From Sedimentisphaerales bacterium (lineage in GTDB: Bacteria; Planctomycetota; Phycisphaerae; Sedimentisphaerales; SG8-4): a DNA stretch of 57,668 bases. The DNA lies in contig JAFGCA010000584.1 in the NCBI GenBank assembly GCA_016932895.1, positions 1-57,668 of the forward strand, read 5' to 3'. Below are positions 1 through 57,668 of the stretch, piece by piece. The notes under the pieces were generated by a model that was given only the letters and a program-made list of their open reading frames with translations, was not told the DNA's origin and ran no database searches. Position 1 is the first letter of the stretch. Each line of letters opens with the position of its first letter. Position numbers and translations under genes: made by a program.

Positions 1-815
1 CCCATCTGACCGCCCCCGACCGGGCCGCGAATATCCCCGAGTTCGTCAACGTGCCCCCCGACGCGATCGCCAGAATCCACGAGCAGTTCCTCAACGATTA
101 CTCCTTCGTGCGCGCCGGCGACGCATTCTACCGGCAGCAGGAGCCGGACAATGCCATCGCAGAGTACCGCAATGCGCTGGATCTGAATCCCGACAACGTC
201 AAGGCCCATCAGAAGCTTGGCTTTCTGCTGTATCACGTCAAGGGCCGCTACGAGGAAGGGATGAAACACCTCACCCGCGCCGTCGAGCTCGACCCCGGCG
301 ATCCGTATGCCCATCACGATCTCGGCATGGCGCTGCTGCACCAGGCGAAGATCGACGATGCCATCGCCCACCTGACCCAGGCGGTGCAGCGACCGCCCGG
401 GGGCCTGGACGAGCAGTACAGCCCCGCTCAACTGTACTTCCATCTGGGCAAGGCCCTGCTGTTGGCGGCCCGGTCGGAAGAAGCGGTCGCCCGGCTGTCA
501 CAGGCGCTGCGCTTCGCTCCGGACCATCCGGAGGCGCACTATCGGCTCGCTCTGGCTTTGGCTGATCTGGATCGTACCGACGAGGCCCTGAAGCACTACG
601 CCACAGCCGTCCGGCTCCAGCCCGAGGTCGATACATCGCCTTCCCTGCACCACTTCCTGGCGGAGAGCTACGCGCAGGGCCGCCGGTTTCAGGAGGCGCT
701 GCGGCATGAAGAAAGGGCCCTCTATTTGGCGCGCCAACAAGGCGATCCCGTTCTGGTCAAGACGATCGAAGAGACCCTCGCGGTCTACCGCCGGCTGGCC
801 GGGACCGTCCAATAG
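1..815 (+). CDS. TPR-repeat protein, 5' end outside window
   Basis: The reading frame is already open at the left edge (from base 3), so this is the C-terminal part of a longer protein; the GTG at 51 is probably internal. The visible part is about six consecutive tetratricopeptide repeats of roughly 34 residues with the usual small/aromatic pattern (for example AIAEYRNALDLNPDN, GMKHLTRAVELDPGD, AIAHLTQAV, AVARLSQALRFAPDH, ALKHYATAVRLQP). TPR arrays bind protein partners, and nothing visible indicates catalysis. The missing N-terminal part could be an enzyme or a cytochrome domain fused to the TPR tail, as is common in Planctomycetota, but that cannot be decided here. A GNRA-loop hairpin (GGGC-GAAA-GCCC, 825-836) follows the stop and has no T-run. 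Confidence 0.85.
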   Translation, partial: HLTAPDRAANIPEFVNVPPDAIARIHEQFLNDYSFVRAGDAFYRQQEPDNAIAEYRNALDLNPDNVKAHQKLGFLLYHVKGRYEEGMKHLTRAVELDPGDPYAHHDLGMALLHQAKIDDAIAHLTQAVQRPPGGLDEQYSPAQLYFHLGKALLLAARSEEAVARLSQALRFAPDHPEAHYRLALALADLDRTDEALKHYATAVRLQPEVDTSPSLHHFLAESYAQGRRFQEALRHEERALYLARQQGDPVLVKTIEETLAVYRRLAGTVQ

Positions 816-924
816 TGACAGCAGGGGCGAAAGCCCATCCGGCGCATGGTCTTGCTTGATTTCGCCGGACTCTCCGCGTAGAATCCTGGTAACGCCGTCA
901 ACGGTATGCAAGGAGAACAGCAGC

Positions 925-1929
925 ATGGGCGACGATACACGGAGGCAGTACACCAGGGCAAGCCGCTCGGATGGGACGATCAGCCGCCGGGAACTTCTCA
1001 GGGTCGCAGGCGCTTCCTTCATGGCTCCGGCTCTGTTGTCACTCTCTTGCACGCGAAGCGGCATCTCGGGCCGGACGCGCCGCCCGGTGCGATTCGGTCT
1101 GGTCACGGACTGCCATTACGCCGACGCCGAGCCGGCCGGCACGCGCTTCTATGGTGAATCTCTGGCCAAGCTGTCCGAGTGCGTAGCGCTGATGAACGAC
1201 GAACAAGTGGACTTCCTCATCGAATTAGGCGATTTCAAGGACCAGGGAAGACCGCCGGTGGAACGCGAGACGCTGTCCTACCTGCAGGCGATAGAGAACG
1301 TATTCCAACGGTTCAACGGGCCGACCTATCACGTACTCGGCAATCACGACATGGACAGCATCTCGAAGGCTCAGTGCCTGGCGCGCATGAAGAATACGAA
1401 TGTGGATGCGGGCCGAAGTTACTACTCGTTCGACGTCAGGAGTATCCACTGCGTTGTGCTCGACGCGAACTATACGAGCAGCGGCCAGGACTACGACCAC
1501 GGGAATTTTGACTGGACCGATGCCAACATTCCTCCCGCTGAGCTTGATTGGCTTCGCAAGGACCTCGCCACGGCCTCAGGGCCCGTCGTTGCATTTCTTC
1601 ACCAGCTCCTGGACGGGACCGGTTCGGTCTACGTCAAGAACGCCGCCGACGTCAGGGACATCCTCGAGGGAGCAGGCAACGTGCTGGCCGTGTTTCAGGG
1701 CCACCATCATGCCGGCAGCTACACGTGTATTTCCGGAATTCACTACTATACACTGAAGGCTCTGATCGAAGGCTCGGGGCTGGCGAGCAGTGCGTACGCC
1801 ATCGCCGAAGTGCAGCCGGACGGGAATATCACCATCAGCGGCTACCGGAAGGCCGAAAGCAGACACTTGGCGCCGCCTGCGTCGGCTTCCGCGCACGTTC
1901 GGCAATCCTCCGTAGTGCACCTGGCGTAG
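925..1929 (+). CDS. Tat-exported lipoprotein metallophosphoesterase
   Basis: A calcineurin-like phosphoesterase of 334 aa. The four metal-binding blocks are visible in order: TDCHYAD (D-x-H), LGDFKD (GD), LGNHDMD (GNHD) and GHHHAG (GHxH). These coordinate a dinuclear metal centre that hydrolyses phosphomonoesters or diesters; the substrate is unknown. The N-terminus carries SRRELLRVAGASF (twin-arginine) and a lipobox-like LSLSC with Cys42, so the protein is probably exported folded and lipid-anchored. The frame is open upstream to 706, but I place the start at ATG 925 because AGGAGAA lies 8-14 bases upstream and the twin-arginine peptide then sits near the N-terminus. It is separated from the TPR gene by about 110 bases. 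Confidence 0.85.
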   Translation: MGDDTRRQYTRASRSDGTISRRELLRVAGASFMAPALLSLSCTRSGISGRTRRPVRFGLVTDCHYADAEPAGTRFYGESLAKLSECVALMNDEQVDFLIELGDFKDQGRPPVERETLSYLQAIENVFQRFNGPTYHVLGNHDMDSISKAQCLARMKNTNVDAGRSYYSFDVRSIHCVVLDANYTSSGQDYDHGNFDWTDANIPPAELDWLRKDLATASGPVVAFLHQLLDGTGSVYVKNAADVRDILEGAGNVLAVFQGHHHAGSYTCISGIHYYTLKALIEGSGLASSAYAIAEVQPDGNITISGYRKAESRHLAPPASASAHVRQSSVVHLA

Positions 1930-2072
1930 ACGGCTTCCTATCGCCATCCGGCTCCGGGCCGTCTTCTCGTCCGACGGGTCTGACGCGGGGTATCGGGTAG
2001 CTTTTGGGCGGCACGTCCTGTATGATGGAGGCAGGTCAAAGCGGCTGAAATCGATTGAACAGGAGATCGATC

Positions 2073-3047
2073 ATGCAAGAGAAAGTAGATCGTCGCGACT
2101 TCATGAAAAAGTCGGTCGCCGCCGCGGCCGGCGCGGCCATGGGGATGGGGCTCGATCAACGACCGGTCGGAGCCGTGCCGGGCCGTCCGCGTCCCGGCGC
2201 CGAAACCGGCGTCAACGGCATGCCCATGGGCCGAATCAAGAACCTCAAGGTCAGCCGGCTGATCTCCGGCGGCAACCTGATCAGCGGGTGGGCCCATGCC
2301 CGGGATTTGAGGTACGTCCATCACCTGATGGCCAACTACAACACGCCCGAGAAAGTTCTTGAGACCCTCGCCCTGCTGGAAGAGAACGGCGTCAACACCA
2401 TCATCGCCGATCCGCGCAAGAAACCGATGGACATCTTCAAGGAGCATTGGAAACGGGGCGGCAAAATCCAGTGGATCGCCGAAGGGCATCCCAGCCCGGA
2501 AGATCTCAAAACGAATGTTACCAAGTCGATCGACTGGGGTGCATCCGGCGTCTATATCCAGGGCGCGATCGGCGACCTCTGGCTCAAGGAGGGACACGTC
2601 GACAAGCTCGGGGAGTGCGTGGAGTACATCAAGTCGCAGGGCGTCCCCGGCGGGCTCGGCGCGCACGTGCTGGACGTGATCATCAACTCCGAGGCCCGCG
2701 GATTCGAGCCCGACTTCTACGTCAAGACGCTGCACCACACCGACTACTGGTCCGCGCGTCGGCCCGATCAGGGGCCGGACGTCCTGGGCAACAGCGCCGA
2801 CAACTTCTGGGAGCCGACGCCGGAAAAGACCATCGAGTTCATGAAGACGGTCAAGAAGCCGTGGATCGCTTTCAAGACGCTGGCCGCCGGGGCCATTCAT
2901 CCGAGCAGCGGCTTCCCGTACGCTTTCGCCGGCGGCGCCGATTTCATCTGCGTCGGCATGTTCGACTTCCAGGTGCGCGAGGACGCCATTGTCGCCAAGA
3001 AGACCATCACCGAGCTCAAGGACCGCAACCGCCTCTGGTTCGCGTAG
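2073..3047 (+). CDS. Tat-signal TIM-barrel protein, aldo/keto-reductase-like
   Basis: A 324-aa protein with a Tat signal (RRDFMKKSVAAAAGAAMG) and a body that opens LKVSRLISGGNLI, resembling the first strand of aldo/keto reductases, where a KVSR-x-GxG segment starts the barrel. Later blocks (LALLEENGVNTIIAD, GASGVYIQG, PWIAFKTLAAGAI, GGADFICVGMFDFQVREDA) fit alternating beta/alpha units of a TIM barrel. I do not see the catalytic Asp-Tyr-Lys-His set of active AKRs, so it may have another activity; similar Tat proteins are common and uncharacterised in Planctomycetota. The start is ATG 2073, with AGGAGA at 2061; a TTG at 2055 is in frame but poorly supported. It lies 31 bases upstream of the cytochrome gene and may be co-transcribed with it. 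Confidence 0.7.
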   Translation: MQEKVDRRDFMKKSVAAAAGAAMGMGLDQRPVGAVPGRPRPGAETGVNGMPMGRIKNLKVSRLISGGNLISGWAHARDLRYVHHLMANYNTPEKVLETLALLEENGVNTIIADPRKKPMDIFKEHWKRGGKIQWIAEGHPSPEDLKTNVTKSIDWGASGVYIQGAIGDLWLKEGHVDKLGECVEYIKSQGVPGGLGAHVLDVIINSEARGFEPDFYVKTLHHTDYWSARRPDQGPDVLGNSADNFWEPTPEKTIEFMKTVKKPWIAFKTLAAGAIHPSSGFPYAFAGGADFICVGMFDFQVREDAIVAKKTITELKDRNRLWFA

Positions 3048-3078
3048 GCTACCCCAATAGAGAATAGGAGTACCCCAA

Positions 3079-5007
3079 GTGAAGATTCGGTTCCCCCTCA
3101 TCTCCCGTCCGTGGTTTTTTGCCTTCATACCTGTCCTGCTCCTGGCAGGCGGCCTGTGCTGGTCCGTCGGTACGTGCACCGCGAAACAGGCGCCCTATCG
3201 CTCGCCTTTTGACGTGGCCTTTGCGCCGGATGGTGGCACGCTGGTCGTTTCGGATCGCACGGCCGGCGTTCTTTACGTGGTGGACGCGGAGGCGGGTGAG
3301 GTCACCCGGTCGATTCCGCTTCGCGGGGCGCCGATGGCGGTGGCCTGGGGCAAGGGCAGCCGGGTCTATGTCTCGGAATATGATAACGGGACGGTTGCCG
3401 AGGTTCAGACCCGCACCGGCGAGGTCGTGCGGCGGTTCGCCGTCGGGCCTAAACCGGTGGGGGCCGCTTTCGCAGCGAAGAAGAACCTTCTGGTTGTCAG
3501 CAACTACGGCCTGAACACCGTTTCGATCGTCGATGTCTCCAGTGGCAAGGAACGTGGATGCGTCGCCGCCGGTCCGCGTCCCTACTTCGTGGCGGTGACG
3601 CCGGATGAGACGATGGCGGTGGTGGGCAATCTGCTTCCCGCCGGACCGGCCACCGATCCGCGATCCGCCGCGCGGGTCAGCCTGATCGACCTGGACAAAG
3701 GGGAGAAGATCAAAGACGTCGTGCTGCCTGACAGTTCCGCCAGCGTGCGGAAGGTCGCGGTTTCGCCCGACGGGCGCTGGGCGTATGTCACGCACACGCG
3801 GGGACGCACGACGCTGCCCACGACGCAGCTCGAACGAGGGTGGGTCAATACCAACGCTCTCAGTGTGATCGACCTGGCCGCGAGAGAGCTGTATGCCACC
3901 GTCCTGCTCGATCTGGTCACCGAAGGGGCGGCCGATCCGTGGGGAATCGCCCTGGCCGCCGATGCGAGCACCGCCTGGATCAGCATCGCCGGCACGCACC
4001 AGATCGCCAGGATCGAGCTGGCCCGCCTGCATGACTTCATGGCCGGCCGGGGCGATATCAAGAGCCTGGGTTTGACCGACAGCTACTCCAGTCCGGCCGC
4101 GATCTGGCAGCAGATCAAAGAGGACCCGGGCAAGCGCGATCAGTTGTCCTATCACCTCAGCGCGCTGTACGCGGCCAATCTTCTCACGCGCATCCGGATT
4201 CCCGCCCAATGCCCGCGCGGTATCGCCCTTTCCCCGGACGGGAAATGTCTGGCGGTGGCGAGCTACTATGCGGGCGAAGTGCTCTTGCTGGATCCGGACC
4301 GCTGCCGCGTCATGAAGACGGTCAATCTTGGCCCGCAGCCGGAGCCGGACGAGGTCCGCCACGGCGAATTCGTCTTCCACAACGGACACCACAGCTTCCA
4401 GCATTGGCTCAGTTGTGCCACGTGTCATCCCGACGGCCGGGCCGACGCCATGAACTGGGACCTGCTCAACGACGGAATCGGCAATCCCAAGAACGCCAAG
4501 TCGCTGCTGTGGTCGCACCAGACCCCGCCGGCGATGGCGCTCGGTGTACGCGCGAGCATGGAGGAGGCCGCCCTGAAAGGCTTCCAGTTCATCCAGTTTC
4601 GCGAAGTGGAGACCGGTGATCTCAAGGCCGTGCAGGCGTACTTGCGCTCGATGCAGCCGGAGCGCAGCCCCCACCTTGTGAACGGGCGGCTCTCGGAAAA
4701 GGCGCTGAGAGGCAAGGCCATCTTCGAGAGTGACACCGTCGGCTGCTCGCACTGTCACCCGGGCCCCCTGTACACCTCGATGGAGCCGCACGACGTCGGC
4801 ACCAAGCACGAGCTGGACCGCAAATCCACTTTCGACACGCCGACGTGCGTGGAGTTGTGGCGGACCGGGCCGTACCTGCACGACGGCAGCGCCGTGACGC
4901 TCGAACAGATGCTTACGACCATGAACCCCGACGACAAGCACGGCAAGACCACGCACCTCAGCGCCGCCGACGTCGAGGCCCTGGTCGAATACCTCCTGTC
5001 ACTGTAG
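3079..5007 (+). CDS. YVTN beta-propeller / di-haem cytochrome c fusion
   Basis: A 642-aa exported protein with an N-terminal signal/membrane segment (about residues 8-30). Residues 40-430 form repeated blades of the YVTN type (for example DVAFAPDGGTLVVSDR, KVAVSPDGRWAYVTHT, GIALSPDGKCLAVASY). The C-terminal 200 residues carry two c-type haem motifs, CATCH at 446-450 and CSHCH at 556-560, spaced as in the two haem domains of the MauG/cytochrome-c-peroxidase family. The likely role is periplasmic electron transfer or an oxidase/peroxidase reaction with the propeller as substrate or partner platform; the substrate is unknown. The start is GTG 3079, preceded by AGGAG at 3066-3070. It lies between an AKR-like gene and a glycosidase in a same-strand run with short gaps. 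Confidence 0.85.
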   Translation: MKIRFPLISRPWFFAFIPVLLLAGGLCWSVGTCTAKQAPYRSPFDVAFAPDGGTLVVSDRTAGVLYVVDAEAGEVTRSIPLRGAPMAVAWGKGSRVYVSEYDNGTVAEVQTRTGEVVRRFAVGPKPVGAAFAAKKNLLVVSNYGLNTVSIVDVSSGKERGCVAAGPRPYFVAVTPDETMAVVGNLLPAGPATDPRSAARVSLIDLDKGEKIKDVVLPDSSASVRKVAVSPDGRWAYVTHTRGRTTLPTTQLERGWVNTNALSVIDLAARELYATVLLDLVTEGAADPWGIALAADASTAWISIAGTHQIARIELARLHDFMAGRGDIKSLGLTDSYSSPAAIWQQIKEDPGKRDQLSYHLSALYAANLLTRIRIPAQCPRGIALSPDGKCLAVASYYAGEVLLLDPDRCRVMKTVNLGPQPEPDEVRHGEFVFHNGHHSFQHWLSCATCHPDGRADAMNWDLLNDGIGNPKNAKSLLWSHQTPPAMALGVRASMEEAALKGFQFIQFREVETGDLKAVQAYLRSMQPERSPHLVNGRLSEKALRGKAIFESDTVGCSHCHPGPLYTSMEPHDVGTKHELDRKSTFDTPTCVELWRTGPYLHDGSAVTLEQMLTTMNPDDKHGKTTHLSAADVEALVEYLLSL

Positions 5008-5045
5008 ACAATTGGGCCCGTCCGCGCGGCTCAGGAGACGAACAC

Positions 5046-7295
5046 ATGTCAGTAGCAACATCCCGGTTCCATCGATTCCTGTGGATGTGCGCCGCCGGTA
5101 CGCTGATTCTCGGCGCCAGACCCGCTCGGGCGGCGGCGGAGGCGTCGTCGTGGTATACGTTTGCGCCGAGCAATGCGAGCGAGCCGGGCGAGATTGGAAT
5201 GCAGGACTGGATCGAGAAGCCTGCGGGCAAGTACGGGCGCATCGAGCGCAAAGCTGACGAACTGTACTACCACGGCAAACCGATCAAGCTCTGGGGCCTC
5301 AATTTGTGCTACAGCACGTGCGCGCCGGAGAAGGAGCTGGCCGAGAAACGCGCCGCGTTCTATCCCAAGTACGGGATCAACTCGGTTCGACTGCACAAGT
5401 ACGTGGATGGTTCCGGCTGGGCGGGCATTCAGGCCCGAAACAGTTGCGTCGAGTTCGACGCCGATGCCCTGGACCGGATGGACTACCAGGTCGCCCGGTT
5501 CAAGGCCGCCGGTATCTACGTGACTCTCTCAGCGCATTTCGGCTCGCTGAAGCTGGGCCCGGACGACCGCAAGTTCGTCCCGTACGTAGAAGAGTTCGGC
5601 ACGTTCGACAACAACAAGAATCGCATCGCCACGCCGCACAGCGGCATCCACTACTCGCCCGAATTGCAGGACGTGCACATTCGCCAGATGGTCAATCTGC
5701 TCCGGCACAAGAACCCTTACACGGGTCTGACCTACGCCGAGGACCCCGCTGTCGCATTCATCGAGATCATCAACGAGCAGAGCATTCTGTTTTTCACGTC
5801 CATGAATCCGCTCAAGACCAGCAAGACCTTGCGCGAGCAGGTGGCCGGGCGGTTTTCCGACTGGCTGCGCGAAAAATACGGCAGCCACGAGAAGCTAAAG
5901 GCTGCCTGGGGTGACAGAGCTTTCGACGGCTTCGCAGGCGACGGCTTCCCCGCGGTCGGCGAGCACCTCGACAAACGCAACCTCCTGCCGCTGGGCAATC
6001 CCTGGTATTGGGACCCCGCTCAACTGAACGGCTCGCAGGCCTACCGCCGGCAGCGCCTGCTGGATACGCTCGAATTCCTCTACGGCCTGCAATGCCGGTT
6101 CTACGACCGCACCATCCGGGCGGTGCGCGAGACCGGCTATCGAGGCGAGGTGCTCGCTTCCAACTGGCAGGCGGGCCGGGCGCTGAGCCACTTCTACAAC
6201 CTGCACTCCGATTGGCGCGTCGGCACCATCGACCGGCACAACTACTTCGGCGGGGGCGGCGCCAAGCCGGGCCAGAAATTCAACAACGCCACGATGCTGC
6301 GCGCCGCCGGCTCCGGCACGCTCAGTGTCGGCTTGCAGCAGGCCGCCGACCGCCCGTTCATGCTGTCGGAGTGGATTCACGTCTTTCCGAACGAGTGGGG
6401 CGTGGAAGGCCCGGCGCTTCTGGGGGCCTACGGGTTCGGCCTGCAAGGCTGGGACGTCTCCTACATGTTTCAGAACCGTGACGGCGCAACTTTCAGCGAG
6501 CGCATCGGGCGCGACCGCTGGGACGCTACCGCTCCGCAGGTGCTGGGAGTGTTTCCGGCCGTGGCTCGCCAGGTGCTGCGCGGCGACGTGAAGGAGTCCG
6601 AACTGTGCGCGCCGATGCGGGTGCACGTTCCCTCGCTGGCCGAGATCAGGATCGGCTTCACCGACCGCGTCGTGCAGCAGTATGACGTCAAGACCTTCGA
6701 TACCGACAAGGTGCCCGTCCGGGCGCTGGCGGTGGCGCGCTGCGCCGTCGAGTTCACCGACGCGTATCAGGACACTCCCGCCTTCGACCTGGGCCCGTTC
6801 GAAAAGGACGGCGCCCTCGTCTCCTCCACGCGTCAGCTCCAATGGCGCGAAGGCCAATCCAAGCTCGACGGCCACTTCACCATCGACACGCCCGCCACGA
6901 AGGCGGTCGTGGGATTTGCCGAGGGCCGGCGCTGCCGGCTGGGCAACGTGACGATCGAACCTCGCTGCCCCTTCGGCGCAATCTACGTCACCGCCCGGGA
7001 ACCGGACAAGGATATCGAGACGTCCCGGAAACTGCTTGTCGTCGCCATCGCCCGCGCGCGCAACACGGGAATGAAACTGAGCAGCTCCGGGGATGAAATC
7101 GTCGAACGCGGGCAGGCTCCGATCCGAATGGAGCCGGTCCGGGCGCGGATCACCATCGACCGGCCCGGGCGTCCGACCCTCCGCCTGCTCGATCACGACG
7201 GCCGGCGCACGGACCAAACGCTATCCATGCAAAACGGCGCCTTCGAAATCGAAGGCGCCGTCGATAAGACTCCGTATTACCTCGTCGAGTTCTGA
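5046..7295 (+). CDS. Secreted clan GH-A glycoside hydrolase (cellulase-like)
   Basis: A 749-aa exported enzyme with a signal peptide ending near the ARAAAEA segment. Residues about 60-470 read as a (beta/alpha)8 glycosidase of clan GH-A. IEIINEQS gives the acid/base pair Asn243-Glu244, and MLSEWIH gives the nucleophile Glu442 after a beta strand. Tracts such as GINSVRLHKY and AAGIYVTLSAHFG match strands 2 and 3 of GH5-like barrels. The C-terminal 250 residues look like beta-rich accessory domains. Substrate specificity cannot be read from sequence. The start is ATG 5046 with AGGAGACG just upstream; the frame is open further 5' but overlaps the previous gene. A perfect 11-bp hairpin (7235-7260) lies inside the last codons. 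Confidence 0.85.
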   Translation: MSVATSRFHRFLWMCAAGTLILGARPARAAAEASSWYTFAPSNASEPGEIGMQDWIEKPAGKYGRIERKADELYYHGKPIKLWGLNLCYSTCAPEKELAEKRAAFYPKYGINSVRLHKYVDGSGWAGIQARNSCVEFDADALDRMDYQVARFKAAGIYVTLSAHFGSLKLGPDDRKFVPYVEEFGTFDNNKNRIATPHSGIHYSPELQDVHIRQMVNLLRHKNPYTGLTYAEDPAVAFIEIINEQSILFFTSMNPLKTSKTLREQVAGRFSDWLREKYGSHEKLKAAWGDRAFDGFAGDGFPAVGEHLDKRNLLPLGNPWYWDPAQLNGSQAYRRQRLLDTLEFLYGLQCRFYDRTIRAVRETGYRGEVLASNWQAGRALSHFYNLHSDWRVGTIDRHNYFGGGGAKPGQKFNNATMLRAAGSGTLSVGLQQAADRPFMLSEWIHVFPNEWGVEGPALLGAYGFGLQGWDVSYMFQNRDGATFSERIGRDRWDATAPQVLGVFPAVARQVLRGDVKESELCAPMRVHVPSLAEIRIGFTDRVVQQYDVKTFDTDKVPVRALAVARCAVEFTDAYQDTPAFDLGPFEKDGALVSSTRQLQWREGQSKLDGHFTIDTPATKAVVGFAEGRRCRLGNVTIEPRCPFGAIYVTAREPDKDIETSRKLLVVAIARARNTGMKLSSSGDEIVERGQAPIRMEPVRARITIDRPGRPTLRLLDHDGRRTDQTLSMQNGAFEIEGAVDKTPYYLVEF

Positions 7296-7330
7296 CGATC
7301 GCGCGACAGGCGATGATCAGTCGGGATGGC

Positions 7331-9310
7331 TCAGTTGTTGCCCGCCTTGCTCTTTGCCTCCTGCAAAAGCTTCCTGGCCCGAGTGGCGAGATTCTCGTCG
7401 GTGGTCACCTGTGCCACTTTCTCCAGCGGTGCAATGAGCTTGCCTGCGTGACGGGCGCCGTTGCGGCTCTTGAGGAGCTTCTCAGCCACGCCGGCCGCGG
7501 CCATGGCGGCTTCTTCCCGCGTGCCCGAGTTGTCCATGTGCGGCGTGATCAGGGCCAGCGTCTGGGGCGATTCGATGCTGCTCAAGGCACCCAGAAGCAG
7601 CTTCTTCTCATCATCGCGTTGGATCATCTTGGCGGCGTCGCGGCACATCGAGAGCCGTTGGGCAACCGGCAGGTCGCCGCGACGGGCGAAGTTCAGATAG
7701 CCGCGCAGAAACAGCGTTCTCTCGTTCTGCTTGCTCGTGCTTTTGGCTAATTCAAGCAGATGCGGTGCGGCGTCCGGCGTCTTCCAGGTGGTCAGCGTCC
7801 GAACCGCCGCCGAACGGACCTGGGCGTCGGAGCTGTCGACCGCGGCGCGAACCGCCTTCAGCGCGTCAGCGCCGCCGATGCCCCCGAGCACACGCAAGAG
7901 AGCGATCTTCTGGGCCGACTTCGCGCGGCCAAGCAGCGCGATCAGCGTATCGGCGTGCGCTTGCGGATTCTCGGCTTTCGCACAGACCGCCGCGACGGCT
8001 TGTTCGGCCGCCGCCAGATCGTCCGAGGCCTCCACGTCCATGAGCAAATCGAGTAATGCGGCCAATTGCCCGGCGTCGCCCAACTCGCCCACCATCTTGA
8101 TGACCGGCGCCCGGAGGGTCTCGTCGCGATTGCGTGCGGCCCTGAGCAGGGTGGGGATGCTGTCGGTCATGCGTCGACGTCCCATGAGATCCAGCGCCAT
8201 GGCGCGGCGTCCGGCGTCGTCGCTCTTGAACATGGCGATCACGGCCTCATTCGCTTCCGGGTTGGGTAAGGCGCCGAGACCCTCCTGCGCGGCCTTGGCC
8301 ACCTCGGCCTCGGACGCGTCGATCAGCTTCATCAGCACGGGTACGGCGGAGGCATCCTGCATTTCCAGGGCCGCCTCGATGGCAGCGATGCGGACCTGTG
8401 TGGGGCCGCTCTGGGCCGTCTCGAAGAGGACCGGCAATGCGGCCGTGTCGCCGCGCTTGCCCAAGGTTTGGATGATCACGATCTGGTTGTCAGCGGGCAC
8501 TTTGCCCAGCGTCGCCGTCAGGACCTTTGTCACCCTGGCAACCGACATCTCTTGCGCTGCCTGGATGGCGGCGGAAAACAAGATGTAATCGTCGCTGCGC
8601 AGGTGCTTGCGGAGCAGGGGCAACCCTTCTTTGTCGCGCATGAGGATCGCGCCGCGCAGCGCCCCGCCGCGAACCTGATGCGGCGCGTCCAACGCGAGCA
8701 GTTGGTCGTAGATCTCGATGGCCTTGTCACGATGACCTTCGGTCGCCATCAATTCGGCGCAGCGGAAAAGACCCTCGTAGAGGCCGAGCCGGCCTTCCGG
8801 CGGCGCGTGGTCCAGACCGCCCTGGAGCACCTCGGCTGCCGCGGGCGTCCCGATGCTGCCCAGCGCCCGCACCGCCGCGTACATGACCTCCGGGCCCGCC
8901 TCGCCCTGCATGAGCAGGTCCCTCAACGGCGCAATGGCCTCGGCATCCCGCCGGACGCCGATGCTGCCGATGACGCCGACCAGCGGCTTTCCTTTCAGTG
9001 TGTCCAGCGCTTTGCGAAAGGCTTCGTCCACGGCCGGCTCCGGCATCGGCTCCAGCGCGTAGCGGGCCATATGCGAGAGTTTCTCGTCGCCGAGCAGCGC
9101 CACCAGCGGCGCGATGGCGTCTTTCGTGCCCGTAATCGCCAACTGCCGGCAGGCGTCGGCTTTGGCCTTGTGAGATGCATCGTTGGACTTCAATACGGCA
9201 ATCAGTTTGCCCTCGTCGGCTTTCGCCGCCACCGTCTGTGCAAACGAGGACCCGGTGACGCCCAGCAGCAGGGCGATCGTGACTGCAAGATGTAGCTTCG
9301 ACTTTGACAT
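7331..9310 (-). CDS. Secreted HEAT-repeat protein
   Basis: A 659-aa protein with a clear signal peptide (hydrophobic LAVTIALLLGVTG, cleavage near SFAQ-TV). Essentially the whole mature protein is helical repeats of about 30-35 residues with the HEAT/PBS-lyase pattern (for example AIAPLVALLGDE, AIAPLRDLLMQG, AVPVLMKLIDASEAEVAKAAQEGLG reading as helix pairs, AAPHLLEL). Such solenoids mediate protein-protein contacts, and no catalytic motif is visible. It starts 30 bases after the stop of the upstream Gfo/Idh/MocA gene on the same strand and is probably co-transcribed with it. It converges with the glycosidase gene, leaving only 35 bases between the two stops. Confidence 0.85.
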   Translation of the reverse strand: MSKSKLHLAVTIALLLGVTGSSFAQTVAAKADEGKLIAVLKSNDASHKAKADACRQLAITGTKDAIAPLVALLGDEKLSHMARYALEPMPEPAVDEAFRKALDTLKGKPLVGVIGSIGVRRDAEAIAPLRDLLMQGEAGPEVMYAAVRALGSIGTPAAAEVLQGGLDHAPPEGRLGLYEGLFRCAELMATEGHRDKAIEIYDQLLALDAPHQVRGGALRGAILMRDKEGLPLLRKHLRSDDYILFSAAIQAAQEMSVARVTKVLTATLGKVPADNQIVIIQTLGKRGDTAALPVLFETAQSGPTQVRIAAIEAALEMQDASAVPVLMKLIDASEAEVAKAAQEGLGALPNPEANEAVIAMFKSDDAGRRAMALDLMGRRRMTDSIPTLLRAARNRDETLRAPVIKMVGELGDAGQLAALLDLLMDVEASDDLAAAEQAVAAVCAKAENPQAHADTLIALLGRAKSAQKIALLRVLGGIGGADALKAVRAAVDSSDAQVRSAAVRTLTTWKTPDAAPHLLELAKSTSKQNERTLFLRGYLNFARRGDLPVAQRLSMCRDAAKMIQRDDEKKLLLGALSSIESPQTLALITPHMDNSGTREEAAMAAAGVAEKLLKSRNGARHAGKLIAPLEKVAQVTTDENLATRARKLLQEAKSKAGNN

Positions 9311-9340
9311 GGTTGGTATCCTTCTTGCGAAAGTAGGTCG

Positions 9341-10657
9341 TTAGATGATCCACGGCTCCCGCATCGCACGCGAGCGGAACCGATTGGCTTCTTCGTCGTT
9401 GACGAACTCCTCTTTGACCGGATCGTAGCGCAGATCGCGTTTGAGCCACATGCAAATGTTGGCCGCGTGCACCGTAGACATGGTCCGGTGCATCATCACG
9501 GGATTGGCCACGGTCTGCCGGCGGGACTTGATGCAGTCGAAGAGATTGCGGACGTGGCTCATCGGGCGCCCGGTCCGAGCCATGTAGTTGCGAACGATCT
9601 TCTGGAAGTCCTGCATCCAGGCCGGGTTGGACACCTCGCATTGGGAGTAGCCGTCCGCGACGGCGACCCAGCCCTCGGTGCCCTCGTAGCGAACGCCGCA
9701 CGAGCCGTGCCAGATCTTGTGGTCCATGTCACGCTCGAGAACCAGTTTGACGCCGTTGGCGAACCGGGTCACCATGCCGTCTCCGCTGTCGTTCTTGACG
9801 TAGTTGTACTCGACCGGGGAGGTGTCCCACAGCCCCAGGGCCACCTGGCACTGGGCGAACGTGTGGGCGCCCCATTCGCCGATGCAACTGGTATGGAAAT
9901 CGTAGAAGTTGCGCCAGCCGCCCCGGCAGTACGTCGGGTTGTACGGCCGCCAGGGACAGGGTCCCAGCCAGGCGTCCCAGTCCACCTCGTCCTTGGACGG
10001 CAGCGGCTCGCCCGGCAGCCAGTCGTGGCGCATCTCGGCGGCGTCCCACGGTGCGATGTGGGCCCGGACGGTGTGCACCTCGCCGAGGTAGCCGAGGCGG
10101 AGAAGCTCGTTGGCGAAAGTGAAGTTGCCTTCGCTGAGGCGCTGCGTGCCGGTCTGATAGATGCGGCGGTACCGCCTGGCGGTTTCCACCACCCCCTGGC
10201 CCTCGGCGATGGTCATGCAGGACGGCTTCTCGGAGTAGATGTCCTTGCCCGACCGCATCGTGAGGATGGCCGCCAGGGCGTGCCAGCGGTCGCCGGTCGT
10301 GCTCAGCACGGCGTCGATATCGGTCCGTTCGCCGAGAAACTCGAGAATGTTGGCATAGAGAGCACAATCCTTGTTGCCGTAATTCGTGTCCACTCTCTCT
10401 TTGACCCGTTCGCGGCGGCTTTTCTGGGCGTCGCAGATGGCGACAAACTGGACGTCCGGCTCACGCAGCATCCAGTTGAACAGGACGTGCGAGCCCCGGT
10501 TGCCCACCCCGATGCCGCCCAGGATGATGCGTTCGCTCGGCGGGACGGCGCCGTTGTGGCCGAACACGGTGGCCGGCACGATAGCCGGCACCGCGGCCCA
10601 GGCGGCCGTGCGCCGCATGAAGCTGCGCCGGGAAAGGTGGGAGTTCTTCTTTGACAT
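9341..10657 (-). CDS. Tat-exported Gfo/Idh/MocA family oxidoreductase
   Basis: A 438-aa protein with a twin-arginine signal (LSRRSFMRRTAAWAA) followed by a Rossmann nucleotide-binding start (ILGGIGVGNRGSH) and the family motif YSEKPSCMTIAEG (the EKP lysine). It is expected to use NAD(P) to oxidise or reduce a sugar or sugar-derived substrate; the large Phycisphaerae/Planctomycetes expansions of this family are mostly uncharacterised. The C-terminal half has the Trp-rich stretch typical of the secreted subgroup (DAWLGPCPWRPYNP). I prefer ATG 10657 over the in-frame 10693 start because GAGGAG lies directly upstream and the Tat peptide then begins at residue 10. A paralogue with the same architecture lies at 49662-51008. 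Confidence 0.88.
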   Translation of the reverse strand: MSKKNSHLSRRSFMRRTAAWAAVPAIVPATVFGHNGAVPPSERIILGGIGVGNRGSHVLFNWMLREPDVQFVAICDAQKSRRERVKERVDTNYGNKDCALYANILEFLGERTDIDAVLSTTGDRWHALAAILTMRSGKDIYSEKPSCMTIAEGQGVVETARRYRRIYQTGTQRLSEGNFTFANELLRLGYLGEVHTVRAHIAPWDAAEMRHDWLPGEPLPSKDEVDWDAWLGPCPWRPYNPTYCRGGWRNFYDFHTSCIGEWGAHTFAQCQVALGLWDTSPVEYNYVKNDSGDGMVTRFANGVKLVLERDMDHKIWHGSCGVRYEGTEGWVAVADGYSQCEVSNPAWMQDFQKIVRNYMARTGRPMSHVRNLFDCIKSRRQTVANPVMMHRTMSTVHAANICMWLKRDLRYDPVKEEFVNDEEANRFRSRAMREPWII

Positions 10658-10918
10658 GGCAGTCTCCTCTGTCTTATGGCGAGTTGCGTTCATTCGAACC
10701 TCTCGTTTGCACCGCTCCGGCCGGACATCGGTGCCGGACGGAGCCGCAATCCCGAAGGCTGTACGTCACATCTCAACGGCCTGCCATTCTACCGCCTCTG
10801 AGACGCCGCGCCCACCCCATTCAACCAAAGATCCGCTCGCCTCCCCGGCGAAGCCTCATCGCTACACGCAAGTCCACGTTCTGCTTGAGAGCGTCTGGGA
10901 AGATCCCCTGAAATGCGC

Positions 10919-11030
10919 GTGGCAGCGTCAAGCGGCAGCTTGGCGATGGGGGACTTCTGCGCCTCGTACGCTCCCGGAGGGTCCTTCGGCGTTGCGCCAT
11001 CGCCAAGGCCTGCGGCCTTGACGCTGCCAC
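10919..11030. repeat. Copy A of the 112-bp GTGGCAGCGTCAAG palindromic repeat
   Basis: An imperfect palindrome. The left arm begins GTGGCAGCGTCAAG and continues to CTTGGCGATGG. The right arm is the reverse complement, ending CTTGACGCTGCCAC. The right arm contains its own 6-bp hairpin (AAGGCC-TGC-GGCCTT, 11005-11019). Three more copies occur in this window (25297, 28996, 47418), all between genes. About 30 bases before the left arm (from 10891) also resemble copy C. The remaining intergenic DNA on either side (10658-10918 and 11031-11144) shows no gene. Confidence 0.85.
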
Positions 11031-11144
11031 CCCAGAGGCAGATGGACGATAGTATCCAGGTTCCGCAAAACTTTCCCGGTACGCTTGAGAGGCGCATCCA
11101 GGCGGGACTTGGCGGACGTCCGGGCATCCGGTAGACTCATTTGC

Positions 11145-12782
11145 ATGAGAAGATTCCTCGCACAACTCGTTTCGTCGATCATTCTCACCACCACCATCAT
11201 CCTGCCAGCCGGTGGCGCCGAGAGGGGGACATTGTCGGTGCTCGTGCACGAGCCGGGCGGCACGTCCGCACTTCCGTGTCGGGCCTGGATCGACGTCGGG
11301 TCGCAGCGCATCTTCCAGCCTTCGTCGGAGTCGTGCACGCCCTACGCGCGGGACCGCAGTTTCTCGTCGGAGGGCCGCTTCACCGTTTCCCTGCCGGCGG
11401 GCAAGGCGGTCCTGCACGTCGAGCGGGGCAAGGAATACCGGCCCGTCGACCGAGAGGTCGTCATCGGTGCCGGCGGGACCGTCTCCCTCGATGTCACGCT
11501 GGAACGCTGGATCGATATGGTCGAGGAAGGATGGTACTCGGCCGACCTGCATTGCCACTTCGGCGTTCATGATGTGAGAGTGCTCAAGCAGTTGGCCCTG
11601 GCCGACGACGTGAATTTCGAACCGATTCTGACCCTCTGGAACCACCAGAGAGACGGCCTGTCGGACGAGCGCTGGCCCGACTGGTCGCACGGGGCAAGCC
11701 TCTACGCCGATCCGACGCATCTCGTGACCCTGCGCAACCAGGAAATCGAGCGGATCGGAGGCGGGCCGTTCGAGTCGGTCGGCGCCTTGCTGATGTTCGG
11801 GCTGACGGTTCCGGTCGAGATGCCTCCGGGCAACAGCCGGTATCCGTGCGACGCCGTGCTGGGGCGGACGGCCCGGAGAACGTCACCGGCATGCGTCATC
11901 GATACCGACAAGCCGATCTGGGGCGAGAACGTCGTGGGCGTGGCTCTCGGTCTGTTCGACTGCGTGCAAGTATGTCACAACCACTACCATCGGGAAGCGA
12001 CGTTGCCGTTGGGGTGGGGCATGGCGACGCTCCCCGAGCTCGGGCAGGACGACTGGGGCGCCGACGAGCTTTTCCATCGCACGAACCGGACGTACTATCG
12101 CTTCCTGAATTGCGGCTTCAAGCTGGCTGCCACCGGCGGCACGGCCATGGGCGTCATGCCCGCGCCGCTGGGGTACTGCCGGACGTACGCGAAACTGGAA
12201 GGCCCGCTGACCGAGGCGAACTACCTCAAGGCCATTCGCGCCGGGCGCGCTTTCGCCACGAGCGGTCCCATGCTGACTGTCACGGTCGCCGGTAAGGGCG
12301 TCGGCGCCGAGATCCGGCACTCCATGGAACGCAGCGATTCCCTGCCCGTAAAGGCACTGCTGCGCAGCATCCAGCCCATCGACCGGCTCGAGATCATCTG
12401 CAACGGCGAGATCATAAAGAGCGTCGACCTGCGAGACCGGCGTCCCGCGCCGACCTTGAAAGAATCCATCGCCATGGAATTTGTGCCGACGCGCAGCGGC
12501 TGGGTGGCCGCACGTGCGGTTTTCACCGCTCCCGACGGGTGCCTTCGACAGGCGCACACGAGCCCGGTCTATGTCACCGTAGACGACAAACCCACAGCCT
12601 CGAAGCGAGATGCCGAGCACATGGTCCGCTGGATCGACCGCCTTGCTGAGGTCGCCCGGCAGAGCGGCCGGTACGAGACAACCCAGCAGAAATCGCAGGT
12701 CCTGACCGTCTTCCAGGAGGCCCGAAAGGTCTACGAAGGCATCGCCTCAACCGCCGTCCGCGTCTGGGGTAACGAATCGTAG
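11145..12782 (+). CDS. Secreted CehA/McbA-type metallohydrolase (PHP-like)
   Basis: A 545-aa protein with a signal peptide (LAQLVSSIILTTTIILPAGG). After an N-terminal beta domain (about residues 25-125, carboxypeptidase-regulatory-like) comes SADLHCHFGVHD, the His-x-His metal motif of PHP-type hydrolases, and later CHNHYHREATLP with further histidines. The CehA/McbA group includes carbaryl hydrolase, but most members have unknown substrates and hydrolyse esters, amides or phosphoesters with bound metal ions. The C-terminal region (about residues 390-480) looks like a beta-sandwich. The start is ATG 11145, where the signal peptide begins; the frame is open to 11085 but a start there would add an unlikely N-terminal extension. 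No strong ribosome-binding site is visible. Confidence 0.72.
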   Translation: MRRFLAQLVSSIILTTTIILPAGGAERGTLSVLVHEPGGTSALPCRAWIDVGSQRIFQPSSESCTPYARDRSFSSEGRFTVSLPAGKAVLHVERGKEYRPVDREVVIGAGGTVSLDVTLERWIDMVEEGWYSADLHCHFGVHDVRVLKQLALADDVNFEPILTLWNHQRDGLSDERWPDWSHGASLYADPTHLVTLRNQEIERIGGGPFESVGALLMFGLTVPVEMPPGNSRYPCDAVLGRTARRTSPACVIDTDKPIWGENVVGVALGLFDCVQVCHNHYHREATLPLGWGMATLPELGQDDWGADELFHRTNRTYYRFLNCGFKLAATGGTAMGVMPAPLGYCRTYAKLEGPLTEANYLKAIRAGRAFATSGPMLTVTVAGKGVGAEIRHSMERSDSLPVKALLRSIQPIDRLEIICNGEIIKSVDLRDRRPAPTLKESIAMEFVPTRSGWVAARAVFTAPDGCLRQAHTSPVYVTVDDKPTASKRDAEHMVRWIDRLAEVARQSGRYETTQQKSQVLTVFQEARKVYEGIASTAVRVWGNES

Positions 12783-12831
12783 TGTCACAACTCCATTGCG
12801 AGTCCGGGCCGTGTGGGTCTTTTTGTTTGAG

Positions 12832-12861
12832 TTGTCCAAACGAATGTGATACCTTTATAAG
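12832..12861 (+). promoter_or_regulatory. Candidate sigma-70 promoter with a long leader
   Basis: TTGTCC (12832-12837) and TATAAG (12856-12861) are separated by 18 bases in the 360-base gap before the PA14 gene. If used, the transcript would carry a leader of about 275 nt. The leader contains small inverted repeats (CCTGTC-TC-GACAGG near 13014-13027), but I recognise no riboswitch class. This is a by-eye match; the rest of 12783-13142 holds no convincing gene. Confidence 0.35.
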
Positions 12862-13142
12862 TGTAGTCGTTGTTTTCGCTCGCGGTCGTCACGGGACCCG
12901 ATATTTCTGCGTTTCGGAGATACGTAGGGTATGAGCAGAAGCGCACGGACATGCTTGAGGGGCTCTCCCATCTGCCTTGTGGCAACCTGATGTCGTCATC
13001 TGATCCCTGTATCCTGTCTCGACAGGAAGGAGGTAAGAATCTCTTCCGGGCACACGCGTGCTGCACGAACACGCTGGACCAGGTGGGCGCGACGGGCGTG
13101 CAGCCACATCGTTTTAGGGTGGGGGGAAGAAGGAGGACTACC

Positions 13143-15788
13143 ATGTATCGCAGAGCCATTCTCGTGTGTGTGGTATCGGTCTTGTGTCTGAATGTGGGGG
13201 CGGCTTGTGGCGGCGTGAAGGCGGCCAATCCGGACCCCCCGAACGGGGCGATCGGCGTGAGCAGTCTGCTGTTTCAGTGGACCGCCGGCGACACGGCCTT
13301 TTTCCACAGCGTCTACTTCGGCACCAGTCCGGAATTGACCGAGGCCGACCGCGTAGCGACCCGGCAACCCTTCACTATGTACTACCACATGGGCGGGCTG
13401 GAGGCGGGGGTGACCTACTATTGGCGGGTGGACGAGATTGAAATCGACACGGTCACGGTTCATACAGGGGACGTCTGGACGTTTACCGCCGCCCCGCTGA
13501 CCGCGTATCAACCGCTGCCCCGGGACGGTGACAAATGGCTGCCCGCCGACACGTCGCTGAGCTGGCAGCCGGGCATGAACGCTTCAAGGCACGACGTGTA
13601 TCTGGGGACCGACGCCGACGCCGTGGCCGCCCGCGACGCGAGCGTGTTCCTCGTGAACCAAGTGGGGGTGAGTGTCGCTCTCGAAACGTTGGCGGCAGAC
13701 ACAACGTACTACTGGGCCGTCGATGAGATCGAGCAGGGCGGGGCGACGCACGCTGGCGCCATCTGGAGTTTCACCACCATTGGCCCGGCCGCCGGCCTCA
13801 AGGCCGAGTACTTCAATAATATGACGGTGACCGGGGAGCCCATCGTCATGCAAACGGAGGAGCAGATCGATTACGAGTGGGGCGAAGGAGAAGTTGCCGG
13901 CGGGCTCAGCGACAATGTCTCGGCCCGCTGGACGGCGGATCTGGAAATCGCGGTCACGGATGCGTACACCTTCATCACGCGGACCGACGACGGGACCCGT
14001 CTCTACCTCGACGGAGAGTTGATCATCAGCCAGTGGGTGGATCAGGGTCCCACGGATGCGCTTAGCGCTCCGATCGAGCTTGCGGGCGGCTCGTTCCATT
14101 CGCTCGTGATGGAGTATTACGAAAACGGAGGCGGCGCCTCCGCCCAGCTTTTCTGGCAGACACCCGCTCTGGCCCGCACGATTGTCCCGGGCGGGGCGCT
14201 GCACGCGCCGCTGAGGGCTCGTCTCGTGTATCCGGAGCTCGGTTCCTCAGACCTCCCGCAATCCGTGACGCTCGGGTGGAATGCCGGGGACGGCGCCACC
14301 GGACACGACGTCTATTTCGGTGAGGATGCCGGGGCCGTGGCCGACGCGACGACCAGCAGCGCCGGCGTCTATCGCGGCCAGCAAGCTCTGACAACCCACG
14401 ATCCCGGTCCGTTGGAATGGAACAAGACGTACTACTGGCGCATCGATGAGATCGGCGCGGCGGGGCCCGTGAAAGGCAGCGTATGGAGCTTCACCACAGC
14501 GAACTTCATCGTGGTCGATGATTTCGAGCTCTACACCAACGAGGTGGGACAGAGAGTCTTCGAGGTCTGGGTCGATGGGATTGGCTTCACCCTGCCGGAG
14601 CCCGGCAATCCGGGTAACGGGACCGGTGCGGCCGTGGGGCACGACATCTGGGCCCCCGAGAGTCCCTATTATGAAGGCACCATTATGGAAACCAGCATCG
14701 TCCACGGTGGGGACCAGGCCCTGCCGCTGTACTATGACAACACGGCCGCGCCCTTCCTCTCCGAAGCCGAGCGGACCTGGGCGACGCCCCAGGACTGGAC
14801 GATCAACGACGTCAACGGCTTGACGCTGTTCCTCCGGGGCAGCTCCAGGAACAGCCAGGACGGGCTCTACGTTGTGCTGCAGGACAGTGCCGGCAACGCC
14901 GGTGTGTCCGTCCATCCCGATCCCAGCCGCCTGGCGTTTCCCGGGTGGGGCCGCTGGCGGATTCCGCTGAGCGAGTTTGCTGACGCCGGGGTGAATGTGA
15001 CCGCTGTCAAGAAGATGATTATCGGCGTCGGCAACCGGGACAATCCTGCGGCGGGCGGCACGGGCATGGTCTACGTGGATGACATCCGCGTGGCCGCTCC
15101 CGGCGGTCCCATGACCGCGGCCCTGTTTGCCGAGGACTTCGAGGGTCTGACACTGGGTCCGAACGTGGACGAGGGGCTGGCTGGTGACGAGGTCTGGACG
15201 GAAACACCGCCGCCCGGTTGGACGATCGACGAAAGCGGGATTCCCGGTATCGGCGATCCGACCACCGACGGTGTGACCGAGTGGGCCGGTTGGGCCTTCA
15301 CCAACAAGGACTGGTGGGTGCAGACCGCCGGCGATCAAGATCGCTCTCAGTTCACCCTGGGCGTTGGTACCGTGGCGGTGGCCGACCCCGACGAATGGGA
15401 CGACCAGAGCCATACCGACTCGGCCAGCGCCGGCTGGTACAAGACCTTCATGAGCACGCCGGCAATTGATATCTCCGCCGTTGAGCCGGGCACGCTGGTG
15501 CTGACGTTTAGTTCGAGCTGGGTGCCGGAGTACGACGGCGACTACCATCAGACCGGAAATCTGACGGTCTCCTTCGACGGGGGAGACTCGACGGAGCTGT
15601 TCCTCTGGGAATCGAACGCCGGCAGTCCCAATTACAAAGCGGGCGCCACGAACGAGACGGTCACGGTCTCCATCGACGCGCCCGCCGGGGCTCAGAGCAT
15701 GGTTCTGACCTTCGGCATGTTCGACGCCGGAAACGACTGGTGGTGGGCCATCGACAACATCGAGGTCACCGGCCTGCTCAACGAATAG
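13143..15788 (+). CDS. Large secreted PA14 / fibronectin-like multidomain protein
   Basis: An 881-aa protein with a signal peptide (AILVCVVSVLCLNVGAACGG). Residues about 25-210 are two fibronectin-III-like units with the hallmark TYYWRVDEIE / TYYWAVDEIE. Residues about 217-350 are a PA14 domain (GLKAEYFNNM, then TDDGTRLYLDGELIISQW), a carbohydrate-binding fold. A third fibronectin-like unit follows, then a region from VVDDFELYTN (about 455-650) resembling galactose-binding-like or carbohydrate-binding modules. The last 220 residues form another EDFEGL-type beta-sandwich. No catalytic domain is evident, so it is probably a surface or secreted glycan-binding protein. The start is ATG 13143 with AAGGAGGA directly upstream; the frame is open to 12870. 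Confidence 0.85.
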   Translation: MYRRAILVCVVSVLCLNVGAACGGVKAANPDPPNGAIGVSSLLFQWTAGDTAFFHSVYFGTSPELTEADRVATRQPFTMYYHMGGLEAGVTYYWRVDEIEIDTVTVHTGDVWTFTAAPLTAYQPLPRDGDKWLPADTSLSWQPGMNASRHDVYLGTDADAVAARDASVFLVNQVGVSVALETLAADTTYYWAVDEIEQGGATHAGAIWSFTTIGPAAGLKAEYFNNMTVTGEPIVMQTEEQIDYEWGEGEVAGGLSDNVSARWTADLEIAVTDAYTFITRTDDGTRLYLDGELIISQWVDQGPTDALSAPIELAGGSFHSLVMEYYENGGGASAQLFWQTPALARTIVPGGALHAPLRARLVYPELGSSDLPQSVTLGWNAGDGATGHDVYFGEDAGAVADATTSSAGVYRGQQALTTHDPGPLEWNKTYYWRIDEIGAAGPVKGSVWSFTTANFIVVDDFELYTNEVGQRVFEVWVDGIGFTLPEPGNPGNGTGAAVGHDIWAPESPYYEGTIMETSIVHGGDQALPLYYDNTAAPFLSEAERTWATPQDWTINDVNGLTLFLRGSSRNSQDGLYVVLQDSAGNAGVSVHPDPSRLAFPGWGRWRIPLSEFADAGVNVTAVKKMIIGVGNRDNPAAGGTGMVYVDDIRVAAPGGPMTAALFAEDFEGLTLGPNVDEGLAGDEVWTETPPPGWTIDESGIPGIGDPTTDGVTEWAGWAFTNKDWWVQTAGDQDRSQFTLGVGTVAVADPDEWDDQSHTDSASAGWYKTFMSTPAIDISAVEPGTLVLTFSSSWVPEYDGDYHQTGNLTVSFDGGDSTELFLWESNAGSPNYKAGATNETVTVSIDAPAGAQSMVLTFGMFDAGNDWWWAIDNIEVTGLLNE

Positions 15789-15840
15789 GGACCGCAGAAT
15801 CGCCCGCGTACAGGCGATTTGGCAAACCATGTCGAGCGGG

Positions 15841-15874
15841 GGCCCGTGTTTCGGACACGGGCCTCCGCGTTTTT
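15841..15874 (+). terminator. Rho-independent terminator of the PA14 gene
   Basis: A 9-bp perfect GC-rich stem (GGCCCGTGT / ACACGGGCC, 15841-15863) with a 5-base loop TTCGG is followed by TCCGCG and five T residues. It lies 53 bases after the stop. A smaller hairpin (AATCGCC / GGCGATT, 15798-15819) precedes it. The two genes here converge. Confidence 0.8.
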
Positions 15875-15921
15875 GCCGTGGGCACGATCAGGATGACGGC
15901 CTCCGCGCGCAGGCGGCGCGC

Positions 15922-17142
15922 TTAGAAGTGGTAGGCCAGTTCCAGTCGGACGAAGTCGTCGTCCCGGAGATCGTGGAGGACGCTTTCTCCGGGGGCGTTG
16001 AGGAAGAGCCACGCTTCGAGGCTGAGGCGCCAGTGGGAGCCGAAGCGGCGACTGGCCTCCACGACGAGCAGGTTCTCGGATTCCTCCACGTCCTGCATCA
16101 TTCCCATGAGCAACTGGGTCCCCGCCGCGTCGTTGGGCGTCAGACGCATACCGAAGAAGGCGTCATTGTCGTAGATCGAGCTGTTCGTGGGATCATCCCC
16201 GCGCTCGTCGTAGGCGTATTCGCTCAACAGGCCGATATCGGTTTTGCCGCCGCCGGCGCCGTAAAACGTGTACTCGAATCCTCCCACCGCCGCAAAATAG
16301 TGATCGAGGTATCCGTTGCGGTCGTACGCCTCCAGTTTCCAGAGCCAGTTGCCGCTGGCCCACTGCACGTCGGTTCCGAACTGCGTGATCTTTTCGTAGA
16401 AGGGAACCAGCACGGGGTCTGCAAACGTGCCGGGATCGATGATCTCCGGCGGCACTTGCTCCGACGGGATCAGCAGGGGTTCGCGGTTGTTGCCGGCGAA
16501 GAAGTAGACGCCGAAATCGCAGTCCCCCAGCGTGTGGCTGTATCGCAGGGCCACGTCGATGTTCCGCTGCTCGGCGGTGGCTTCGTAGAACGCTTCATCG
16601 GTATCGATGACTCTTTGCGGGCGCAGGCGTCCGTCGCGGCCGGGAAAGGTCCGCTCGCGAAAGAACGGCAGGATGAAGAAATCCAGATGCCCCCAGTCTT
16701 TGGAGATGCCGAACTGAATCATCGGCTGCCCCAGCTTGTCCTCCCCGTCGACGTGCTCGATGAGATCGGTCTGGTTGACGACGTCCACGAGATGGACAAA
16801 CTCCGAGGCGCCCCAGAAGACCTTGCCGATCCCCAGGCGAAAGAACCACGTGTCTCCCGGGTACAGATAATTCAGCTCGCGGATGTCGGCATGGGTCCGT
16901 TCGGAATCGGCGGTGTCGGCGCGTCCGAACGGTACGAAGGTGAGGCTCGATCCGTCTTCCCACTGATGATAGTACTCGGGCTGGGCGGCGACCGAGCCGT
17001 TGTTGTCGTTCTGGCCTGGAAACAGCGCGTCGTGAAAGAAGAGTCGTGCCTCTGCGGAGACGTATCCGGACAGTTCGCCGGCCTCGGCGCCGGCCACCGC
17101 CAGCATCCACGCCCCCAGGGCCAAGAGTGTTCGTGCTCGCAT
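15922..17142 (-). CDS. Outer-membrane beta-barrel protein of the RND/LolA-like cluster
   Basis: A 406-aa protein with a signal peptide (RTLLALGAWMLAVAGAEA-GE) and a body of alternating, aromatic-rich amphipathic strands. It ends in ELAYHF, the C-terminal aromatic signature of outer-membrane beta-barrels. The family is not certain; its position directly after an RND exporter and a LolA-like periplasmic protein suggests a DUF1302-like or porin-like partner that receives the exported substrate. The start is ATG 17142, five bases after the stop of the LolA-like gene; the open frame continues to 17490 only because it overlaps that gene. The AGGTAG ribosome-binding site is weak, so translational coupling is likely. 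Confidence 0.72.
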   Translation of the reverse strand: MRARTLLALGAWMLAVAGAEAGELSGYVSAEARLFFHDALFPGQNDNNGSVAAQPEYYHQWEDGSSLTFVPFGRADTADSERTHADIRELNYLYPGDTWFFRLGIGKVFWGASEFVHLVDVVNQTDLIEHVDGEDKLGQPMIQFGISKDWGHLDFFILPFFRERTFPGRDGRLRPQRVIDTDEAFYEATAEQRNIDVALRYSHTLGDCDFGVYFFAGNNREPLLIPSEQVPPEIIDPGTFADPVLVPFYEKITQFGTDVQWASGNWLWKLEAYDRNGYLDHYFAAVGGFEYTFYGAGGGKTDIGLLSEYAYDERGDDPTNSSIYDNDAFFGMRLTPNDAAGTQLLMGMMQDVEESENLLVVEASRRFGSHWRLSLEAWLFLNAPGESVLHDLRDDDFVRLELAYHF

Positions 17143-17147
17143 GCGTT

Positions 17148-17948
17148 CTACCTGATTCGGGTCAGACTGTGCCGGTCGAATTCGCTTTCTTTCAGTCCCG
17201 TACGAAAGGCAAAATCCGACCAGATCAGCCGGCTGCTCTTTCCGGTCTGGTGATTCACCACGTTCATTTCTCGCGCCCGCCAGAATTCGTCCCGGTGCCG
17301 GCGATAGCCCTCGAACACCAGGGTCTTGAGAAGGGATCCCTTGCGGTCGTAATAATCGACTTTCAACGTGCGATACTCCTGCTTGTCCAGCCACACCACC
17401 TGCTTGGTATAGCCGGAATTGCGTTTGTCCTTCGGATAGCGTTCGATCACGTGACAGGCGTTGCCGTCGTAGACCTCGTCGCCGAGCCACCTGTACGTGT
17501 ACTTCTCCAGAGTCTGGGTGGCAATGTCCTCATAGGCGAACTCGCTGCCCATGAACGACCCGGATTTGTTCTGGGCCGCAATCCGCTTGACCCGTTTCAG
17601 GGCGGGCAGATACAGCCATTGGTCGTCGTCCCCCGTCTGGTGCGTATGGGTCAGGAGGATCGTCCCCTTCACGTCCGGCGGGCTGTCGAAGAGGCACAGG
17701 CTCCGGGTATCGCCTTCCTCGGTCTCCAGCGCGCGCACGCGGAGCCGGCGCTCGCTCGTTTGCCCTTCGCGGTTGCGCAGAATCATGCGCAAATTGGCGG
17801 TGTAATCCTCGAAGCCGCAATAGCGCCGGTCCGCCTCCCGCGCAATTTCCAGTCCCCGTTTCTCGGGGCTCTGCGCCGGACAGACGAGTGACAGATACGC
17901 CACCAGCGCCGCCACGGCGGGCATATAGACTTGTGCGTTTCGTTTCAT
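17148..17948 (-). CDS. LolA-like outer-membrane lipoprotein-sorting protein
   Basis: A 266-aa periplasmic protein with a signal peptide ending near CPAQS. The body shows the pattern of the outer-membrane lipoprotein-sorting family (LolA-like, PF17131 type). Segments such as LRMILRNREGQTSERRLRVRALETEEGDTRSLCLFDSP are interspersed with QWLYLPALKRVKRI and CHVIERYPKD, which would form the half-open barrel that carries a lipid. Genes of this type usually follow an MMPL/RND transporter and are thought to shuttle a lipophilic molecule across the periplasm. I chose ATG 17948, seven bases after the transporter stop, rather than 17978, which would overlap it by 23 bases. It is the middle gene of the exporter-carrier-barrel trio. 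Confidence 0.8.
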   Translation of the reverse strand: MKRNAQVYMPAVAALVAYLSLVCPAQSPEKRGLEIAREADRRYCGFEDYTANLRMILRNREGQTSERRLRVRALETEEGDTRSLCLFDSPPDVKGTILLTHTHQTGDDDQWLYLPALKRVKRIAAQNKSGSFMGSEFAYEDIATQTLEKYTYRWLGDEVYDGNACHVIERYPKDKRNSGYTKQVVWLDKQEYRTLKVDYYDRKGSLLKTLVFEGYRRHRDEFWRAREMNVVNHQTGKSSRLIWSDFAFRTGLKESEFDRHSLTRIR

Positions 17949-17955
17949 GGGCGAC

Positions 17956-20292
17956 CTACTCGTCAACTGCTGTGCCACTCGATTTGTCTCGTAGCTTACC
18001 TGCCATGGCGTCGATTTTCAGCAACAAAGTTGGGAGGAGCAAAAAGTCCATCACCAGCGCCAATACGACGGTCAGGGAGCACATCCGTCCCATTTCCGAA
18101 CTGATCCGATAGTGAGACAGCGTCAGGACCAGGAAACCGGCCGTCAGGGCCACGCTCGTTATCCACATGGCGCTGCCGACGGTGTGAAAGGCGTGATGGA
18201 CCGCCTCCTCGGGGCTCATCCCCTCCTGACGCCGGGCACGCCGGTACTTGCTGAGAAAGTGGACCGTGTCGTCAACGACGATCCCGATGGTCATGGCCAC
18301 CACGACCGACAGCGCCAGGCCGACCCGTCCCACGATCATCCCCCAGATGCCGAACGCCATCAGCGGGGGCAGCAGATTGGGGACCAGGCTGACCAGCCCC
18401 AGTTTGCCGCTGCGCAGGGCCACGATCATGATCCCCGATATAAGAACCAGGGCTGCGAAGGAGCCGCGGAGCATACTGATGATATTGCGCCGGGCGATGT
18501 GAGCCCAAATCAGGGACAATCCGGTCGCAGGCGCCTGCATCGAGGCCGGCGCGTGGGCCTGGAGCCACCGGCGCGCCGCCGTATCCATGGCACGCATCTC
18601 CCGGGAACTCATGCTCTCAAACGTCACCGTGAAGCGAGTCGCGGATCGATCGACGTCGATCTGGTCGTTGAGGTCGCAGCCGAAGGGCAGTGACATCTCG
18701 TACAAGAGCAGGTATTGGGCAATCAGATCGCGCCGGTCCGGAAGGCGGTAATAGCTCTCCTGCCCGCCGTGCATGTCCCGGTGCAGTCGCTTGATCGTAT
18801 CGGGAATCGCCGAGACGCAGACCACCCTGGGCTGCCGGCGGTACCATTGGGCAAATTCGTCCACGTGCGTCAGATAGGCGGGGTCGGTAATTCCGCCCGA
18901 CTGTCCCGCCGGCAGGGAGTATTCCATCACGTCCCAGCCGCTCAGGTTCTCGATCAGGAAATCGGTGGCGCGACGAAATGCGAAGGTGTCGTCAAAGTAC
19001 GACAAGAAGTTGTCATTCAATTCGATCAGGAAAATGCCCGAGGTGGCGAAGGCGGCCAGCGCCACCATGATCCAGAGGACCGGTTTTCGTCGGCGCACGA
19101 CGAAGTCGGCCAAACGGTCGTAGTTCAAGTGGATGCGACTCAAACGCTTCGCCCGGGCCGAGACGGGCAGTACCGCCATCAGCGCCGGCAGCAAAAGCAC
19201 CGAATACAGAAAGGCCATCGCCACCCCCAGCGCTACGATGTTGCCCAGGTCCCGGAAGGGCGGCGATTCGGAGAAATTCATGCTGAGAAATCCGATGATC
19301 GTCGTAATGCTGGTAAGAAAGACCGGCTGCAGGTTGATTCGCAGAGACTCGGCGACGGCCTCCTGTCTCGGCCGGCCCTCGCGCATCAGGTGCGACATCG
19401 TCGTCAGGATGTGCACGCTGTCGGCGACCGCCAGCGTCAGGATCAACCCGGGCGCGCCGACCGAGACGGCGTTGAGCGAGATGCCGAGCCAGCCCGCCAG
19501 CCCCAGCCCGCCGATCATGGACAAGACGATGACGGCCACCGCCGCCAGGGTGCCCAGGACCGACTGCAGAGCGATGCCGATCAACACCGACATGGCGATG
19601 AACATCGGCGGCACGAGGGTCCTGAAGTCCTTCTTGCTGGCTTCACCGAAGGCGTGGTCGATCATGACCGAACCGGTGAGGTAGACGTCGATATCCGGAT
19701 ACCTGGCGCGAAGTTCTTCGGCCGCTGCCCGCGCCGCTTCGGCCACCTCCAGCACTTCGGCCCGCTCCTCTTCCGGCATGGCCAGAGCGACGTATACGCC
19801 GGCCACGTGGCCCGTCGGGGAGACCAGCCTCTGGACGATGGTGTTCTCGGCCAGGGCGAACCGGCGTATTCTCTCGATATCCTGTTCCGTCAGATCGTGA
19901 GGGTCGCCGACGAGGTCTTCCACGAGGAGATCGTCCTCTTCGGCCCGGATGTGCTGGAAGTTGGCCAGCGAGATGACGCGACGCGAACAGGGCAGCTTCC
20001 AGCCCCGCTGCGTCAACTCGGCAATGGCGGCCAGGCTCTCTGCGGTGAAGACGTCGCCGTCCCGGGCAGCGACGATGAAGAAAACGCTCTGTTCCCGACT
20101 GTACGTATTCTCAAAAGCCTGAAGCCGCTGATAGTCGGGGTTTTGCACGCCGAAGAACACGCGGGTGTTATTGCTGATGCTCAGACGGGGAATCCCCAAC
20201 GTCGCCGCCACGACGGCCGGTATCGTCAGCAGGATGATCCACCACCGGTACTGAACCACCCAGCGGCCGTAAGAATCCTCGTTCCAAGTCAT
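17956..20292 (-). CDS. RND/MMPL-family transporter
   Basis: A 778-aa inner-membrane protein with the duplicated RND layout. TM1 (WWIILLTIPAVVAATLGI) is followed by a large periplasmic loop (about residues 50-215), five TM helices, a second periplasmic loop (about 415-590) and another five TM helices. The TM4 region and its equivalent carry acidic residues (VGAPGLILTLAVADSVH and GIVVDDTVHFLSKYRR) that in RND proteins relay protons. At about 780 residues it matches the MMPL/HpnN-like branch, which exports lipids or hopanoids, rather than the 1,000-residue multidrug pumps. The substrate is unknown. The start is ATG 20292, 17 bases after the M19 dipeptidase stop; an upstream extension to 20364 would overlap that gene. 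Confidence 0.87.
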   Translation of the reverse strand: MTWNEDSYGRWVVQYRWWIILLTIPAVVAATLGIPRLSISNNTRVFFGVQNPDYQRLQAFENTYSREQSVFFIVAARDGDVFTAESLAAIAELTQRGWKLPCSRRVISLANFQHIRAEEDDLLVEDLVGDPHDLTEQDIERIRRFALAENTIVQRLVSPTGHVAGVYVALAMPEEERAEVLEVAEAARAAAEELRARYPDIDVYLTGSVMIDHAFGEASKKDFRTLVPPMFIAMSVLIGIALQSVLGTLAAVAVIVLSMIGGLGLAGWLGISLNAVSVGAPGLILTLAVADSVHILTTMSHLMREGRPRQEAVAESLRINLQPVFLTSITTIIGFLSMNFSESPPFRDLGNIVALGVAMAFLYSVLLLPALMAVLPVSARAKRLSRIHLNYDRLADFVVRRRKPVLWIMVALAAFATSGIFLIELNDNFLSYFDDTFAFRRATDFLIENLSGWDVMEYSLPAGQSGGITDPAYLTHVDEFAQWYRRQPRVVCVSAIPDTIKRLHRDMHGGQESYYRLPDRRDLIAQYLLLYEMSLPFGCDLNDQIDVDRSATRFTVTFESMSSREMRAMDTAARRWLQAHAPASMQAPATGLSLIWAHIARRNIISMLRGSFAALVLISGIMIVALRSGKLGLVSLVPNLLPPLMAFGIWGMIVGRVGLALSVVVAMTIGIVVDDTVHFLSKYRRARRQEGMSPEEAVHHAFHTVGSAMWITSVALTAGFLVLTLSHYRISSEMGRMCSLTVVLALVMDFLLLPTLLLKIDAMAGKLRDKSSGTAVDE

Positions 20293-20309
20293 AATGAATG
20301 GCCAGCGCG

Positions 20310-21536
20310 CTATTCGGGCTCTCTTTGTTGAAGGGTCAAAGCGGTCTTCTCGACCTGGGACCATACCCGCAGGAAATTCTCGGCGCAGATCTTCTTGAGG
20401 GCCGGCTCGTCGTAGCCCTTCTTGAGCAGTTCGTAGATGAGATTGGGATAGCAGGAGACGTCCTCCAGGCCTTCGGGGACGTTTTCGATGCCGTCGAAAT
20501 CGGAGCCCAGGCCCACGTGCTCAACCCCGACGAGTTTGGCGACGTGGTCGATGTGGGTCGCCACGTCGGCGACGTACGCCGGGCCGAACCGCGCGCCCAC
20601 CCAGCGCTCGTGAACGTATCGGTCTCTTTCCTGCCCTTGCAGGTTTCGGGCCTTGACCTGTCGGAGGATGTCCCGGTGCAACTCGTCGAATTTGCGGTTG
20701 GCGACGGGGTTGACGAAGATGGAGCCGAAGTTGATCTGGATCACGCCGCCTTTTTTCGCCAGCAGCCGGATCATCTCGTCGCTCATGTTTCGGTGCCAAC
20801 CGGGCGTGAAATGCCGGCAGCCCGAATGCGTGGCCACCACCGGGGCCTGCGAAAGCTGCATCACTTCATAAAACGCTTCGTCGGAGACGTGCGAGACGTC
20901 GACGATCATTCCCACGCGGTTCATCTCCGCGACGAGCTTCCTGCCGAAGGGGCTCAGACCGTGCCATTGCGGGCCTTCATCGAACGAGGAATCGCAGATG
21001 TGGTTGTTCTTCGAATGGCACAGCGTGATGTACCGAATGCCGCGCGCGTGGAAGTGCCTTAGATTGGCCATCTCGCCCTCCAGGGGCGAGCCGTTCTCCA
21101 TGCCCAGGGCGATCGAAATGCGTCCGTCGCCGAACTGCTTTCGCATCTGCCCGGCGGAAAGAGCCGGCGCGAACTTGTCGGACCAGTTGGACAAACACTC
21201 AGTAACCGAATCGATCGTTCGGTCGGCAAACCCGCGGGCGCCACCCTCTTCGTAGCTGGGCGGCACGTAGACCGCCATGAAGACGCCGTCCAATCCTCCC
21301 TGCCGGGCCCGGACGTAGTCGAACTGACCCGACTCGGTCCGCACCGAGAGATCCACCATCTCCTTCTGAAGCTGGTAGGGTGTGTCCATGTGCGTGTCAA
21401 TCAGGAAGAGTTTTTGCGCCAGGCGGTTGGCTCGGGCCCGCAGGTTCGCATCGGTGTCACCGAAGACCGGCCGCGAAGACCACCGGCAGAATGCGACCAG
21501 CATGAGTCCAACTGCAACGGATTTTCGGAAATTCAT
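20310..21536 (-). CDS. Membrane dipeptidase, peptidase family M19
   Basis: A 408-aa exported zinc dipeptidase. A signal peptide (SVAVGLMLVAFCRW) precedes IDTHMDTP, which gives the first metal ligands His49 and Asp51. The bridging glutamate is in GMENGSPLEG. Later metal and substrate histidines lie in VDVSHVSDEAF and VVATHSGCRHF, and the catalytic Asp is in LGSDFDGIE. Family members cleave dipeptides, including D-containing dipeptides and beta-lactam-like bonds. It heads the exporter trio with tight spacing and follows a C69 dipeptidase, so the block can hydrolyse several kinds of dipeptide outside the cytoplasm. The start is ATG 21536 with GTAGGAAT upstream. Confidence 0.9.
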   Translation of the reverse strand: MNFRKSVAVGLMLVAFCRWSSRPVFGDTDANLRARANRLAQKLFLIDTHMDTPYQLQKEMVDLSVRTESGQFDYVRARQGGLDGVFMAVYVPPSYEEGGARGFADRTIDSVTECLSNWSDKFAPALSAGQMRKQFGDGRISIALGMENGSPLEGEMANLRHFHARGIRYITLCHSKNNHICDSSFDEGPQWHGLSPFGRKLVAEMNRVGMIVDVSHVSDEAFYEVMQLSQAPVVATHSGCRHFTPGWHRNMSDEMIRLLAKKGGVIQINFGSIFVNPVANRKFDELHRDILRQVKARNLQGQERDRYVHERWVGARFGPAYVADVATHIDHVAKLVGVEHVGLGSDFDGIENVPEGLEDVSCYPNLIYELLKKGYDEPALKKICAENFLRVWSQVEKTALTLQQREPE

Positions 21537-21596
21537 ATTCCTACCTCATGGATTGCTTATGGTTTCTGCCTTCTGCTTTTTGCTTTTCCCATGATC

Positions 21597-23054
21597 CTAT
21601 TCCTCCGGCAGGACTGCGCCCATGGCCTCCAGAGACGCTACGTACACACGCTTCGAGTAATTCTCCAGCAGGCGCGCGGCGGCCGGTCGGTCTGTCTCGT
21701 ACAATTGGCGCGCCGCCCGCTCAATCGGCCCCTGCAACTCCAGCGCGTGCCGCTCCAGATCGCGGGCTCTTTTCTGGGCCGCTTCGACTGCTGCGGGATC
21801 TTCGTCGGCGACTCGGTCGCGGAAATTCGAGAACGTCCAGAACGCCTCCAGCGGATTCGCTGCAAAGGGCGCCTGCACTCTGCGGTCGTAATACGCCTTC
21901 GCCGGTCTCTCGGAGTCCAGACGCCAGCCGGTGGGGAAATCCGTGATACCGAAGTGGAACGGCACGTAGAACGACGTGCGGGGCGAAGCGAGACACGCCC
22001 AGTACACGATGCCGATGTCGCGCGGAAGATCTCGGCGCATCTGGGTGACAAAACTGGTCTGCGTTCCGCCGCTGCACAGGGCGCAAACGAGCCTCGAATC
22101 GGGCGGGATGGCCGGCGTTTCGTTTCTCTTGTCGTGGCGCAGGATCCGCATCGCGTCGATCACGCTGAGTTTCTGCCTGGGCACGACGGAGAACGGCAGG
22201 TCCGGGCCCGGCTCGATCCGCCGGTCGGTGACACAGGTCAGTCCGCTCCACTGCCGACCCGTGTTGCTCGGATGAGAAGCGGATTGCGGATTGGCGTACG
22301 CCGCGGCGAAGTCGAACGGACCGTCGGTCGCAGGGTCGTACCAGCCCCTTCGTCGGGCGTAGTCGACGATGTCGCGGGATGCCAGGAAGTTGTCGCGGTC
22401 CTGGAGGGCGACTGTGCCGATGGTATACGTATTGGCGACCATGGCAACCTCGCCGTCGCCGACTCGCCTGGCCAGCCAGTGCTTGCCGTTGACGACGCAA
22501 CAGAGCCATCCCTCGTTGGGATCGGCGATGATATAGGTCCGGCCCGAGTCGATATAGCCGAAACGTTCCACGAGCCGGCCGGCCAGCAACACACCCTCCC
22601 GCGCCGTCGGCGCCCGCTCGGCCACCAGGCGGCGCAGCATGTAGCCGATTCCTCCCTCGCTGATCTCGGGCTGGTCCTCGCGCGAAGGACAATTGTCCGA
22701 TGTCACCGTGACGCCCCATTCGTTGACGTAGCTGTCGGAGAAGCGCATGCCGGGCATCTCCGACCAGAGATAGGCCCAGGTCTGTCCGGCCTGCTCGACG
22801 AGGCCGCCGTTGCGCAACTTTACCATGGCGCCGCGCGGATGCCTGCGGCGCGGGACCTTGTGGTGGTTGACGATCTGCGGGGGGCCGTCGTCCTCGTTGT
22901 GGGCGACGAGCACGCATCCGTCCGCCGAGGCGTCCTTGCCCACGACGAAGGAGAAGCAACCGGGACACGGAGCCGCCGCTGCCAGCAACGCGCAAATGCA
23001 GACCAACAGGATCAAAACGGAAAGGCCCCTGCACTGTTTGGTGCTTGAATTCAT
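21597..23054 (-). CDS. Secreted C69-family dipeptidase
   Basis: A 485-aa N-terminal-nucleophile-type peptidase. After a signal segment (LSVLILLVCICALLAAAA) comes GCFSFVVGKDASADG, the family signature in which the Cys (Cys33) becomes the N-terminal nucleophile after processing. It is followed by LVAHNEDD, equivalent to the ARNED segment of PepD-like enzymes. The conserved middle block is present (WAYLWSEMPGMRFSDSYVNEWGVTVTSDNC), as are later family blocks (GWLCCVVNGKHW and WACLASPRTSFYVPF). It should hydrolyse dipeptides. The in-frame start at 23180 would overlap the symporter and lacks a signal; ATG 23054 has GGATAGGAAG immediately upstream and lies 20 bases after the symporter stop. Confidence 0.87.
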   Translation of the reverse strand: MNSSTKQCRGLSVLILLVCICALLAAAAPCPGCFSFVVGKDASADGCVLVAHNEDDGPPQIVNHHKVPRRRHPRGAMVKLRNGGLVEQAGQTWAYLWSEMPGMRFSDSYVNEWGVTVTSDNCPSREDQPEISEGGIGYMLRRLVAERAPTAREGVLLAGRLVERFGYIDSGRTYIIADPNEGWLCCVVNGKHWLARRVGDGEVAMVANTYTIGTVALQDRDNFLASRDIVDYARRRGWYDPATDGPFDFAAAYANPQSASHPSNTGRQWSGLTCVTDRRIEPGPDLPFSVVPRQKLSVIDAMRILRHDKRNETPAIPPDSRLVCALCSGGTQTSFVTQMRRDLPRDIGIVYWACLASPRTSFYVPFHFGITDFPTGWRLDSERPAKAYYDRRVQAPFAANPLEAFWTFSNFRDRVADEDPAAVEAAQKRARDLERHALELQGPIERAARQLYETDRPAAARLLENYSKRVYVASLEAMGAVLPEE

Positions 23055-23074
23055 CTTCCTATCCTCACAATCCC

Positions 23075-24355
23075 CTATGACGGTCCGCCGGCGTCCGCGT
23101 CTGCGTCGAGCTGTCCCTCGGTGGAGGCGACGACTACGGCGCAGGCGGCGTCGCCCGTGATGTTCACGGCGCTGCGACACATATCCAGGATGCGTTCGAC
23201 GCCCATAATGATGCCGATCCCCTCCAACGGCACACCGATGCTCCGCAGGACAATCGCCAGCGTGATGATGCCGGCCCCCGGCGTGCCGGCCGTCCCGATG
23301 GAGGCCAGGGTCGCCGTCAGGACGATAGCCAGTTGCTGGCCCAGGTTCAAATCGATCCCGTAGAGCTGCGCCAGAAAGACCGCCGAAACACCCTGGTACA
23401 GCGCCGTTCCGTCCATGTTCATCGTAGCTCCCAGCGGCAAGGTGAAGCTACAGATATAGCGCGAGACGCCCAGGGCCTCGGCCGTGCAATCGATCGTCAC
23501 AGGCAGCGTGGCCGAGCTCGAACCCGAGCTGAAGGCGATCAACTGCGCGGGTCGAATGCCGCGAAGAAATCTCCGCACCGCCAGCCGGCTGAAGACTCGA
23601 ATCGCCGAGGAGTACACCAGCAAAACGTGGACGATCAGCCCGACTACAACCACGAGACAGTACTTCAGGAGCAGCAACAGAATGTCGAGGCCGAAGTCGG
23701 CGACCACGGCGGCAATCAGCGCGAAGACGCCGTACGGGGCGACCTTCATTATGACGTGCACCATGGCGATCAGGGCGTCGTTGACTCCCTCGAAGAAACG
23801 GATCACCGGCCCGCTGCGCTCGGGCGGGATGAGGGTCAGACAAATGCCCGTCAGCAAGGCGAAGAAGATGATCTGGAGCATCCGGCCTTCCGCGAAGGCC
23901 CGGATCGGGTTCGTCGGAATGATCTCGAGCAGGACGTCTTTGATCGAGGGCTTTTCCTCGGCGGCGCCGGCCGAGCCTTCCTGGCCCCGGCTGGCCTGCA
24001 TCAGCTCGCTTCGGGCTTGCTCCGAGAGGCCGATGCCCGGCCGCGTGAGATTGGCCAGCACCAGACCGATGCTGATGGCGATGGCGGTGGTGCAGAGATA
24101 GAACGCCAGCGTCTTGACGCCGATCCGCCCCAGGCTCTTGAGGTCCTTCAGACTGGTCGTGCCCACCAGCAGCGACGCGAACACCAGCGGGACCACGACC
24201 ATGCTGATCAGGCGAACGAAGGCCGTCCCGACCGGTTTGATGTAAGCGACGACCAAACCCGAGAAGTGCAGGCGGTTCGCCAGCAGCCCGAAAATCGTCC
24301 CCAGCGCCAACGCCAGCAGGACCTTCGTGTAAAGCTTGAGTTTTGGCAATGCCAT
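23075..24355 (-). CDS. Dicarboxylate/amino acid:cation symporter (DAACS family)
   Basis: A 426-aa inner-membrane protein of the glutamate/aspartate/C4-dicarboxylate symporter family, close to the usual 420-430 residues. Eight or so hydrophobic segments are visible. The two re-entrant loops carry AFSSGSSSATLPV (serine-rich hairpin 1) and GTAGTPGAGI (hairpin 2), with NMDGT in the seventh helix for substrate and sodium binding. It would import acidic amino acids or dicarboxylates using Na+ or H+. Its position next to C69, M19 and C26-type hydrolases suggests uptake of the products those enzymes release. The start is ATG 24355 with a weak ribosome-binding site. Confidence 0.9.
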   Translation of the reverse strand: MALPKLKLYTKVLLALALGTIFGLLANRLHFSGLVVAYIKPVGTAFVRLISMVVVPLVFASLLVGTTSLKDLKSLGRIGVKTLAFYLCTTAIAISIGLVLANLTRPGIGLSEQARSELMQASRGQEGSAGAAEEKPSIKDVLLEIIPTNPIRAFAEGRMLQIIFFALLTGICLTLIPPERSGPVIRFFEGVNDALIAMVHVIMKVAPYGVFALIAAVVADFGLDILLLLLKYCLVVVVGLIVHVLLVYSSAIRVFSRLAVRRFLRGIRPAQLIAFSSGSSSATLPVTIDCTAEALGVSRYICSFTLPLGATMNMDGTALYQGVSAVFLAQLYGIDLNLGQQLAIVLTATLASIGTAGTPGAGIITLAIVLRSIGVPLEGIGIIMGVERILDMCRSAVNITGDAACAVVVASTEGQLDADADAGGPS

Positions 24356-24481
24356 CCGTATTCTCAGTTACGGTCGAGAGTTTTGCAGAACTCCATTCAC
24401 AAGAGTCGGGTTCGCCGCGATGATAGCCGAGATCGTGTGGGTCGTCAAAGATGAACGTCCCAGGGTCCAATTGTCGGTACG

Positions 24482-25252
24482 TCACTGAGATGCCGCGGCG
24501 GCGCGGACCAGGGCGCCGTAGATCGCGTTGCGGTGGGCGGTGTCGCTCATGCTTTCGGGGTGCCACTGCACGAAGAGGCCGAAAGCGTCGCCGGTCCGCT
24601 CCAGCGCCTCGACGACGCCGTCGGCGCTGTGGGCGACGATCTTCAGGTCCCCGCCCGGCTTCTTGACCGCCTGGTGATGGTTGGACAGGACCCGTGCTTC
24701 GGTTCCGCCCAGGATGCGGGCCAGGCCGCTGGCAGGCTCGATCTCGACGCGATGGTACCCCCGGTGGACCACCTCGGTGCCGACCTGCGCGGGGATGTCC
24801 TGGACGAGCGAGCCGCCGGCGACGACATTGGCAAACTGCATCCCGAGGCAGACACCCAGCAGAGGCTTGCCGCCGTCCCACCAGCGTGCAATGAGCTTGC
24901 GCTCGAACTCGTAGCGCTGCTGAGGCAGCGGCTCGGCCGTCTCGTGGGGCTCCTCACCATACGCCGACGCCGGGACATCGGCGCCCCCGACGAGCACCAG
25001 GCCGTCGAGCAGGTCCACGTAGCGTTGCAGGATCGTCTCGTCGTCGATCGTCGGCAGCACGAGCGGGACCCCGCCGTTGTCCGCCACCGCCCGCACGTAC
25101 GCGAAGTTGACCTGCGTCCGGGTCCACGTCCCGTCCTCGCTGACGTAGTACGCGCTCGTGATGCCGATCAACGGGCTCGGCGGCGCCGCGCTGCGGCAGC
25201 CACCGACGATCAGGACGAGGCAAAGACCGAGGAACAGCAATCGTCTCTTCAT
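24482..25252 (-). CDS. Lipoprotein class-I glutamine amidotransferase-like hydrolase (C26)
   Basis: A 256-aa protein of the gamma-glutamyl-gamma-aminobutyrate hydrolase/PuuD-like branch. The nucleophile elbow is LLGVCLGMQF (Cys135), and QWHPES near the C-terminus supplies the His and Glu of the triad. Unlike cytoplasmic PuuD, it begins with a lipoprotein signal (LLFLGLCLVLIVGGC, lipobox Cys19), so it probably acts on gamma-glutamyl compounds outside the inner membrane. It lies 126 bases upstream of the symporter on the same strand. The start is ATG 25252 with GGGAG about 7 bases upstream. Confidence 0.85.
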   Translation of the reverse strand: MKRRLLFLGLCLVLIVGGCRSAAPPSPLIGITSAYYVSEDGTWTRTQVNFAYVRAVADNGGVPLVLPTIDDETILQRYVDLLDGLVLVGGADVPASAYGEEPHETAEPLPQQRYEFERKLIARWWDGGKPLLGVCLGMQFANVVAGGSLVQDIPAQVGTEVVHRGYHRVEIEPASGLARILGGTEARVLSNHHQAVKKPGGDLKIVAHSADGVVEALERTGDAFGLFVQWHPESMSDTAHRNAIYGALVRAAAASQ

Positions 25253-25296
25253 AATGAACTCCCGGACACTCTACTTACACCCCGAACAGGCGACGG

Positions 25297-25380
25297 GTGG
25301 CAGCGTCAAGCGCAGCTTGGCGATGGCGCTTCGCACCCGGACATCCCCATCGCCAAGGCCTGCGGCCTTGACGCTGCCAC
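25297..25380. repeat. Copy B (short, 84 bp) of the GTGGCAGCGTCAAG palindrome
   Basis: Both arms of the repeat described at 10919 are present, with one base missing in the left arm (CGCAGC instead of CGGCAGC). The centre is about 28 bases shorter than in the 112-bp copies. The right arm is identical to that of copy A (AAGGCC-TGC-GGCCTT hairpin). It lies between the C26 gene start and the MBL gene stop on the minus strand. Confidence 0.85.
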
Positions 25381-25414
25381 ACCGGGTACCCCATTTCATA
25401 AATCGTGCGACGAT

Positions 25415-25491
25415 AGATTGCTTCGCTTCGCTCGCAATGACAGGGGCAACCCGTATATATCATTGCGCCGAGCGTAGCGACGAAGCAATCT
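25415..25491. repeat. REP-like inverted repeat (ATTGCTTCGCTTCGCTCGCAATGAC type)
   Basis: AGATTGCTTCGCTTCGCTC and GCAATGA run from 25416 to 25440, and the near-complementary TCATTGCGCCGAGCG...GAAGCAATCT runs from 25460 to 25491. Together they form a hairpin. Repeats of this wording are scattered through many unrelated bacterial genomes (recalled, not checked here). With copy B it fills the 310-base gap 25253-25562, where no gene is seen. Confidence 0.7.
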
Positions 25492-25562
25492 CCTCCCGCA
25501 TCGTCGCGGAACCTGCGAAATGCGGGACTGATCTGACGAACGACGCTTTACGCCGAGTTGCT

Positions 25563-27113
25563 TCACAGGCCACCTTTGCCGCCGATGACGCCTTCGGGCC
25601 AGCGCACCAGCGTCAGCGGATCGTGGGCGGGCAGGACGATGTCGGCCTGCGCTCGGATCTTCGCGATCGCCTCGCGGCACGCGAGCGGATCGCCGCTGCG
25701 CGTGGGCCGGTCCCTTTCGATATTCTCGTACTTGTAGACGACGTCGCCGGCCAGCATGACCGGGCCCATGTGGGTCCGCACGAGCACGCCCAAGCTGCCG
25801 GCGGTGTGACATCCGAGAGGCACCGCCCGCACACCGGGGACGATCTCCTGGTCTGCCACGAGTTGCAGCGCCTCGGGCCGGCGCTTCAGGGCCTCTCTCA
25901 CGTCGGTGGCCAGACGCTCGGGCCCGCCGGCCCCCTCGTATTCGCGCCGGCCGACGACGAACTTCGCATTCGGGAAGGCGTCGAAGTAGTCGTAATGGTC
26001 CGCGTGCAGGTGCGTGACGATCACGTGGCTGACCGTAGCCGGATCGATCCCGTGCTGCTTCAGCGCCGCCGGTGTGCGCTCGTGAGGCAGTTGTTCTATG
26101 CCGCCCGGGATGTACTGCTGCGTCGAACGGCCAAACTCCTCGGGATACTTGGGTCCGGTATCGACCACGATCGGACGCGGGCCGCCTTCGATGACCCACA
26201 CGTAGAGAAAGAACGTGCTCGTCTCCTGGCTGTCACTGTCCTGAAACGTGATGTAGTCGCGGACCTGGCACTGGCCCACCTTGACGGCGCGGATCGTGTA
26301 CTTCTGCGTCCCGGGCGCACAAGGCGGCCACCGGTCCCGCGTCCCGGGATCGTGGCTGGGCAGAACGACGTCCGCCCGGGCGCGGACCTTCTCGATGGCG
26401 GCGCGGCATTGTTCGAGGCTGGTGTGCACGCCGGGGGGAATCTTGCGCTCGAAATTCGCCAGCAGCGAGATCGTATCGCCGGTGAGCACCGCCCGGCCGT
26501 GCGCGGTATCGACCGAATACGCCATCGATCCCGGCGTATGTCCCCCGACCCAGAACGACTCGATGCCCGGCAGGACCTGCTCGTCCTCGAGCAGCACGAG
26601 TCGCCGCTTGCAGTCCGGGTCGTTGAGAAACGCGTGCAGGAACGGCCCGTGACCCCAACTGGGACTCTGCCCCGTCGCGCCCTGCCATTCTCTCTTGCCG
26701 ACGTAGATTTTCGCATTGCGGTACTGCATCACGTCGTCGACGTGGTCGAAGTGCAGGTGCGTGATCAGCACGTGGCCGATGTCCTCGGGACGCAGGCCGA
26801 ACTTGCGCAATTGCGCCCGGCTGCTCTCGTGCTCGCTCTGCGTGATCGGCTCGGCCAGCACGTGGGCGGCCCCGCGATTCATCTCCGCCACGTCGGTCAG
26901 TCCCGCATCGACCAGAATCGGCTTGTCGCCGCCCAGGATCAGCCAGACGTACAAGGCGTAGCCATAGGTCTCCGTTTTCTTGCCGCCATGGAAAGCGTGA
27001 TGGCCCGCGATCTTGCACACGCCGTTGCGCAGCGGATAGATCCGATACTGTGGAGCCGCCGCCGCGGCGCTGAGGCTCGCTGCGACCAGCAGGAGACTCG
27101 CCAGCCGACACAT
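25563..27113 (-). CDS. Secreted tandem metallo-beta-lactamase-fold hydrolase
   Basis: A 516-aa protein containing two complete MBL-fold domains of the N-acyl-homoserine-lactonase-like type. The zinc motif HxHxDH appears as THLHFDHVDD in the first domain and THLHADHYDY in the second. Each is followed by a GHTPGS / GCHTAGS metal-His loop and a terminal LPSHDPGT / LPAHDPLT motif. Each half is about 250 residues, so the gene is an internal duplication in which both centres look intact. The substrate is not evident; lactones or other esters are possible. I use ATG 27113, which gives a normal signal peptide (CRLASLLLVAASLSAAAAA). ATG 27137 is an alternative with an acidic N-terminal extension. Confidence 0.85.
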   Translation of the reverse strand: MCRLASLLLVAASLSAAAAAPQYRIYPLRNGVCKIAGHHAFHGGKKTETYGYALYVWLILGGDKPILVDAGLTDVAEMNRGAAHVLAEPITQSEHESSRAQLRKFGLRPEDIGHVLITHLHFDHVDDVMQYRNAKIYVGKREWQGATGQSPSWGHGPFLHAFLNDPDCKRRLVLLEDEQVLPGIESFWVGGHTPGSMAYSVDTAHGRAVLTGDTISLLANFERKIPPGVHTSLEQCRAAIEKVRARADVVLPSHDPGTRDRWPPCAPGTQKYTIRAVKVGQCQVRDYITFQDSDSQETSTFFLYVWVIEGGPRPIVVDTGPKYPEEFGRSTQQYIPGGIEQLPHERTPAALKQHGIDPATVSHVIVTHLHADHYDYFDAFPNAKFVVGRREYEGAGGPERLATDVREALKRRPEALQLVADQEIVPGVRAVPLGCHTAGSLGVLVRTHMGPVMLAGDVVYKYENIERDRPTRSGDPLACREAIAKIRAQADIVLPAHDPLTLVRWPEGVIGGKGGL

Positions 27114-27150
27114 TCCCCTTCCTTCCCACATTTCCATGTCCACCTCGTCC

Positions 27151-28818
27151 TCAAAGATGCAGCACAATCTCTTTGTTGGCGGGGACCGCAACGGTTTTGC
27201 TCTTGTCCCCCGACACGATCTTCAAGTTGAAAGCACCGTCGCTGCGGACGGCAATCGCGCGCGTCCCATCGGCGCCGGCCTCCGCGCAGATCAGCGAAAC
27301 CGTCTTGCCGCCAAACCAGAACCTCTCGATCCCCACCCGCCGGGGCGACCGCACGTTCCAGGTGATCGCATTCGCTCCGGCGTCCGCTTTCACTCCGATC
27401 GCGTATTCGATGAAGAACGCGATGGGCCCGATCCCGGTCCAGCCGACGAAATCGCCCTTGGCGGGCTTGCCCCCCGCGACGCGGGCCGGCGCGTAGTTCT
27501 CCCAGACCGTCCCGGTCTTCTTGAAGACCTCCACGACGCACCGCAAATGGTTCATCGCAATCTCGCGGGCAAGCTCCTCGTAGCCGTACGTCTCCAGGCC
27601 CGCCACGACCATCTTGTCCGTCGGCGCCCAGATAGCGCCGCGCCAGTAGCCGCCGTTCGGATCGAAGCCGTCCTCGTCCGCCGCCAGCGTGGGGACGCGA
27701 TGGACGGTGTTGAACGTCGCGGGGTTCTGCAATTGGGCCACCAGCGCCTCGGCCCGGGACGCCGAGGCCACCTGCGCCAGCAGGGTCCAGAACGCCGCGA
27801 TGCTCTTGACCGGGGCCCGCTCGCCCTCGAGCGTCACGTCGAAATAGAACCGGCGCTGCTCGTCCCACATGTGTTCGTTGATGAGCGCCGCGAGTTCCTC
27901 GGCGTCGTGATGGTACCGCCTGGCTTCCCTCTCCTTGCCGAGCACGCGGGCCATTTCGGACAGATGACGCGCGAACAGCACCATCTCGGCGGAAATATCG
28001 ATCCCCGTCCCGCCCGAGACCAAATGCGGGTTGCGCGTGGCGTTGTCCATGCTCGCCCAGTCGGTCATGTAGAGTCCGTTGCCCTGGCGGATGTATTTCT
28101 GCAAGGCCGCGTAGTACCGAACCAAAGGCTCCCAGACCATGCCCAGTCGCGCCCGGTCGCCGGTGAGACGAAAGCTCTCCATCTCAGCCCAGGCGAAGAT
28201 CGGATGGTTGAGACTGTCCAGGGTCAGTTTCGGTGCCGGCGCCGGGACCGTCCGGCCCCGGTAGACCACCGGGGTCTTCGGCGCCGCGGTGGCCAGGTTG
28301 TATCCCCACCGGCTAAACAGCGGCTCGCTGTCGCGGTTGACCCACGCCTCGAAATCCTTGCCCGTGGCGCGGTTGATCTCGCGACAAATCTCGCCATCCT
28401 CGTGCTGCTTGATGTAGAAGTTGTCCAGCGAGCCGATCCCGGGCACGTACGGATGGGCGTAGTTGCAGAACATCGTCAGAAAGCACGTGTCCCACAGGAA
28501 GATGTTCTGGTTGAAGGCGGCATCGATGAACTGGGAGACGTAGCCGCTGCCCGGAGCCGGCTCGTGGAAGTTCTTGAACGCCAGCTCCCACGTCTTCCAG
28601 TAGCACGCGACGTAGGCCGGGTCTTCCTCGAAGATCGGCGCCGGAAGCTTCTCCCGCGTGCTCGCGAACGCCGGCAGAGGCTTGGGAACGTACCGCTTCT
28701 TGCCGAAGAACTTCCCCTGTTGCGCCGCGGCGCCGCTCGTCATAAACGCCACCATCACAAGTACGGCCCCAACAACAAACACAGGCCTTGGCCTGCAACC
28801 CATCGATCCTACGTTCAC
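27151..28818 (-). CDS. Secreted MGH1-like / GH63-type alpha-toroid glycosidase
   Basis: A 555-aa exported enzyme with a signal peptide (VFVVGAVLVMVAFMTSGAAA-QQ). The body is the (alpha/alpha)6 barrel of the trehalase/GH63/mannosylglycerate-hydrolase-like group. NQNIFLWDTCFLTMFCNYAHP carries the Asp expected to be the general acid. Further blocks are MTDWASMDNATRNPHL and YWRGAIWAPTDKMVVAGL, followed by a small C-terminal beta domain. It should cleave an alpha-linked sugar; the exact linkage is not readable. GTG 28818 is preceded by GGAGGAAAACGCC, and ATG 28803 with GTAGGAT upstream is a reasonable alternative. The MBL gene follows 37 bases downstream, so the two may share a transcript. Confidence 0.8.
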   Translation of the reverse strand: MNVGSMGCRPRPVFVVGAVLVMVAFMTSGAAAQQGKFFGKKRYVPKPLPAFASTREKLPAPIFEEDPAYVACYWKTWELAFKNFHEPAPGSGYVSQFIDAAFNQNIFLWDTCFLTMFCNYAHPYVPGIGSLDNFYIKQHEDGEICREINRATGKDFEAWVNRDSEPLFSRWGYNLATAAPKTPVVYRGRTVPAPAPKLTLDSLNHPIFAWAEMESFRLTGDRARLGMVWEPLVRYYAALQKYIRQGNGLYMTDWASMDNATRNPHLVSGGTGIDISAEMVLFARHLSEMARVLGKEREARRYHHDAEELAALINEHMWDEQRRFYFDVTLEGERAPVKSIAAFWTLLAQVASASRAEALVAQLQNPATFNTVHRVPTLAADEDGFDPNGGYWRGAIWAPTDKMVVAGLETYGYEELAREIAMNHLRCVVEVFKKTGTVWENYAPARVAGGKPAKGDFVGWTGIGPIAFFIEYAIGVKADAGANAITWNVRSPRRVGIERFWFGGKTVSLICAEAGADGTRAIAVRSDGAFNLKIVSGDKSKTVAVPANKEIVLHL

Positions 28819-28995
28819 GGCGTTTTCCTCCAGCGAAGACTCTCTGTCACTTCATCCGGCCGCCTCGTGGCAACTACCGCCACGGCACGGCCCATCGGAC
28901 ACGCCATAGAATACCGGTCCCAGCCGAAAAGAGCAATCTCCGCAAAGCCGGTCGGCAAGGCGCCCGCGCGTCTGTGAGAATGCCCTGGCATGTGG

Positions 28996-29107
28996 GTGGC
29001 AGCGTCAAGCGGCAGCTTGGCGATGGGGGACTTGTCTGCTGCGTGTGGAGCTGTATGAACCCCGGGGGTTGAGCCATCGCCAAGACCTTCGGCCTTGACG
29101 CTGCCAC
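28996..29107. repeat. Copy C of the 112-bp GTGGCAGCGTCAAG palindromic repeat
   Basis: The same length and arms as copy A. The right-arm hairpin reads AAGACC-TTC-GGCCTT and so has one mismatch. The 5' flank from 28968 resembles the flank of copy A (GCGTCTG...). The 3' flank (GGTTGTCCAGGGCCCAAAAC and on to about 29139) matches copy D. It lies in the 442-base gap between divergent genes (28819-29260); no gene is seen there. Confidence 0.85.
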
Positions 29108-29260
29108 CCGTGGTTGTCCAGGGCCCAAAACAATGATGCCCGAAAGAGTGCTCAGACTCCGCGTCCGCCGGTGCGACGACTTCTCCTTGACGCGGCGGCC
29201 GGGCCTTTGTAGACTGGTTGTCGGTGTTTGGGCTGTCGTTGGGCACACAGGGGGATCTTC

Positions 29261-30034
29261 ATGAGGTGCCGCAGAGCTTTCACGCTGATCGAGCTGCTGG
29301 TCGTTATCGCGGTGCTCGCACTGCTGATGGCCATTTTGCTGCCGGCGCTGCAGCGGGCCAGGGATCAGGCACGAGACGTCGTCTGCCGGTCCAATCTCCG
29401 GGGGGCCGGAGCGGCTATCTTCATGTACCTGCAAGACAACGAGCACACATGGCCCAACCTGCACACCTACGAGACCAACACGAACGGACACCTCTGGTGG
29501 GACGACAAGGGCAACCCGCTCAGGGCCGGCGACCGCCGTGCCTACTGGGGCATCGCCTTCATCGACTATGCGAAGGACAGAGAGCTTTTCGGCTGCCCTT
29601 CGTTTCGCAACTTCTGCGAAATGATCGCCCAGGACCTCCTCTATGGCGGCGATCATCGCTTCATCTACACCTCGGCCTTCGCCGCCAACGGCTGGCTCAG
29701 CGAAGAGAAGACCACGCGTATGCCGCATCCCGCCGAGGTCCTCGTCGCCCACGATCACATGGAACCCAGGGTCGAGCACGGCAACCGGGCCGAACGCTCG
29801 GACATGCTCTTCCCCAGCCCCACGGGGGTGAATCTCACGCACTACCGAAAGGGCGCCAGCCGGGCGAGCTGGTATCGAGGCATCTTTCGCCACAACGTGC
29901 GATCGGGAGGCCAGTTCGAGACCGGCGGCACTCTGAACATCCTCTGGCTGGACACCCACGTCAGCCGCCTAAGAGAAACCACCGGCGAAGGCGTCCTAAA
30001 ACGCTGGTACGACCCCCTAAACAAAAACCCCTGA
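29261..30034 (+). CDS. Pseudopilin-like secreted protein (prepilin N-methylation leader)
   Basis: A 257-aa protein whose N-terminus is a class III (prepilin) signal: the short basic leader MRCRRA is followed by [21 protein letters not shown], with Glu5 of the mature protein. The rest ([30 protein letters not shown]...) matches the planctomycete DUF1559-like/type II secretion G-like group, ending in [13 protein letters not shown], reminiscent of the H-X9-DG motif. These proteins occur in large paralogous sets in Planctomycetota with unknown roles, perhaps in pseudopili. The start is ATG 29261 with GGGGGATC upstream. No secretion ATPase or peptidase is nearby, and a second example lies at 54068. 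Confidence 0.85.
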
Positions 30035-30272
30035 CCCACCTGCGGCGACTCAACCCTGCTCCCATACAAAGCAGAGAAGATCCCCGCGCCATGACATACC
30101 CCGCACGAACGAACCGCAATCGGCACGAGTCCTATCGTGAACCTTCCTCTCCGCCAAAACCTTCGCTTCCGGAAAGCGTGCCGTACACCTTCAATTGTCC
30201 CCCAGAGTTTTGTACAATCTCCAAATCGAGAAATAAATAATATGCTGGTGTTCGGCCATTGGAGGACACACT

Positions 30273-31235
30273 ATGCTACGATGGTGGTTCGCCTTGATGC
30301 TCGTGGCGGTTGTTTTCGCTCAGGCCCGGGCGCAAGAAACGCCAAAGAAGACCTATGGCAGTGCGTTTCTTGATGCCTATTTCGAGCCCAACGGGGTTAT
30401 CCGCGATGCTATCAAGCTTAGATTCAAATGTCACGTGGCCGAGAATACCTGTTGGCGCCGCGGCAACCAACAGGTGTGGAAGATCATCTTCATGAATCAT
30501 TTCCTGGCCGGTGACGCGGGTCAACGGTGGCGAGAATTTGAGAGCAACGTGTATAGTTGGCGGTTCACGTACCCGCACTTGACTCGGATGGTTCCTGGTC
30601 AGCCCTCCGCTCGGCGTGATATTCAAGGCGAATCGAGTATCTTTCTTTCCATTTCTGACAATTACAGGGATCGCAGAATAGGAGCGCGTTCGCGGGATCA
30701 AGCGATGTTTCCAACCATGGATCAGGAGATCGATGCCATCAAGGATTTTTGGAAACGAGAACAAGTCTCACAGGAAGACCTGACGGGGAAGACTCTTGCA
30801 GTGGAGGTTACGCGCGGTCCGATCGCAGCAGATTCTTCCAACTGGTCCGTGCACGGCGCCTTGCCGGCAGACCAATACCGCATTTGGACCATGACTGTGT
30901 CGTGGGGTGGCAGGTCGCACGCCGTGGATGTCGTCATGCCGGACTCAGGCGCTCGCTTCTATCGTCCCGGCACTCCGGTACGCATCGCGACCGAGGCGTT
31001 CTTCGTCAACCCCGGTTTGCTGCGTGTCTTTTATTGGGACTTCGAGATCCAGCGTGTGAATCAGTCGTCCCGGTATCCACTGCGAAAGTGGAAGTTGGTC
31101 AACACAGACGCCAGGCCGGGCGACAACACCTGGGGAATGAAGTTGGCGATGTTTCAAGGTCGGCCTGCTATCGAAGTCAGCAACGATGGTACGCGCACGT
31201 ATATGCAAAAGGGTGACATCATCGAATTGAAATGA
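30273..31235 (+). CDS. Secreted protein of unknown function
   Basis: A 320-aa protein with a clear signal peptide (WWFALMLVAVVFAQARAQ). I do not recognise the family. The mature region is mixed alpha/beta with several aromatic clusters (QQVWKIIFMNHF, YSWRFTYPHLTRMVPG, RVFYWDFEIQRVN, DNTWGMKLAMFQG); the last 90 residues read as beta strands. No catalytic motif stands out. The ribosome-binding site GGAGGACAC lies just upstream. The gene stands alone, with 238 bases before it and 625 after. Its codon use looks less GC-biased than its neighbours by eye. A weak TTCAAT-N17-TACAAT promoter candidate ends at 30218. Confidence 0.7.
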   Translation: MLRWWFALMLVAVVFAQARAQETPKKTYGSAFLDAYFEPNGVIRDAIKLRFKCHVAENTCWRRGNQQVWKIIFMNHFLAGDAGQRWREFESNVYSWRFTYPHLTRMVPGQPSARRDIQGESSIFLSISDNYRDRRIGARSRDQAMFPTMDQEIDAIKDFWKREQVSQEDLTGKTLAVEVTRGPIAADSSNWSVHGALPADQYRIWTMTVSWGGRSHAVDVVMPDSGARFYRPGTPVRIATEAFFVNPGLLRVFYWDFEIQRVNQSSRYPLRKWKLVNTDARPGDNTWGMKLAMFQGRPAIEVSNDGTRTYMQKGDIIELK

Positions 31236-31860
31236 CGCATGCCGCACCGCTTCACGGACTGCGCCATCGCCGAACCATCCGGCGCAGCGGAGCGTCGGGT
31301 AGCACCCCAGGTCGAGTCAGTGGTTAACGGCCGCCGCCCTTTGACCTGCGGATTAGATATATGATTCACACACATCGTTTCAATCGCTGGGCCGGCGTCG
31401 ATCTTATTAGTTCAGTAGGGTGAGCGAGCCGAAATGATCTGTGTCAAATCCTTGTGCCAACGATCTTGGGTTGGTCTACGGTCGGTCTTGGTAAAGGAGT
31501 AGACCTCTCACGGAGGCGCAGAGACGCGCGGTTTCAAGTAATCAGCATGGGCTGAAGCCCATCCTACCGCCCCGTGCGATTGGAGATTGGGGGATTTGGG
31601 ATTGGAGGCGGTGGGGGCAAGGCGCTATGAAGGCGGGGTGGACACGGAGATGTGTGTAAATGCAATTTTAGAAAGGAGTTAAAGATTCTGCTCTGTGGCC
31701 TCTGCGTCTCTGTGGTGAACAACCGGTTCGGGCGGGAGGTTCTGTCGCCGTGGGAGGGGCCTGGGGGGTTGTTGCGGGTGAGGTGAGGGTTGGGATTGAC
31801 GGGGGGCGGCTGGTGCCTTAGCATGTCGGCGAACGTAATGGGCAATGGAAAGGGATTGTA
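31236..31860. other. 625-base intergenic region with REP-like remnants
   Basis: I see no gene. The stretch contains the palindrome TGGGCT-GA-AGCCCA (31549-31562) in a CATGGGCTGAAGCCCATCC context. It also holds two oppositely oriented fragments of a CACGGAGGCGCAGAGACGC-type repeat (31506-31528 and 31691-31720). Both resemble dispersed intergenic repeats seen in other planctomycete-like genomes (recalled, not checked). The promoter of purC probably lies in the last 100 bases, but no clear -35/-10 pair was found. Confidence 0.55.
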
Positions 31861-32757
31861 ATGGGTACAGTACTACAGACGAACATTGCCGGCACGAAAC
31901 CGAGCCGGGGCAAAGTCCGCGACATCTACGACCTGGGCGAGGCGCTGCTGATCGTGGCGACCGACCGCATCAGCGCCTTCGACGTGGTCATGGCCAACGG
32001 GATTCCCAGCAAAGGCGTGGTCCTGACGCAGATATCGAAGTTCTGGTTCGACTTCCTCAAGGGCGAGGTTGAACACCACTTGATCAGCGACGACGTGGCC
32101 GATTTTCCGGCGCCGTTTTGCGACCAGGCCGAGCAGTTGGCCGGCCGGAGCATGCTGGTCAAGAAGGTCGAGGTCCTGCCCATCGAGTGCGTGGTGCGGG
32201 GCTATCTGGCGGGCTCGGGCTGGAAGGAATACCAGGCCGACGGGACGGTCTGCGGCGTCAAGCTCCCGGCCGGCCTGAAACAGTGCGACAAGCTGCCCGA
32301 GTTGATCTTCACGCCGGCGACCAAGGCCGAGCTCGGCGAGCACGACGAGAACATCAGCTTCGAGAAAGCCGCTGAGATCATCGGGCAGGAAAAAGCGGCC
32401 TACGTGCGCGACCGTAGCATGGAGATCTTCGCCAAAGCCGGCGCGTACGCCGAGAGCAAGGGGCTGATCCTGGCCGATACGAAGTTCGAGTGGGGTCTCG
32501 TGGACGGCAAGATCATCCTGATCGACGAGGTGCTCACGCCCGATTCCTCGCGCTTCTGGCCCGCCGACAAGTACGAGGCCGGACGCGACCAGGAGAGCTT
32601 CGACAAGCAGTTCGTCCGCAACTACCTGGAAGAGATCCACTTCGACAAGTCCGGCCCCGGCGTCACGCTCCCGGACGACATCGTCGCCAAGACCAGCGAG
32701 AAATACATCGAAGCCTACGAACGGCTCACCGGCAAACCCTTTGCCTGGAAACAGTAA
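31861..32757 (+). CDS. purC: Phosphoribosylaminoimidazole-succinocarboxamide synthase
   Basis: SAICAR synthase, 298 aa, the purine biosynthesis step that joins aspartate to CAIR using ATP. It is of the longer, yeast-like type. The N-terminus ([30 protein letters not shown]) contains the nucleotide-binding GKVRDIY motif and the DRISAFD signature. The second signature lies in [53 protein letters not shown] is the substrate-binding block. This is a complete cytoplasmic housekeeping enzyme. It stands alone, with no other pur gene in the window, so it is probably monocistronic. The start is ATG 31861 with GGAAAGGG about 7 bases upstream. Confidence 0.96.
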
Positions 32758-32780
32758 GAGGGCGGACAGGGCATCGAATC

Positions 32781-32880
32781 GCGTGAAGCGTAGCTCGTGA
32801 AGCATATTTCGTGAAGCGTATCTCGGGCCAACCGGCGGTTTGCCCTTCACGAGATACGAGATGCGAGACAGGAGATACGC
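32781..32880. repeat. CGTGAAGCGTA direct/inverted repeat cluster
   Basis: Three imperfect copies of CGTGAAGCGTATYTCG follow one another (32782-32825). They are followed by the complementary wording CTTCACGAGATACGAG and a second GAGATACG (32845-32879). The tract can fold into alternative hairpins. It fills much of the 258-base gap between purC and the first ECF sigma gene, and could act as a transcription-termination or REP-type element. Confidence 0.55.
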
Positions 32881-33015
32881 TCTGCGCATGCGGTCGGACA
32901 GGCTCGTTTGCGTTCCTGTTGAGCCGGTGTCTTTGCCCGTTGAGAATATTGCGTCCCAGAGCGAGATTTTTGTAATTCAGGGTGGCTCGCTTCGTCTCTA
33001 CTTTGGAACTGCACT

Positions 33016-33555
33016 GTGGAGTTCGGTTTGGACGGACGTTGCGACAAAGACCTGGTCATGGCCTCGTGCCGGGGGGACCGGCCGGCGTATGCCAACCTGG
33101 TCCGGCGGCATCACAACCACGTCTTCCTCGTCTGCCTGGGCGTCTTAGGCAACGTGCACGACGCCGAAGACGTCGCGCAGGAGGCCATGCTCAAGGGCTT
33201 CGAGCGGATTCGCCAGCTCCGCGACGGCGCGCAGTTCGGCGCCTGGGTTGCGAAGATCGCCAGGAACCTGAGCGTCACCGTACTCCGCAGGCGGCGAGGG
33301 GCCGAGAGAGCCGCCGGCGAAAGGAGCCACGCGGAGCGCCCCGCTGCCGATCCGGGCCACGAGGGTTTGCAGGGCGCGATCGCCCAACTGCCCCTGGACC
33401 TGCGGCTGCCCCTGGTGATGTACTACTTCGACGGGCAAAACGTCAAAACCGTCGCCCGCCATCTCGACATATCGACTTCGGGCGTCTACCTGAAGCTGAG
33501 AACCGCGATCAGAGAGTTGCACGACATCTTGACTACGCAAGGAGAAGCACGATGA
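33016..33555 (+). CDS. ECF RNA polymerase sigma factor 1
   Basis: A 179-aa sigma-70-family ECF protein. Region 2 begins DKDLVMASCRGDRPAYANLVRRHHNHVF and continues NVHDAEDVAQEAMLKGF, the typical region 2.2-2.3 wording. Region 4 (IAQLPLDLRLPLVMYYFDGQNVKTVARHLDISTSGVYLKLRTAIREL) contains the helix-turn-helix that reads the -35 element. It directs RNA polymerase to its regulon and is held inactive by the zinc-finger anti-sigma protein whose gene overlaps its stop codon by four bases (ATGA). The start is GTG 33016; ATG 33058 would cut into the conserved region 2 start. Confidence 0.92.
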   Translation: MEFGLDGRCDKDLVMASCRGDRPAYANLVRRHHNHVFLVCLGVLGNVHDAEDVAQEAMLKGFERIRQLRDGAQFGAWVAKIARNLSVTVLRRRRGAERAAGERSHAERPAADPGHEGLQGAIAQLPLDLRLPLVMYYFDGQNVKTVARHLDISTSGVYLKLRTAIRELHDILTTQGEAR

Positions 33556-34280
33556 ACGGACCTTGCCCGGACATGCAGGAACCAATCGCCGACTACGTCA
33601 TCGCCGCGCTGGACGAGGAACAGGCCGGGGCGTTGCGGAGCCACCTGGCCGGTTGTGACAATTGCCGGCGCTATCTCAAGGATCTGCAAGAGCAGGGGCA
33701 ATCGCTGGTCGGCCTTGGCCGGGAGATCGAGGCCGGTGCGAGTCTGCGTCAGGACCGGGTGATCCAGGCGTTGGAAGGTGTCACGCCCGCCGGGCGCCGC
33801 GAAGCGCCGCTGTTGGTCTGGCGACTGGCGCGGATGGCGGTCGCGGCGGTTCTCATTCTGGGCGCCGGCATCGTCATGGGCCGGTTGACCGCGCCGCAGC
33901 CGGTGGATATCGACCGGCTCCGCGCCGACGTCGAGACGTCGGTCCTGGCCTCGCTCAAGCCGGCCGTTGGGCAGGACCTTCTGACGGAGGTGGATCGACG
34001 CGTGCAGGCGGCGCTGTCGGCCGACGGTGCGGATCGCCAAGCCGAGATCGTCGAGCGGATTCGACAGGACTTGCGCGTCTTCGCGGCCCAGTTGACCGCC
34101 GGCTCCGAAGCGCGGATGGACCAGCGCGTCGCCGAGCTCGTCGAGCTCATCGAGGCGGCCCGGCGCAAAGACCGCCAGCAGGTCGCCCGGGCCCTGGAGC
34201 AGATGAAGACGAAGATGGGCATGGGATTGTATTCCCTGGCGGCCCGCACCAGTGACGTGCCGGTGGCGGTGCCCAATTAG
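33552..34280 (+). CDS. Zinc-finger (zf-HC2) anti-sigma factor with coiled-coil sensor
   Basis: A 242-aa single-pass membrane protein. The N-terminus carries the anti-sigma zinc-binding set: an early Cys (PCPDM) and HLAGCDNC (His-x3-Cys-x2-Cys), which grips the sigma factor. A TM helix lies at about residues 95-112 (MAVAAVLILGAGIVMG). The periplasmic part (about 115-225) is charged and heptad-like (DRLRADVETSVLASL ... RRVQAALSA ... VAELVELIEAARRKD), so a coiled coil that could oligomerise or bind the envelope is likely. It overlaps the sigma gene by four bases, which supports co-translation and function as its cognate anti-sigma factor. Confidence 0.88.
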   Translation: MNGPCPDMQEPIADYVIAALDEEQAGALRSHLAGCDNCRRYLKDLQEQGQSLVGLGREIEAGASLRQDRVIQALEGVTPAGRREAPLLVWRLARMAVAAVLILGAGIVMGRLTAPQPVDIDRLRADVETSVLASLKPAVGQDLLTEVDRRVQAALSADGADRQAEIVERIRQDLRVFAAQLTAGSEARMDQRVAELVELIEAARRKDRQQVARALEQMKTKMGMGLYSLAARTSDVPVAVPN

Positions 34281-34327
34281 CCATGTAGTATGAGCAAGCC
34301 AGTGCTCCGTCTCAAGTCATTAAAGGG

Positions 34328-34434
34328 TTGTCATGCTGAACGAAGTGAAGCATCCGGGTCGAGAGAGACAAGCCGGCATCGCACGAGAAGGGACGTACGA
34401 CGGCCGGATCCTTCGCTTCCGCTCAGGATGACAA
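34328..34434. repeat. REP-like inverted repeat (TGTCATGCTGAACGAAG type)
   Basis: TTGTCATGCTGAACGAAGTG and AAGCATCC run from 34328 to 34355. They are matched by GGATCCTTCGCTTCCGCTCAGGATGACAA (34406-34434) with a few mismatches. Together they form a long stem over an about 50-base centre. A second member of the same family is at 44403-44504. Confidence 0.75.
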
Positions 34435-34490
34435 TCGTCGTGTGACAAGCGACGCAGCAAGGGGTATTGAATCCTTGAAAGGGGATGATC

Positions 34491-36164
34491 ATGGACTTTC
34501 GCAGTCGTTGTTTTGCCGTCGTGGCCGTTGCGGCCCTGGCCGCGCCCGTCTGCCTCGCCGACGTCGAGGCGACCCGAGAGACCTTCACGATCTCGGGGTC
34601 GCTGGGCCTGCCGGGCGTGACGATGCAGGGCTTTCCGGGAGCGCCGGTTAGCGACGACAACGGTTGTTACAGCGTCGTGGTGCCGCACGGGTGGAGTGGT
34701 ACGATCAGCCCGGTCAGGGAGGGCTTCCTGTTCGCGCCTGTGAACAAGCAGTACGCGTCAGTCCGAAAGGATATGGAGAACCAGGACTACGTCGCTGCAC
34801 GGATTACCTTCACGATCTCGGGACAGGTGGGCTTGGCGGGCGTGATCATGAGGGGGCTTCCCGGGCAGCCGATCACCGATGCGCGCGGTCTCTACCTGAC
34901 TCAGGTGGACTACGGCTGGACGGGCGTCGTAACTCCTGAGAAGGAGGGGTATACCTTCGAGCCTCCGCAGAGGATGTACACCAGGCTGGCGGCCGATCAG
35001 ACCAATGAGAACTACTCGAGCCGGCAGCGCACTCTGACGATATCCGACTGTATCATCGTTGGCGACGAGCCTTTGGAAGGTGTGACGGTCACGGCCGATC
35101 CCGGGGAGGCCTCCGTCGTGACGGATTCGCGCGGGCGTTACAGCCTCGAAGTCCCCTTTGGCTGGACGGGCCAGCTCACTTTGTCCAAGCCGGGCTTCGT
35201 TTTCACGCCTTCGAGCAAACCGTACCGAAATCTCACGATGGATATCGTCGACGGAAAGGCCCGACCCCCGGCCGGTCTGACCGTGGGAAGGTCTCGCGCG
35301 ACAGGCCGTTTTCCCGGTCAGCCCCCGCTTCGGCCCTCCTCACCGCCGAACGTTCTGGTGGTACCGACAATGCAGGTCGATCCCGCCGGCTTTGCCGAGA
35401 TGACGGAGGACCTGGGCGTCATGCTCCACATTCTGCAGGAGAAGCTGAGCAAGCCTCAGACGATTCTTGGCGTGCTCGACGACTATGGCGATTTCTTCGC
35501 CTCCGACAGCGAGGGGGCCCGGGCCCTGTACATCCAGGGTCACAGCGTCCTGTTCCTGATGGAAGTGAATTTCCCGTTGCCGTCGGCGGTCGATGCGCCG
35601 GTGCGCGTCGAGCGCGAGCCCGCCGGGCCGGTCGATCCCGTCTGGCAGAGAGCGCGCGAGAAGCTGTACTCGCCCGGGTCGACAATGAGACGCCTCCCGG
35701 CAGCGACGGAGACGATCAGCTTCGAGCAGTTCCAGGAAGACCTGCTCAAGACGCTCAAGCACGCCGCCAATATCCGCCACGTCGATCCCAACGAGAAAGT
35801 GATCCTGACCGTTCTCTCGCAAAGCGGAGGGGCTTTGCCGCCCGGCGCGGGAGGCTTTGGCGGTTCGGCGTTCGGCAGGAGCGGGGGAGGCGGTTACGCC
35901 GCAGGCGGCTCGGCCGGAGGCTTCAGCGGCGGGAGCAGCCCCTTCGGTGGGGGCGCGGGCGGGGGGAGCTTCCGCAGCGAATCCTTCGGATACGGCTTTG
36001 GAACAGCGGGCTCGAGTTTGCGCCGGGGCGCAATCCCTGCTGCTGCGGCGAGCGCGACCACGGTGCTGACGATGCAGGCGCGGAAAGCCGACATCGACGC
36101 GTTCGCCCGCGGTGAGCTGGACGTCGAGCAGTTCCGAGAGAAGGTCAAGACGTTTGCGTATTGA
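34491..36164 (+). CDS. Secreted triple-repeat, glycine-rich protein
   Basis: A 557-aa exported protein with a signal peptide (SRCFAVVAVAALAAPVCLA-DV). Residues about 25-250 are three copies of a ~75-residue beta module. In the first two the pattern is FTISG-x-GLxGVxMxGxPGxP, a DxxGxY strand, GWxGxxxPxxEGxxFxP and a closing Y; the third copy is diverged (LTISDCIIVG). This resembles carboxypeptidase-regulatory/Cna-B-like modules. The middle (about 285-445) is unrecognised and mixed, and residues 450-520 are very rich in Gly and Ser (GGGYAAGGSAGGFSGG). No enzyme motif is seen. ATG 34491 fits AAAGGGG best; ATG 34485 is in frame. It lies downstream of the first ECF/anti-sigma pair. Confidence 0.78.
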   Translation: MDFRSRCFAVVAVAALAAPVCLADVEATRETFTISGSLGLPGVTMQGFPGAPVSDDNGCYSVVVPHGWSGTISPVREGFLFAPVNKQYASVRKDMENQDYVAARITFTISGQVGLAGVIMRGLPGQPITDARGLYLTQVDYGWTGVVTPEKEGYTFEPPQRMYTRLAADQTNENYSSRQRTLTISDCIIVGDEPLEGVTVTADPGEASVVTDSRGRYSLEVPFGWTGQLTLSKPGFVFTPSSKPYRNLTMDIVDGKARPPAGLTVGRSRATGRFPGQPPLRPSSPPNVLVVPTMQVDPAGFAEMTEDLGVMLHILQEKLSKPQTILGVLDDYGDFFASDSEGARALYIQGHSVLFLMEVNFPLPSAVDAPVRVEREPAGPVDPVWQRAREKLYSPGSTMRRLPAATETISFEQFQEDLLKTLKHAANIRHVDPNEKVILTVLSQSGGALPPGAGGFGGSAFGRSGGGGYAAGGSAGGFSGGSSPFGGGAGGGSFRSESFGYGFGTAGSSLRRGAIPAAAASATTVLTMQARKADIDAFARGELDVEQFREKVKTFAY

Positions 36165-36172
36165 GAGGAGTT

Positions 36173-36334
36173 CTGCAAAATGGAGATTAGGCTTACTTTA
36201 GGAAGGAAGAACCGTCCTCGTGATTCTTCCTTCCGAGAGCGCAAGTGCTTGCGTATAGGGTTGTAAACCCATTCTTCAAGGAAATCACACCAACGATTTC
36301 CTTGAAGAATACAAGCCTAATCTCCATTTTGCAG
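36173..36334. other. 162-nt multi-hairpin element with 22-bp perfect terminal stem
   Basis: The terminal arms 36173-36194 and 36313-36334 are perfect reverse complements (starting CTGCAAAATGGAG). Inside, four hairpins account for most of the rest. The first is GGAAGGAAGAA (36201-36211) with its complement at 36224-36234, 11 bp perfect. The second is CGCAA/TTGCG around 36240-36253. The third is GGGTT-GTA-AACCC (36258-36270). The fourth is a 16-bp perfect stem, 36271-36286 with 36295-36310. The element is clearly more AT-rich than the surrounding coding DNA. It starts 8 bases after the stop of the glycine-rich protein gene. It could be a MITE-like mobile element, a structured RNA or a terminator; it does not look like an attC site or tRNA. 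Confidence 0.8.
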
Positions 36335-36372
36335 GGCTCTGGCTGCCAACCTGACAAGGAAAGGGAAGGAAG

Positions 36373-37158
36373 ATGAAGCGCACGGTTCATTACAGCGGGA
36401 TTGTCGGCGTTCTGGTCATTGTGATAGCGGCATCGGTTCTCGCGCAGAGCCGGACGGGAACGAGTTCCAGCCGGCAGCGTCGCCAGGTGCAGGCGCCTCC
36501 TTCGTGGTCGGCCGATCCGCAGGTGGGATTCAGGGAAGGGGAAACGCCCGCCGAATTCCAGGCCCGGCACCAGCGCGAGTTTCAAGAGCGCATGGCCGAG
36601 ATGCAGCGCCGGGCCGCGGAGATGCAACGCCGCGCCGAGGAGAGCCGGAACAACGCGATCCGGCAAGCCGTGGGGGCGACCGATGACCAGTGGCGCCAGA
36701 TCAAGCCGAAGCTGGACCTGATCGGCAAGCTCAAGGCCGAGGCGGAGGTCTGTGTCGATCCCGGCGCGTTCGGCGGGATGTCCGGCTTCCAGGGCAATGC
36801 GTTCAGCTTTGGCGGCGGATTCGTCGGCGGTGCCGCGGGAGGAGGCGGCTTCGGAACGATGGGAGGCTCGGGGCAACCGGGGCAAAACCGGAGCCAGTTC
36901 CAGAGCTGGAGCTGGCCGTCGGGTGCCACGGACAAAACGCCCGGCGAGATGACCGACGGCGAAGCCCTCTGCGCCCAGCTTCAGGACCTGATGCGCGATC
37001 CCACCGCTTCGCCGGAAGAAATCACCCAGAAGGTCGCGGCGCTGCGCCAGATCAGAAAAAACGCCCGCCAGAGACTCGCCCGGGCCCGCCAGATTTTGCG
37101 AGAAACACTGGCGCCCGCCCAGGAAACCCCGCTCATCGCCATGGGCTACTTGGACTGA
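36373..37158 (+). CDS. Secreted coiled-coil/glycine-rich protein of unknown function
   Basis: A 261-aa protein with a signal peptide (IVGVLVIVIAASVLAQ-SR). Residues about 65-100 are a charged heptad-like helix (EFQERMAEMQRRAAEMQRRAEESRNN). Residues 140-175 are a glycine-rich stretch (GGGFVGGAAGGGGFGTMGGSG). The end (LMRDPTASPEEITQKVAALRQIRKNARQRLARARQILRETL) is helical and reads like the tail of LTXXQ/Spy-like periplasmic proteins in planctomycetes; this resemblance is tentative. The ribosome-binding site GGGAAGGAAG lies directly upstream. Together with the preceding gene it may form the output of the first ECF module, although the 162-nt element separates them. Confidence 0.72.
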   Translation: MKRTVHYSGIVGVLVIVIAASVLAQSRTGTSSSRQRRQVQAPPSWSADPQVGFREGETPAEFQARHQREFQERMAEMQRRAAEMQRRAEESRNNAIRQAVGATDDQWRQIKPKLDLIGKLKAEAEVCVDPGAFGGMSGFQGNAFSFGGGFVGGAAGGGGFGTMGGSGQPGQNRSQFQSWSWPSGATDKTPGEMTDGEALCAQLQDLMRDPTASPEEITQKVAALRQIRKNARQRLARARQILRETLAPAQETPLIAMGYLD

Positions 37159-37304
37159 AAGCGCCGGCCAGCCGAATTCTTTCTCAGACTTTTTTGTAAC
37201 GCTGTGGACCTGTCATCGACTTTATAGTAGGTGGCGGCGCATCTATTGGCAGATGGTGCCCCGATTTTCGAGTGTTGCAGAGACGTAGTGTAGGAGAAGC
37301 GACA

Positions 37305-39386
37305 ATGCGGAGCGGGCGGAGTATCCCATTTCTTGTGGTTGCTCTCTACGCGTGCGGCGTAGCGGCAGGGCAGCCGGAGCGAATCATTTATGTGGACGTA
37401 GCGGCGGTTGGCGCCAACGACGGTTCCTCGTGGCCCGACGCGTACGTACACCTTCAGGATGCGCTGGCCGAGGCCGTTACGGCCGCGGCAGTGCCGCTGG
37501 AGATTCGCGTCGCCCAGGGCGTCTACAAGCCGGACCAGGGGGCCGGCATCACACCAGGCGACCGCGACGCCACGTTCCAACTGCTCAATGGCGTTGCGTT
37601 GAAAGGAGGTTACGCCGGTTCCACGAGCGCCGATCCCGACGCGCGGGATGTGGAGGGATACGCCTCCGTTCTCAGCGGAGGTTACAGGAGCAGACAAGTC
37701 GTCACAGGCGATCTGACCGATGCCTCCGCCGTGATCGACGGCTTTACCATCACAAGCGCGTACCTTGATGAAATGCCCGTTTCTGGAATGTTCACTGGCA
37801 CTGATGGGCTGGGTATTGACTCCGGGAGCCCTGTGGTGCGCAATTGCACGTTTCGCAACTGTGACCGCGCTCTCAACATAAGAACGGGTAGTCCGTCGCT
37901 TATCGACTGTCATTTCAGCGAGAACTCCAGTGGCGCGTTTTTGGCTTGGGAGGAGTGCAATTCCGTTCTGACTCGTTGTGTCTTCGATCGGCATGGGATC
38001 GAACGCCCTTGTTTCTGGGGGGCAGTTCATTGCGGTGAAGGCAATCTCAAGCTGACAGACTGCACTTTCACGGAGAACGCCGATGGGAGTATTCACACTT
38101 CCGGGATGCTTGAATTGGTTCGTTGCTCTTTCGTGGGTAATTCGGAGAGATTCCTCGGTACCGTCGATTGCTGGGGGCCGCTGACTGCCACTGACTGCGT
38201 TTTCCGTGACAATCGAGGGGAAGGCGTTTTGGTACACGGTGATGCGGAATTCGTTGGCTGCACGTTCGTTGGAAACTCGGGCACCGCCGCAGATGTCTCG
38301 GGGGATACTCTGAGGGCGACGCGCTGTGTGTTCAGCGGGAATTCCCATGGTCAAATGCGAGGAGGAGCGGCAATACGGAGCTTCGCGACGTACATGGAGC
38401 TGTCGCATTGCGTCTTCACCGGGAATTCCTCCCCCTCAGGCAGAGTCGGCGCCATCGACAGCCACGGGGCACTTTCGCGGATATCCCATTGTACGTTCGT
38501 CGGCAATCGCGGGGAACCGAGCACAATGAATATCGGTGCCCACGTCGAAATGACGCAATGCATTGTCCGGGATGGCCCAAATCCGTTCGCAACGTGGCCG
38601 TCGCACGTTGCCCCCCCGATGATAGTGACCTACAGCAACGTTGAAGGCGGGTCGGCTGGCGAAGGCAACATCGACGTGGATCCGTGTTTCGTCGATCCGG
38701 GGTATTGGGATGCGGGCGACACGCCGGACGATCTCGCTGACGATGTCTGGGTTGCCGGTGATTACCACCTGAAATCGCAGGCGGGCCATTGGGACGCCGA
38801 AAGTGAGGACTGGGTCCTTGACGACGTGACCAGCCCCTGCATCGACGCGGGCGATCCCAATGGCCCGATCAACGCCGAGCCGTTCCCCAACGGTGGGTAC
38901 GCCAACCTCGGCGCCTACGGCGGCACAGCCGAGGCCAGCCGTTCGTACTTCGGCGAACCGGTCTGCACGACCCAGATCGCCGGAGATATCAACGGCGACT
39001 GCAGGGTGGACGACTTCGATATGGACCTTCTGCTGTCGCACTGGCAGATGGAAGACATCGGGCGGATCAACCTCCCGCCGACGATTACGATTGTCTCACC
39101 GCAGGACGGAGCTGAATTCAGCCCTCCAGAACCTGTCGTCTTCCAGTTCGAGGCCTCCGATCCGGACGGCCGCGTCATCTCTCTCAGCTATCGCCTCGAA
39201 CACGATCATGGCAACGGCGTGTTCAGCACGGGCAGCGGTGCCGCCGATCCAGAAGACGGCTGGACAGACGAATTGCGCTGGTCGCACATCCGCTACGACG
39301 GTCTCTACGTGCTTCGGGCCAAGGCCGTGGACGACGACGGCGCGGTAACGTTTGCCCCCGACGTCACGATAACGCTGCATCCGTAA
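37305..39386 (+). CDS. Secreted parallel beta-helix protein with dockerin-like tail (paralogue 1)
   Basis: A 693-aa protein with a signal peptide (IPFLVVALYACGVAAGQ). It opens with the IIYVDVAAVGANDGSSWPDAYVHLQDAL motif of polymorphic beta-helix surface proteins. Residues about 100-440 consist of short strands of the right-handed parallel beta-helix (CTFRNCDRAL, CHFSENSSG, CVFSGNSHG and similar). Residues 565-590 are dockerin-like (GDINGDCRVDDFDMDLLLSHW, calcium-loop pattern), and the last 100 residues form an Ig-like domain (PPTITIVSPQDGAEFS). It is probably cell-surface or secreted, with a binding or glycan-active role; no catalytic residues are evident. The start is ATG 37305 with TAGGAGAAGC upstream. 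A tandem paralogue follows 25 bases later. Confidence 0.87.
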   Translation: MRSGRSIPFLVVALYACGVAAGQPERIIYVDVAAVGANDGSSWPDAYVHLQDALAEAVTAAAVPLEIRVAQGVYKPDQGAGITPGDRDATFQLLNGVALKGGYAGSTSADPDARDVEGYASVLSGGYRSRQVVTGDLTDASAVIDGFTITSAYLDEMPVSGMFTGTDGLGIDSGSPVVRNCTFRNCDRALNIRTGSPSLIDCHFSENSSGAFLAWEECNSVLTRCVFDRHGIERPCFWGAVHCGEGNLKLTDCTFTENADGSIHTSGMLELVRCSFVGNSERFLGTVDCWGPLTATDCVFRDNRGEGVLVHGDAEFVGCTFVGNSGTAADVSGDTLRATRCVFSGNSHGQMRGGAAIRSFATYMELSHCVFTGNSSPSGRVGAIDSHGALSRISHCTFVGNRGEPSTMNIGAHVEMTQCIVRDGPNPFATWPSHVAPPMIVTYSNVEGGSAGEGNIDVDPCFVDPGYWDAGDTPDDLADDVWVAGDYHLKSQAGHWDAESEDWVLDDVTSPCIDAGDPNGPINAEPFPNGGYANLGAYGGTAEASRSYFGEPVCTTQIAGDINGDCRVDDFDMDLLLSHWQMEDIGRINLPPTITIVSPQDGAEFSPPEPVVFQFEASDPDGRVISLSYRLEHDHGNGVFSTGSGAADPEDGWTDELRWSHIRYDGLYVLRAKAVDDDGAVTFAPDVTITLHP

Positions 39387-39411
39387 AACCAGGCGAGTAG
39401 GAGGAACGATC

Positions 39412-41484
39412 ATGGGAAACGGACTATGGATCAAATCGATAGCGGCCGTTCTGTGTTTCTGCGGTGTGGTGGCAGGCCAGGCGGCACAAGTGATCTACGT
39501 GGACGGGGCTGCCGTCGGGGCCGACGACGGTTCCTCGTGGGCCGATGCGTACGTGTATCTTCAGGATGCGCTGGCCGAGGCTGCGGTGGCGGCGCCACCG
39601 ATTGAGATTTGGGTGGCGCAGGGTACTTACAAGCCGGACCAGGGGGCCGGCATCACACCGCGCGACCCCAACGCCGCTTTCCAGTTGCTCAATGGGGTTA
39701 CGCTCAAAGGAGGTTACGCCGGCGTCGCCGGCATTAATCCTGACGTGCGGGACATGGACACATACCCCACCATGCTCAGTGGAACCCTCGGTTCTCTTGA
39801 CGACTTGCCCATCGGTTGCAGCAATCAAGTTGTCATCGCGAAGCAGACCGATGCCACCGCCGTGATCGACGGTTTCATCATCAGAAATTGGTGTCACGAT
39901 GGAATGCACATCGATGCTGGTAGCCCTGCGATTCGAAATTGTGTTTTCTGGGATAGTCGATCGTGCGTTGACATTGACCGCGGCAGCCCGTCGTTCATGG
40001 ATTGCCGGTTTTCCGAATACGAAAACTACGCAATTTTTGCAATGGACTCCAATTGCACGCTGGCTCGCTGTGCTTTCGAGAGGCAAGGCAGATTCCCATT
40101 TGTATTTGTGTGGCTCGCAGCGATCAGAAGCTACGGAGGTAATCTCAGTTTGACCGATTGCACGTTTACGAAGCACGGTGGACCGTGCATCGATGTCTCC
40201 GGAAGCCTTGAGCTGGTGTGCTGCTCTTTCGTGGGCATTGCCACAAAGTCCTCCGATGTCATTCGTTGTTTCGGGATACTCACGGCTTCGGACTGCGTCT
40301 TTCGCGACAACACATCGGAAGTCGTTTCTGTCAGCGGCAATGCAGAATTCGTCGGCTGCCGGTTCGTTGGCAACTCTGGCACTGCCGTAAAGGCCTCGGG
40401 GGATGCCCTGAGGGCGACGCGGTGTGTCTTCAGCGGGAATGCCCACAGTGGAATAGGAGGAGGGGCGGCAATATGGTGCATTGCGAGATACATGGAGCTG
40501 TCGCACTGTGTCTTCAGGGGGAATTTCGCCCCTGAAGGCAGAGCCGGTGCCATCGACAGCGGCGCCCAACTCGCGCGGATATCCCATTGCACTTTCGCGG
40601 GCAATCGCGGGGAGCCGAGCACAATGGATATCGGCGCCCACGTCGAGATGACGCAGTGCATTGTTCGGGATGGACCAAACCCGTTCGCAACGTGGCCGCC
40701 GGACGTTGCTCCCCCGATGATAGTGACCTACAGTAACGTTGAAGGCGGGTGGGTCGGCGAGGGCAACATCGACGTGGATCCCTGCTTCGTCGATCCGGGG
40801 TATTGGGACGCGAACGATACGCCGGACGACCCGACTGACGACGTCTGGGTCGCAGGGGATTATCATCTGAAATCGCAGGCGGGTCATTGGGATGTCGAAA
40901 GTGAGGGTTGGGTCTTCGACGATGTGACCAGTCCCTGCATCGATGCAGGCGATCCCAACGGCCCGATCAACGCCGAGCCGTTCCCCAACGGCGGGTACGC
41001 CAACCTCGGCGCCTATGGCGGTACGGCCGAGGCCAGCCGGTCGTACTTCGGCGAGCCTCTCTGCACGACCCAGATCGCCGGCGATATCAACGGCGATTGC
41101 AAGGTGGACGACTTCGATATGGATATCTTGCTTTCGCACTGGCAGATGGAAGACGTCGGGCGGATTAACGTCCCGCCGACGATTACGATTGTCTCGCCGC
41201 AGGACGGAGCCGAATTCAGCCGTCCCGAGCCCATTGTCCTTGAGTTCGAGACCTCCGATCCGGACGGCCGCGTCATCTATCTCAGCTATGATCTCGAACA
41301 CGATCTTGACGGCCTCACGTACTCGACCGGTAGCGGCACGGGTGCCCCGGCGAACAGCCTGGTGCGCGAATACCCCTGGTCTCAGATCCCCTACGACGGT
41401 CTCTACGTGCTCCGGGCCAGGGCCGTGGACGACCGCGGCGCAGTAACGGTCGCCCCCGAAATCACGATAACGCTGCATCCGTAA
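39412..41484 (+). CDS. Secreted parallel beta-helix protein with dockerin-like tail (paralogue 2)
   Basis: A 690-aa tandem paralogue of the preceding gene with the same order: signal peptide, VIYVDGAAVGADDGSSWADAYVYLQDAL, beta-helix (for example CVFWDSRSC, CTFTKHGG, CVFSGNAHSG), dockerin-like GDINGDCKVDDFDMDILLSHW, and an Ig-like end. The DNA of the last third and of the first 100 codons is nearly the same in both genes, while the central helix (about residues 120-300) differs strongly in sequence. It may have arisen by duplication, followed by divergence of the binding face or by gene conversion at the ends. The start is ATG 39412 with GTAGGAGGAACG upstream. The DNA after the two stop codons (CCAGGCG) is also shared. 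Confidence 0.87.
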   Translation: MGNGLWIKSIAAVLCFCGVVAGQAAQVIYVDGAAVGADDGSSWADAYVYLQDALAEAAVAAPPIEIWVAQGTYKPDQGAGITPRDPNAAFQLLNGVTLKGGYAGVAGINPDVRDMDTYPTMLSGTLGSLDDLPIGCSNQVVIAKQTDATAVIDGFIIRNWCHDGMHIDAGSPAIRNCVFWDSRSCVDIDRGSPSFMDCRFSEYENYAIFAMDSNCTLARCAFERQGRFPFVFVWLAAIRSYGGNLSLTDCTFTKHGGPCIDVSGSLELVCCSFVGIATKSSDVIRCFGILTASDCVFRDNTSEVVSVSGNAEFVGCRFVGNSGTAVKASGDALRATRCVFSGNAHSGIGGGAAIWCIARYMELSHCVFRGNFAPEGRAGAIDSGAQLARISHCTFAGNRGEPSTMDIGAHVEMTQCIVRDGPNPFATWPPDVAPPMIVTYSNVEGGWVGEGNIDVDPCFVDPGYWDANDTPDDPTDDVWVAGDYHLKSQAGHWDVESEGWVFDDVTSPCIDAGDPNGPINAEPFPNGGYANLGAYGGTAEASRSYFGEPLCTTQIAGDINGDCKVDDFDMDILLSHWQMEDVGRINVPPTITIVSPQDGAEFSRPEPIVLEFETSDPDGRVIYLSYDLEHDLDGLTYSTGSGTGAPANSLVREYPWSQIPYDGLYVLRARAVDDRGAVTVAPEITITLHP

Positions 41485-41788
41485 GGCCAGGCGGGCGAGA
41501 AACGCACGTACAGAGATACCCATCCGCCAGATTCATCTCGGTGGCTTGCATAGCGGACGCGAACAACGCGTCTACAGAAGAGACAGCGCGCAGATTTTCG
41601 TGGGAGAGGGGGAGTATCGTTATTGGATCGAGGCCGGGTAGGACCCAACAGGGTCTTGTATCCCAATGTTGGCGCTGACCCGTTCCCCCGCTTTGCGCAC
41701 TGGGAGAAATTCCTTTCTGAAAAAATCCTGCCGTTTAAGGTAAAATCGGCGTATCGCCCGTCGTAAGGGTGACGGTTGATTGTCGGGC
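41485..41788. other. Intergenic region before the second ECF gene
   Basis: I see no gene in these 304 bases. The first 25 bases resemble the spacer after paralogue 1. A TAAAAT hexamer (41741-41746) with CTGAAA (41717-41722) 18 bases before it is a weak promoter candidate for the ECF operon. Confidence 0.4.
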
Positions 41789-42352
41789 ATGTACGGCAGA
41801 TTGGATATGCTTGAGGACAGAAGACTTCTGCGGCGGTTGCAGCGGGGCGACAGGGACGCCTTGCGGGAGATTTACGAGAAGTACGAAGGCGATCTCCTGA
41901 CGCTGGCGGCCCATCTGCTGCACGACCCGGGTGCGGCCGAGGACGTGGTTCAGGACGTCTTCGTGGCCTTCGTTCGCACGGCGCCGAAGCTGCGACTGCA
42001 GCGCTCGCTGGGCGGCTACCTGGCCACGGCGGTGGCCAATCGCGTCCGGGATCACTTTCGCCGGGAGGCGCGGCAGCGTTCCCAGCCGCCCGGTGACGTC
42101 GGCCGCGTTCTTGTCGATACCGACGGGCCCGTCCGGATGGTGATGCGCACGGAGGCAAAACAAAGGCTCCGCCGGGCCGTGGCGGAGCTGCCGTACGAGC
42201 AGCGCGAAGTCCTCATGTTGCGCGTGCACGCCGACATGAAATTCAGAGAGATAGCAGAGCACCAGAACGTATCGATCCAGACGGCCTTGAGCCGGTATCG
42301 CTACGGACTGGACAAGCTTCACGCGATGTTGAACGGCGAGGTGCCGAAATGA
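41789..42352 (+). CDS. ECF RNA polymerase sigma factor 2
   Basis: A 187-aa ECF sigma factor. Region 2 reads LLRRLQRGDRDALREIYEKYEGDLLTLAAHLLHDPGAAEDVVQDVFVAF, followed by LGGYLATAVANRVRDHFR. Region 4 (VAELPYEQREVLMLRVHADMKFREIAEHQNVSIQTALSRYRYGLDKL) is the DNA-binding helix-turn-helix. It is close in wording to ECF 4 (51439), so the two are probably paralogues. The gene for its partner membrane protein overlaps its stop by four bases (ATGA). ATG 41789 is chosen; TTG 41780 and ATG 41807 are alternatives and the ribosome-binding site is not decisive. Confidence 0.92.
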   Translation: MYGRLDMLEDRRLLRRLQRGDRDALREIYEKYEGDLLTLAAHLLHDPGAAEDVVQDVFVAFVRTAPKLRLQRSLGGYLATAVANRVRDHFRREARQRSQPPGDVGRVLVDTDGPVRMVMRTEAKQRLRRAVAELPYEQREVLMLRVHADMKFREIAEHQNVSIQTALSRYRYGLDKLHAMLNGEVPK

Positions 42353-43911
42353 GAAACGACGATTCGATGGAACACCGGCTCCGGGATCTGCGGTACGAGG
42401 CGACGGCCGAAAGGCGCGCCAAAACGCTGGAGACCCTTATGAATGTGCTGGATGAATCCCGCGAGGAATCACCGGCTCCGGGCCGGCTGAGAATAGGGAG
42501 GTTTACCATGAATGCGAAGACGAGCAGATTCGCTCTGGCGGCCGCGATCATACTTATCGTTTTGGGTGGCGTTACGTTCTGGCCTTCGGGTGATGCTGGC
42601 AACGGCTCGTGGTGGCTCGGGCCGTCGGCGGCCTGGAGCCAGGGAGTCCTTGACTATCTCGACAGCATTGAGGCGGTGGTCTACCGCCAGCGATCCGGCT
42701 ACGTCAGCGACTACGGCCCGGCCAAGATGAGCCGGGGATGGGAGAGACGCTACAACGCCGCCGACCGCTACCGGCGCGACCGCTACGACGACGGTGTGAA
42801 CATCATGAATACCCAGTGGGTCGTGCCGGAAGGGGACGGCCTGCTGATGGTCGAGGTCTCCCACGAATACGAGTGCTACTTCACCAGGGAAAATGAAGCG
42901 TACGGTTTCGAGGAGGGTATCACGGAGCGGCTGCGGTCCTACGTGCGGCGGGTGGACAAGGCGGACCGGCTTCTCGAGCCCGAGGTTTTCGAGGGGCGCG
43001 AGTGTGTGGGGTTCGAGATCAGCGCCGCCAAATACGGCGACAATCCCAAGACCCGCTTCGACCGCATCTGGTTCGACGTGGAGACGAAGCTGCCCGCCCG
43101 CATCGAGCGTCACGGCATCTCGCTCGATTTCGATCCGGGTCGGACCCTGGTCATCATTCACGATCAGTTTCAATACTATGCCGACGTGCCCGCTGATTTG
43201 TTCGAGCCGGCCATTCCGGAAGGCTACGTCAACGCTCACCCGGACGAGGTTCGCGCCGCACGGGATAGGCAGGCCAAGGGTGAGATGCCCGTCGCGGCGG
43301 TGCCGGCAGGACTCAAGGACAAGATCGTGGCTGCACTCAAGGCCGTCGAAACCGGCCTCTACCACGAGCGCGACTATGTCTACTCCTTCTCGAAAGACGC
43401 GTGGCGCCGAGAGCACTACATCGGCGAGCGGCTTTCCCAGGGCAAATGGTACGTGTCCGAGCAGGACCTGCCGGAAGGGCCGTTCGAGCTTCAGGGCGGC
43501 TCTGTAGTGACGGAAACGACGGTCGATTTCGACAGTCGGACCGCGACCGTCTGCGAGCATGCCGGGTCGTCGCAGCCGCGACACCCGATGCAGTACATCG
43601 TCTTCGTGGCGGGTCTGATCGAGCGGGCGGACCGTTTTTACGAGCTCCGGAACATCGAAGGTACGACGTGTTTCGGCTTCGAGGTCAGTGCGAAAAAGTA
43701 CGGCGACAATCCCGACGGTATGATTCATCGCCTCTGGTTCGACGCGACGACGACCCTTCCCGTCCGGATGGAGTTCGAGTCGCCGCGCGACGACGGCGGG
43801 ACCTATGTAAAGGTCAAGAACCGGTTCATCTGGAATCCGGAGTTCTCCGCCGACTATTTCGAGCCCGCAATTCCGTCGGACTTTGCTGTGACGAGAACCT
43901 CCAATCCGTAG
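42349..43911 (+). CDS. Putative membrane anti-sigma/sensor with two LolA/RseB-like domains
   Basis: A 520-aa single-pass membrane protein. The cytoplasmic part (residues 1-60) is short, charged and helical, and lacks the His/Cys zinc set of zf-HC2 anti-sigma factors. The TM helix is at about 61-78 (FALAAAIILIVLGGVTFW), followed by AAWSQGVLDYLDSIEAVVYRQ. The periplasmic region holds two similar halves, marked by EGRECVGFEISAAKYGDNP...RIWFDVETKLPARIE and EGTTCFGFEVSAKKYGDNP...RLWFDATTTLPVRME. These are the strand/turn patterns of LolA/RseB-fold domains. RseB senses mislocalised lipoprotein and LPS for sigma-E (established for E. coli). By analogy this may be a fused sensor and anti-sigma factor; that is inference. 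It overlaps the sigma gene by four bases. Confidence 0.72.
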   Translation: MRNDDSMEHRLRDLRYEATAERRAKTLETLMNVLDESREESPAPGRLRIGRFTMNAKTSRFALAAAIILIVLGGVTFWPSGDAGNGSWWLGPSAAWSQGVLDYLDSIEAVVYRQRSGYVSDYGPAKMSRGWERRYNAADRYRRDRYDDGVNIMNTQWVVPEGDGLLMVEVSHEYECYFTRENEAYGFEEGITERLRSYVRRVDKADRLLEPEVFEGRECVGFEISAAKYGDNPKTRFDRIWFDVETKLPARIERHGISLDFDPGRTLVIIHDQFQYYADVPADLFEPAIPEGYVNAHPDEVRAARDRQAKGEMPVAAVPAGLKDKIVAALKAVETGLYHERDYVYSFSKDAWRREHYIGERLSQGKWYVSEQDLPEGPFELQGGSVVTETTVDFDSRTATVCEHAGSSQPRHPMQYIVFVAGLIERADRFYELRNIEGTTCFGFEVSAKKYGDNPDGMIHRLWFDATTTLPVRMEFESPRDDGGTYVKVKNRFIWNPEFSADYFEPAIPSDFAVTRTSNP

Positions 43912-43941
43912 GCCGGGACCCTCGATAGGAAAGGCGTTATC

Positions 43942-44367
43942 ATGTACGGTACGTCACGAACGGCACTTCACTTGTTGGCGGCCGGCTCGGGGGTGCTGCT
44001 GGTCGCCTCGCTGGTTCTGCCGACGGTGGTGGTCTTCTTCTTCGCCCCGCCGGCCGGCCTGATCTTTGGTGTCGGCTCGGTGTGGACCGCGTCGAAGGTT
44101 CTCACGTTCATCGTCGGTGTTGTGCTTCTGGCGCCCATCGTTGTCCCGTGCTTCGCGTCAGAGGGCCGGAAGTGGTGGCTGCCCCTGCCGGTCACGGTCC
44201 TGGCGACGCTGGCGCTGGTCGGCATGCTCGCCGTGAACTTCGCCGAGACAAACGGGTTCGGATTCACCATTCTCGGCATCGTCGCGCTGGCCCTGCTAAG
44301 TCTGTGCACCCTGGCCGAGGCCCTGGTGGCCCGCCGCCGCACCAAACCGGCCCCGCCGGCCTTCTGA
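43942..44367 (+). CDS. Small four-helix membrane protein
   Basis: A 141-aa protein with four predicted hydrophobic helices: LLAAGSGVLLVASLVLPTVVV, VLTFIVGVVLLAPIVVPCFA, WWLPLPVTVLATLALVGMLAV and FTILGIVALALLSLCTLAEALVA. It ends in a short basic tail. No family is recognised and no functional motif is visible. It starts 30 bases after the sensor gene on the same strand (AGGAAAGGCG upstream of ATG 43942), so it may belong to the same operon as ECF 2. Confidence 0.72.
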   Translation: MYGTSRTALHLLAAGSGVLLVASLVLPTVVVFFFAPPAGLIFGVGSVWTASKVLTFIVGVVLLAPIVVPCFASEGRKWWLPLPVTVLATLALVGMLAVNFAETNGFGFTILGIVALALLSLCTLAEALVARRRTKPAPPAF

Positions 44368-44402
44368 GCCTGATCGGGAAGAGCCTTTGGGCGACGGAAT
44401 CT

Positions 44403-44504
44403 TGTCAGCCTGAGCCGCCAGCGAAGGATCTGGCCTCCGAACGGGAAGTATTCCAAAGCCGCAGCCGAGGTCCTTCACTCTGCTGCGCTGCGTTCAGGAT
44501 GACA
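44403..44504. repeat. REP-like inverted repeat (second TGTCAxxCTGA...GGATGACA copy)
   Basis: TGTCAGCCTGAGCCGCCAGC and GAAGGATCT run from 44403 to 44431. They pair with GTCCTTCACTCTGCTGCGCTGCGTTCAGGATGACA around 44470-44504, allowing mismatches. It is the same type as the repeat at 34328, and it occupies the gap between the small membrane protein and the third ECF gene. Confidence 0.7.
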
Positions 44505-44591
44505 TACCGCGCATGAATGAATCAGAATTCGAGTGAGCCGGCAGTGTCGCGCGGGCGGGGGGGATTTCTCCACTTCGTCTGTAAATTGCCG

Positions 44592-44622
44592 TTGCGCCGG
44601 GAGGGGGCCTTTCGTCTATAAT
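44592..44622 (+). promoter_or_regulatory. Candidate promoter of the third ECF operon
   Basis: A perfect TATAAT lies at 44617-44622, with TTGCGC at 44592-44597 and a 19-base spacer. It is 37 bases upstream of the ECF 3 start codon. It fits the vegetative sigma-70 consensus; auto-regulation by an ECF-type promoter is not evident. Confidence 0.5.
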
Positions 44623-44659
44623 GGTGTACGTCTGAGGTACAGGTCGAAAGGAGCCCGGA

Positions 44660-45202
44660 TTGAGCGCCCGGCAGACAGAGCTGCTCGCATTGCTGGATCA
44701 GAACGGGGCGAGTCTGTTCGCCCTGCTCACACGGCTCACCTTGCGCGAGGACGTGGCCGAAGAGCTCATGCAGGACCTGTTCATCCGGCTCAGCGGCGCC
44801 AAAGACCAGGGCGGGATCGGCTGCTGGTACGCCTACGCCCGTCGGACGGCCATCAATCTGGCCTTCGACTGGCGGCGTCGGCAGGTCACCCGCCGGTCGT
44901 GCTCGCTCAACGGGCTTGGAGAGCGTGCCTCAGACGACAGCGCGCCGTTGAGCAGGCTGATTCAGTCGGAAGAGATCGAACGGGTTCTCGCCGCGATCGG
45001 TCGGCTGCGCGGCACCTCGCGCGAGGTTTTTGTGATGCGGTACGTTCAGCAGGATTCGTACGAAGGAATCGCCGAGCAGCTCGGCAAGACGGTTCATCAA
45101 GTTCGTGCTTTGTGCTTTCGAGCGATGAGCAATTTGCGTGATCTGCTCGGACGCAACCACCTGCCGGCCGAGGGAAAGGGGGTGCAGCGTGTCGAGAAGT
45201 AA
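44660..45202 (+). CDS. ECF RNA polymerase sigma factor 3
   Basis: A 180-aa ECF sigma factor. Region 2 reads LLALLDQNGASLFALLTRLTLREDVAEELMQDLFIRLSG, with WYAYARRTAINLAFDWRRR. Region 4 (IGRLRGTSREVFVMRYVQQDSYEGIAEQLGKTVHQVRALCFRAMSNLRDLL) carries the helix-turn-helix. The start is TTG 44660, with GAAAGGAG (44646-44653) at correct spacing. The partner membrane-protein gene begins at GTG 45189, inside its last codons, so the two are probably translationally coupled. A good vegetative promoter lies just upstream. Confidence 0.9.
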   Translation: MSARQTELLALLDQNGASLFALLTRLTLREDVAEELMQDLFIRLSGAKDQGGIGCWYAYARRTAINLAFDWRRRQVTRRSCSLNGLGERASDDSAPLSRLIQSEEIERVLAAIGRLRGTSREVFVMRYVQQDSYEGIAEQLGKTVHQVRALCFRAMSNLRDLLGRNHLPAEGKGVQRVEK

Positions 45203-47174
45203 CGAAGCAGACGTTCGACACCGCCTGGAGCTGATCTCCCGCGTGCAGCCCTCGCCCTCGGCGACTGAAAAGGCGCTGGATCGCGTCCGGCAGATGTTGA
45301 CCCAGCCAGAGAGACTTCAAGCTCGCAAGAGCCTATGGAGAATAGTCATGGAAAGCAAATGGAGCAAATTGGCCGTAGCGGCGGCGGTCGTCCTGGCCGT
45401 GGCCTTCGGCCTCAATATGATCGGCGGCCGCCACATGGGCGGCGTCGCCTGGTCCCAGCTTTTGGAGAACGTGCAGCACGTCCGAACATCCATTCACCGC
45501 ACGCGGATGACGATTGCCCGGGACAACGAGCCGGACTCGACCGTCGAGTTTCTCATCTATCGGTCCACCGAGTTGGGCATCCGGCGCGACGCGTACGCCG
45601 ACGGCGAGCTGGCGACCCAGTTGTATGTCTCGCGGGACGCCGAGAAGTGCGTCGAGGTGATCCCCAGCCAGAGGCGATACGTCAAAGCAAAGTTCACCGA
45701 GCAGCAGCTTGCCGAGATACGCGAGAAAAACGACCCGCGCGAGCTGGTCAAGCTGCTGGTGTCCTTCGAGCATACCGAACTCGGCACCGAGATGATCGAA
45801 GGTAGAGAATGTGAGGGCATCGAGGTCGATGACCCGCGCTTTGGCAGGATGATATTTGAGCAGGGCAAGGGCCGTCTCTGGGCCGATGTCGAGACCGACC
45901 TGCCCGTCCGCATAGAGTTCGAGGGGACTTCGGCGGGGGGTGCAATACGGACGCGCCTCGTGGTGGACCAGTTCAACTGGGACCCTGTGCTGACGCCGGC
46001 CGATTTCGAGCCCAACATCCCTGAGGACTACACCGTCATGGCCGAAGTGGATCTCTCGGCCAATGAAGAGACCGTGGTCGAAGGTCTGCGCATCTTTGCG
46101 GGTATCACCGGTGGCAAGTACCCCAGCAGCCTGGACCTGATGACCTCGATGCAAGAAGTCCAGTATGCGTTCATCATCGAACGGCGCAAGCGCGGCGTCT
46201 CGATCGAGCAGGAACCGACGAAAGACGAGATGAGCAGCATCCTCGCCATTCAGGGCGTCTGCATGTTCTACGCCGGGCTGATGAACGAGGACAAGGACGT
46301 CGCCTACTATGGCGACAAGGTCTCGGCCGAGCACCCTCATGCGGTCCTGATGCGCTGGAAGTGCTGCGAGGACCAGTACCGGGTCATCATGGGCGATCTG
46401 ACGACCCGCGATGCCACGGCCGAGGAGTTGGCCGAGCTGGAGGCCTTGCCTTTGAACACCGAGTCCAACGCCGTCGATCCGGAGCCCGCCGACGGGACCA
46501 TCGGGACCGCCGTAGACGGTATGCAACTGAAGTGGCTGCCCGGCGCGACGGCCCTGGAGCACAAGATCTACCTCGGCACCGAGCCCGACAATCTCACCTT
46601 GCTGGCGACGGTGAAAGAAGCGCAGTTCAGCGACCTTCCCGTGTTGGAGAGAGGTACGGCCTATCTCTGGCGCGTGGACGAGGTCAACGCCGACGGCTCG
46701 GTCACGACGGGCGATCTGTGGAGCTTTGGCACGGGCAAGCTCGTGGGCTGGTGGAAGCTCGATGAGACCGAAGGTGCCGTGGCGGCCGATTCCAGCGGCG
46801 CTGGCCATGCCGGTACGCTGGTCGGCGACCCGGCCTGGGCCCCGGGCGCGATCGGCGGGGCCCTGGAACTCGACGGCGACGGTGACTATGTGGATCTCGG
46901 AACCGCCCCCGACTTCGATGCCGCCAGCCAGATCACCGTGGCCGCCTGGGTGAAAGTGGCCTCCTTCGACATGGACTGGCAGGCCATCGTCACCAAGGGC
47001 GACACCGCCTGGCGGCTTTCGCGCAGCATGGACGACAACCTGCACTTCGCCTGCACCGGCATGTGGCCGGAATGGGTGCACGGCAGCGCCGACGTCAACG
47101 ACGGACAATGGCACCACGTCGCCGGTGTCTACGACGGCGCCGAGTTGCGGCTCTACGTCGACGGCGGACCGTGA
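45189..47174 (+). CDS. Membrane sensor/anti-sigma candidate with LolA-like, fibronectin-like and truncated LamG domains
   Basis: A 661-aa single-pass protein. The short cytoplasmic N-terminus has no zinc ligands. The TM helix is at 61-78 (LAVAAAVVLAVAFGLNMI), followed by GGVAWSQLLENVQHVRTS. A LolA/RseB-like region (about 90-285) carries EGRECEGIEVDDPRFGR...RLWADVETDLPVRIEFEG. Residues about 430-515 are a fibronectin-like unit (AYLWRVDEVNADGSV), as in the PA14 gene. The last 145 residues start a LamG/concanavalin-like sandwich (LVGWWKLDETEGAVAADSSG ... WHHVAGVYDGAELRLYVDGGP) but stop where LamG domains normally continue for about 40-50 residues. The start is GTG 45189, preceded by AAAGGGGG; it overlaps the sigma gene by 14 bases. 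Confidence 0.75.
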   Translation: MSRSNEADVRHRLELISRVQPSPSATEKALDRVRQMLTQPERLQARKSLWRIVMESKWSKLAVAAAVVLAVAFGLNMIGGRHMGGVAWSQLLENVQHVRTSIHRTRMTIARDNEPDSTVEFLIYRSTELGIRRDAYADGELATQLYVSRDAEKCVEVIPSQRRYVKAKFTEQQLAEIREKNDPRELVKLLVSFEHTELGTEMIEGRECEGIEVDDPRFGRMIFEQGKGRLWADVETDLPVRIEFEGTSAGGAIRTRLVVDQFNWDPVLTPADFEPNIPEDYTVMAEVDLSANEETVVEGLRIFAGITGGKYPSSLDLMTSMQEVQYAFIIERRKRGVSIEQEPTKDEMSSILAIQGVCMFYAGLMNEDKDVAYYGDKVSAEHPHAVLMRWKCCEDQYRVIMGDLTTRDATAEELAELEALPLNTESNAVDPEPADGTIGTAVDGMQLKWLPGATALEHKIYLGTEPDNLTLLATVKEAQFSDLPVLERGTAYLWRVDEVNADGSVTTGDLWSFGTGKLVGWWKLDETEGAVAADSSGAGHAGTLVGDPAWAPGAIGGALELDGDGDYVDLGTAPDFDAASQITVAAWVKVASFDMDWQAIVTKGDTAWRLSRSMDDNLHFACTGMWPEWVHGSADVNDGQWHHVAGVYDGAELRLYVDGGP

Positions 47175-47224
47175 GAGAAGACACACCTTCAGCAGTCTTC
47201 GGTACCAGGTCCATTAGAAACTCG

Positions 47225-47264
47225 CACGAGAAGGGGCCGGGCGATCCGTCCGGCCCCTCTCGTG
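47225..47264 (+). terminator. Terminator-like hairpin after the third ECF operon
   Basis: CACGAGAAGGGGCCGG (47225-47240) pairs with CCGGCCCCTCTCGTG (47250-47264) with a single bulged A. It lies 51 bases after the stop. No T-run follows, so it may be a weak intrinsic terminator or a stabilising 3' structure. Confidence 0.6.
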
Positions 47265-47317
47265 TGTGTGCGTGAGAAGATCCTGGCGATTACAGATTAC
47301 GGCGTAGACAGCCAGCC

Positions 47318-47391
47318 TTGTCACCCCTGCGAAGGCAGGGGTCCAGGAAACGACCGAAGTGTCCTGGATTCCCGCCTGCGCGGGAATGACA
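47318..47391. repeat. REP-like repeat of the CCCCTGCGAAGGCAGGGG / CCCGCCTGCGCGGGAATGAC type
   Basis: CTTGTCACCCCTGCGAAGGC, AGGGGTCCAGGA and, in reverse, TCCTGGATTCCCGCC, TGCGCGGGAATGAC form a compound hairpin. There are two small palindromic tips (CCCCTGCGAAGGCAGGGG and CCCGCCTGCGCGGG) and a TCCAGGA/TCCTGGA inner stem. Very similar repeats occur in many unrelated bacteria (recalled knowledge). Confidence 0.75.
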
Positions 47392-47417
47392 CGGAGCGTT
47401 TCCATTGAGGGCGGCGG

Positions 47418-47529
47418 GTGGCAGCGTCAAGCGGCAGCTTGGCGATGGGTGATTTGTCCGCTGCGTGTGGCGCTACACGAGCCCCGGGCGTTGCGCCATC
47501 GCCAAGTCCTTCGGACTTGACGCTGCCAC
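47418..47529. repeat. Copy D of the 112-bp GTGGCAGCGTCAAG palindromic repeat
   Basis: The same length and arms as copies A and C. The right-arm hairpin is AAGTCC-TTC-GGACTT (47504-47518). Compared with AAGGCC/GGCCTT in copy A, both sides of the pair have changed, which supports selection or inheritance of the structure. The centre contains CGTGT/ACACG. The 3' flank to about 47562 matches copy C. The 524-base gap 47175-47698 otherwise holds only the terminator hairpin and the neighbouring repeat. Confidence 0.88.
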
Positions 47530-47698
47530 TCGTAGTTGTCCAGAGTCCAAAACAATGATGCTCTAAAACCTGCATAGACCCCACCGACAGCGGCCGTGTG
47601 CAATTGACTTGCGAACGGTCCGCTGTTTGATTACAACAGACCTCCATGGACGCATCAGAGGATCGTCACATGACAAGAGATGCCGTGGAGGTAGACTG

Positions 47699-49630
47699 AT
47701 GATTTTGCTCTTTCGGGCCATCCTGATCGCGTATCTTCTCCTTTGGGCGGCGCTGCTGGTGGGATGCGTGCGCAAGAGGGAATTCTGCCGCCTTCTGGGG
47801 ACTTCGCGGGCAACGCGTCTGTTCTGGCTGGCCACGTTCGTGTTCTTCAATCCGGTTTTGACGATTCTGTATCTCATCTTCGGCCAGGTCCGCTCACCCC
47901 GCGCCGGCGCCAACCGGGTCGTGCTCGTTCTCGTGCCGGTCGTGGTGCTCGTCGGATTCTTCGTGAACGTTCCCGGCGTGACGCATTTATGGATGCAGCC
48001 GTTTTTAGGGCGCTCGCCCGAGGCGGGGCAGTCGCCGCGAGCGCACCTGGCCGTCATTAAGGCCGCCAACAACACTTCGACGACCAGCTCGAGCGCCCAC
48101 AGCGACAACAGTCGCCTGGCCTGTCGCAACATCGCGATCGTGGTCGAAGACGATCATCCGCTGTTGCAGCGAGTCGCCGGGGAACTGGTCGAGGATCTCC
48201 AAGCCATCGCCGGCGTGGAAAGCGTTGCCCTGCACACCAGCGGTGCCTTCCCGGAGAGCGGGCAGCGGGCGCCGGACATCTTCGTCCAGTTGTACCACGA
48301 GGGGATCGACGAAAACCTCCTGCCTTATTCGCTGAAGCTCGCCGCCGAAATCCGCGCGCTGGTGGGCAGAAGCCCGTTGCGCAGCCGAAGCTCCCATTTC
48401 GACACGCAAACGCCTCCGGCCCTCGATTTCAACGTTCAGGTGGAAATGACCCACACCAGCACGACGGAAGGCTACGAGTCGGTGCGGTACACCCTGGCGG
48501 GGCGGAATATTGCCAAGGGTCTCGCTGAGACCATCAAGAAGCATCTCGATCAGTGGCGGGACAAGCACGGCCTGCTTCCGGAGATCCCGGCCGACTTCTA
48601 CGGGACGTACCGGGCCAACGAGCTGCCCGAGCCGCTGCGGGCCTTCAGCCCCATGCCGCTGGGCTCCTACGCGGGACTTCTCAGGCACAACGAGACGTAT
48701 TACCGGTTTCAAAGCGAAGGGGACGTCGTGGCGACGATGGAGAAGCTCCGCGACGACATGGAGCAACACGGGTGGAAGACCCACTCCAGCCGCCTCGAAC
48801 CGCGCTTTATCGACCTGATGTTCGACAAGGACGATCGAAGCATCCAGATCTTCAAGTTTCATTTGGGCCGCAGTCCCGGACGCGACCCTATCATAGAGGA
48901 GGCCCCGATCTCCGCCTTCGGCGTTCATGACATCCAGTCCTTTTCGAACGACGAGCGAACCGCGGCGCTGGAGGGGCTGCTCGCCGAGCCGGTTTCCCTG
49001 GAGCGCGTGATGCTCTTCGAGCGCATGTTCGGTCGCGGGCAGCGCGACAAGCTCCTGGCCGTCCTGGAGCGGCAGCCGCATCGCACTTTGCCTGCGGAAG
49101 TCAGGTTGGCTGAATTGTACCAGCACAGAGAAGAAGCAGAGAAAGCCCGCCGGGCCCTGATCCGTGCCAACGCGCTACTCTGGTCGGTCCGGGAAGACGA
49201 CCGTTTCAAGAGCCGCCTCAAGAGCCTGGCCGAGAAGCTCGGCGACGAGACACTCGCCGAGGCGCCGCCGACGAAGCAGGATTTCCAGGACGTGGGTTTC
49301 ATTGAGCTGGCTCCACACGTCGAGCCTTTCGAAGAGGAGGTTGGGCTGGACGTTCCCGTGGTGATGTTCTACGAGGATGGGGACGGGAAGCTGCGCACCG
49401 TCAGCGTCAGCGTTGGCCCGTCGGGAAACGAAAACGATCCGTTCCTCATACACCATATGGAACGGATGCCGCACGGGAGCAGTTGGGGTTCACACGGCGG
49501 CTTGTCGCAGGCCCGCGATTCGTGGCAGGGTCACTATTCCAAACGTATTGGCGATTTCACCTTGAACTGTAACATCACGGCACTGGAGAACGGACAACGC
49601 TTCAAGATGTCGTGCAGTGTCCAAGAATGA
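47699..49630 (+). CDS. Membrane-anchored protein of unknown function
   Basis: A 643-aa protein with three N-terminal TM helices (about residues 5-22, 41-63 and 70-95: LLFRAILIAYLLLWAALLVG, LFWLATFVFFNPVLTILYL, VVLVLVPVVVLVGFFVNVPG). A long extracytoplasmic part of about 540 residues follows, with no recognised family. It includes mixed alpha/beta stretches, a helical TPR-like segment (VRLAELYQHREEAEKARRALIRANALLW, about 480-510) and a beta-rich end. No catalytic motif is seen. The start is ATG 47699, because GGAGGTAGACTG precedes it and the TM helix then begins at the N-terminus. Its last bases overlap the open frame of the next gene, but that gene starts 32 bases after this stop. Confidence 0.75.
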   Translation: MILLFRAILIAYLLLWAALLVGCVRKREFCRLLGTSRATRLFWLATFVFFNPVLTILYLIFGQVRSPRAGANRVVLVLVPVVVLVGFFVNVPGVTHLWMQPFLGRSPEAGQSPRAHLAVIKAANNTSTTSSSAHSDNSRLACRNIAIVVEDDHPLLQRVAGELVEDLQAIAGVESVALHTSGAFPESGQRAPDIFVQLYHEGIDENLLPYSLKLAAEIRALVGRSPLRSRSSHFDTQTPPALDFNVQVEMTHTSTTEGYESVRYTLAGRNIAKGLAETIKKHLDQWRDKHGLLPEIPADFYGTYRANELPEPLRAFSPMPLGSYAGLLRHNETYYRFQSEGDVVATMEKLRDDMEQHGWKTHSSRLEPRFIDLMFDKDDRSIQIFKFHLGRSPGRDPIIEEAPISAFGVHDIQSFSNDERTAALEGLLAEPVSLERVMLFERMFGRGQRDKLLAVLERQPHRTLPAEVRLAELYQHREEAEKARRALIRANALLWSVREDDRFKSRLKSLAEKLGDETLAEAPPTKQDFQDVGFIELAPHVEPFEEEVGLDVPVVMFYEDGDGKLRTVSVSVGPSGNENDPFLIHHMERMPHGSSWGSHGGLSQARDSWQGHYSKRIGDFTLNCNITALENGQRFKMSCSVQE

Positions 49631-49661
49631 ACGGACCCTGTCTTTGGAAGGAGAAGGTTCC

Positions 49662-51008
49662 ATGTCGCAGCCATCCATGAGCAGACGTCGTTTTCTGGCC
49701 GGCACCGCCACGATCGGCGCGGTGACCGTCGTACCGCGCCACGTATTGGGAGGAGCCGGGCACACCGCCCCCAGCGAGAAGCTCAATATCGCCGGTATCG
49801 GTTTCGGCGGGATGGGCAAGCACAATCTCCGCCAGCTCGAAAGCGAGAACATCGTCGCGCTGTGCGACGTGGACCGCCAGTACGTCGCGGAGCCCTGCAA
49901 GCGGTATCCGAAGGCCAAATTCTACGTGGACTTCCGGGAGATGCTGGACAAGCAGAAGGATATCGACGCGGTGATGATTGCCACGCCGGACCATACGCAC
50001 GCGGTGATTTCGATGGAAGCCATGCGCCGCGGCAAGCACGTCTATTGTCAGAAGCCGCTGACGCACGACGTGTACGAGGCCCGCATGTTGGCCAAGGCCG
50101 CCAAAGAGTCCGGCGTGATCACGCAAATGGGAATCCAGGGACATTCGAGCGAGAGCGTCCGCCTCGTGTGCGAATGGATCTGGGACGGCGCCATCGGCGA
50201 GGTCCGCGAGGTGGACGCGTGGTGCAGCCTGTCGTATTACCCGTTCGGACACGCCTACTGGAGCTCGAAGTGGAGCCGGCGGCCCGAAGAGACGCCGCCG
50301 GTGCCGGAGACGCTCGATTGGGATCTGTGGATTGGCCCGGCCCCGCACCGGCCCTACCACCCGGCCTATCACCCCGGCGTCTGGCGCTGCTGGTGGGACT
50401 TCGGCTGCGGCATGATGGGCGACCGCGGCGCCCACACGTTGGACAGCGTCTTCTGGGCCCTGAAACTGGGACAGCCGACCAGCGTCGACGCCACGTCGCT
50501 GGGGATGAATCCGGATACGCATCCGCTGGCCTCGATTGTCACGTACCAGTTTCCCGCGCGGGGTGAGCTGCCGCCGGTGAAGCTGACGTGGTATGAGGGG
50601 TTGCGCCCGCCGCGACCGGCTGACCTCGAGGACGGCCGCCGCATGGGACACCCCGAAGGAGGAATCTTGTTCAAAGGCAGCAAGGGCACGCTCATGGCCG
50701 GCGTGTACGGCGAAGGGGCCAGGATCATTCCCGAGAGCAAAATGAAGCAATACAAGCAGCCTGCCAAGACGCTTGCCCGGGTGGACGGCTCGCACGAGCA
50801 GGACTGGGTGCGGGCCTGCAAGAGCGGCCAGCCGGCCGGGGCCGATTTCGCCTATTCCGGACCCCTCACCGAGATCTGCCTGCTCGGAAACGTGGCCAAA
50901 CGCGTGGACACCCGCATCGAGTGGGACGGACAGGCCATGAAGGTGACCAACCTGCCCGAGGCCAATCAGTACGTGCGCACGCCGTACCGCCAAGGCTGGA
51001 GCCTGTAA
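49662..51008 (+). CDS. Tat-exported Gfo/Idh/MocA family oxidoreductase (second)
   Basis: A 448-aa protein with a twin-arginine signal (MSRRRFLAGTATIGAVTVVPR) followed by the Rossmann start IAGIGFGGMGKHN and the conserved YCQKPLTHDVYEARMLAKAA (catalytic EKP-type lysine, here QKP). Blocks such as GIQGHSSESVRLVCEWIWDGAIGEVREVDAW and WDLWIGPAPHRPYHPAYHPGVWRCWWDFG are typical of the secreted planctomycete subgroup. The cofactor is NAD(P) and the substrate is probably a sugar derivative; neither is proven here. The start is ATG 49662 with AAGGAGAAGG upstream. It is a paralogue of the gene at 9341-10657. Confidence 0.9.
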   Translation: MSQPSMSRRRFLAGTATIGAVTVVPRHVLGGAGHTAPSEKLNIAGIGFGGMGKHNLRQLESENIVALCDVDRQYVAEPCKRYPKAKFYVDFREMLDKQKDIDAVMIATPDHTHAVISMEAMRRGKHVYCQKPLTHDVYEARMLAKAAKESGVITQMGIQGHSSESVRLVCEWIWDGAIGEVREVDAWCSLSYYPFGHAYWSSKWSRRPEETPPVPETLDWDLWIGPAPHRPYHPAYHPGVWRCWWDFGCGMMGDRGAHTLDSVFWALKLGQPTSVDATSLGMNPDTHPLASIVTYQFPARGELPPVKLTWYEGLRPPRPADLEDGRRMGHPEGGILFKGSKGTLMAGVYGEGARIIPESKMKQYKQPAKTLARVDGSHEQDWVRACKSGQPAGADFAYSGPLTEICLLGNVAKRVDTRIEWDGQAMKVTNLPEANQYVRTPYRQGWSL

Positions 51009-51090
51009 GCGGCTGCATGGGGAGTTCAGCCGGCCGCGCGGCCGGCGCGGCGCTCGCCGCAAGTGAAGGCGACTCTCGTCGTCCGTCCGC

Positions 51091-51243
51091 CTACTCGTTG
51101 GGCTCGGGCGTTTCGGTCTGGGACGTTCGCGCCCCGCCGGCGGTCGGCGTTGTTTCGCCCTCTTTCTTGCAGCCGGACAGCGTCGTGGCCAGCAGTACAC
51201 CCGCTATCGTCAACCAGACCATCGTGCGTCTCATGCGCTTCAT
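51091..51243 (-). CDS. 50-residue lipoprotein
   Basis: A short frame with an excellent ribosome-binding site (GGAGGT, 7 bases before the ATG at 51243). The N-terminus has basic residues (MKRMRR), then a hydrophobic core VWLTIAGVLLATTLSGC, giving a lipobox LSGC with Cys25. The mature part is only about 25 residues, hydrophilic and Thr/Pro/Glu-rich (KKEGETTPTAGGARTSQTE...). It lies in the gap between the second oxidoreductase (convergent) and ECF 4 (divergent). No family is recognised. Small entericidin-like lipoproteins have a similar size, but no specific homology is claimed. Confidence 0.7.
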   Translation of the reverse strand: MKRMRRTMVWLTIAGVLLATTLSGCKKEGETTPTAGGARTSQTETPEPNE

Positions 51244-51438
51244 CGTGCGTACCTCCAACAAATCGGGTCATCTCGGACAACGGGCCTGCGCCCGCCTCTA
51301 TTACCACAGACGCACGTCGAGGACGTTCATTGCAAACAAAATCCCGGCTTGCCTGCCTCATCGAGCTCACCGGATGTCTGCAAAAAACTTTTGCTCTTGA
51401 AAGCATCGCCCGCATCTTACTTGTTATATTGGTGGAAC

Positions 51439-52017
51439 ATGCATGTTCTCGACGAAAGGGCCTTTTCGGTGCAGGTGGAAGACAGGTTGTTGGTTTGGCG
51501 GCTCAATCGCGGCGACGCGACCGGTCTGTCGCGTGTGTATGAGAAGTACCGCGACGATCTGCTGCGGCTGGCGGCTTCGATGCTGAACGATGCCGCGACC
51601 GCCGAGGATATCGTTCACGACGTGTTCGTCCGGTTCGCCGGCTCGGCCCGGACGTTTCGCCTGACCGGCAGCCTCAAGGGCTATTTAGCCACTTGTGTGG
51701 CCAACGCGGCCCGCAACGTGCTCAAGGCGGCCTCGCGCCGGCGCGGCGTCGCGCTCGACGAGGCGATGGGGTTGGCGTGCGAGGCCGACGGGCCCGAGCG
51801 CTGGATGATCTGCAGCGAGCAGTTCCGGCAGGTCAGCGGAGCCATGACGCAACTGCCGCCCGAGCAGCGGGAGGTTGTGACCATGCACGTGTACGGCGAG
51901 ATGCCGTTTCGGGAGATCGCGGCATGGCAGCAGACGTCGATCAAGACCGTGCAGAGCCGGTATCGCTACGGCCTGAACAAACTGCGGTCGTCAATGAACG
52001 GTGAGGTAACGACATGA
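51439..52017 (+). CDS. ECF RNA polymerase sigma factor 4
   Basis: A 192-aa ECF sigma factor. Region 2 reads LVWRLNRGDATGLSRVYEKYRDDLLRLAASMLNDAATAEDIVHDVFVRFAG and LKGYLATCVANAARNVLKAA. Region 4 (MTQLPPEQREVVTMHVYGEMPFREIAAWQQTSIKTVQSRYRYGLNKLRSSMNGEV) includes the helix-turn-helix. The ending is almost the same as ECF 2 (SRYRYGLDKLHAMLNGEV), indicating a common origin. The start is ATG 51439 with GGTGGA upstream; the open frame to 51349 has no ribosome-binding site. The next gene overlaps by four bases (ATGA). A TATATT box (51425-51430) is close upstream, but no well-spaced -35 partner was found. Confidence 0.92.
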   Translation: MHVLDERAFSVQVEDRLLVWRLNRGDATGLSRVYEKYRDDLLRLAASMLNDAATAEDIVHDVFVRFAGSARTFRLTGSLKGYLATCVANAARNVLKAASRRRGVALDEAMGLACEADGPERWMICSEQFRQVSGAMTQLPPEQREVVTMHVYGEMPFREIAAWQQTSIKTVQSRYRYGLNKLRSSMNGEVTT

Positions 52018-52916
52018 AACCGCATGACAACATGGAGCGCTTCGCCCGAGACGCCTCGATCCACACGAGCGACGCGGCCAACGAGCGCATCCTCAACGAG
52101 ATGCACGAGGCCTACAAACGTTCCGCTCCCGTCGAGCCCGTGCCTCGGCGGCCGGATTATTGGGGCCTCGTCTTTGAGAGCCGATTCGCCCGGTTTGCCG
52201 CGGCCGCCGTCATCCTCCTGGCGCTGGCCACCCTTGTCGCCCAGTTCGGCACAATGCTTACCGCCGGCAACGTCGCCTGGGCTGATGTCACACAGCACTT
52301 CCAGTCCGTGCCGTTCTTCTACGCCTCGATCTATATGAAGAATGACGCGTTGGCCCGGCCTGCGCAGTTCGAGTTGTGGATGGCCCAAGGAGGTTACGCT
52401 CGCATGCGCGTCGGCTCGCAAGTCATCTTCGGCAAGGACGGAAAGGTGACCCGGGCGTTCGACGTCCTCCGCCGGCGAGAGACCGAGCCGAACGCCGAAG
52501 CGGCCGACTTGCTGGAGAGGCTCGATCCCCAGGGCGGATATTCCATCGAAACGGTGATCAGTTTCATCTCCGGGGGCAAACTGCTCGATGTCACCCCGCT
52601 GATGAATGCCGACGCCACCGTCCGCGAGGACCTTGTCGTTTTTGACGTGCAGTCGGACACCCATCCGGTGTGGGCGCGCATTCACGCCTTGCGCAGGAGC
52701 AAGCTGCCCGTGGGAATTCGCATTTGGGATCCGACCAGCGGAGCATGCGTGGACGCGCTGATCGATTACTCCAAGCAGATGCATGGAGTCTTCTTTGACC
52801 CGGATGCGTTCGCGGAGAAACTGAGTGAATCGGAAACGGGGGAAACCAACCTGGCCTACATGTTTCTCAAGGATGCCGGCGGGCGGGCCGTGACCCCCAT
52901 GGATCTCGGAAAGTAG
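52014..52916 (+). CDS. Membrane sensor/anti-sigma candidate with LolA/RseB-like periplasmic region
   Basis: A 300-aa single-pass protein encoded in a four-base overlap with ECF 4. The cytoplasmic part (1-60) is helical without zinc ligands. The TM helix is at about 61-78 (FAAAAVILLALATLVAQF), followed by GNVAWADVTQHFQSVPFFYASIY. In this and the protein at 45189 the segment after the TM is GxVAW[SA] followed by an amphipathic helix. The 210-residue periplasmic part alternates strands and loops (FELWMAQGGYARMRVGSQVIFGKDG ... LDVTPLMNADATVREDLVVFDV) and ends with a helical tail. The family resemblance to LolA/RseB is weaker here and rests on context and layout. It is probably the regulator of ECF 4. 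Confidence 0.7.
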   Translation: MKPHDNMERFARDASIHTSDAANERILNEMHEAYKRSAPVEPVPRRPDYWGLVFESRFARFAAAAVILLALATLVAQFGTMLTAGNVAWADVTQHFQSVPFFYASIYMKNDALARPAQFELWMAQGGYARMRVGSQVIFGKDGKVTRAFDVLRRRETEPNAEAADLLERLDPQGGYSIETVISFISGGKLLDVTPLMNADATVREDLVVFDVQSDTHPVWARIHALRRSKLPVGIRIWDPTSGACVDALIDYSKQMHGVFFDPDAFAEKLSESETGETNLAYMFLKDAGGRAVTPMDLGK

Positions 52917-53018
52917 AATGGACGCACTTCTTCTCCGGGTTTTTGCGCTGTCTGAGAAGGGGCCTGAATCGGCGTGTATGAAAAGGTTCTCGATTCGAAT
53001 GAAGGAAGGAAGACTGCG

Positions 53019-54011
53019 ATGCAGGACGACAGGAAAGGGAACGGTTCTGGCAACCTGGGACGGCGGGTGCTTGTTATGATGCTGACCGTGGTTGCCGCCG
53101 GCTTCACCGCCGCGCGCGGCGAGGAGGTCACCTATGCCGAGCGGCTGGGCTGGCCGGCGGGCACGAGGGCGGTGATCTTTCACGTGGATGACGCCGGGAT
53201 GTCGCACGATTCCAACAGGGGAGCGATGAAGGCCGTCGGAGAGGGTGTCGCGACATCGCTGAGCATCATGATGCCGTGCTCCTGGGTGCCGGAATGTGCC
53301 GCCTGGCTGAAAGAGCATCCGGAGGTGGACGCGGGCGTGCATCTGACGCTGACGTCGGAGTGGAAGAACTACCGCTGGGGACCGGTCGCCGGCAAGCCGG
53401 CGGTGCCCGGCTTGGTGGACGAGGCCGGCTGTCTCTGGCGCCGAGTCGCCGACGTCGTGACCCACGCCTCAGCCGACGAGGTGGAGACCGAGATGCGCGC
53501 CCAGGTCGACAAGGCCCTGGCCATGGGCATCCGGCCGACGCACCTCGACAGCCACATGGGGACGTGTTTCCAGCCGTTCTACATCGAGCGCTACGTCAAG
53601 ATCGGCATCGAGAAGAACATCCCCGTGATGATGATCGGCGGGCACATGCAGCACATCGGCGCCGAGGCCGCTCAGTTCAAGCCCATGGTTCGCGCACTGG
53701 CGCAGCGGCTCTGGGACGCCGGCTTGCCCGTGCTCGACGATCTCGTCACCCAGCCCACGAGGGCCGGGGACTACACAGGGCGCAAGGACGAACTGATCGC
53801 GTTGCTGCGGGACATGAAACCGGGCGTCACGCAGATCATCGTGCATTGCACCGAGCCGACGGAGGTCTTCTCGTACATCTCCGGCTCGGGGGCGGCCCGA
53901 CAGGCGGAGCTGCGCCTCATGACCGATCCCGACGTGAAGTCGTTCATCGAGAGCGAGAAGATCGTCCTCACGACCTGGCGCGAGCTGCAGCAACGCCGTA
54001 CAAAACAATAG
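53019..54011 (+). CDS. Secreted YdjC/ChbG-type carbohydrate deacetylase
   Basis: A 330-aa protein with a signal peptide (GRRVLVMMLTVVAAGFTAARG-EE). The body is the ChbG/HpnK (YdjC) family. FHVDDAGMS holds the catalytic/metal Asp pair, AGVHLTLTSEW the first metal His, and THLDSHMGTCF the second His-containing loop. IIVHCTEP follows near the end. Family members remove N-acetyl groups from chito-oligosaccharides or related sugars using a metal ion. A secreted form fits glycan degradation outside the cell. The start is ATG 53019 with AAGGAAGGAAG upstream; the in-frame GTG 52974 has no support. Confidence 0.85.
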   Translation: MQDDRKGNGSGNLGRRVLVMMLTVVAAGFTAARGEEVTYAERLGWPAGTRAVIFHVDDAGMSHDSNRGAMKAVGEGVATSLSIMMPCSWVPECAAWLKEHPEVDAGVHLTLTSEWKNYRWGPVAGKPAVPGLVDEAGCLWRRVADVVTHASADEVETEMRAQVDKALAMGIRPTHLDSHMGTCFQPFYIERYVKIGIEKNIPVMMIGGHMQHIGAEAAQFKPMVRALAQRLWDAGLPVLDDLVTQPTRAGDYTGRKDELIALLRDMKPGVTQIIVHCTEPTEVFSYISGSGAARQAELRLMTDPDVKSFIESEKIVLTTWRELQQRRTKQ

Positions 54012-54050
54012 GTCCTATAGGACTCATAGGACCTATGTTGTCCTATTTTT
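54009..54050 (+). terminator. Hairpin with T-run overlapping the deacetylase stop codon
   Basis: A 10-bp perfect stem (TAGGTCCTAT 54009-54018, ATAGGACCTA 54026-54035) with a 7-base loop begins at the TAG stop itself. It is followed by TGTTGTCCTATTTTT. It may terminate the deacetylase transcript before the pseudopilin gene, whose start is about 30 bases further on. Confidence 0.6.
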
Positions 54051-54067
54051 CACAGAGGGGTTACGGA

Positions 54068-54850
54068 ATGTCTATCCACGCATACGCGCACAAAGCCAGA
54101 CAGGGCTTCACGCTGCTGGAACTGCTGGTGGTCATCTCGATCATTGCGTTGCTGCTGGCCATCCTCTTTCCCGGTCTGCGCAAGGCCAAGGAACATGCCC
54201 GGCGCGTGGCGTGCCAGAACAACCTTCATCAGGGCCTTGTGGCGGGCAACATGTACGCGGGCGACTTCGACGGCTTCCTGCCCGAAGGCAACATCATCGA
54301 CAAGTCCGCGCCGGGTTACAGCACAAGCTGGGACAGCGCCGACCTGCTGACGATGATGAACTACCAGACCATGCGGGCCTTCGGCGCCTACGGGCTCACC
54401 GAAGAGCACGCCACCTGCGAGACGGCCCGCAAGTATTTCGAATCCACCGACGACTGGCTCAGCCCGCTGCCCGCGACCCGGCCCCTGGTCGAGACCGCCT
54501 ACGTGGGCTGGATCTACTGGGGCAATCGCGGCGACTGGACCGACCGCCACACCGGCAAGAAGTACGTCACGGCGAAGAAGGTCACGGACCAGCCGACCTC
54601 GAACACGCTCGTGACGTGCTTCTGCTACAATCGCTACGACGCCGTCGGCCCCGGCGGCAACTGGCCCGCCTGGTACAGCTCCCACGTCGGCGGCACGTTC
54701 CAGCACGCCGTCGGCCGGCCCATGAAGCCCGACCCCGACGGCCTCGCGGTCGGCTACCTCGACGGCGCCGCCCGCTTTGTCAAATGGAACGACCTGACGC
54801 CCAGCAACCACGAAGGCAACTACATCGTCTACTACGATCGTGACACGTAG
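54068..54850 (+). CDS. Pseudopilin-like secreted protein (second)
   Basis: A 260-aa protein with a class III signal: a basic leader (MSIHAYAHKARQG) precedes FTLLELLVVISIIALLLAILF, with Glu5 of the mature N-terminus. The following KAKEHARRVACQNNLHQGLVAGNMYAGDFDGFLP is typical of planctomycete DUF1559-like proteins. The C-terminal GLAVGYLDGAARFVKW resembles their H-X9-DG region. The function is unknown; such proteins may form pseudopili or be secreted. The start is ATG 54068 with AGAGGGG upstream. As with the example at 29261, no type II secretion genes are adjacent. Confidence 0.87.
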   Translation: MSIHAYAHKARQGFTLLELLVVISIIALLLAILFPGLRKAKEHARRVACQNNLHQGLVAGNMYAGDFDGFLPEGNIIDKSAPGYSTSWDSADLLTMMNYQTMRAFGAYGLTEEHATCETARKYFESTDDWLSPLPATRPLVETAYVGWIYWGNRGDWTDRHTGKKYVTAKKVTDQPTSNTLVTCFCYNRYDAVGPGGNWPAWYSSHVGGTFQHAVGRPMKPDPDGLAVGYLDGAARFVKWNDLTPSNHEGNYIVYYDRDT

Positions 54851-54928
54851 ATCTTGTACGGCGGGCCGGGGTCACCATCCCGAATGTCCCAAGCATCAAC
54901 AGTCGCAAGGTGTGCAGGAAGGCCTTTT

Positions 54929-57172
54929 ATGAAATTCCCGGGGATATCCCAATTGCATTTCCATCTATTCCTTACCGTTCTTGCCGTCTCATGTTCGAAC
55001 GCGAATGAACGGAGCGGCACGTTCGCCAACGAGGATGTCTCTCTTCAACGCAGGCAAGCCTATCTCGACGCGACTCTCAATTCCAATCCCCGCAATCTGT
55101 ACACGGAAGTGATCCGTCTCAAGCAAGGCGTGAAGCCCAATGAGGACGTCATCAGGGGTGGTAGTGGCCTGGCCAGGTTGAATCAAAGGAAAGACGCCGC
55201 GGATTTCCGCCTCCCGGCGCTTCTCACCATCCTTTATCACTATTCGAAGTCGGATCTGCTAAGCCCACAGATCATCGCCGAAGCGAAAGAAACGGTTTTG
55301 AATTTCAAGTACTGGCCCGACGAGCTGGCCCATTGGAACTGGGAAAAGACTCCGGAAATGGATTCGGGCTACATCTACCACTTGCTGCACGACGGTGACC
55401 CTGCGAACGACGCGATGGCCCATACGCACCAGGCCGCATTTGATCGGGTCGATGAAATGGACGACATGTGCTATTGGTCGGAAAACCATTACATCCTCTT
55501 CTGTTCCGGGGCCTATCTCGCGGCACAACTCTACCCTTCGGAAGTGTTCACCGCTTCCGGCGAAACCGGGGCCCACAGAATGCGCAAGTTCAAACTGCGC
55601 ATCATGAAATGGCTCGGACTTCGCTATACGTCCGGATTCAGCGAATGGCTCTCAAACGTCTACTACAACGAAGATATGCCCGCTCTGCTGGCCCTTATCG
55701 AGTTGTGCGACGATCCGGAAATCGCCCAACTGGCGACCATGGTCCTCGACCTCATGATGGCCGATATGGCCTTGAACAGCTTTCGGGGTTCTTTCGGAAG
55801 CACTCACGGCCGAACGTATGAGAACAAGATGAGCGGCCACCAGGACCACACCCGGTCGATTTCACACCTGATGTTTGGAATGAATCGCGCCTCTGTCGGC
55901 AACATGACCGCATCTCTTCTGGCTGTCAGCGAAAACTACCGGTTGCCTCGGGTCATCTACGAAATCGCCAACGACGCGCAGCACCGTGAGTTCGTCAACA
56001 CCCAGCGAATGGGAATTACCATAGACGACAATACTCTCCTGCAGTGGGGGCTGGACACCAGGCCCGTGGAAGAGGGTGGCGATATCGAAAACGCCATGAC
56101 GTTTCTGACCCTGGAAGCCTATGCGCATCCCCGTACGATCGAGCTGTTTAGGAACATGCTCGATTCCTACTGCCTCTGGGGCAACAAGTTTTTCGCCCCA
56201 TTCAAAGAGAATCGTCTTCTGGTCGAACACCCCGAACTGTTCGACACCGTTTCGGGCTTGTCAACGGGCGCCACGACCCTGTCTCAACTGGCGGAACTGG
56301 GGGAGAAAGATGTTACGCGAAACATGCGTCCCGAAGTCAATATCTACACCTACCGCACGCCGGACTACATGCTGAGCACCGCCCAGGACTACCGCCCGGG
56401 ATACGGCGGGGACCAGCAATCAATCTGGCAGGCGACGCTTGGCCTCGAAGCGGTGTGCTTCACGACGCACCCGGCCAAGAAAGGCGACAGCTCCGCCGAG
56501 ACACCAAACTACTGGACTGGATACGGAACCCTGCCGCGCGCCGTACAAGTCAAAAACGTCGTCCTGTCTCTATACGACATTGACACAACCACTCAGCTGT
56601 ATGTCAAAGATCAACTGCTCTACACTCATGCCTATCTTCCGAAAGGCAAATTCGACGAATCCGCCAGACGCGTCGCCGACGAAGGGGTATGGTTCTTCGC
56701 TCGCAAAGACAGCGCCTTGCTGGCCCTGTTTTCGGCCGACGACGATGCCGACTGGAAAAGCAACACCGATGACGCCGAAAAATCCGGCCCGTATGAGATC
56801 ATCGCCGACGGCCGCAAGACCATATGGATATGCGAGTTGGCTCGCCTTGGCGACGAATACTCCGACTTTCCCTCGTTTCAGACGGAGATCCTGAACACTC
56901 CCCTCGACGCCGATCCCGGTTCTTTGACCGTCAACTACGTGTCACCGTCGCAGGGAGTCCTTGCGATGGACTGGGACAGTGACGCAACGCAAAACGGAAC
57001 GCCCGTGAAGGTGCACGCGTACAAACGGTACGACAATCCATACGCCAGCGCAGACTTCCCTGCAGAGAAAATCACATTCCGATGCAAAGGCCATTCACTG
57101 GTCCTGGACTTCGCAAACAAGACTCGGTGCGTTACGAATCACGGCGCGTCCGAGGCTCTGGCGGCCCGGTGA
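54929..57172 (+). CDS. Large lipoprotein of unknown function
   Basis: A 747-aa protein with a lipoprotein signal (LHFHLFLTVLAVSC, lipobox Cys). The first half is alpha-helical with repeated Trp/Tyr-rich segments (YHLLHDGDPANDAMAHTH, MCYWSENHYILFCSGAYLAAQLYP, GFSEWLSNVYYNEDMPALLALIEL), like the alpha-toroid of polysaccharide lyases or related enzymes. The second half from about residue 470 is beta-rich (YMLSTAQDYRPGYGGDQQ, WTGYGTLPRAVQVKNVVLSLY), like the sandwich of heparinase-type enzymes. I cannot assign a family; a lyase-like role is a guess. ATG 54929 has GGAAGG upstream; the frame is open to 54854. By eye its GC content is below that of its neighbours. Confidence 0.72.
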   Translation: MKFPGISQLHFHLFLTVLAVSCSNANERSGTFANEDVSLQRRQAYLDATLNSNPRNLYTEVIRLKQGVKPNEDVIRGGSGLARLNQRKDAADFRLPALLTILYHYSKSDLLSPQIIAEAKETVLNFKYWPDELAHWNWEKTPEMDSGYIYHLLHDGDPANDAMAHTHQAAFDRVDEMDDMCYWSENHYILFCSGAYLAAQLYPSEVFTASGETGAHRMRKFKLRIMKWLGLRYTSGFSEWLSNVYYNEDMPALLALIELCDDPEIAQLATMVLDLMMADMALNSFRGSFGSTHGRTYENKMSGHQDHTRSISHLMFGMNRASVGNMTASLLAVSENYRLPRVIYEIANDAQHREFVNTQRMGITIDDNTLLQWGLDTRPVEEGGDIENAMTFLTLEAYAHPRTIELFRNMLDSYCLWGNKFFAPFKENRLLVEHPELFDTVSGLSTGATTLSQLAELGEKDVTRNMRPEVNIYTYRTPDYMLSTAQDYRPGYGGDQQSIWQATLGLEAVCFTTHPAKKGDSSAETPNYWTGYGTLPRAVQVKNVVLSLYDIDTTTQLYVKDQLLYTHAYLPKGKFDESARRVADEGVWFFARKDSALLALFSADDDADWKSNTDDAEKSGPYEIIADGRKTIWICELARLGDEYSDFPSFQTEILNTPLDADPGSLTVNYVSPSQGVLAMDWDSDATQNGTPVKVHAYKRYDNPYASADFPAEKITFRCKGHSLVLDFANKTRCVTNHGASEALAAR

Positions 57173-57211
57173 ATCACCACGCCGCTCCGGCCGAGCGTGT
57201 GACAGCGGTGC

Positions 57212-57406
57212 CTACAGCTTCCAGGCCTTGGCGAAGGCTTTGAAACTGCGGTCGTAGGTGCGCTCGACGTCGTCGGGGAAACAGCAACCGGGCAACTGCT
57301 TCATGGCCAAATGATAGCTCAGGCATTCACAGCACATGCCCTTCTTGCCGCACCCCGGGTAAGAGCAGTTGCAGTGTTCCAGGTTCTTCTCTTTCTGGCA
57401 TTCCAT
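57212..57406 (-). CDS. Small Cys-rich protein, DUF6485-like
   Basis: A 64-aa protein with eight cysteines (MECQKEKNLEHCNCSYPGCGKKGMCCECL...), then HLAMKQLPGCCFPDDVERTYDRSFKAF. The order of cysteines and the closing CFPDDVExTYDRS match what I recall of the DUF6485 family of small, probably metal-binding proteins, whose function is unknown. The length equals the family's usual size. The ribosome-binding site GGAGA lies 10 bases upstream of ATG 57406. Gene context is uninformative: the neighbour on the left is the large lipoprotein on the other strand. Confidence 0.85.
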   Translation of the reverse strand: MECQKEKNLEHCNCSYPGCGKKGMCCECLSYHLAMKQLPGCCFPDDVERTYDRSFKAFAKAWKL

Positions 57407-57452
57407 ACGAATCGTGTCTCCTATTCACCCACAACAAATCGTTTTGCAGCCC

Positions 57453-57551
57453 GTAGGGTGGGTTCCCAACCCACGTGTCCGGCCCGGTTATGCTTCGGAA
57501 CCGCCGGTCCGGTCGTGTCGTTGTACCGCGTGGGTCAAGGACCTACCCTAC
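57453..57551. repeat. GTAGGGTGGGTTCCCAACCCACG inverted repeat
   Basis: The left arm (57453-57475) is matched by the right arm CGTGGGTCAAGGACCTACCC (plus TAC, 57529-57551) with a few mismatches, enclosing about 50 bases. The left arm itself is palindromic (GTGGGTTCCCAACCCAC). It is a REP-like intergenic element between two minus-strand genes. Confidence 0.75.
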
Positions 57552-57556
57552 CATTG

Positions 57557-57668
57557 CTATTTCCTTTTCCGTCGTTTGGTTTTTTCAAACGGGTTGCTCA
57601 TAATCTTATACACGGTGGCGCCGCATTCGAGGCACTGCCAGTGGCGTCTCCGGCGGGCGTCGCGAATC
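57557..57668 (-). CDS. Zinc-ribbon protein, 5' end outside window
   Basis: The last 36 codons of a minus-strand gene that begins beyond the right edge. The visible protein is RDARRRRHWQCLECGATVYK, then IMSNPFEKTKRRKRK and a stop. One CxxC knuckle is present, in a context that resembles the zinc-ribbon tail of NrdR-like or other short nucleic-acid-binding proteins, and the tail is strongly basic. The other Cys pair, needed for a full ribbon, would lie outside the window. The gene identity cannot be fixed from this fragment. Confidence 0.6.
   Translation of the reverse strand, partial: IRDARRRRHWQCLECGATVYKIMSNPFEKTKRRKRK

Follow-up and report, generated by a model that had tools for sequence, protein, structure and literature searches.

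A probable palindromic, MITE-like element between two planctomycete genes and its predicted in-frame relatives within proteins

Background

Bacterial MITEs such as RUP, Correia/NEMIS and ERIC are short, multi-copy elements with terminal inverted repeats and target-site duplications that encode no transposase and lie mostly beside genes. The planctomycete family described here resembles them in all of these respects, but keeps its full length and a two-hairpin architecture over many species, with pair-preserving changes, and is restricted to one order in our sample.

The Rickettsia palindromic elements (RPEs) insert in frame into conserved genes and contribute a conserved peptide, according to the consulted parts of two reviews (PMC10969869, PMC2229807). 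Like the present family, they are described there as palindromic, roughly 150 bp long and found at both intergenic and in-frame sites. The likeness is architectural and drawn from description, whereas the planctomycete branch belongs to another phylum, measures 177 nt and has two subterminal hairpins. In the sources consulted, knowledge of in-frame palindromic elements comes mainly from Rickettsia and Wolbachia, and the portions of PMC10969869 and PMC2229807 considered here do not establish what moves them. Duplications are seen in related planctomycete copies, while the RPE entry in a review table is '?' (PMC2229807, in the part consulted). If a distant phylum has its own, independent family, complete with duplications and a candidate IS256-type parent, the mechanism would become open to testing.

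Members of the IS256/Mutator-like superfamily generate duplications of 8-9 bp, as stated in the consulted parts of PMC5225508 and PMC3169594. These elements and fold-back derivatives such as Tm1 compare with the planctomycete family in near-identical ends (at one locus), a similar duplication size and long fold-back ends; Tm1, however, is eukaryotic, and the planctomycete link to IS256 comes from that one locus. REP/REPIN sequences with their RAYTs share the dispersed inverted hairpin pair, but the planctomycete element has a long terminal stem, direct repeats at its insertions and no link to Y1_Tnp in the loci examined. Short tagged REPs have been reported in Planctomycetes (PMC3733652) and, by the part of the description consulted, are a different thing. 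A description of the present family was not found among titles and abstract openings of open-licence literature on planctomycete MITEs, dispersed repeats and in-frame palindromes, which argues weakly for novelty; as far as seen, the palindrome family is new.

Results and discussion

The element was found in a 57,668-nt stretch of DNA from a Sedimentisphaerales bacterium (contig JAFGCA010000584.1), hereafter the window, where it occupies positions 36167..36340 on the + strand. Taken as an explanation of the whole locus, one copy of a palindromic, non-autonomous, MITE-like transposable element of about 175 nt is the reading we prefer, with a probability of roughly 0.9. The preliminary description had reported two perfect 22-nt arms enclosing four further stems, in an element more AT-rich than its flanks. 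An inverted-repeat search recovered the arms at 36173-36194 and 36313-36334 with perfect complementarity, and pairing with two mismatches extends to 36168-36194/36313-36339 (27 nt, 93%). The perfect 16-bp hairpin is present at 36271-36286/36295-36310, the 11-bp and two 5-bp stems appear in predicted folds, and the GC content is indeed low (44% vs 63% for the whole window). Folding of 36167-36340 gave -59.9 kcal/mol as DNA (z -14.3) and -100.7 kcal/mol as RNA (z -13.6), with 0 of 200 shuffles as stable in either case.

By comparison with the family, the element runs from about 36167 to about 36340, and its helices belong to a terminal stem, to the conserved hairpins B and A, or to a middle part of low conservation. 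The terminal stem, 28 bp long and conserved in the family, is formed by the left terminal repeat (36167..36194, + strand) and the right one (36313..36340, +), the outermost bases of which are mismatched in the window copy. Hairpin B (36196..36239, +; arms 36196-36211 and 36224-36239) corresponds to family helix 2, in which both partners have changed in 8 of the 14 pairs. It is followed by the variable middle (36240..36270, +), which folds into two small 5-bp stems and is unconserved among the aligned copies, and by hairpin A with its perfect 16-bp stem (36271..36310, +; family helix 3). The family covariance model matches the element over its full length (model positions 1-176; 158 bits on the + strand, 86 bits on the -), the copy aligns with 20 others with hairpin B first, and it encodes no transposase. 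The 14-mer GGAGTTCTGCAAAA of the left end recurs inverted at 24381-24394, as first noted in the preliminary description. This site (24381..24394, - strand) lies 5' of a gene with a dicarboxylate-symporter Pfam match and is likely a solo terminal-repeat remnant, a reading of the sequence prompted by the many solo ends beside genes in G081, a genome with copies of the family.

The upstream neighbour (34485..36164, +) encodes a glycine-rich protein with a weak carboxypeptidase-regulatory-like match; the downstream neighbour lies at 36373..37158 (+). The location between these genes stood on the upstream side, where the stop codon is at 36162-36164, and needed correction on the other, where 38 bases, not 39, separate 36334 from the start at 36373. 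Relatives of the upstream protein carry the names Phycisphaerae, Phycisphaerales or Sedimentisphaerales. Among 31 loci of such relatives, the spacer of the gene pair was measurable in 8, at 15, 15, 19, 21, 21, 25, 40 and 172 nt vs 208 nt here, and a covariance-model search of 13 of the 31 gave one weak match only (L008:4415), outside the measured spacers. These element-free spacers indicate that the two genes were long-standing neighbours before the element came between them; within its family, the window copy is an intergenic member of the ordinary kind.

When the genomes of 12 relatives were searched at the DNA level, many copies turned up in G002, G008 and G009 and some in G006 and G011; the other seven gave chance-level matches only. 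The terminal-repeat pattern matched 55, 76 and 45 times in G002, G008 and G009, respectively, against 2, 8 and 9 matches with the reversed pattern. Fifty-four stretches with candidate copies were retrieved from the relatives for comparison, and a covariance model (R1) was built from an alignment of 21 full copies. R1 detects family members in 29 of the 161 genomes of the order of G002 (E <= 0.001, with stricter filters and at most 17 candidates scored per genome), two of which (G004 and G010) contributed one weak match each. Phylum-wide, 2 of 392 sampled genomes were positive, namely G002 and a genome with a 52-nt match (E 2.9e-4); as far as sampled, the family is confined to one Phycisphaerae order. 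Collections of plasmids and phages gave no meaningful match (best E 6 and 2, respectively). A putative copy on a viral contig (L180) was rejected as chance, with one exact pattern match and no element by the covariance model. The preliminary description had suggested a covariance-model search of relatives as its check, and the outcome is positive, with many copies and compensatory changes. Such a repeat model would also aid the annotation of planctomycete genomes.

Read with hairpin B first, the copies consist of a ~28-bp terminal stem with GGCCTA or a similar sequence at its end, followed by hairpin B, the variable middle and hairpin A. The reverse complement of hairpin A resembles hairpin B, loop included, so that the element amounts to an inverted repeat of a unit of terminal repeat plus hairpin. 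Copies in G008 vary in the middle, with lengths from 103 to 271 nt among the copies listed, and in the 103-nt G008 copy (L072) the A half is fused to the B half. By eye, the loops of hairpins A and B in the alignment are often near reverse complements, which could permit loop-loop pairing or reflect the descent of both hairpins from one.

RNAalifold on the 21 copies yielded 52 pairs, 28 with a double change. The paired cells (96.4% vs 84.9% shuffled), the double-change cells (132 vs 40.7) and the covariation score (0.377 vs 0.158) were each equalled in 0 of 500 shuffles, the covariation counts being inflated by the relatedness of the copies. Further pair types (53 vs 49.2) were matched in 31 of 500 shuffles, and sliding the partner columns by 1-3 left only 36-57% paired.

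The same mobile element might owe its double changes to template switching, in which a single event re-perfects a palindrome, rather than to selection for the fold, a view to which we give slightly less than an even chance. Arms within a copy match each other closely, as expected from such events: Watson-Crick pairs account for 93.3% of the 28 outer pairs in 98 oriented copies vs 66.7% with arms swapped between copies (200 trials, maximum 69.3%). The outer arms of the in-frame branch discussed below are very different yet remain paired, again in line with template switching. So are the terminal-stem mispairs, with A-C and G-U about equally common (54 A-C, 41 G-U and 74 other in 97 copies, one copy with too many mispairs having been dropped and orientation to transcription being uncontrolled); they show no G-U excess pointing to RNA. 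Template switching alone, however, leaves the conservation of loops and of motifs, the GGCCTA end among them, unexplained, although this is not decisive.

Movement of the family is supported by its insertion sites. Flanking direct repeats (score >= 7) were found in 18 of 100 copies, whereas shuffled flanks averaged 0.4 and never exceeded 2 (200 shuffles); 17 are perfect repeats of 7-10 bp and one matches at 10 of 11 positions. The other 82 copies lack a clear duplication, and the window copy is among them, in agreement with the preliminary description; other copies do carry duplications. In the 18 duplications, it was more often the left side that had the greater offset from the element end.

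Among 83 copies of 150-235 nt, the nearest copy was in the same genome for 22 of 23 in G081, 12 of 17 in G078, 10 of 16 in G002, 4 of 4 in G006, 3 of 3 in G008 and 3 of 3 in G009, and for 0 of 2 in both G011 and G014. Mean identity was 0.75 within genomes and 0.62 between them, and the nearest relative of the window copy is a G081 copy at 74%. By a crude gene call, 18 of 24 copies in G081 lie between genes, 5 overlap a gene edge and 1 is in a probable shadow frame. Dispersed copies, flanking direct repeats and empty sites thus back the non-autonomous mobile element that was one of the explanations first offered for the locus. Movement may be provided in trans by a DDE transposase, perhaps of the IS256 (Mutator-like) type, that recognises the terminal repeats and inserts copies through staggered cleavage over about 8-9 bp. 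The fold-back shape would be kept either since folded DNA helps movement or by template-switch repair of the palindrome. The window copy would then represent an old insertion separating two genes that are usually close neighbours. The 177-nt sister branch has an open frame and lies in frame within protein genes.

A structured RNA or cis-regulator between the two genes, also proposed at the outset, could draw on the very stable RNA fold and on the site between co-directional genes, a setting shared by several other copies. We consider it improbable, as the gene pairs of eight relatives lack the element, copies are dispersed beside unrelated genes and within genes, the window has 0 matches to Rfam families at gathering score, and the mispairs described above lack a G-U excess. 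A secondary RNA effect of the mobile element is possible. The suggestion of an elaborate terminator found no support in a simple pattern scan of 35900-36600, which detected neither promoter- nor terminator-like sites.

A branch of the family lies within protein genes. By a crude gene call, 7 of 17 copies in G078 lie inside long open frames. Six of these and the G002 copy L062 specify nearly the same ~59-residue peptide in the same frame; the seventh (L249) has the opposite orientation and lies downstream of an apparent signal peptide. A search with the peptide gave matches in 8 of the 161 genomes of the order. For G078, 18 of 40 scored matches (105 candidates) are in stop-free frames of >= 300 aa, and 13 of these 18 frames have Pfam domains. 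Altogether, 20 of the 27 host frames scanned carry a Pfam domain at E <= 1e-6 (14 in G078, 3 in G076, 2 in G002 and 1 in G077), a proportion to be read in light of 20 further stretches having been picked mainly for long frames, a selection that favours domain matches. Six frames in which no Pfam domain was found (L284, L288, L290, L292, L297 and L301) are kept in the denominator, and the short frames L294 and L302 were left out of the domain scan. L228, which the crude gene call had placed inside a gene, was rejected as a host since it has no Pfam domain and resembles an antisense shadow. L296 contains an undetermined base after the insert, and its upstream half alone is supported.

The domains flank or span the insert in 10 of the 20 frames (L062, L239, L240, L241, L286, L287, L289, L291, L295 and L299), the insert of L241 being placed by alignment. 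In alignments to solved structures, PurQ-, PdxB- and NAD-synthetase-like proteins have conserved blocks on either side of the insert. The insert site of an MTHFR-like gene of G002 is empty in G076, where the gene has an insert elsewhere, and the sites in a propeller/cytochrome protein differ between G078 and G077; the G077 insert adds 186 nt, or 177 + 9. Inspection of translations showed a PdxB-like insert common to G078 and G076 and a GH127-like insert common to G078 and G002, indicating that such insertions can outlive species. An in-frame palindrome with a conserved peptide is thus a property of the 177-nt branch and not of the window copy.

By sequence, the branch sits in frame within host genes without breaking the reading frame, its peptides being predicted ones. 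In kind, it works like the Rickettsia elements. The odds lean a little towards a wider interpretation, in which an undescribed selfish palindrome outside the Rickettsiales would have split into an intergenic and a protein-invading lineage. The latter would have changed its arms without losing the ability to fold, been cleared of stop codons in one frame and, with a 9-bp duplication added to its 177 nt (62 codons in total), placed ~60-residue peptides into PurQ-, PdxB-, NAD-synthetase- and MTHFR-like enzymes. Such genes would be natural experiments on the tolerance of enzymes to ~60-residue inserts.

The IS256 family (PF00872) was surveyed at 19 loci with matches in 12 genomes. One of them, L303 in G008, has a gene for a full Transposase_mut (Pfam) and is flanked by GTTCTGCAAAATGGG and, opposite and inverted, by AGTTCTGCAAATGGG, two ends whose likeness continues inwards; the G008 elements begin with GGAGTTCTGCAAAATGGGGAGT or GGAGTTCTGCAAAATGGAAGT. 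A whole-locus scan for end pairs ranked L303/L322 (one place) best, with 3 edits in all vs 5 for the best pair in the Y1/ISL3 and DDE_Tnp_1/IS1595 loci. Thirty of the 161 genomes encode homologues of the G008 transposase, examined at one locus per genome, and the best eight end-pair matches listed for the homologue loci are all L322. The closest checkable relatives of the L303 transposase have ends that differ from those of the element, and a clear duplication was not seen by eye in the L303 flanks. At about even odds, an IS256-family insertion sequence is a candidate transposase source; a further possibility is that the element left one of the L303 ends behind as a stray remnant. If true, the link would connect protein-coding palindromes with a recognisable insertion-sequence family.

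Other transposase loci examined, those with PF01797 (30 of 47 matches covered) and PF01610 in 8 genomes and with PF01609 and PF12762 in 6, contained no element by the model and no convincing pair of ends. The least probable reading, a REPIN-like element moved by a REP-associated tyrosine transposase, would fit the two hairpins in inverted orientation and the Y1_Tnp genes in 8 of 8 genomes examined, but 42 Y1_Tnp and ISL3 loci (+-1.5 kb, 8 genomes, with that same coverage of Y1_Tnp matches) lack the element and many insertions have direct repeats of ~7-10 bp. An autonomous parent of the mobile element was also sought in G081, in 20 stretches chosen from 78 terminal-repeat pattern matches mainly for ends without a near partner; none of these bounded an insertion sequence, and most of the inspected ends adjoin genes as partial copies.

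Other repeats were seen alongside the family. The window contains four copies of a second dispersed inverted-repeat family (10919-11030, 25297-25380, 28994-29109 and 47415-47532), with the outer arm GTGGCAGCGTCAAG and folds of -55 to -75 kcal/mol. At least three further in-frame repeat peptides, of the KVRRSEGEKV...VRPSD, STGILPV...GRDAHA and PAAPGWGKNTPEGGGAT types, occur in host proteins, the hosts falling into the groups L241, L245 and L290 (G078), L240 (G078) and L295 (G076), and L249 and L285 (G078). The DNA of these peptides also forms strong hairpins, and several palindrome families may therefore invade proteins in this group.
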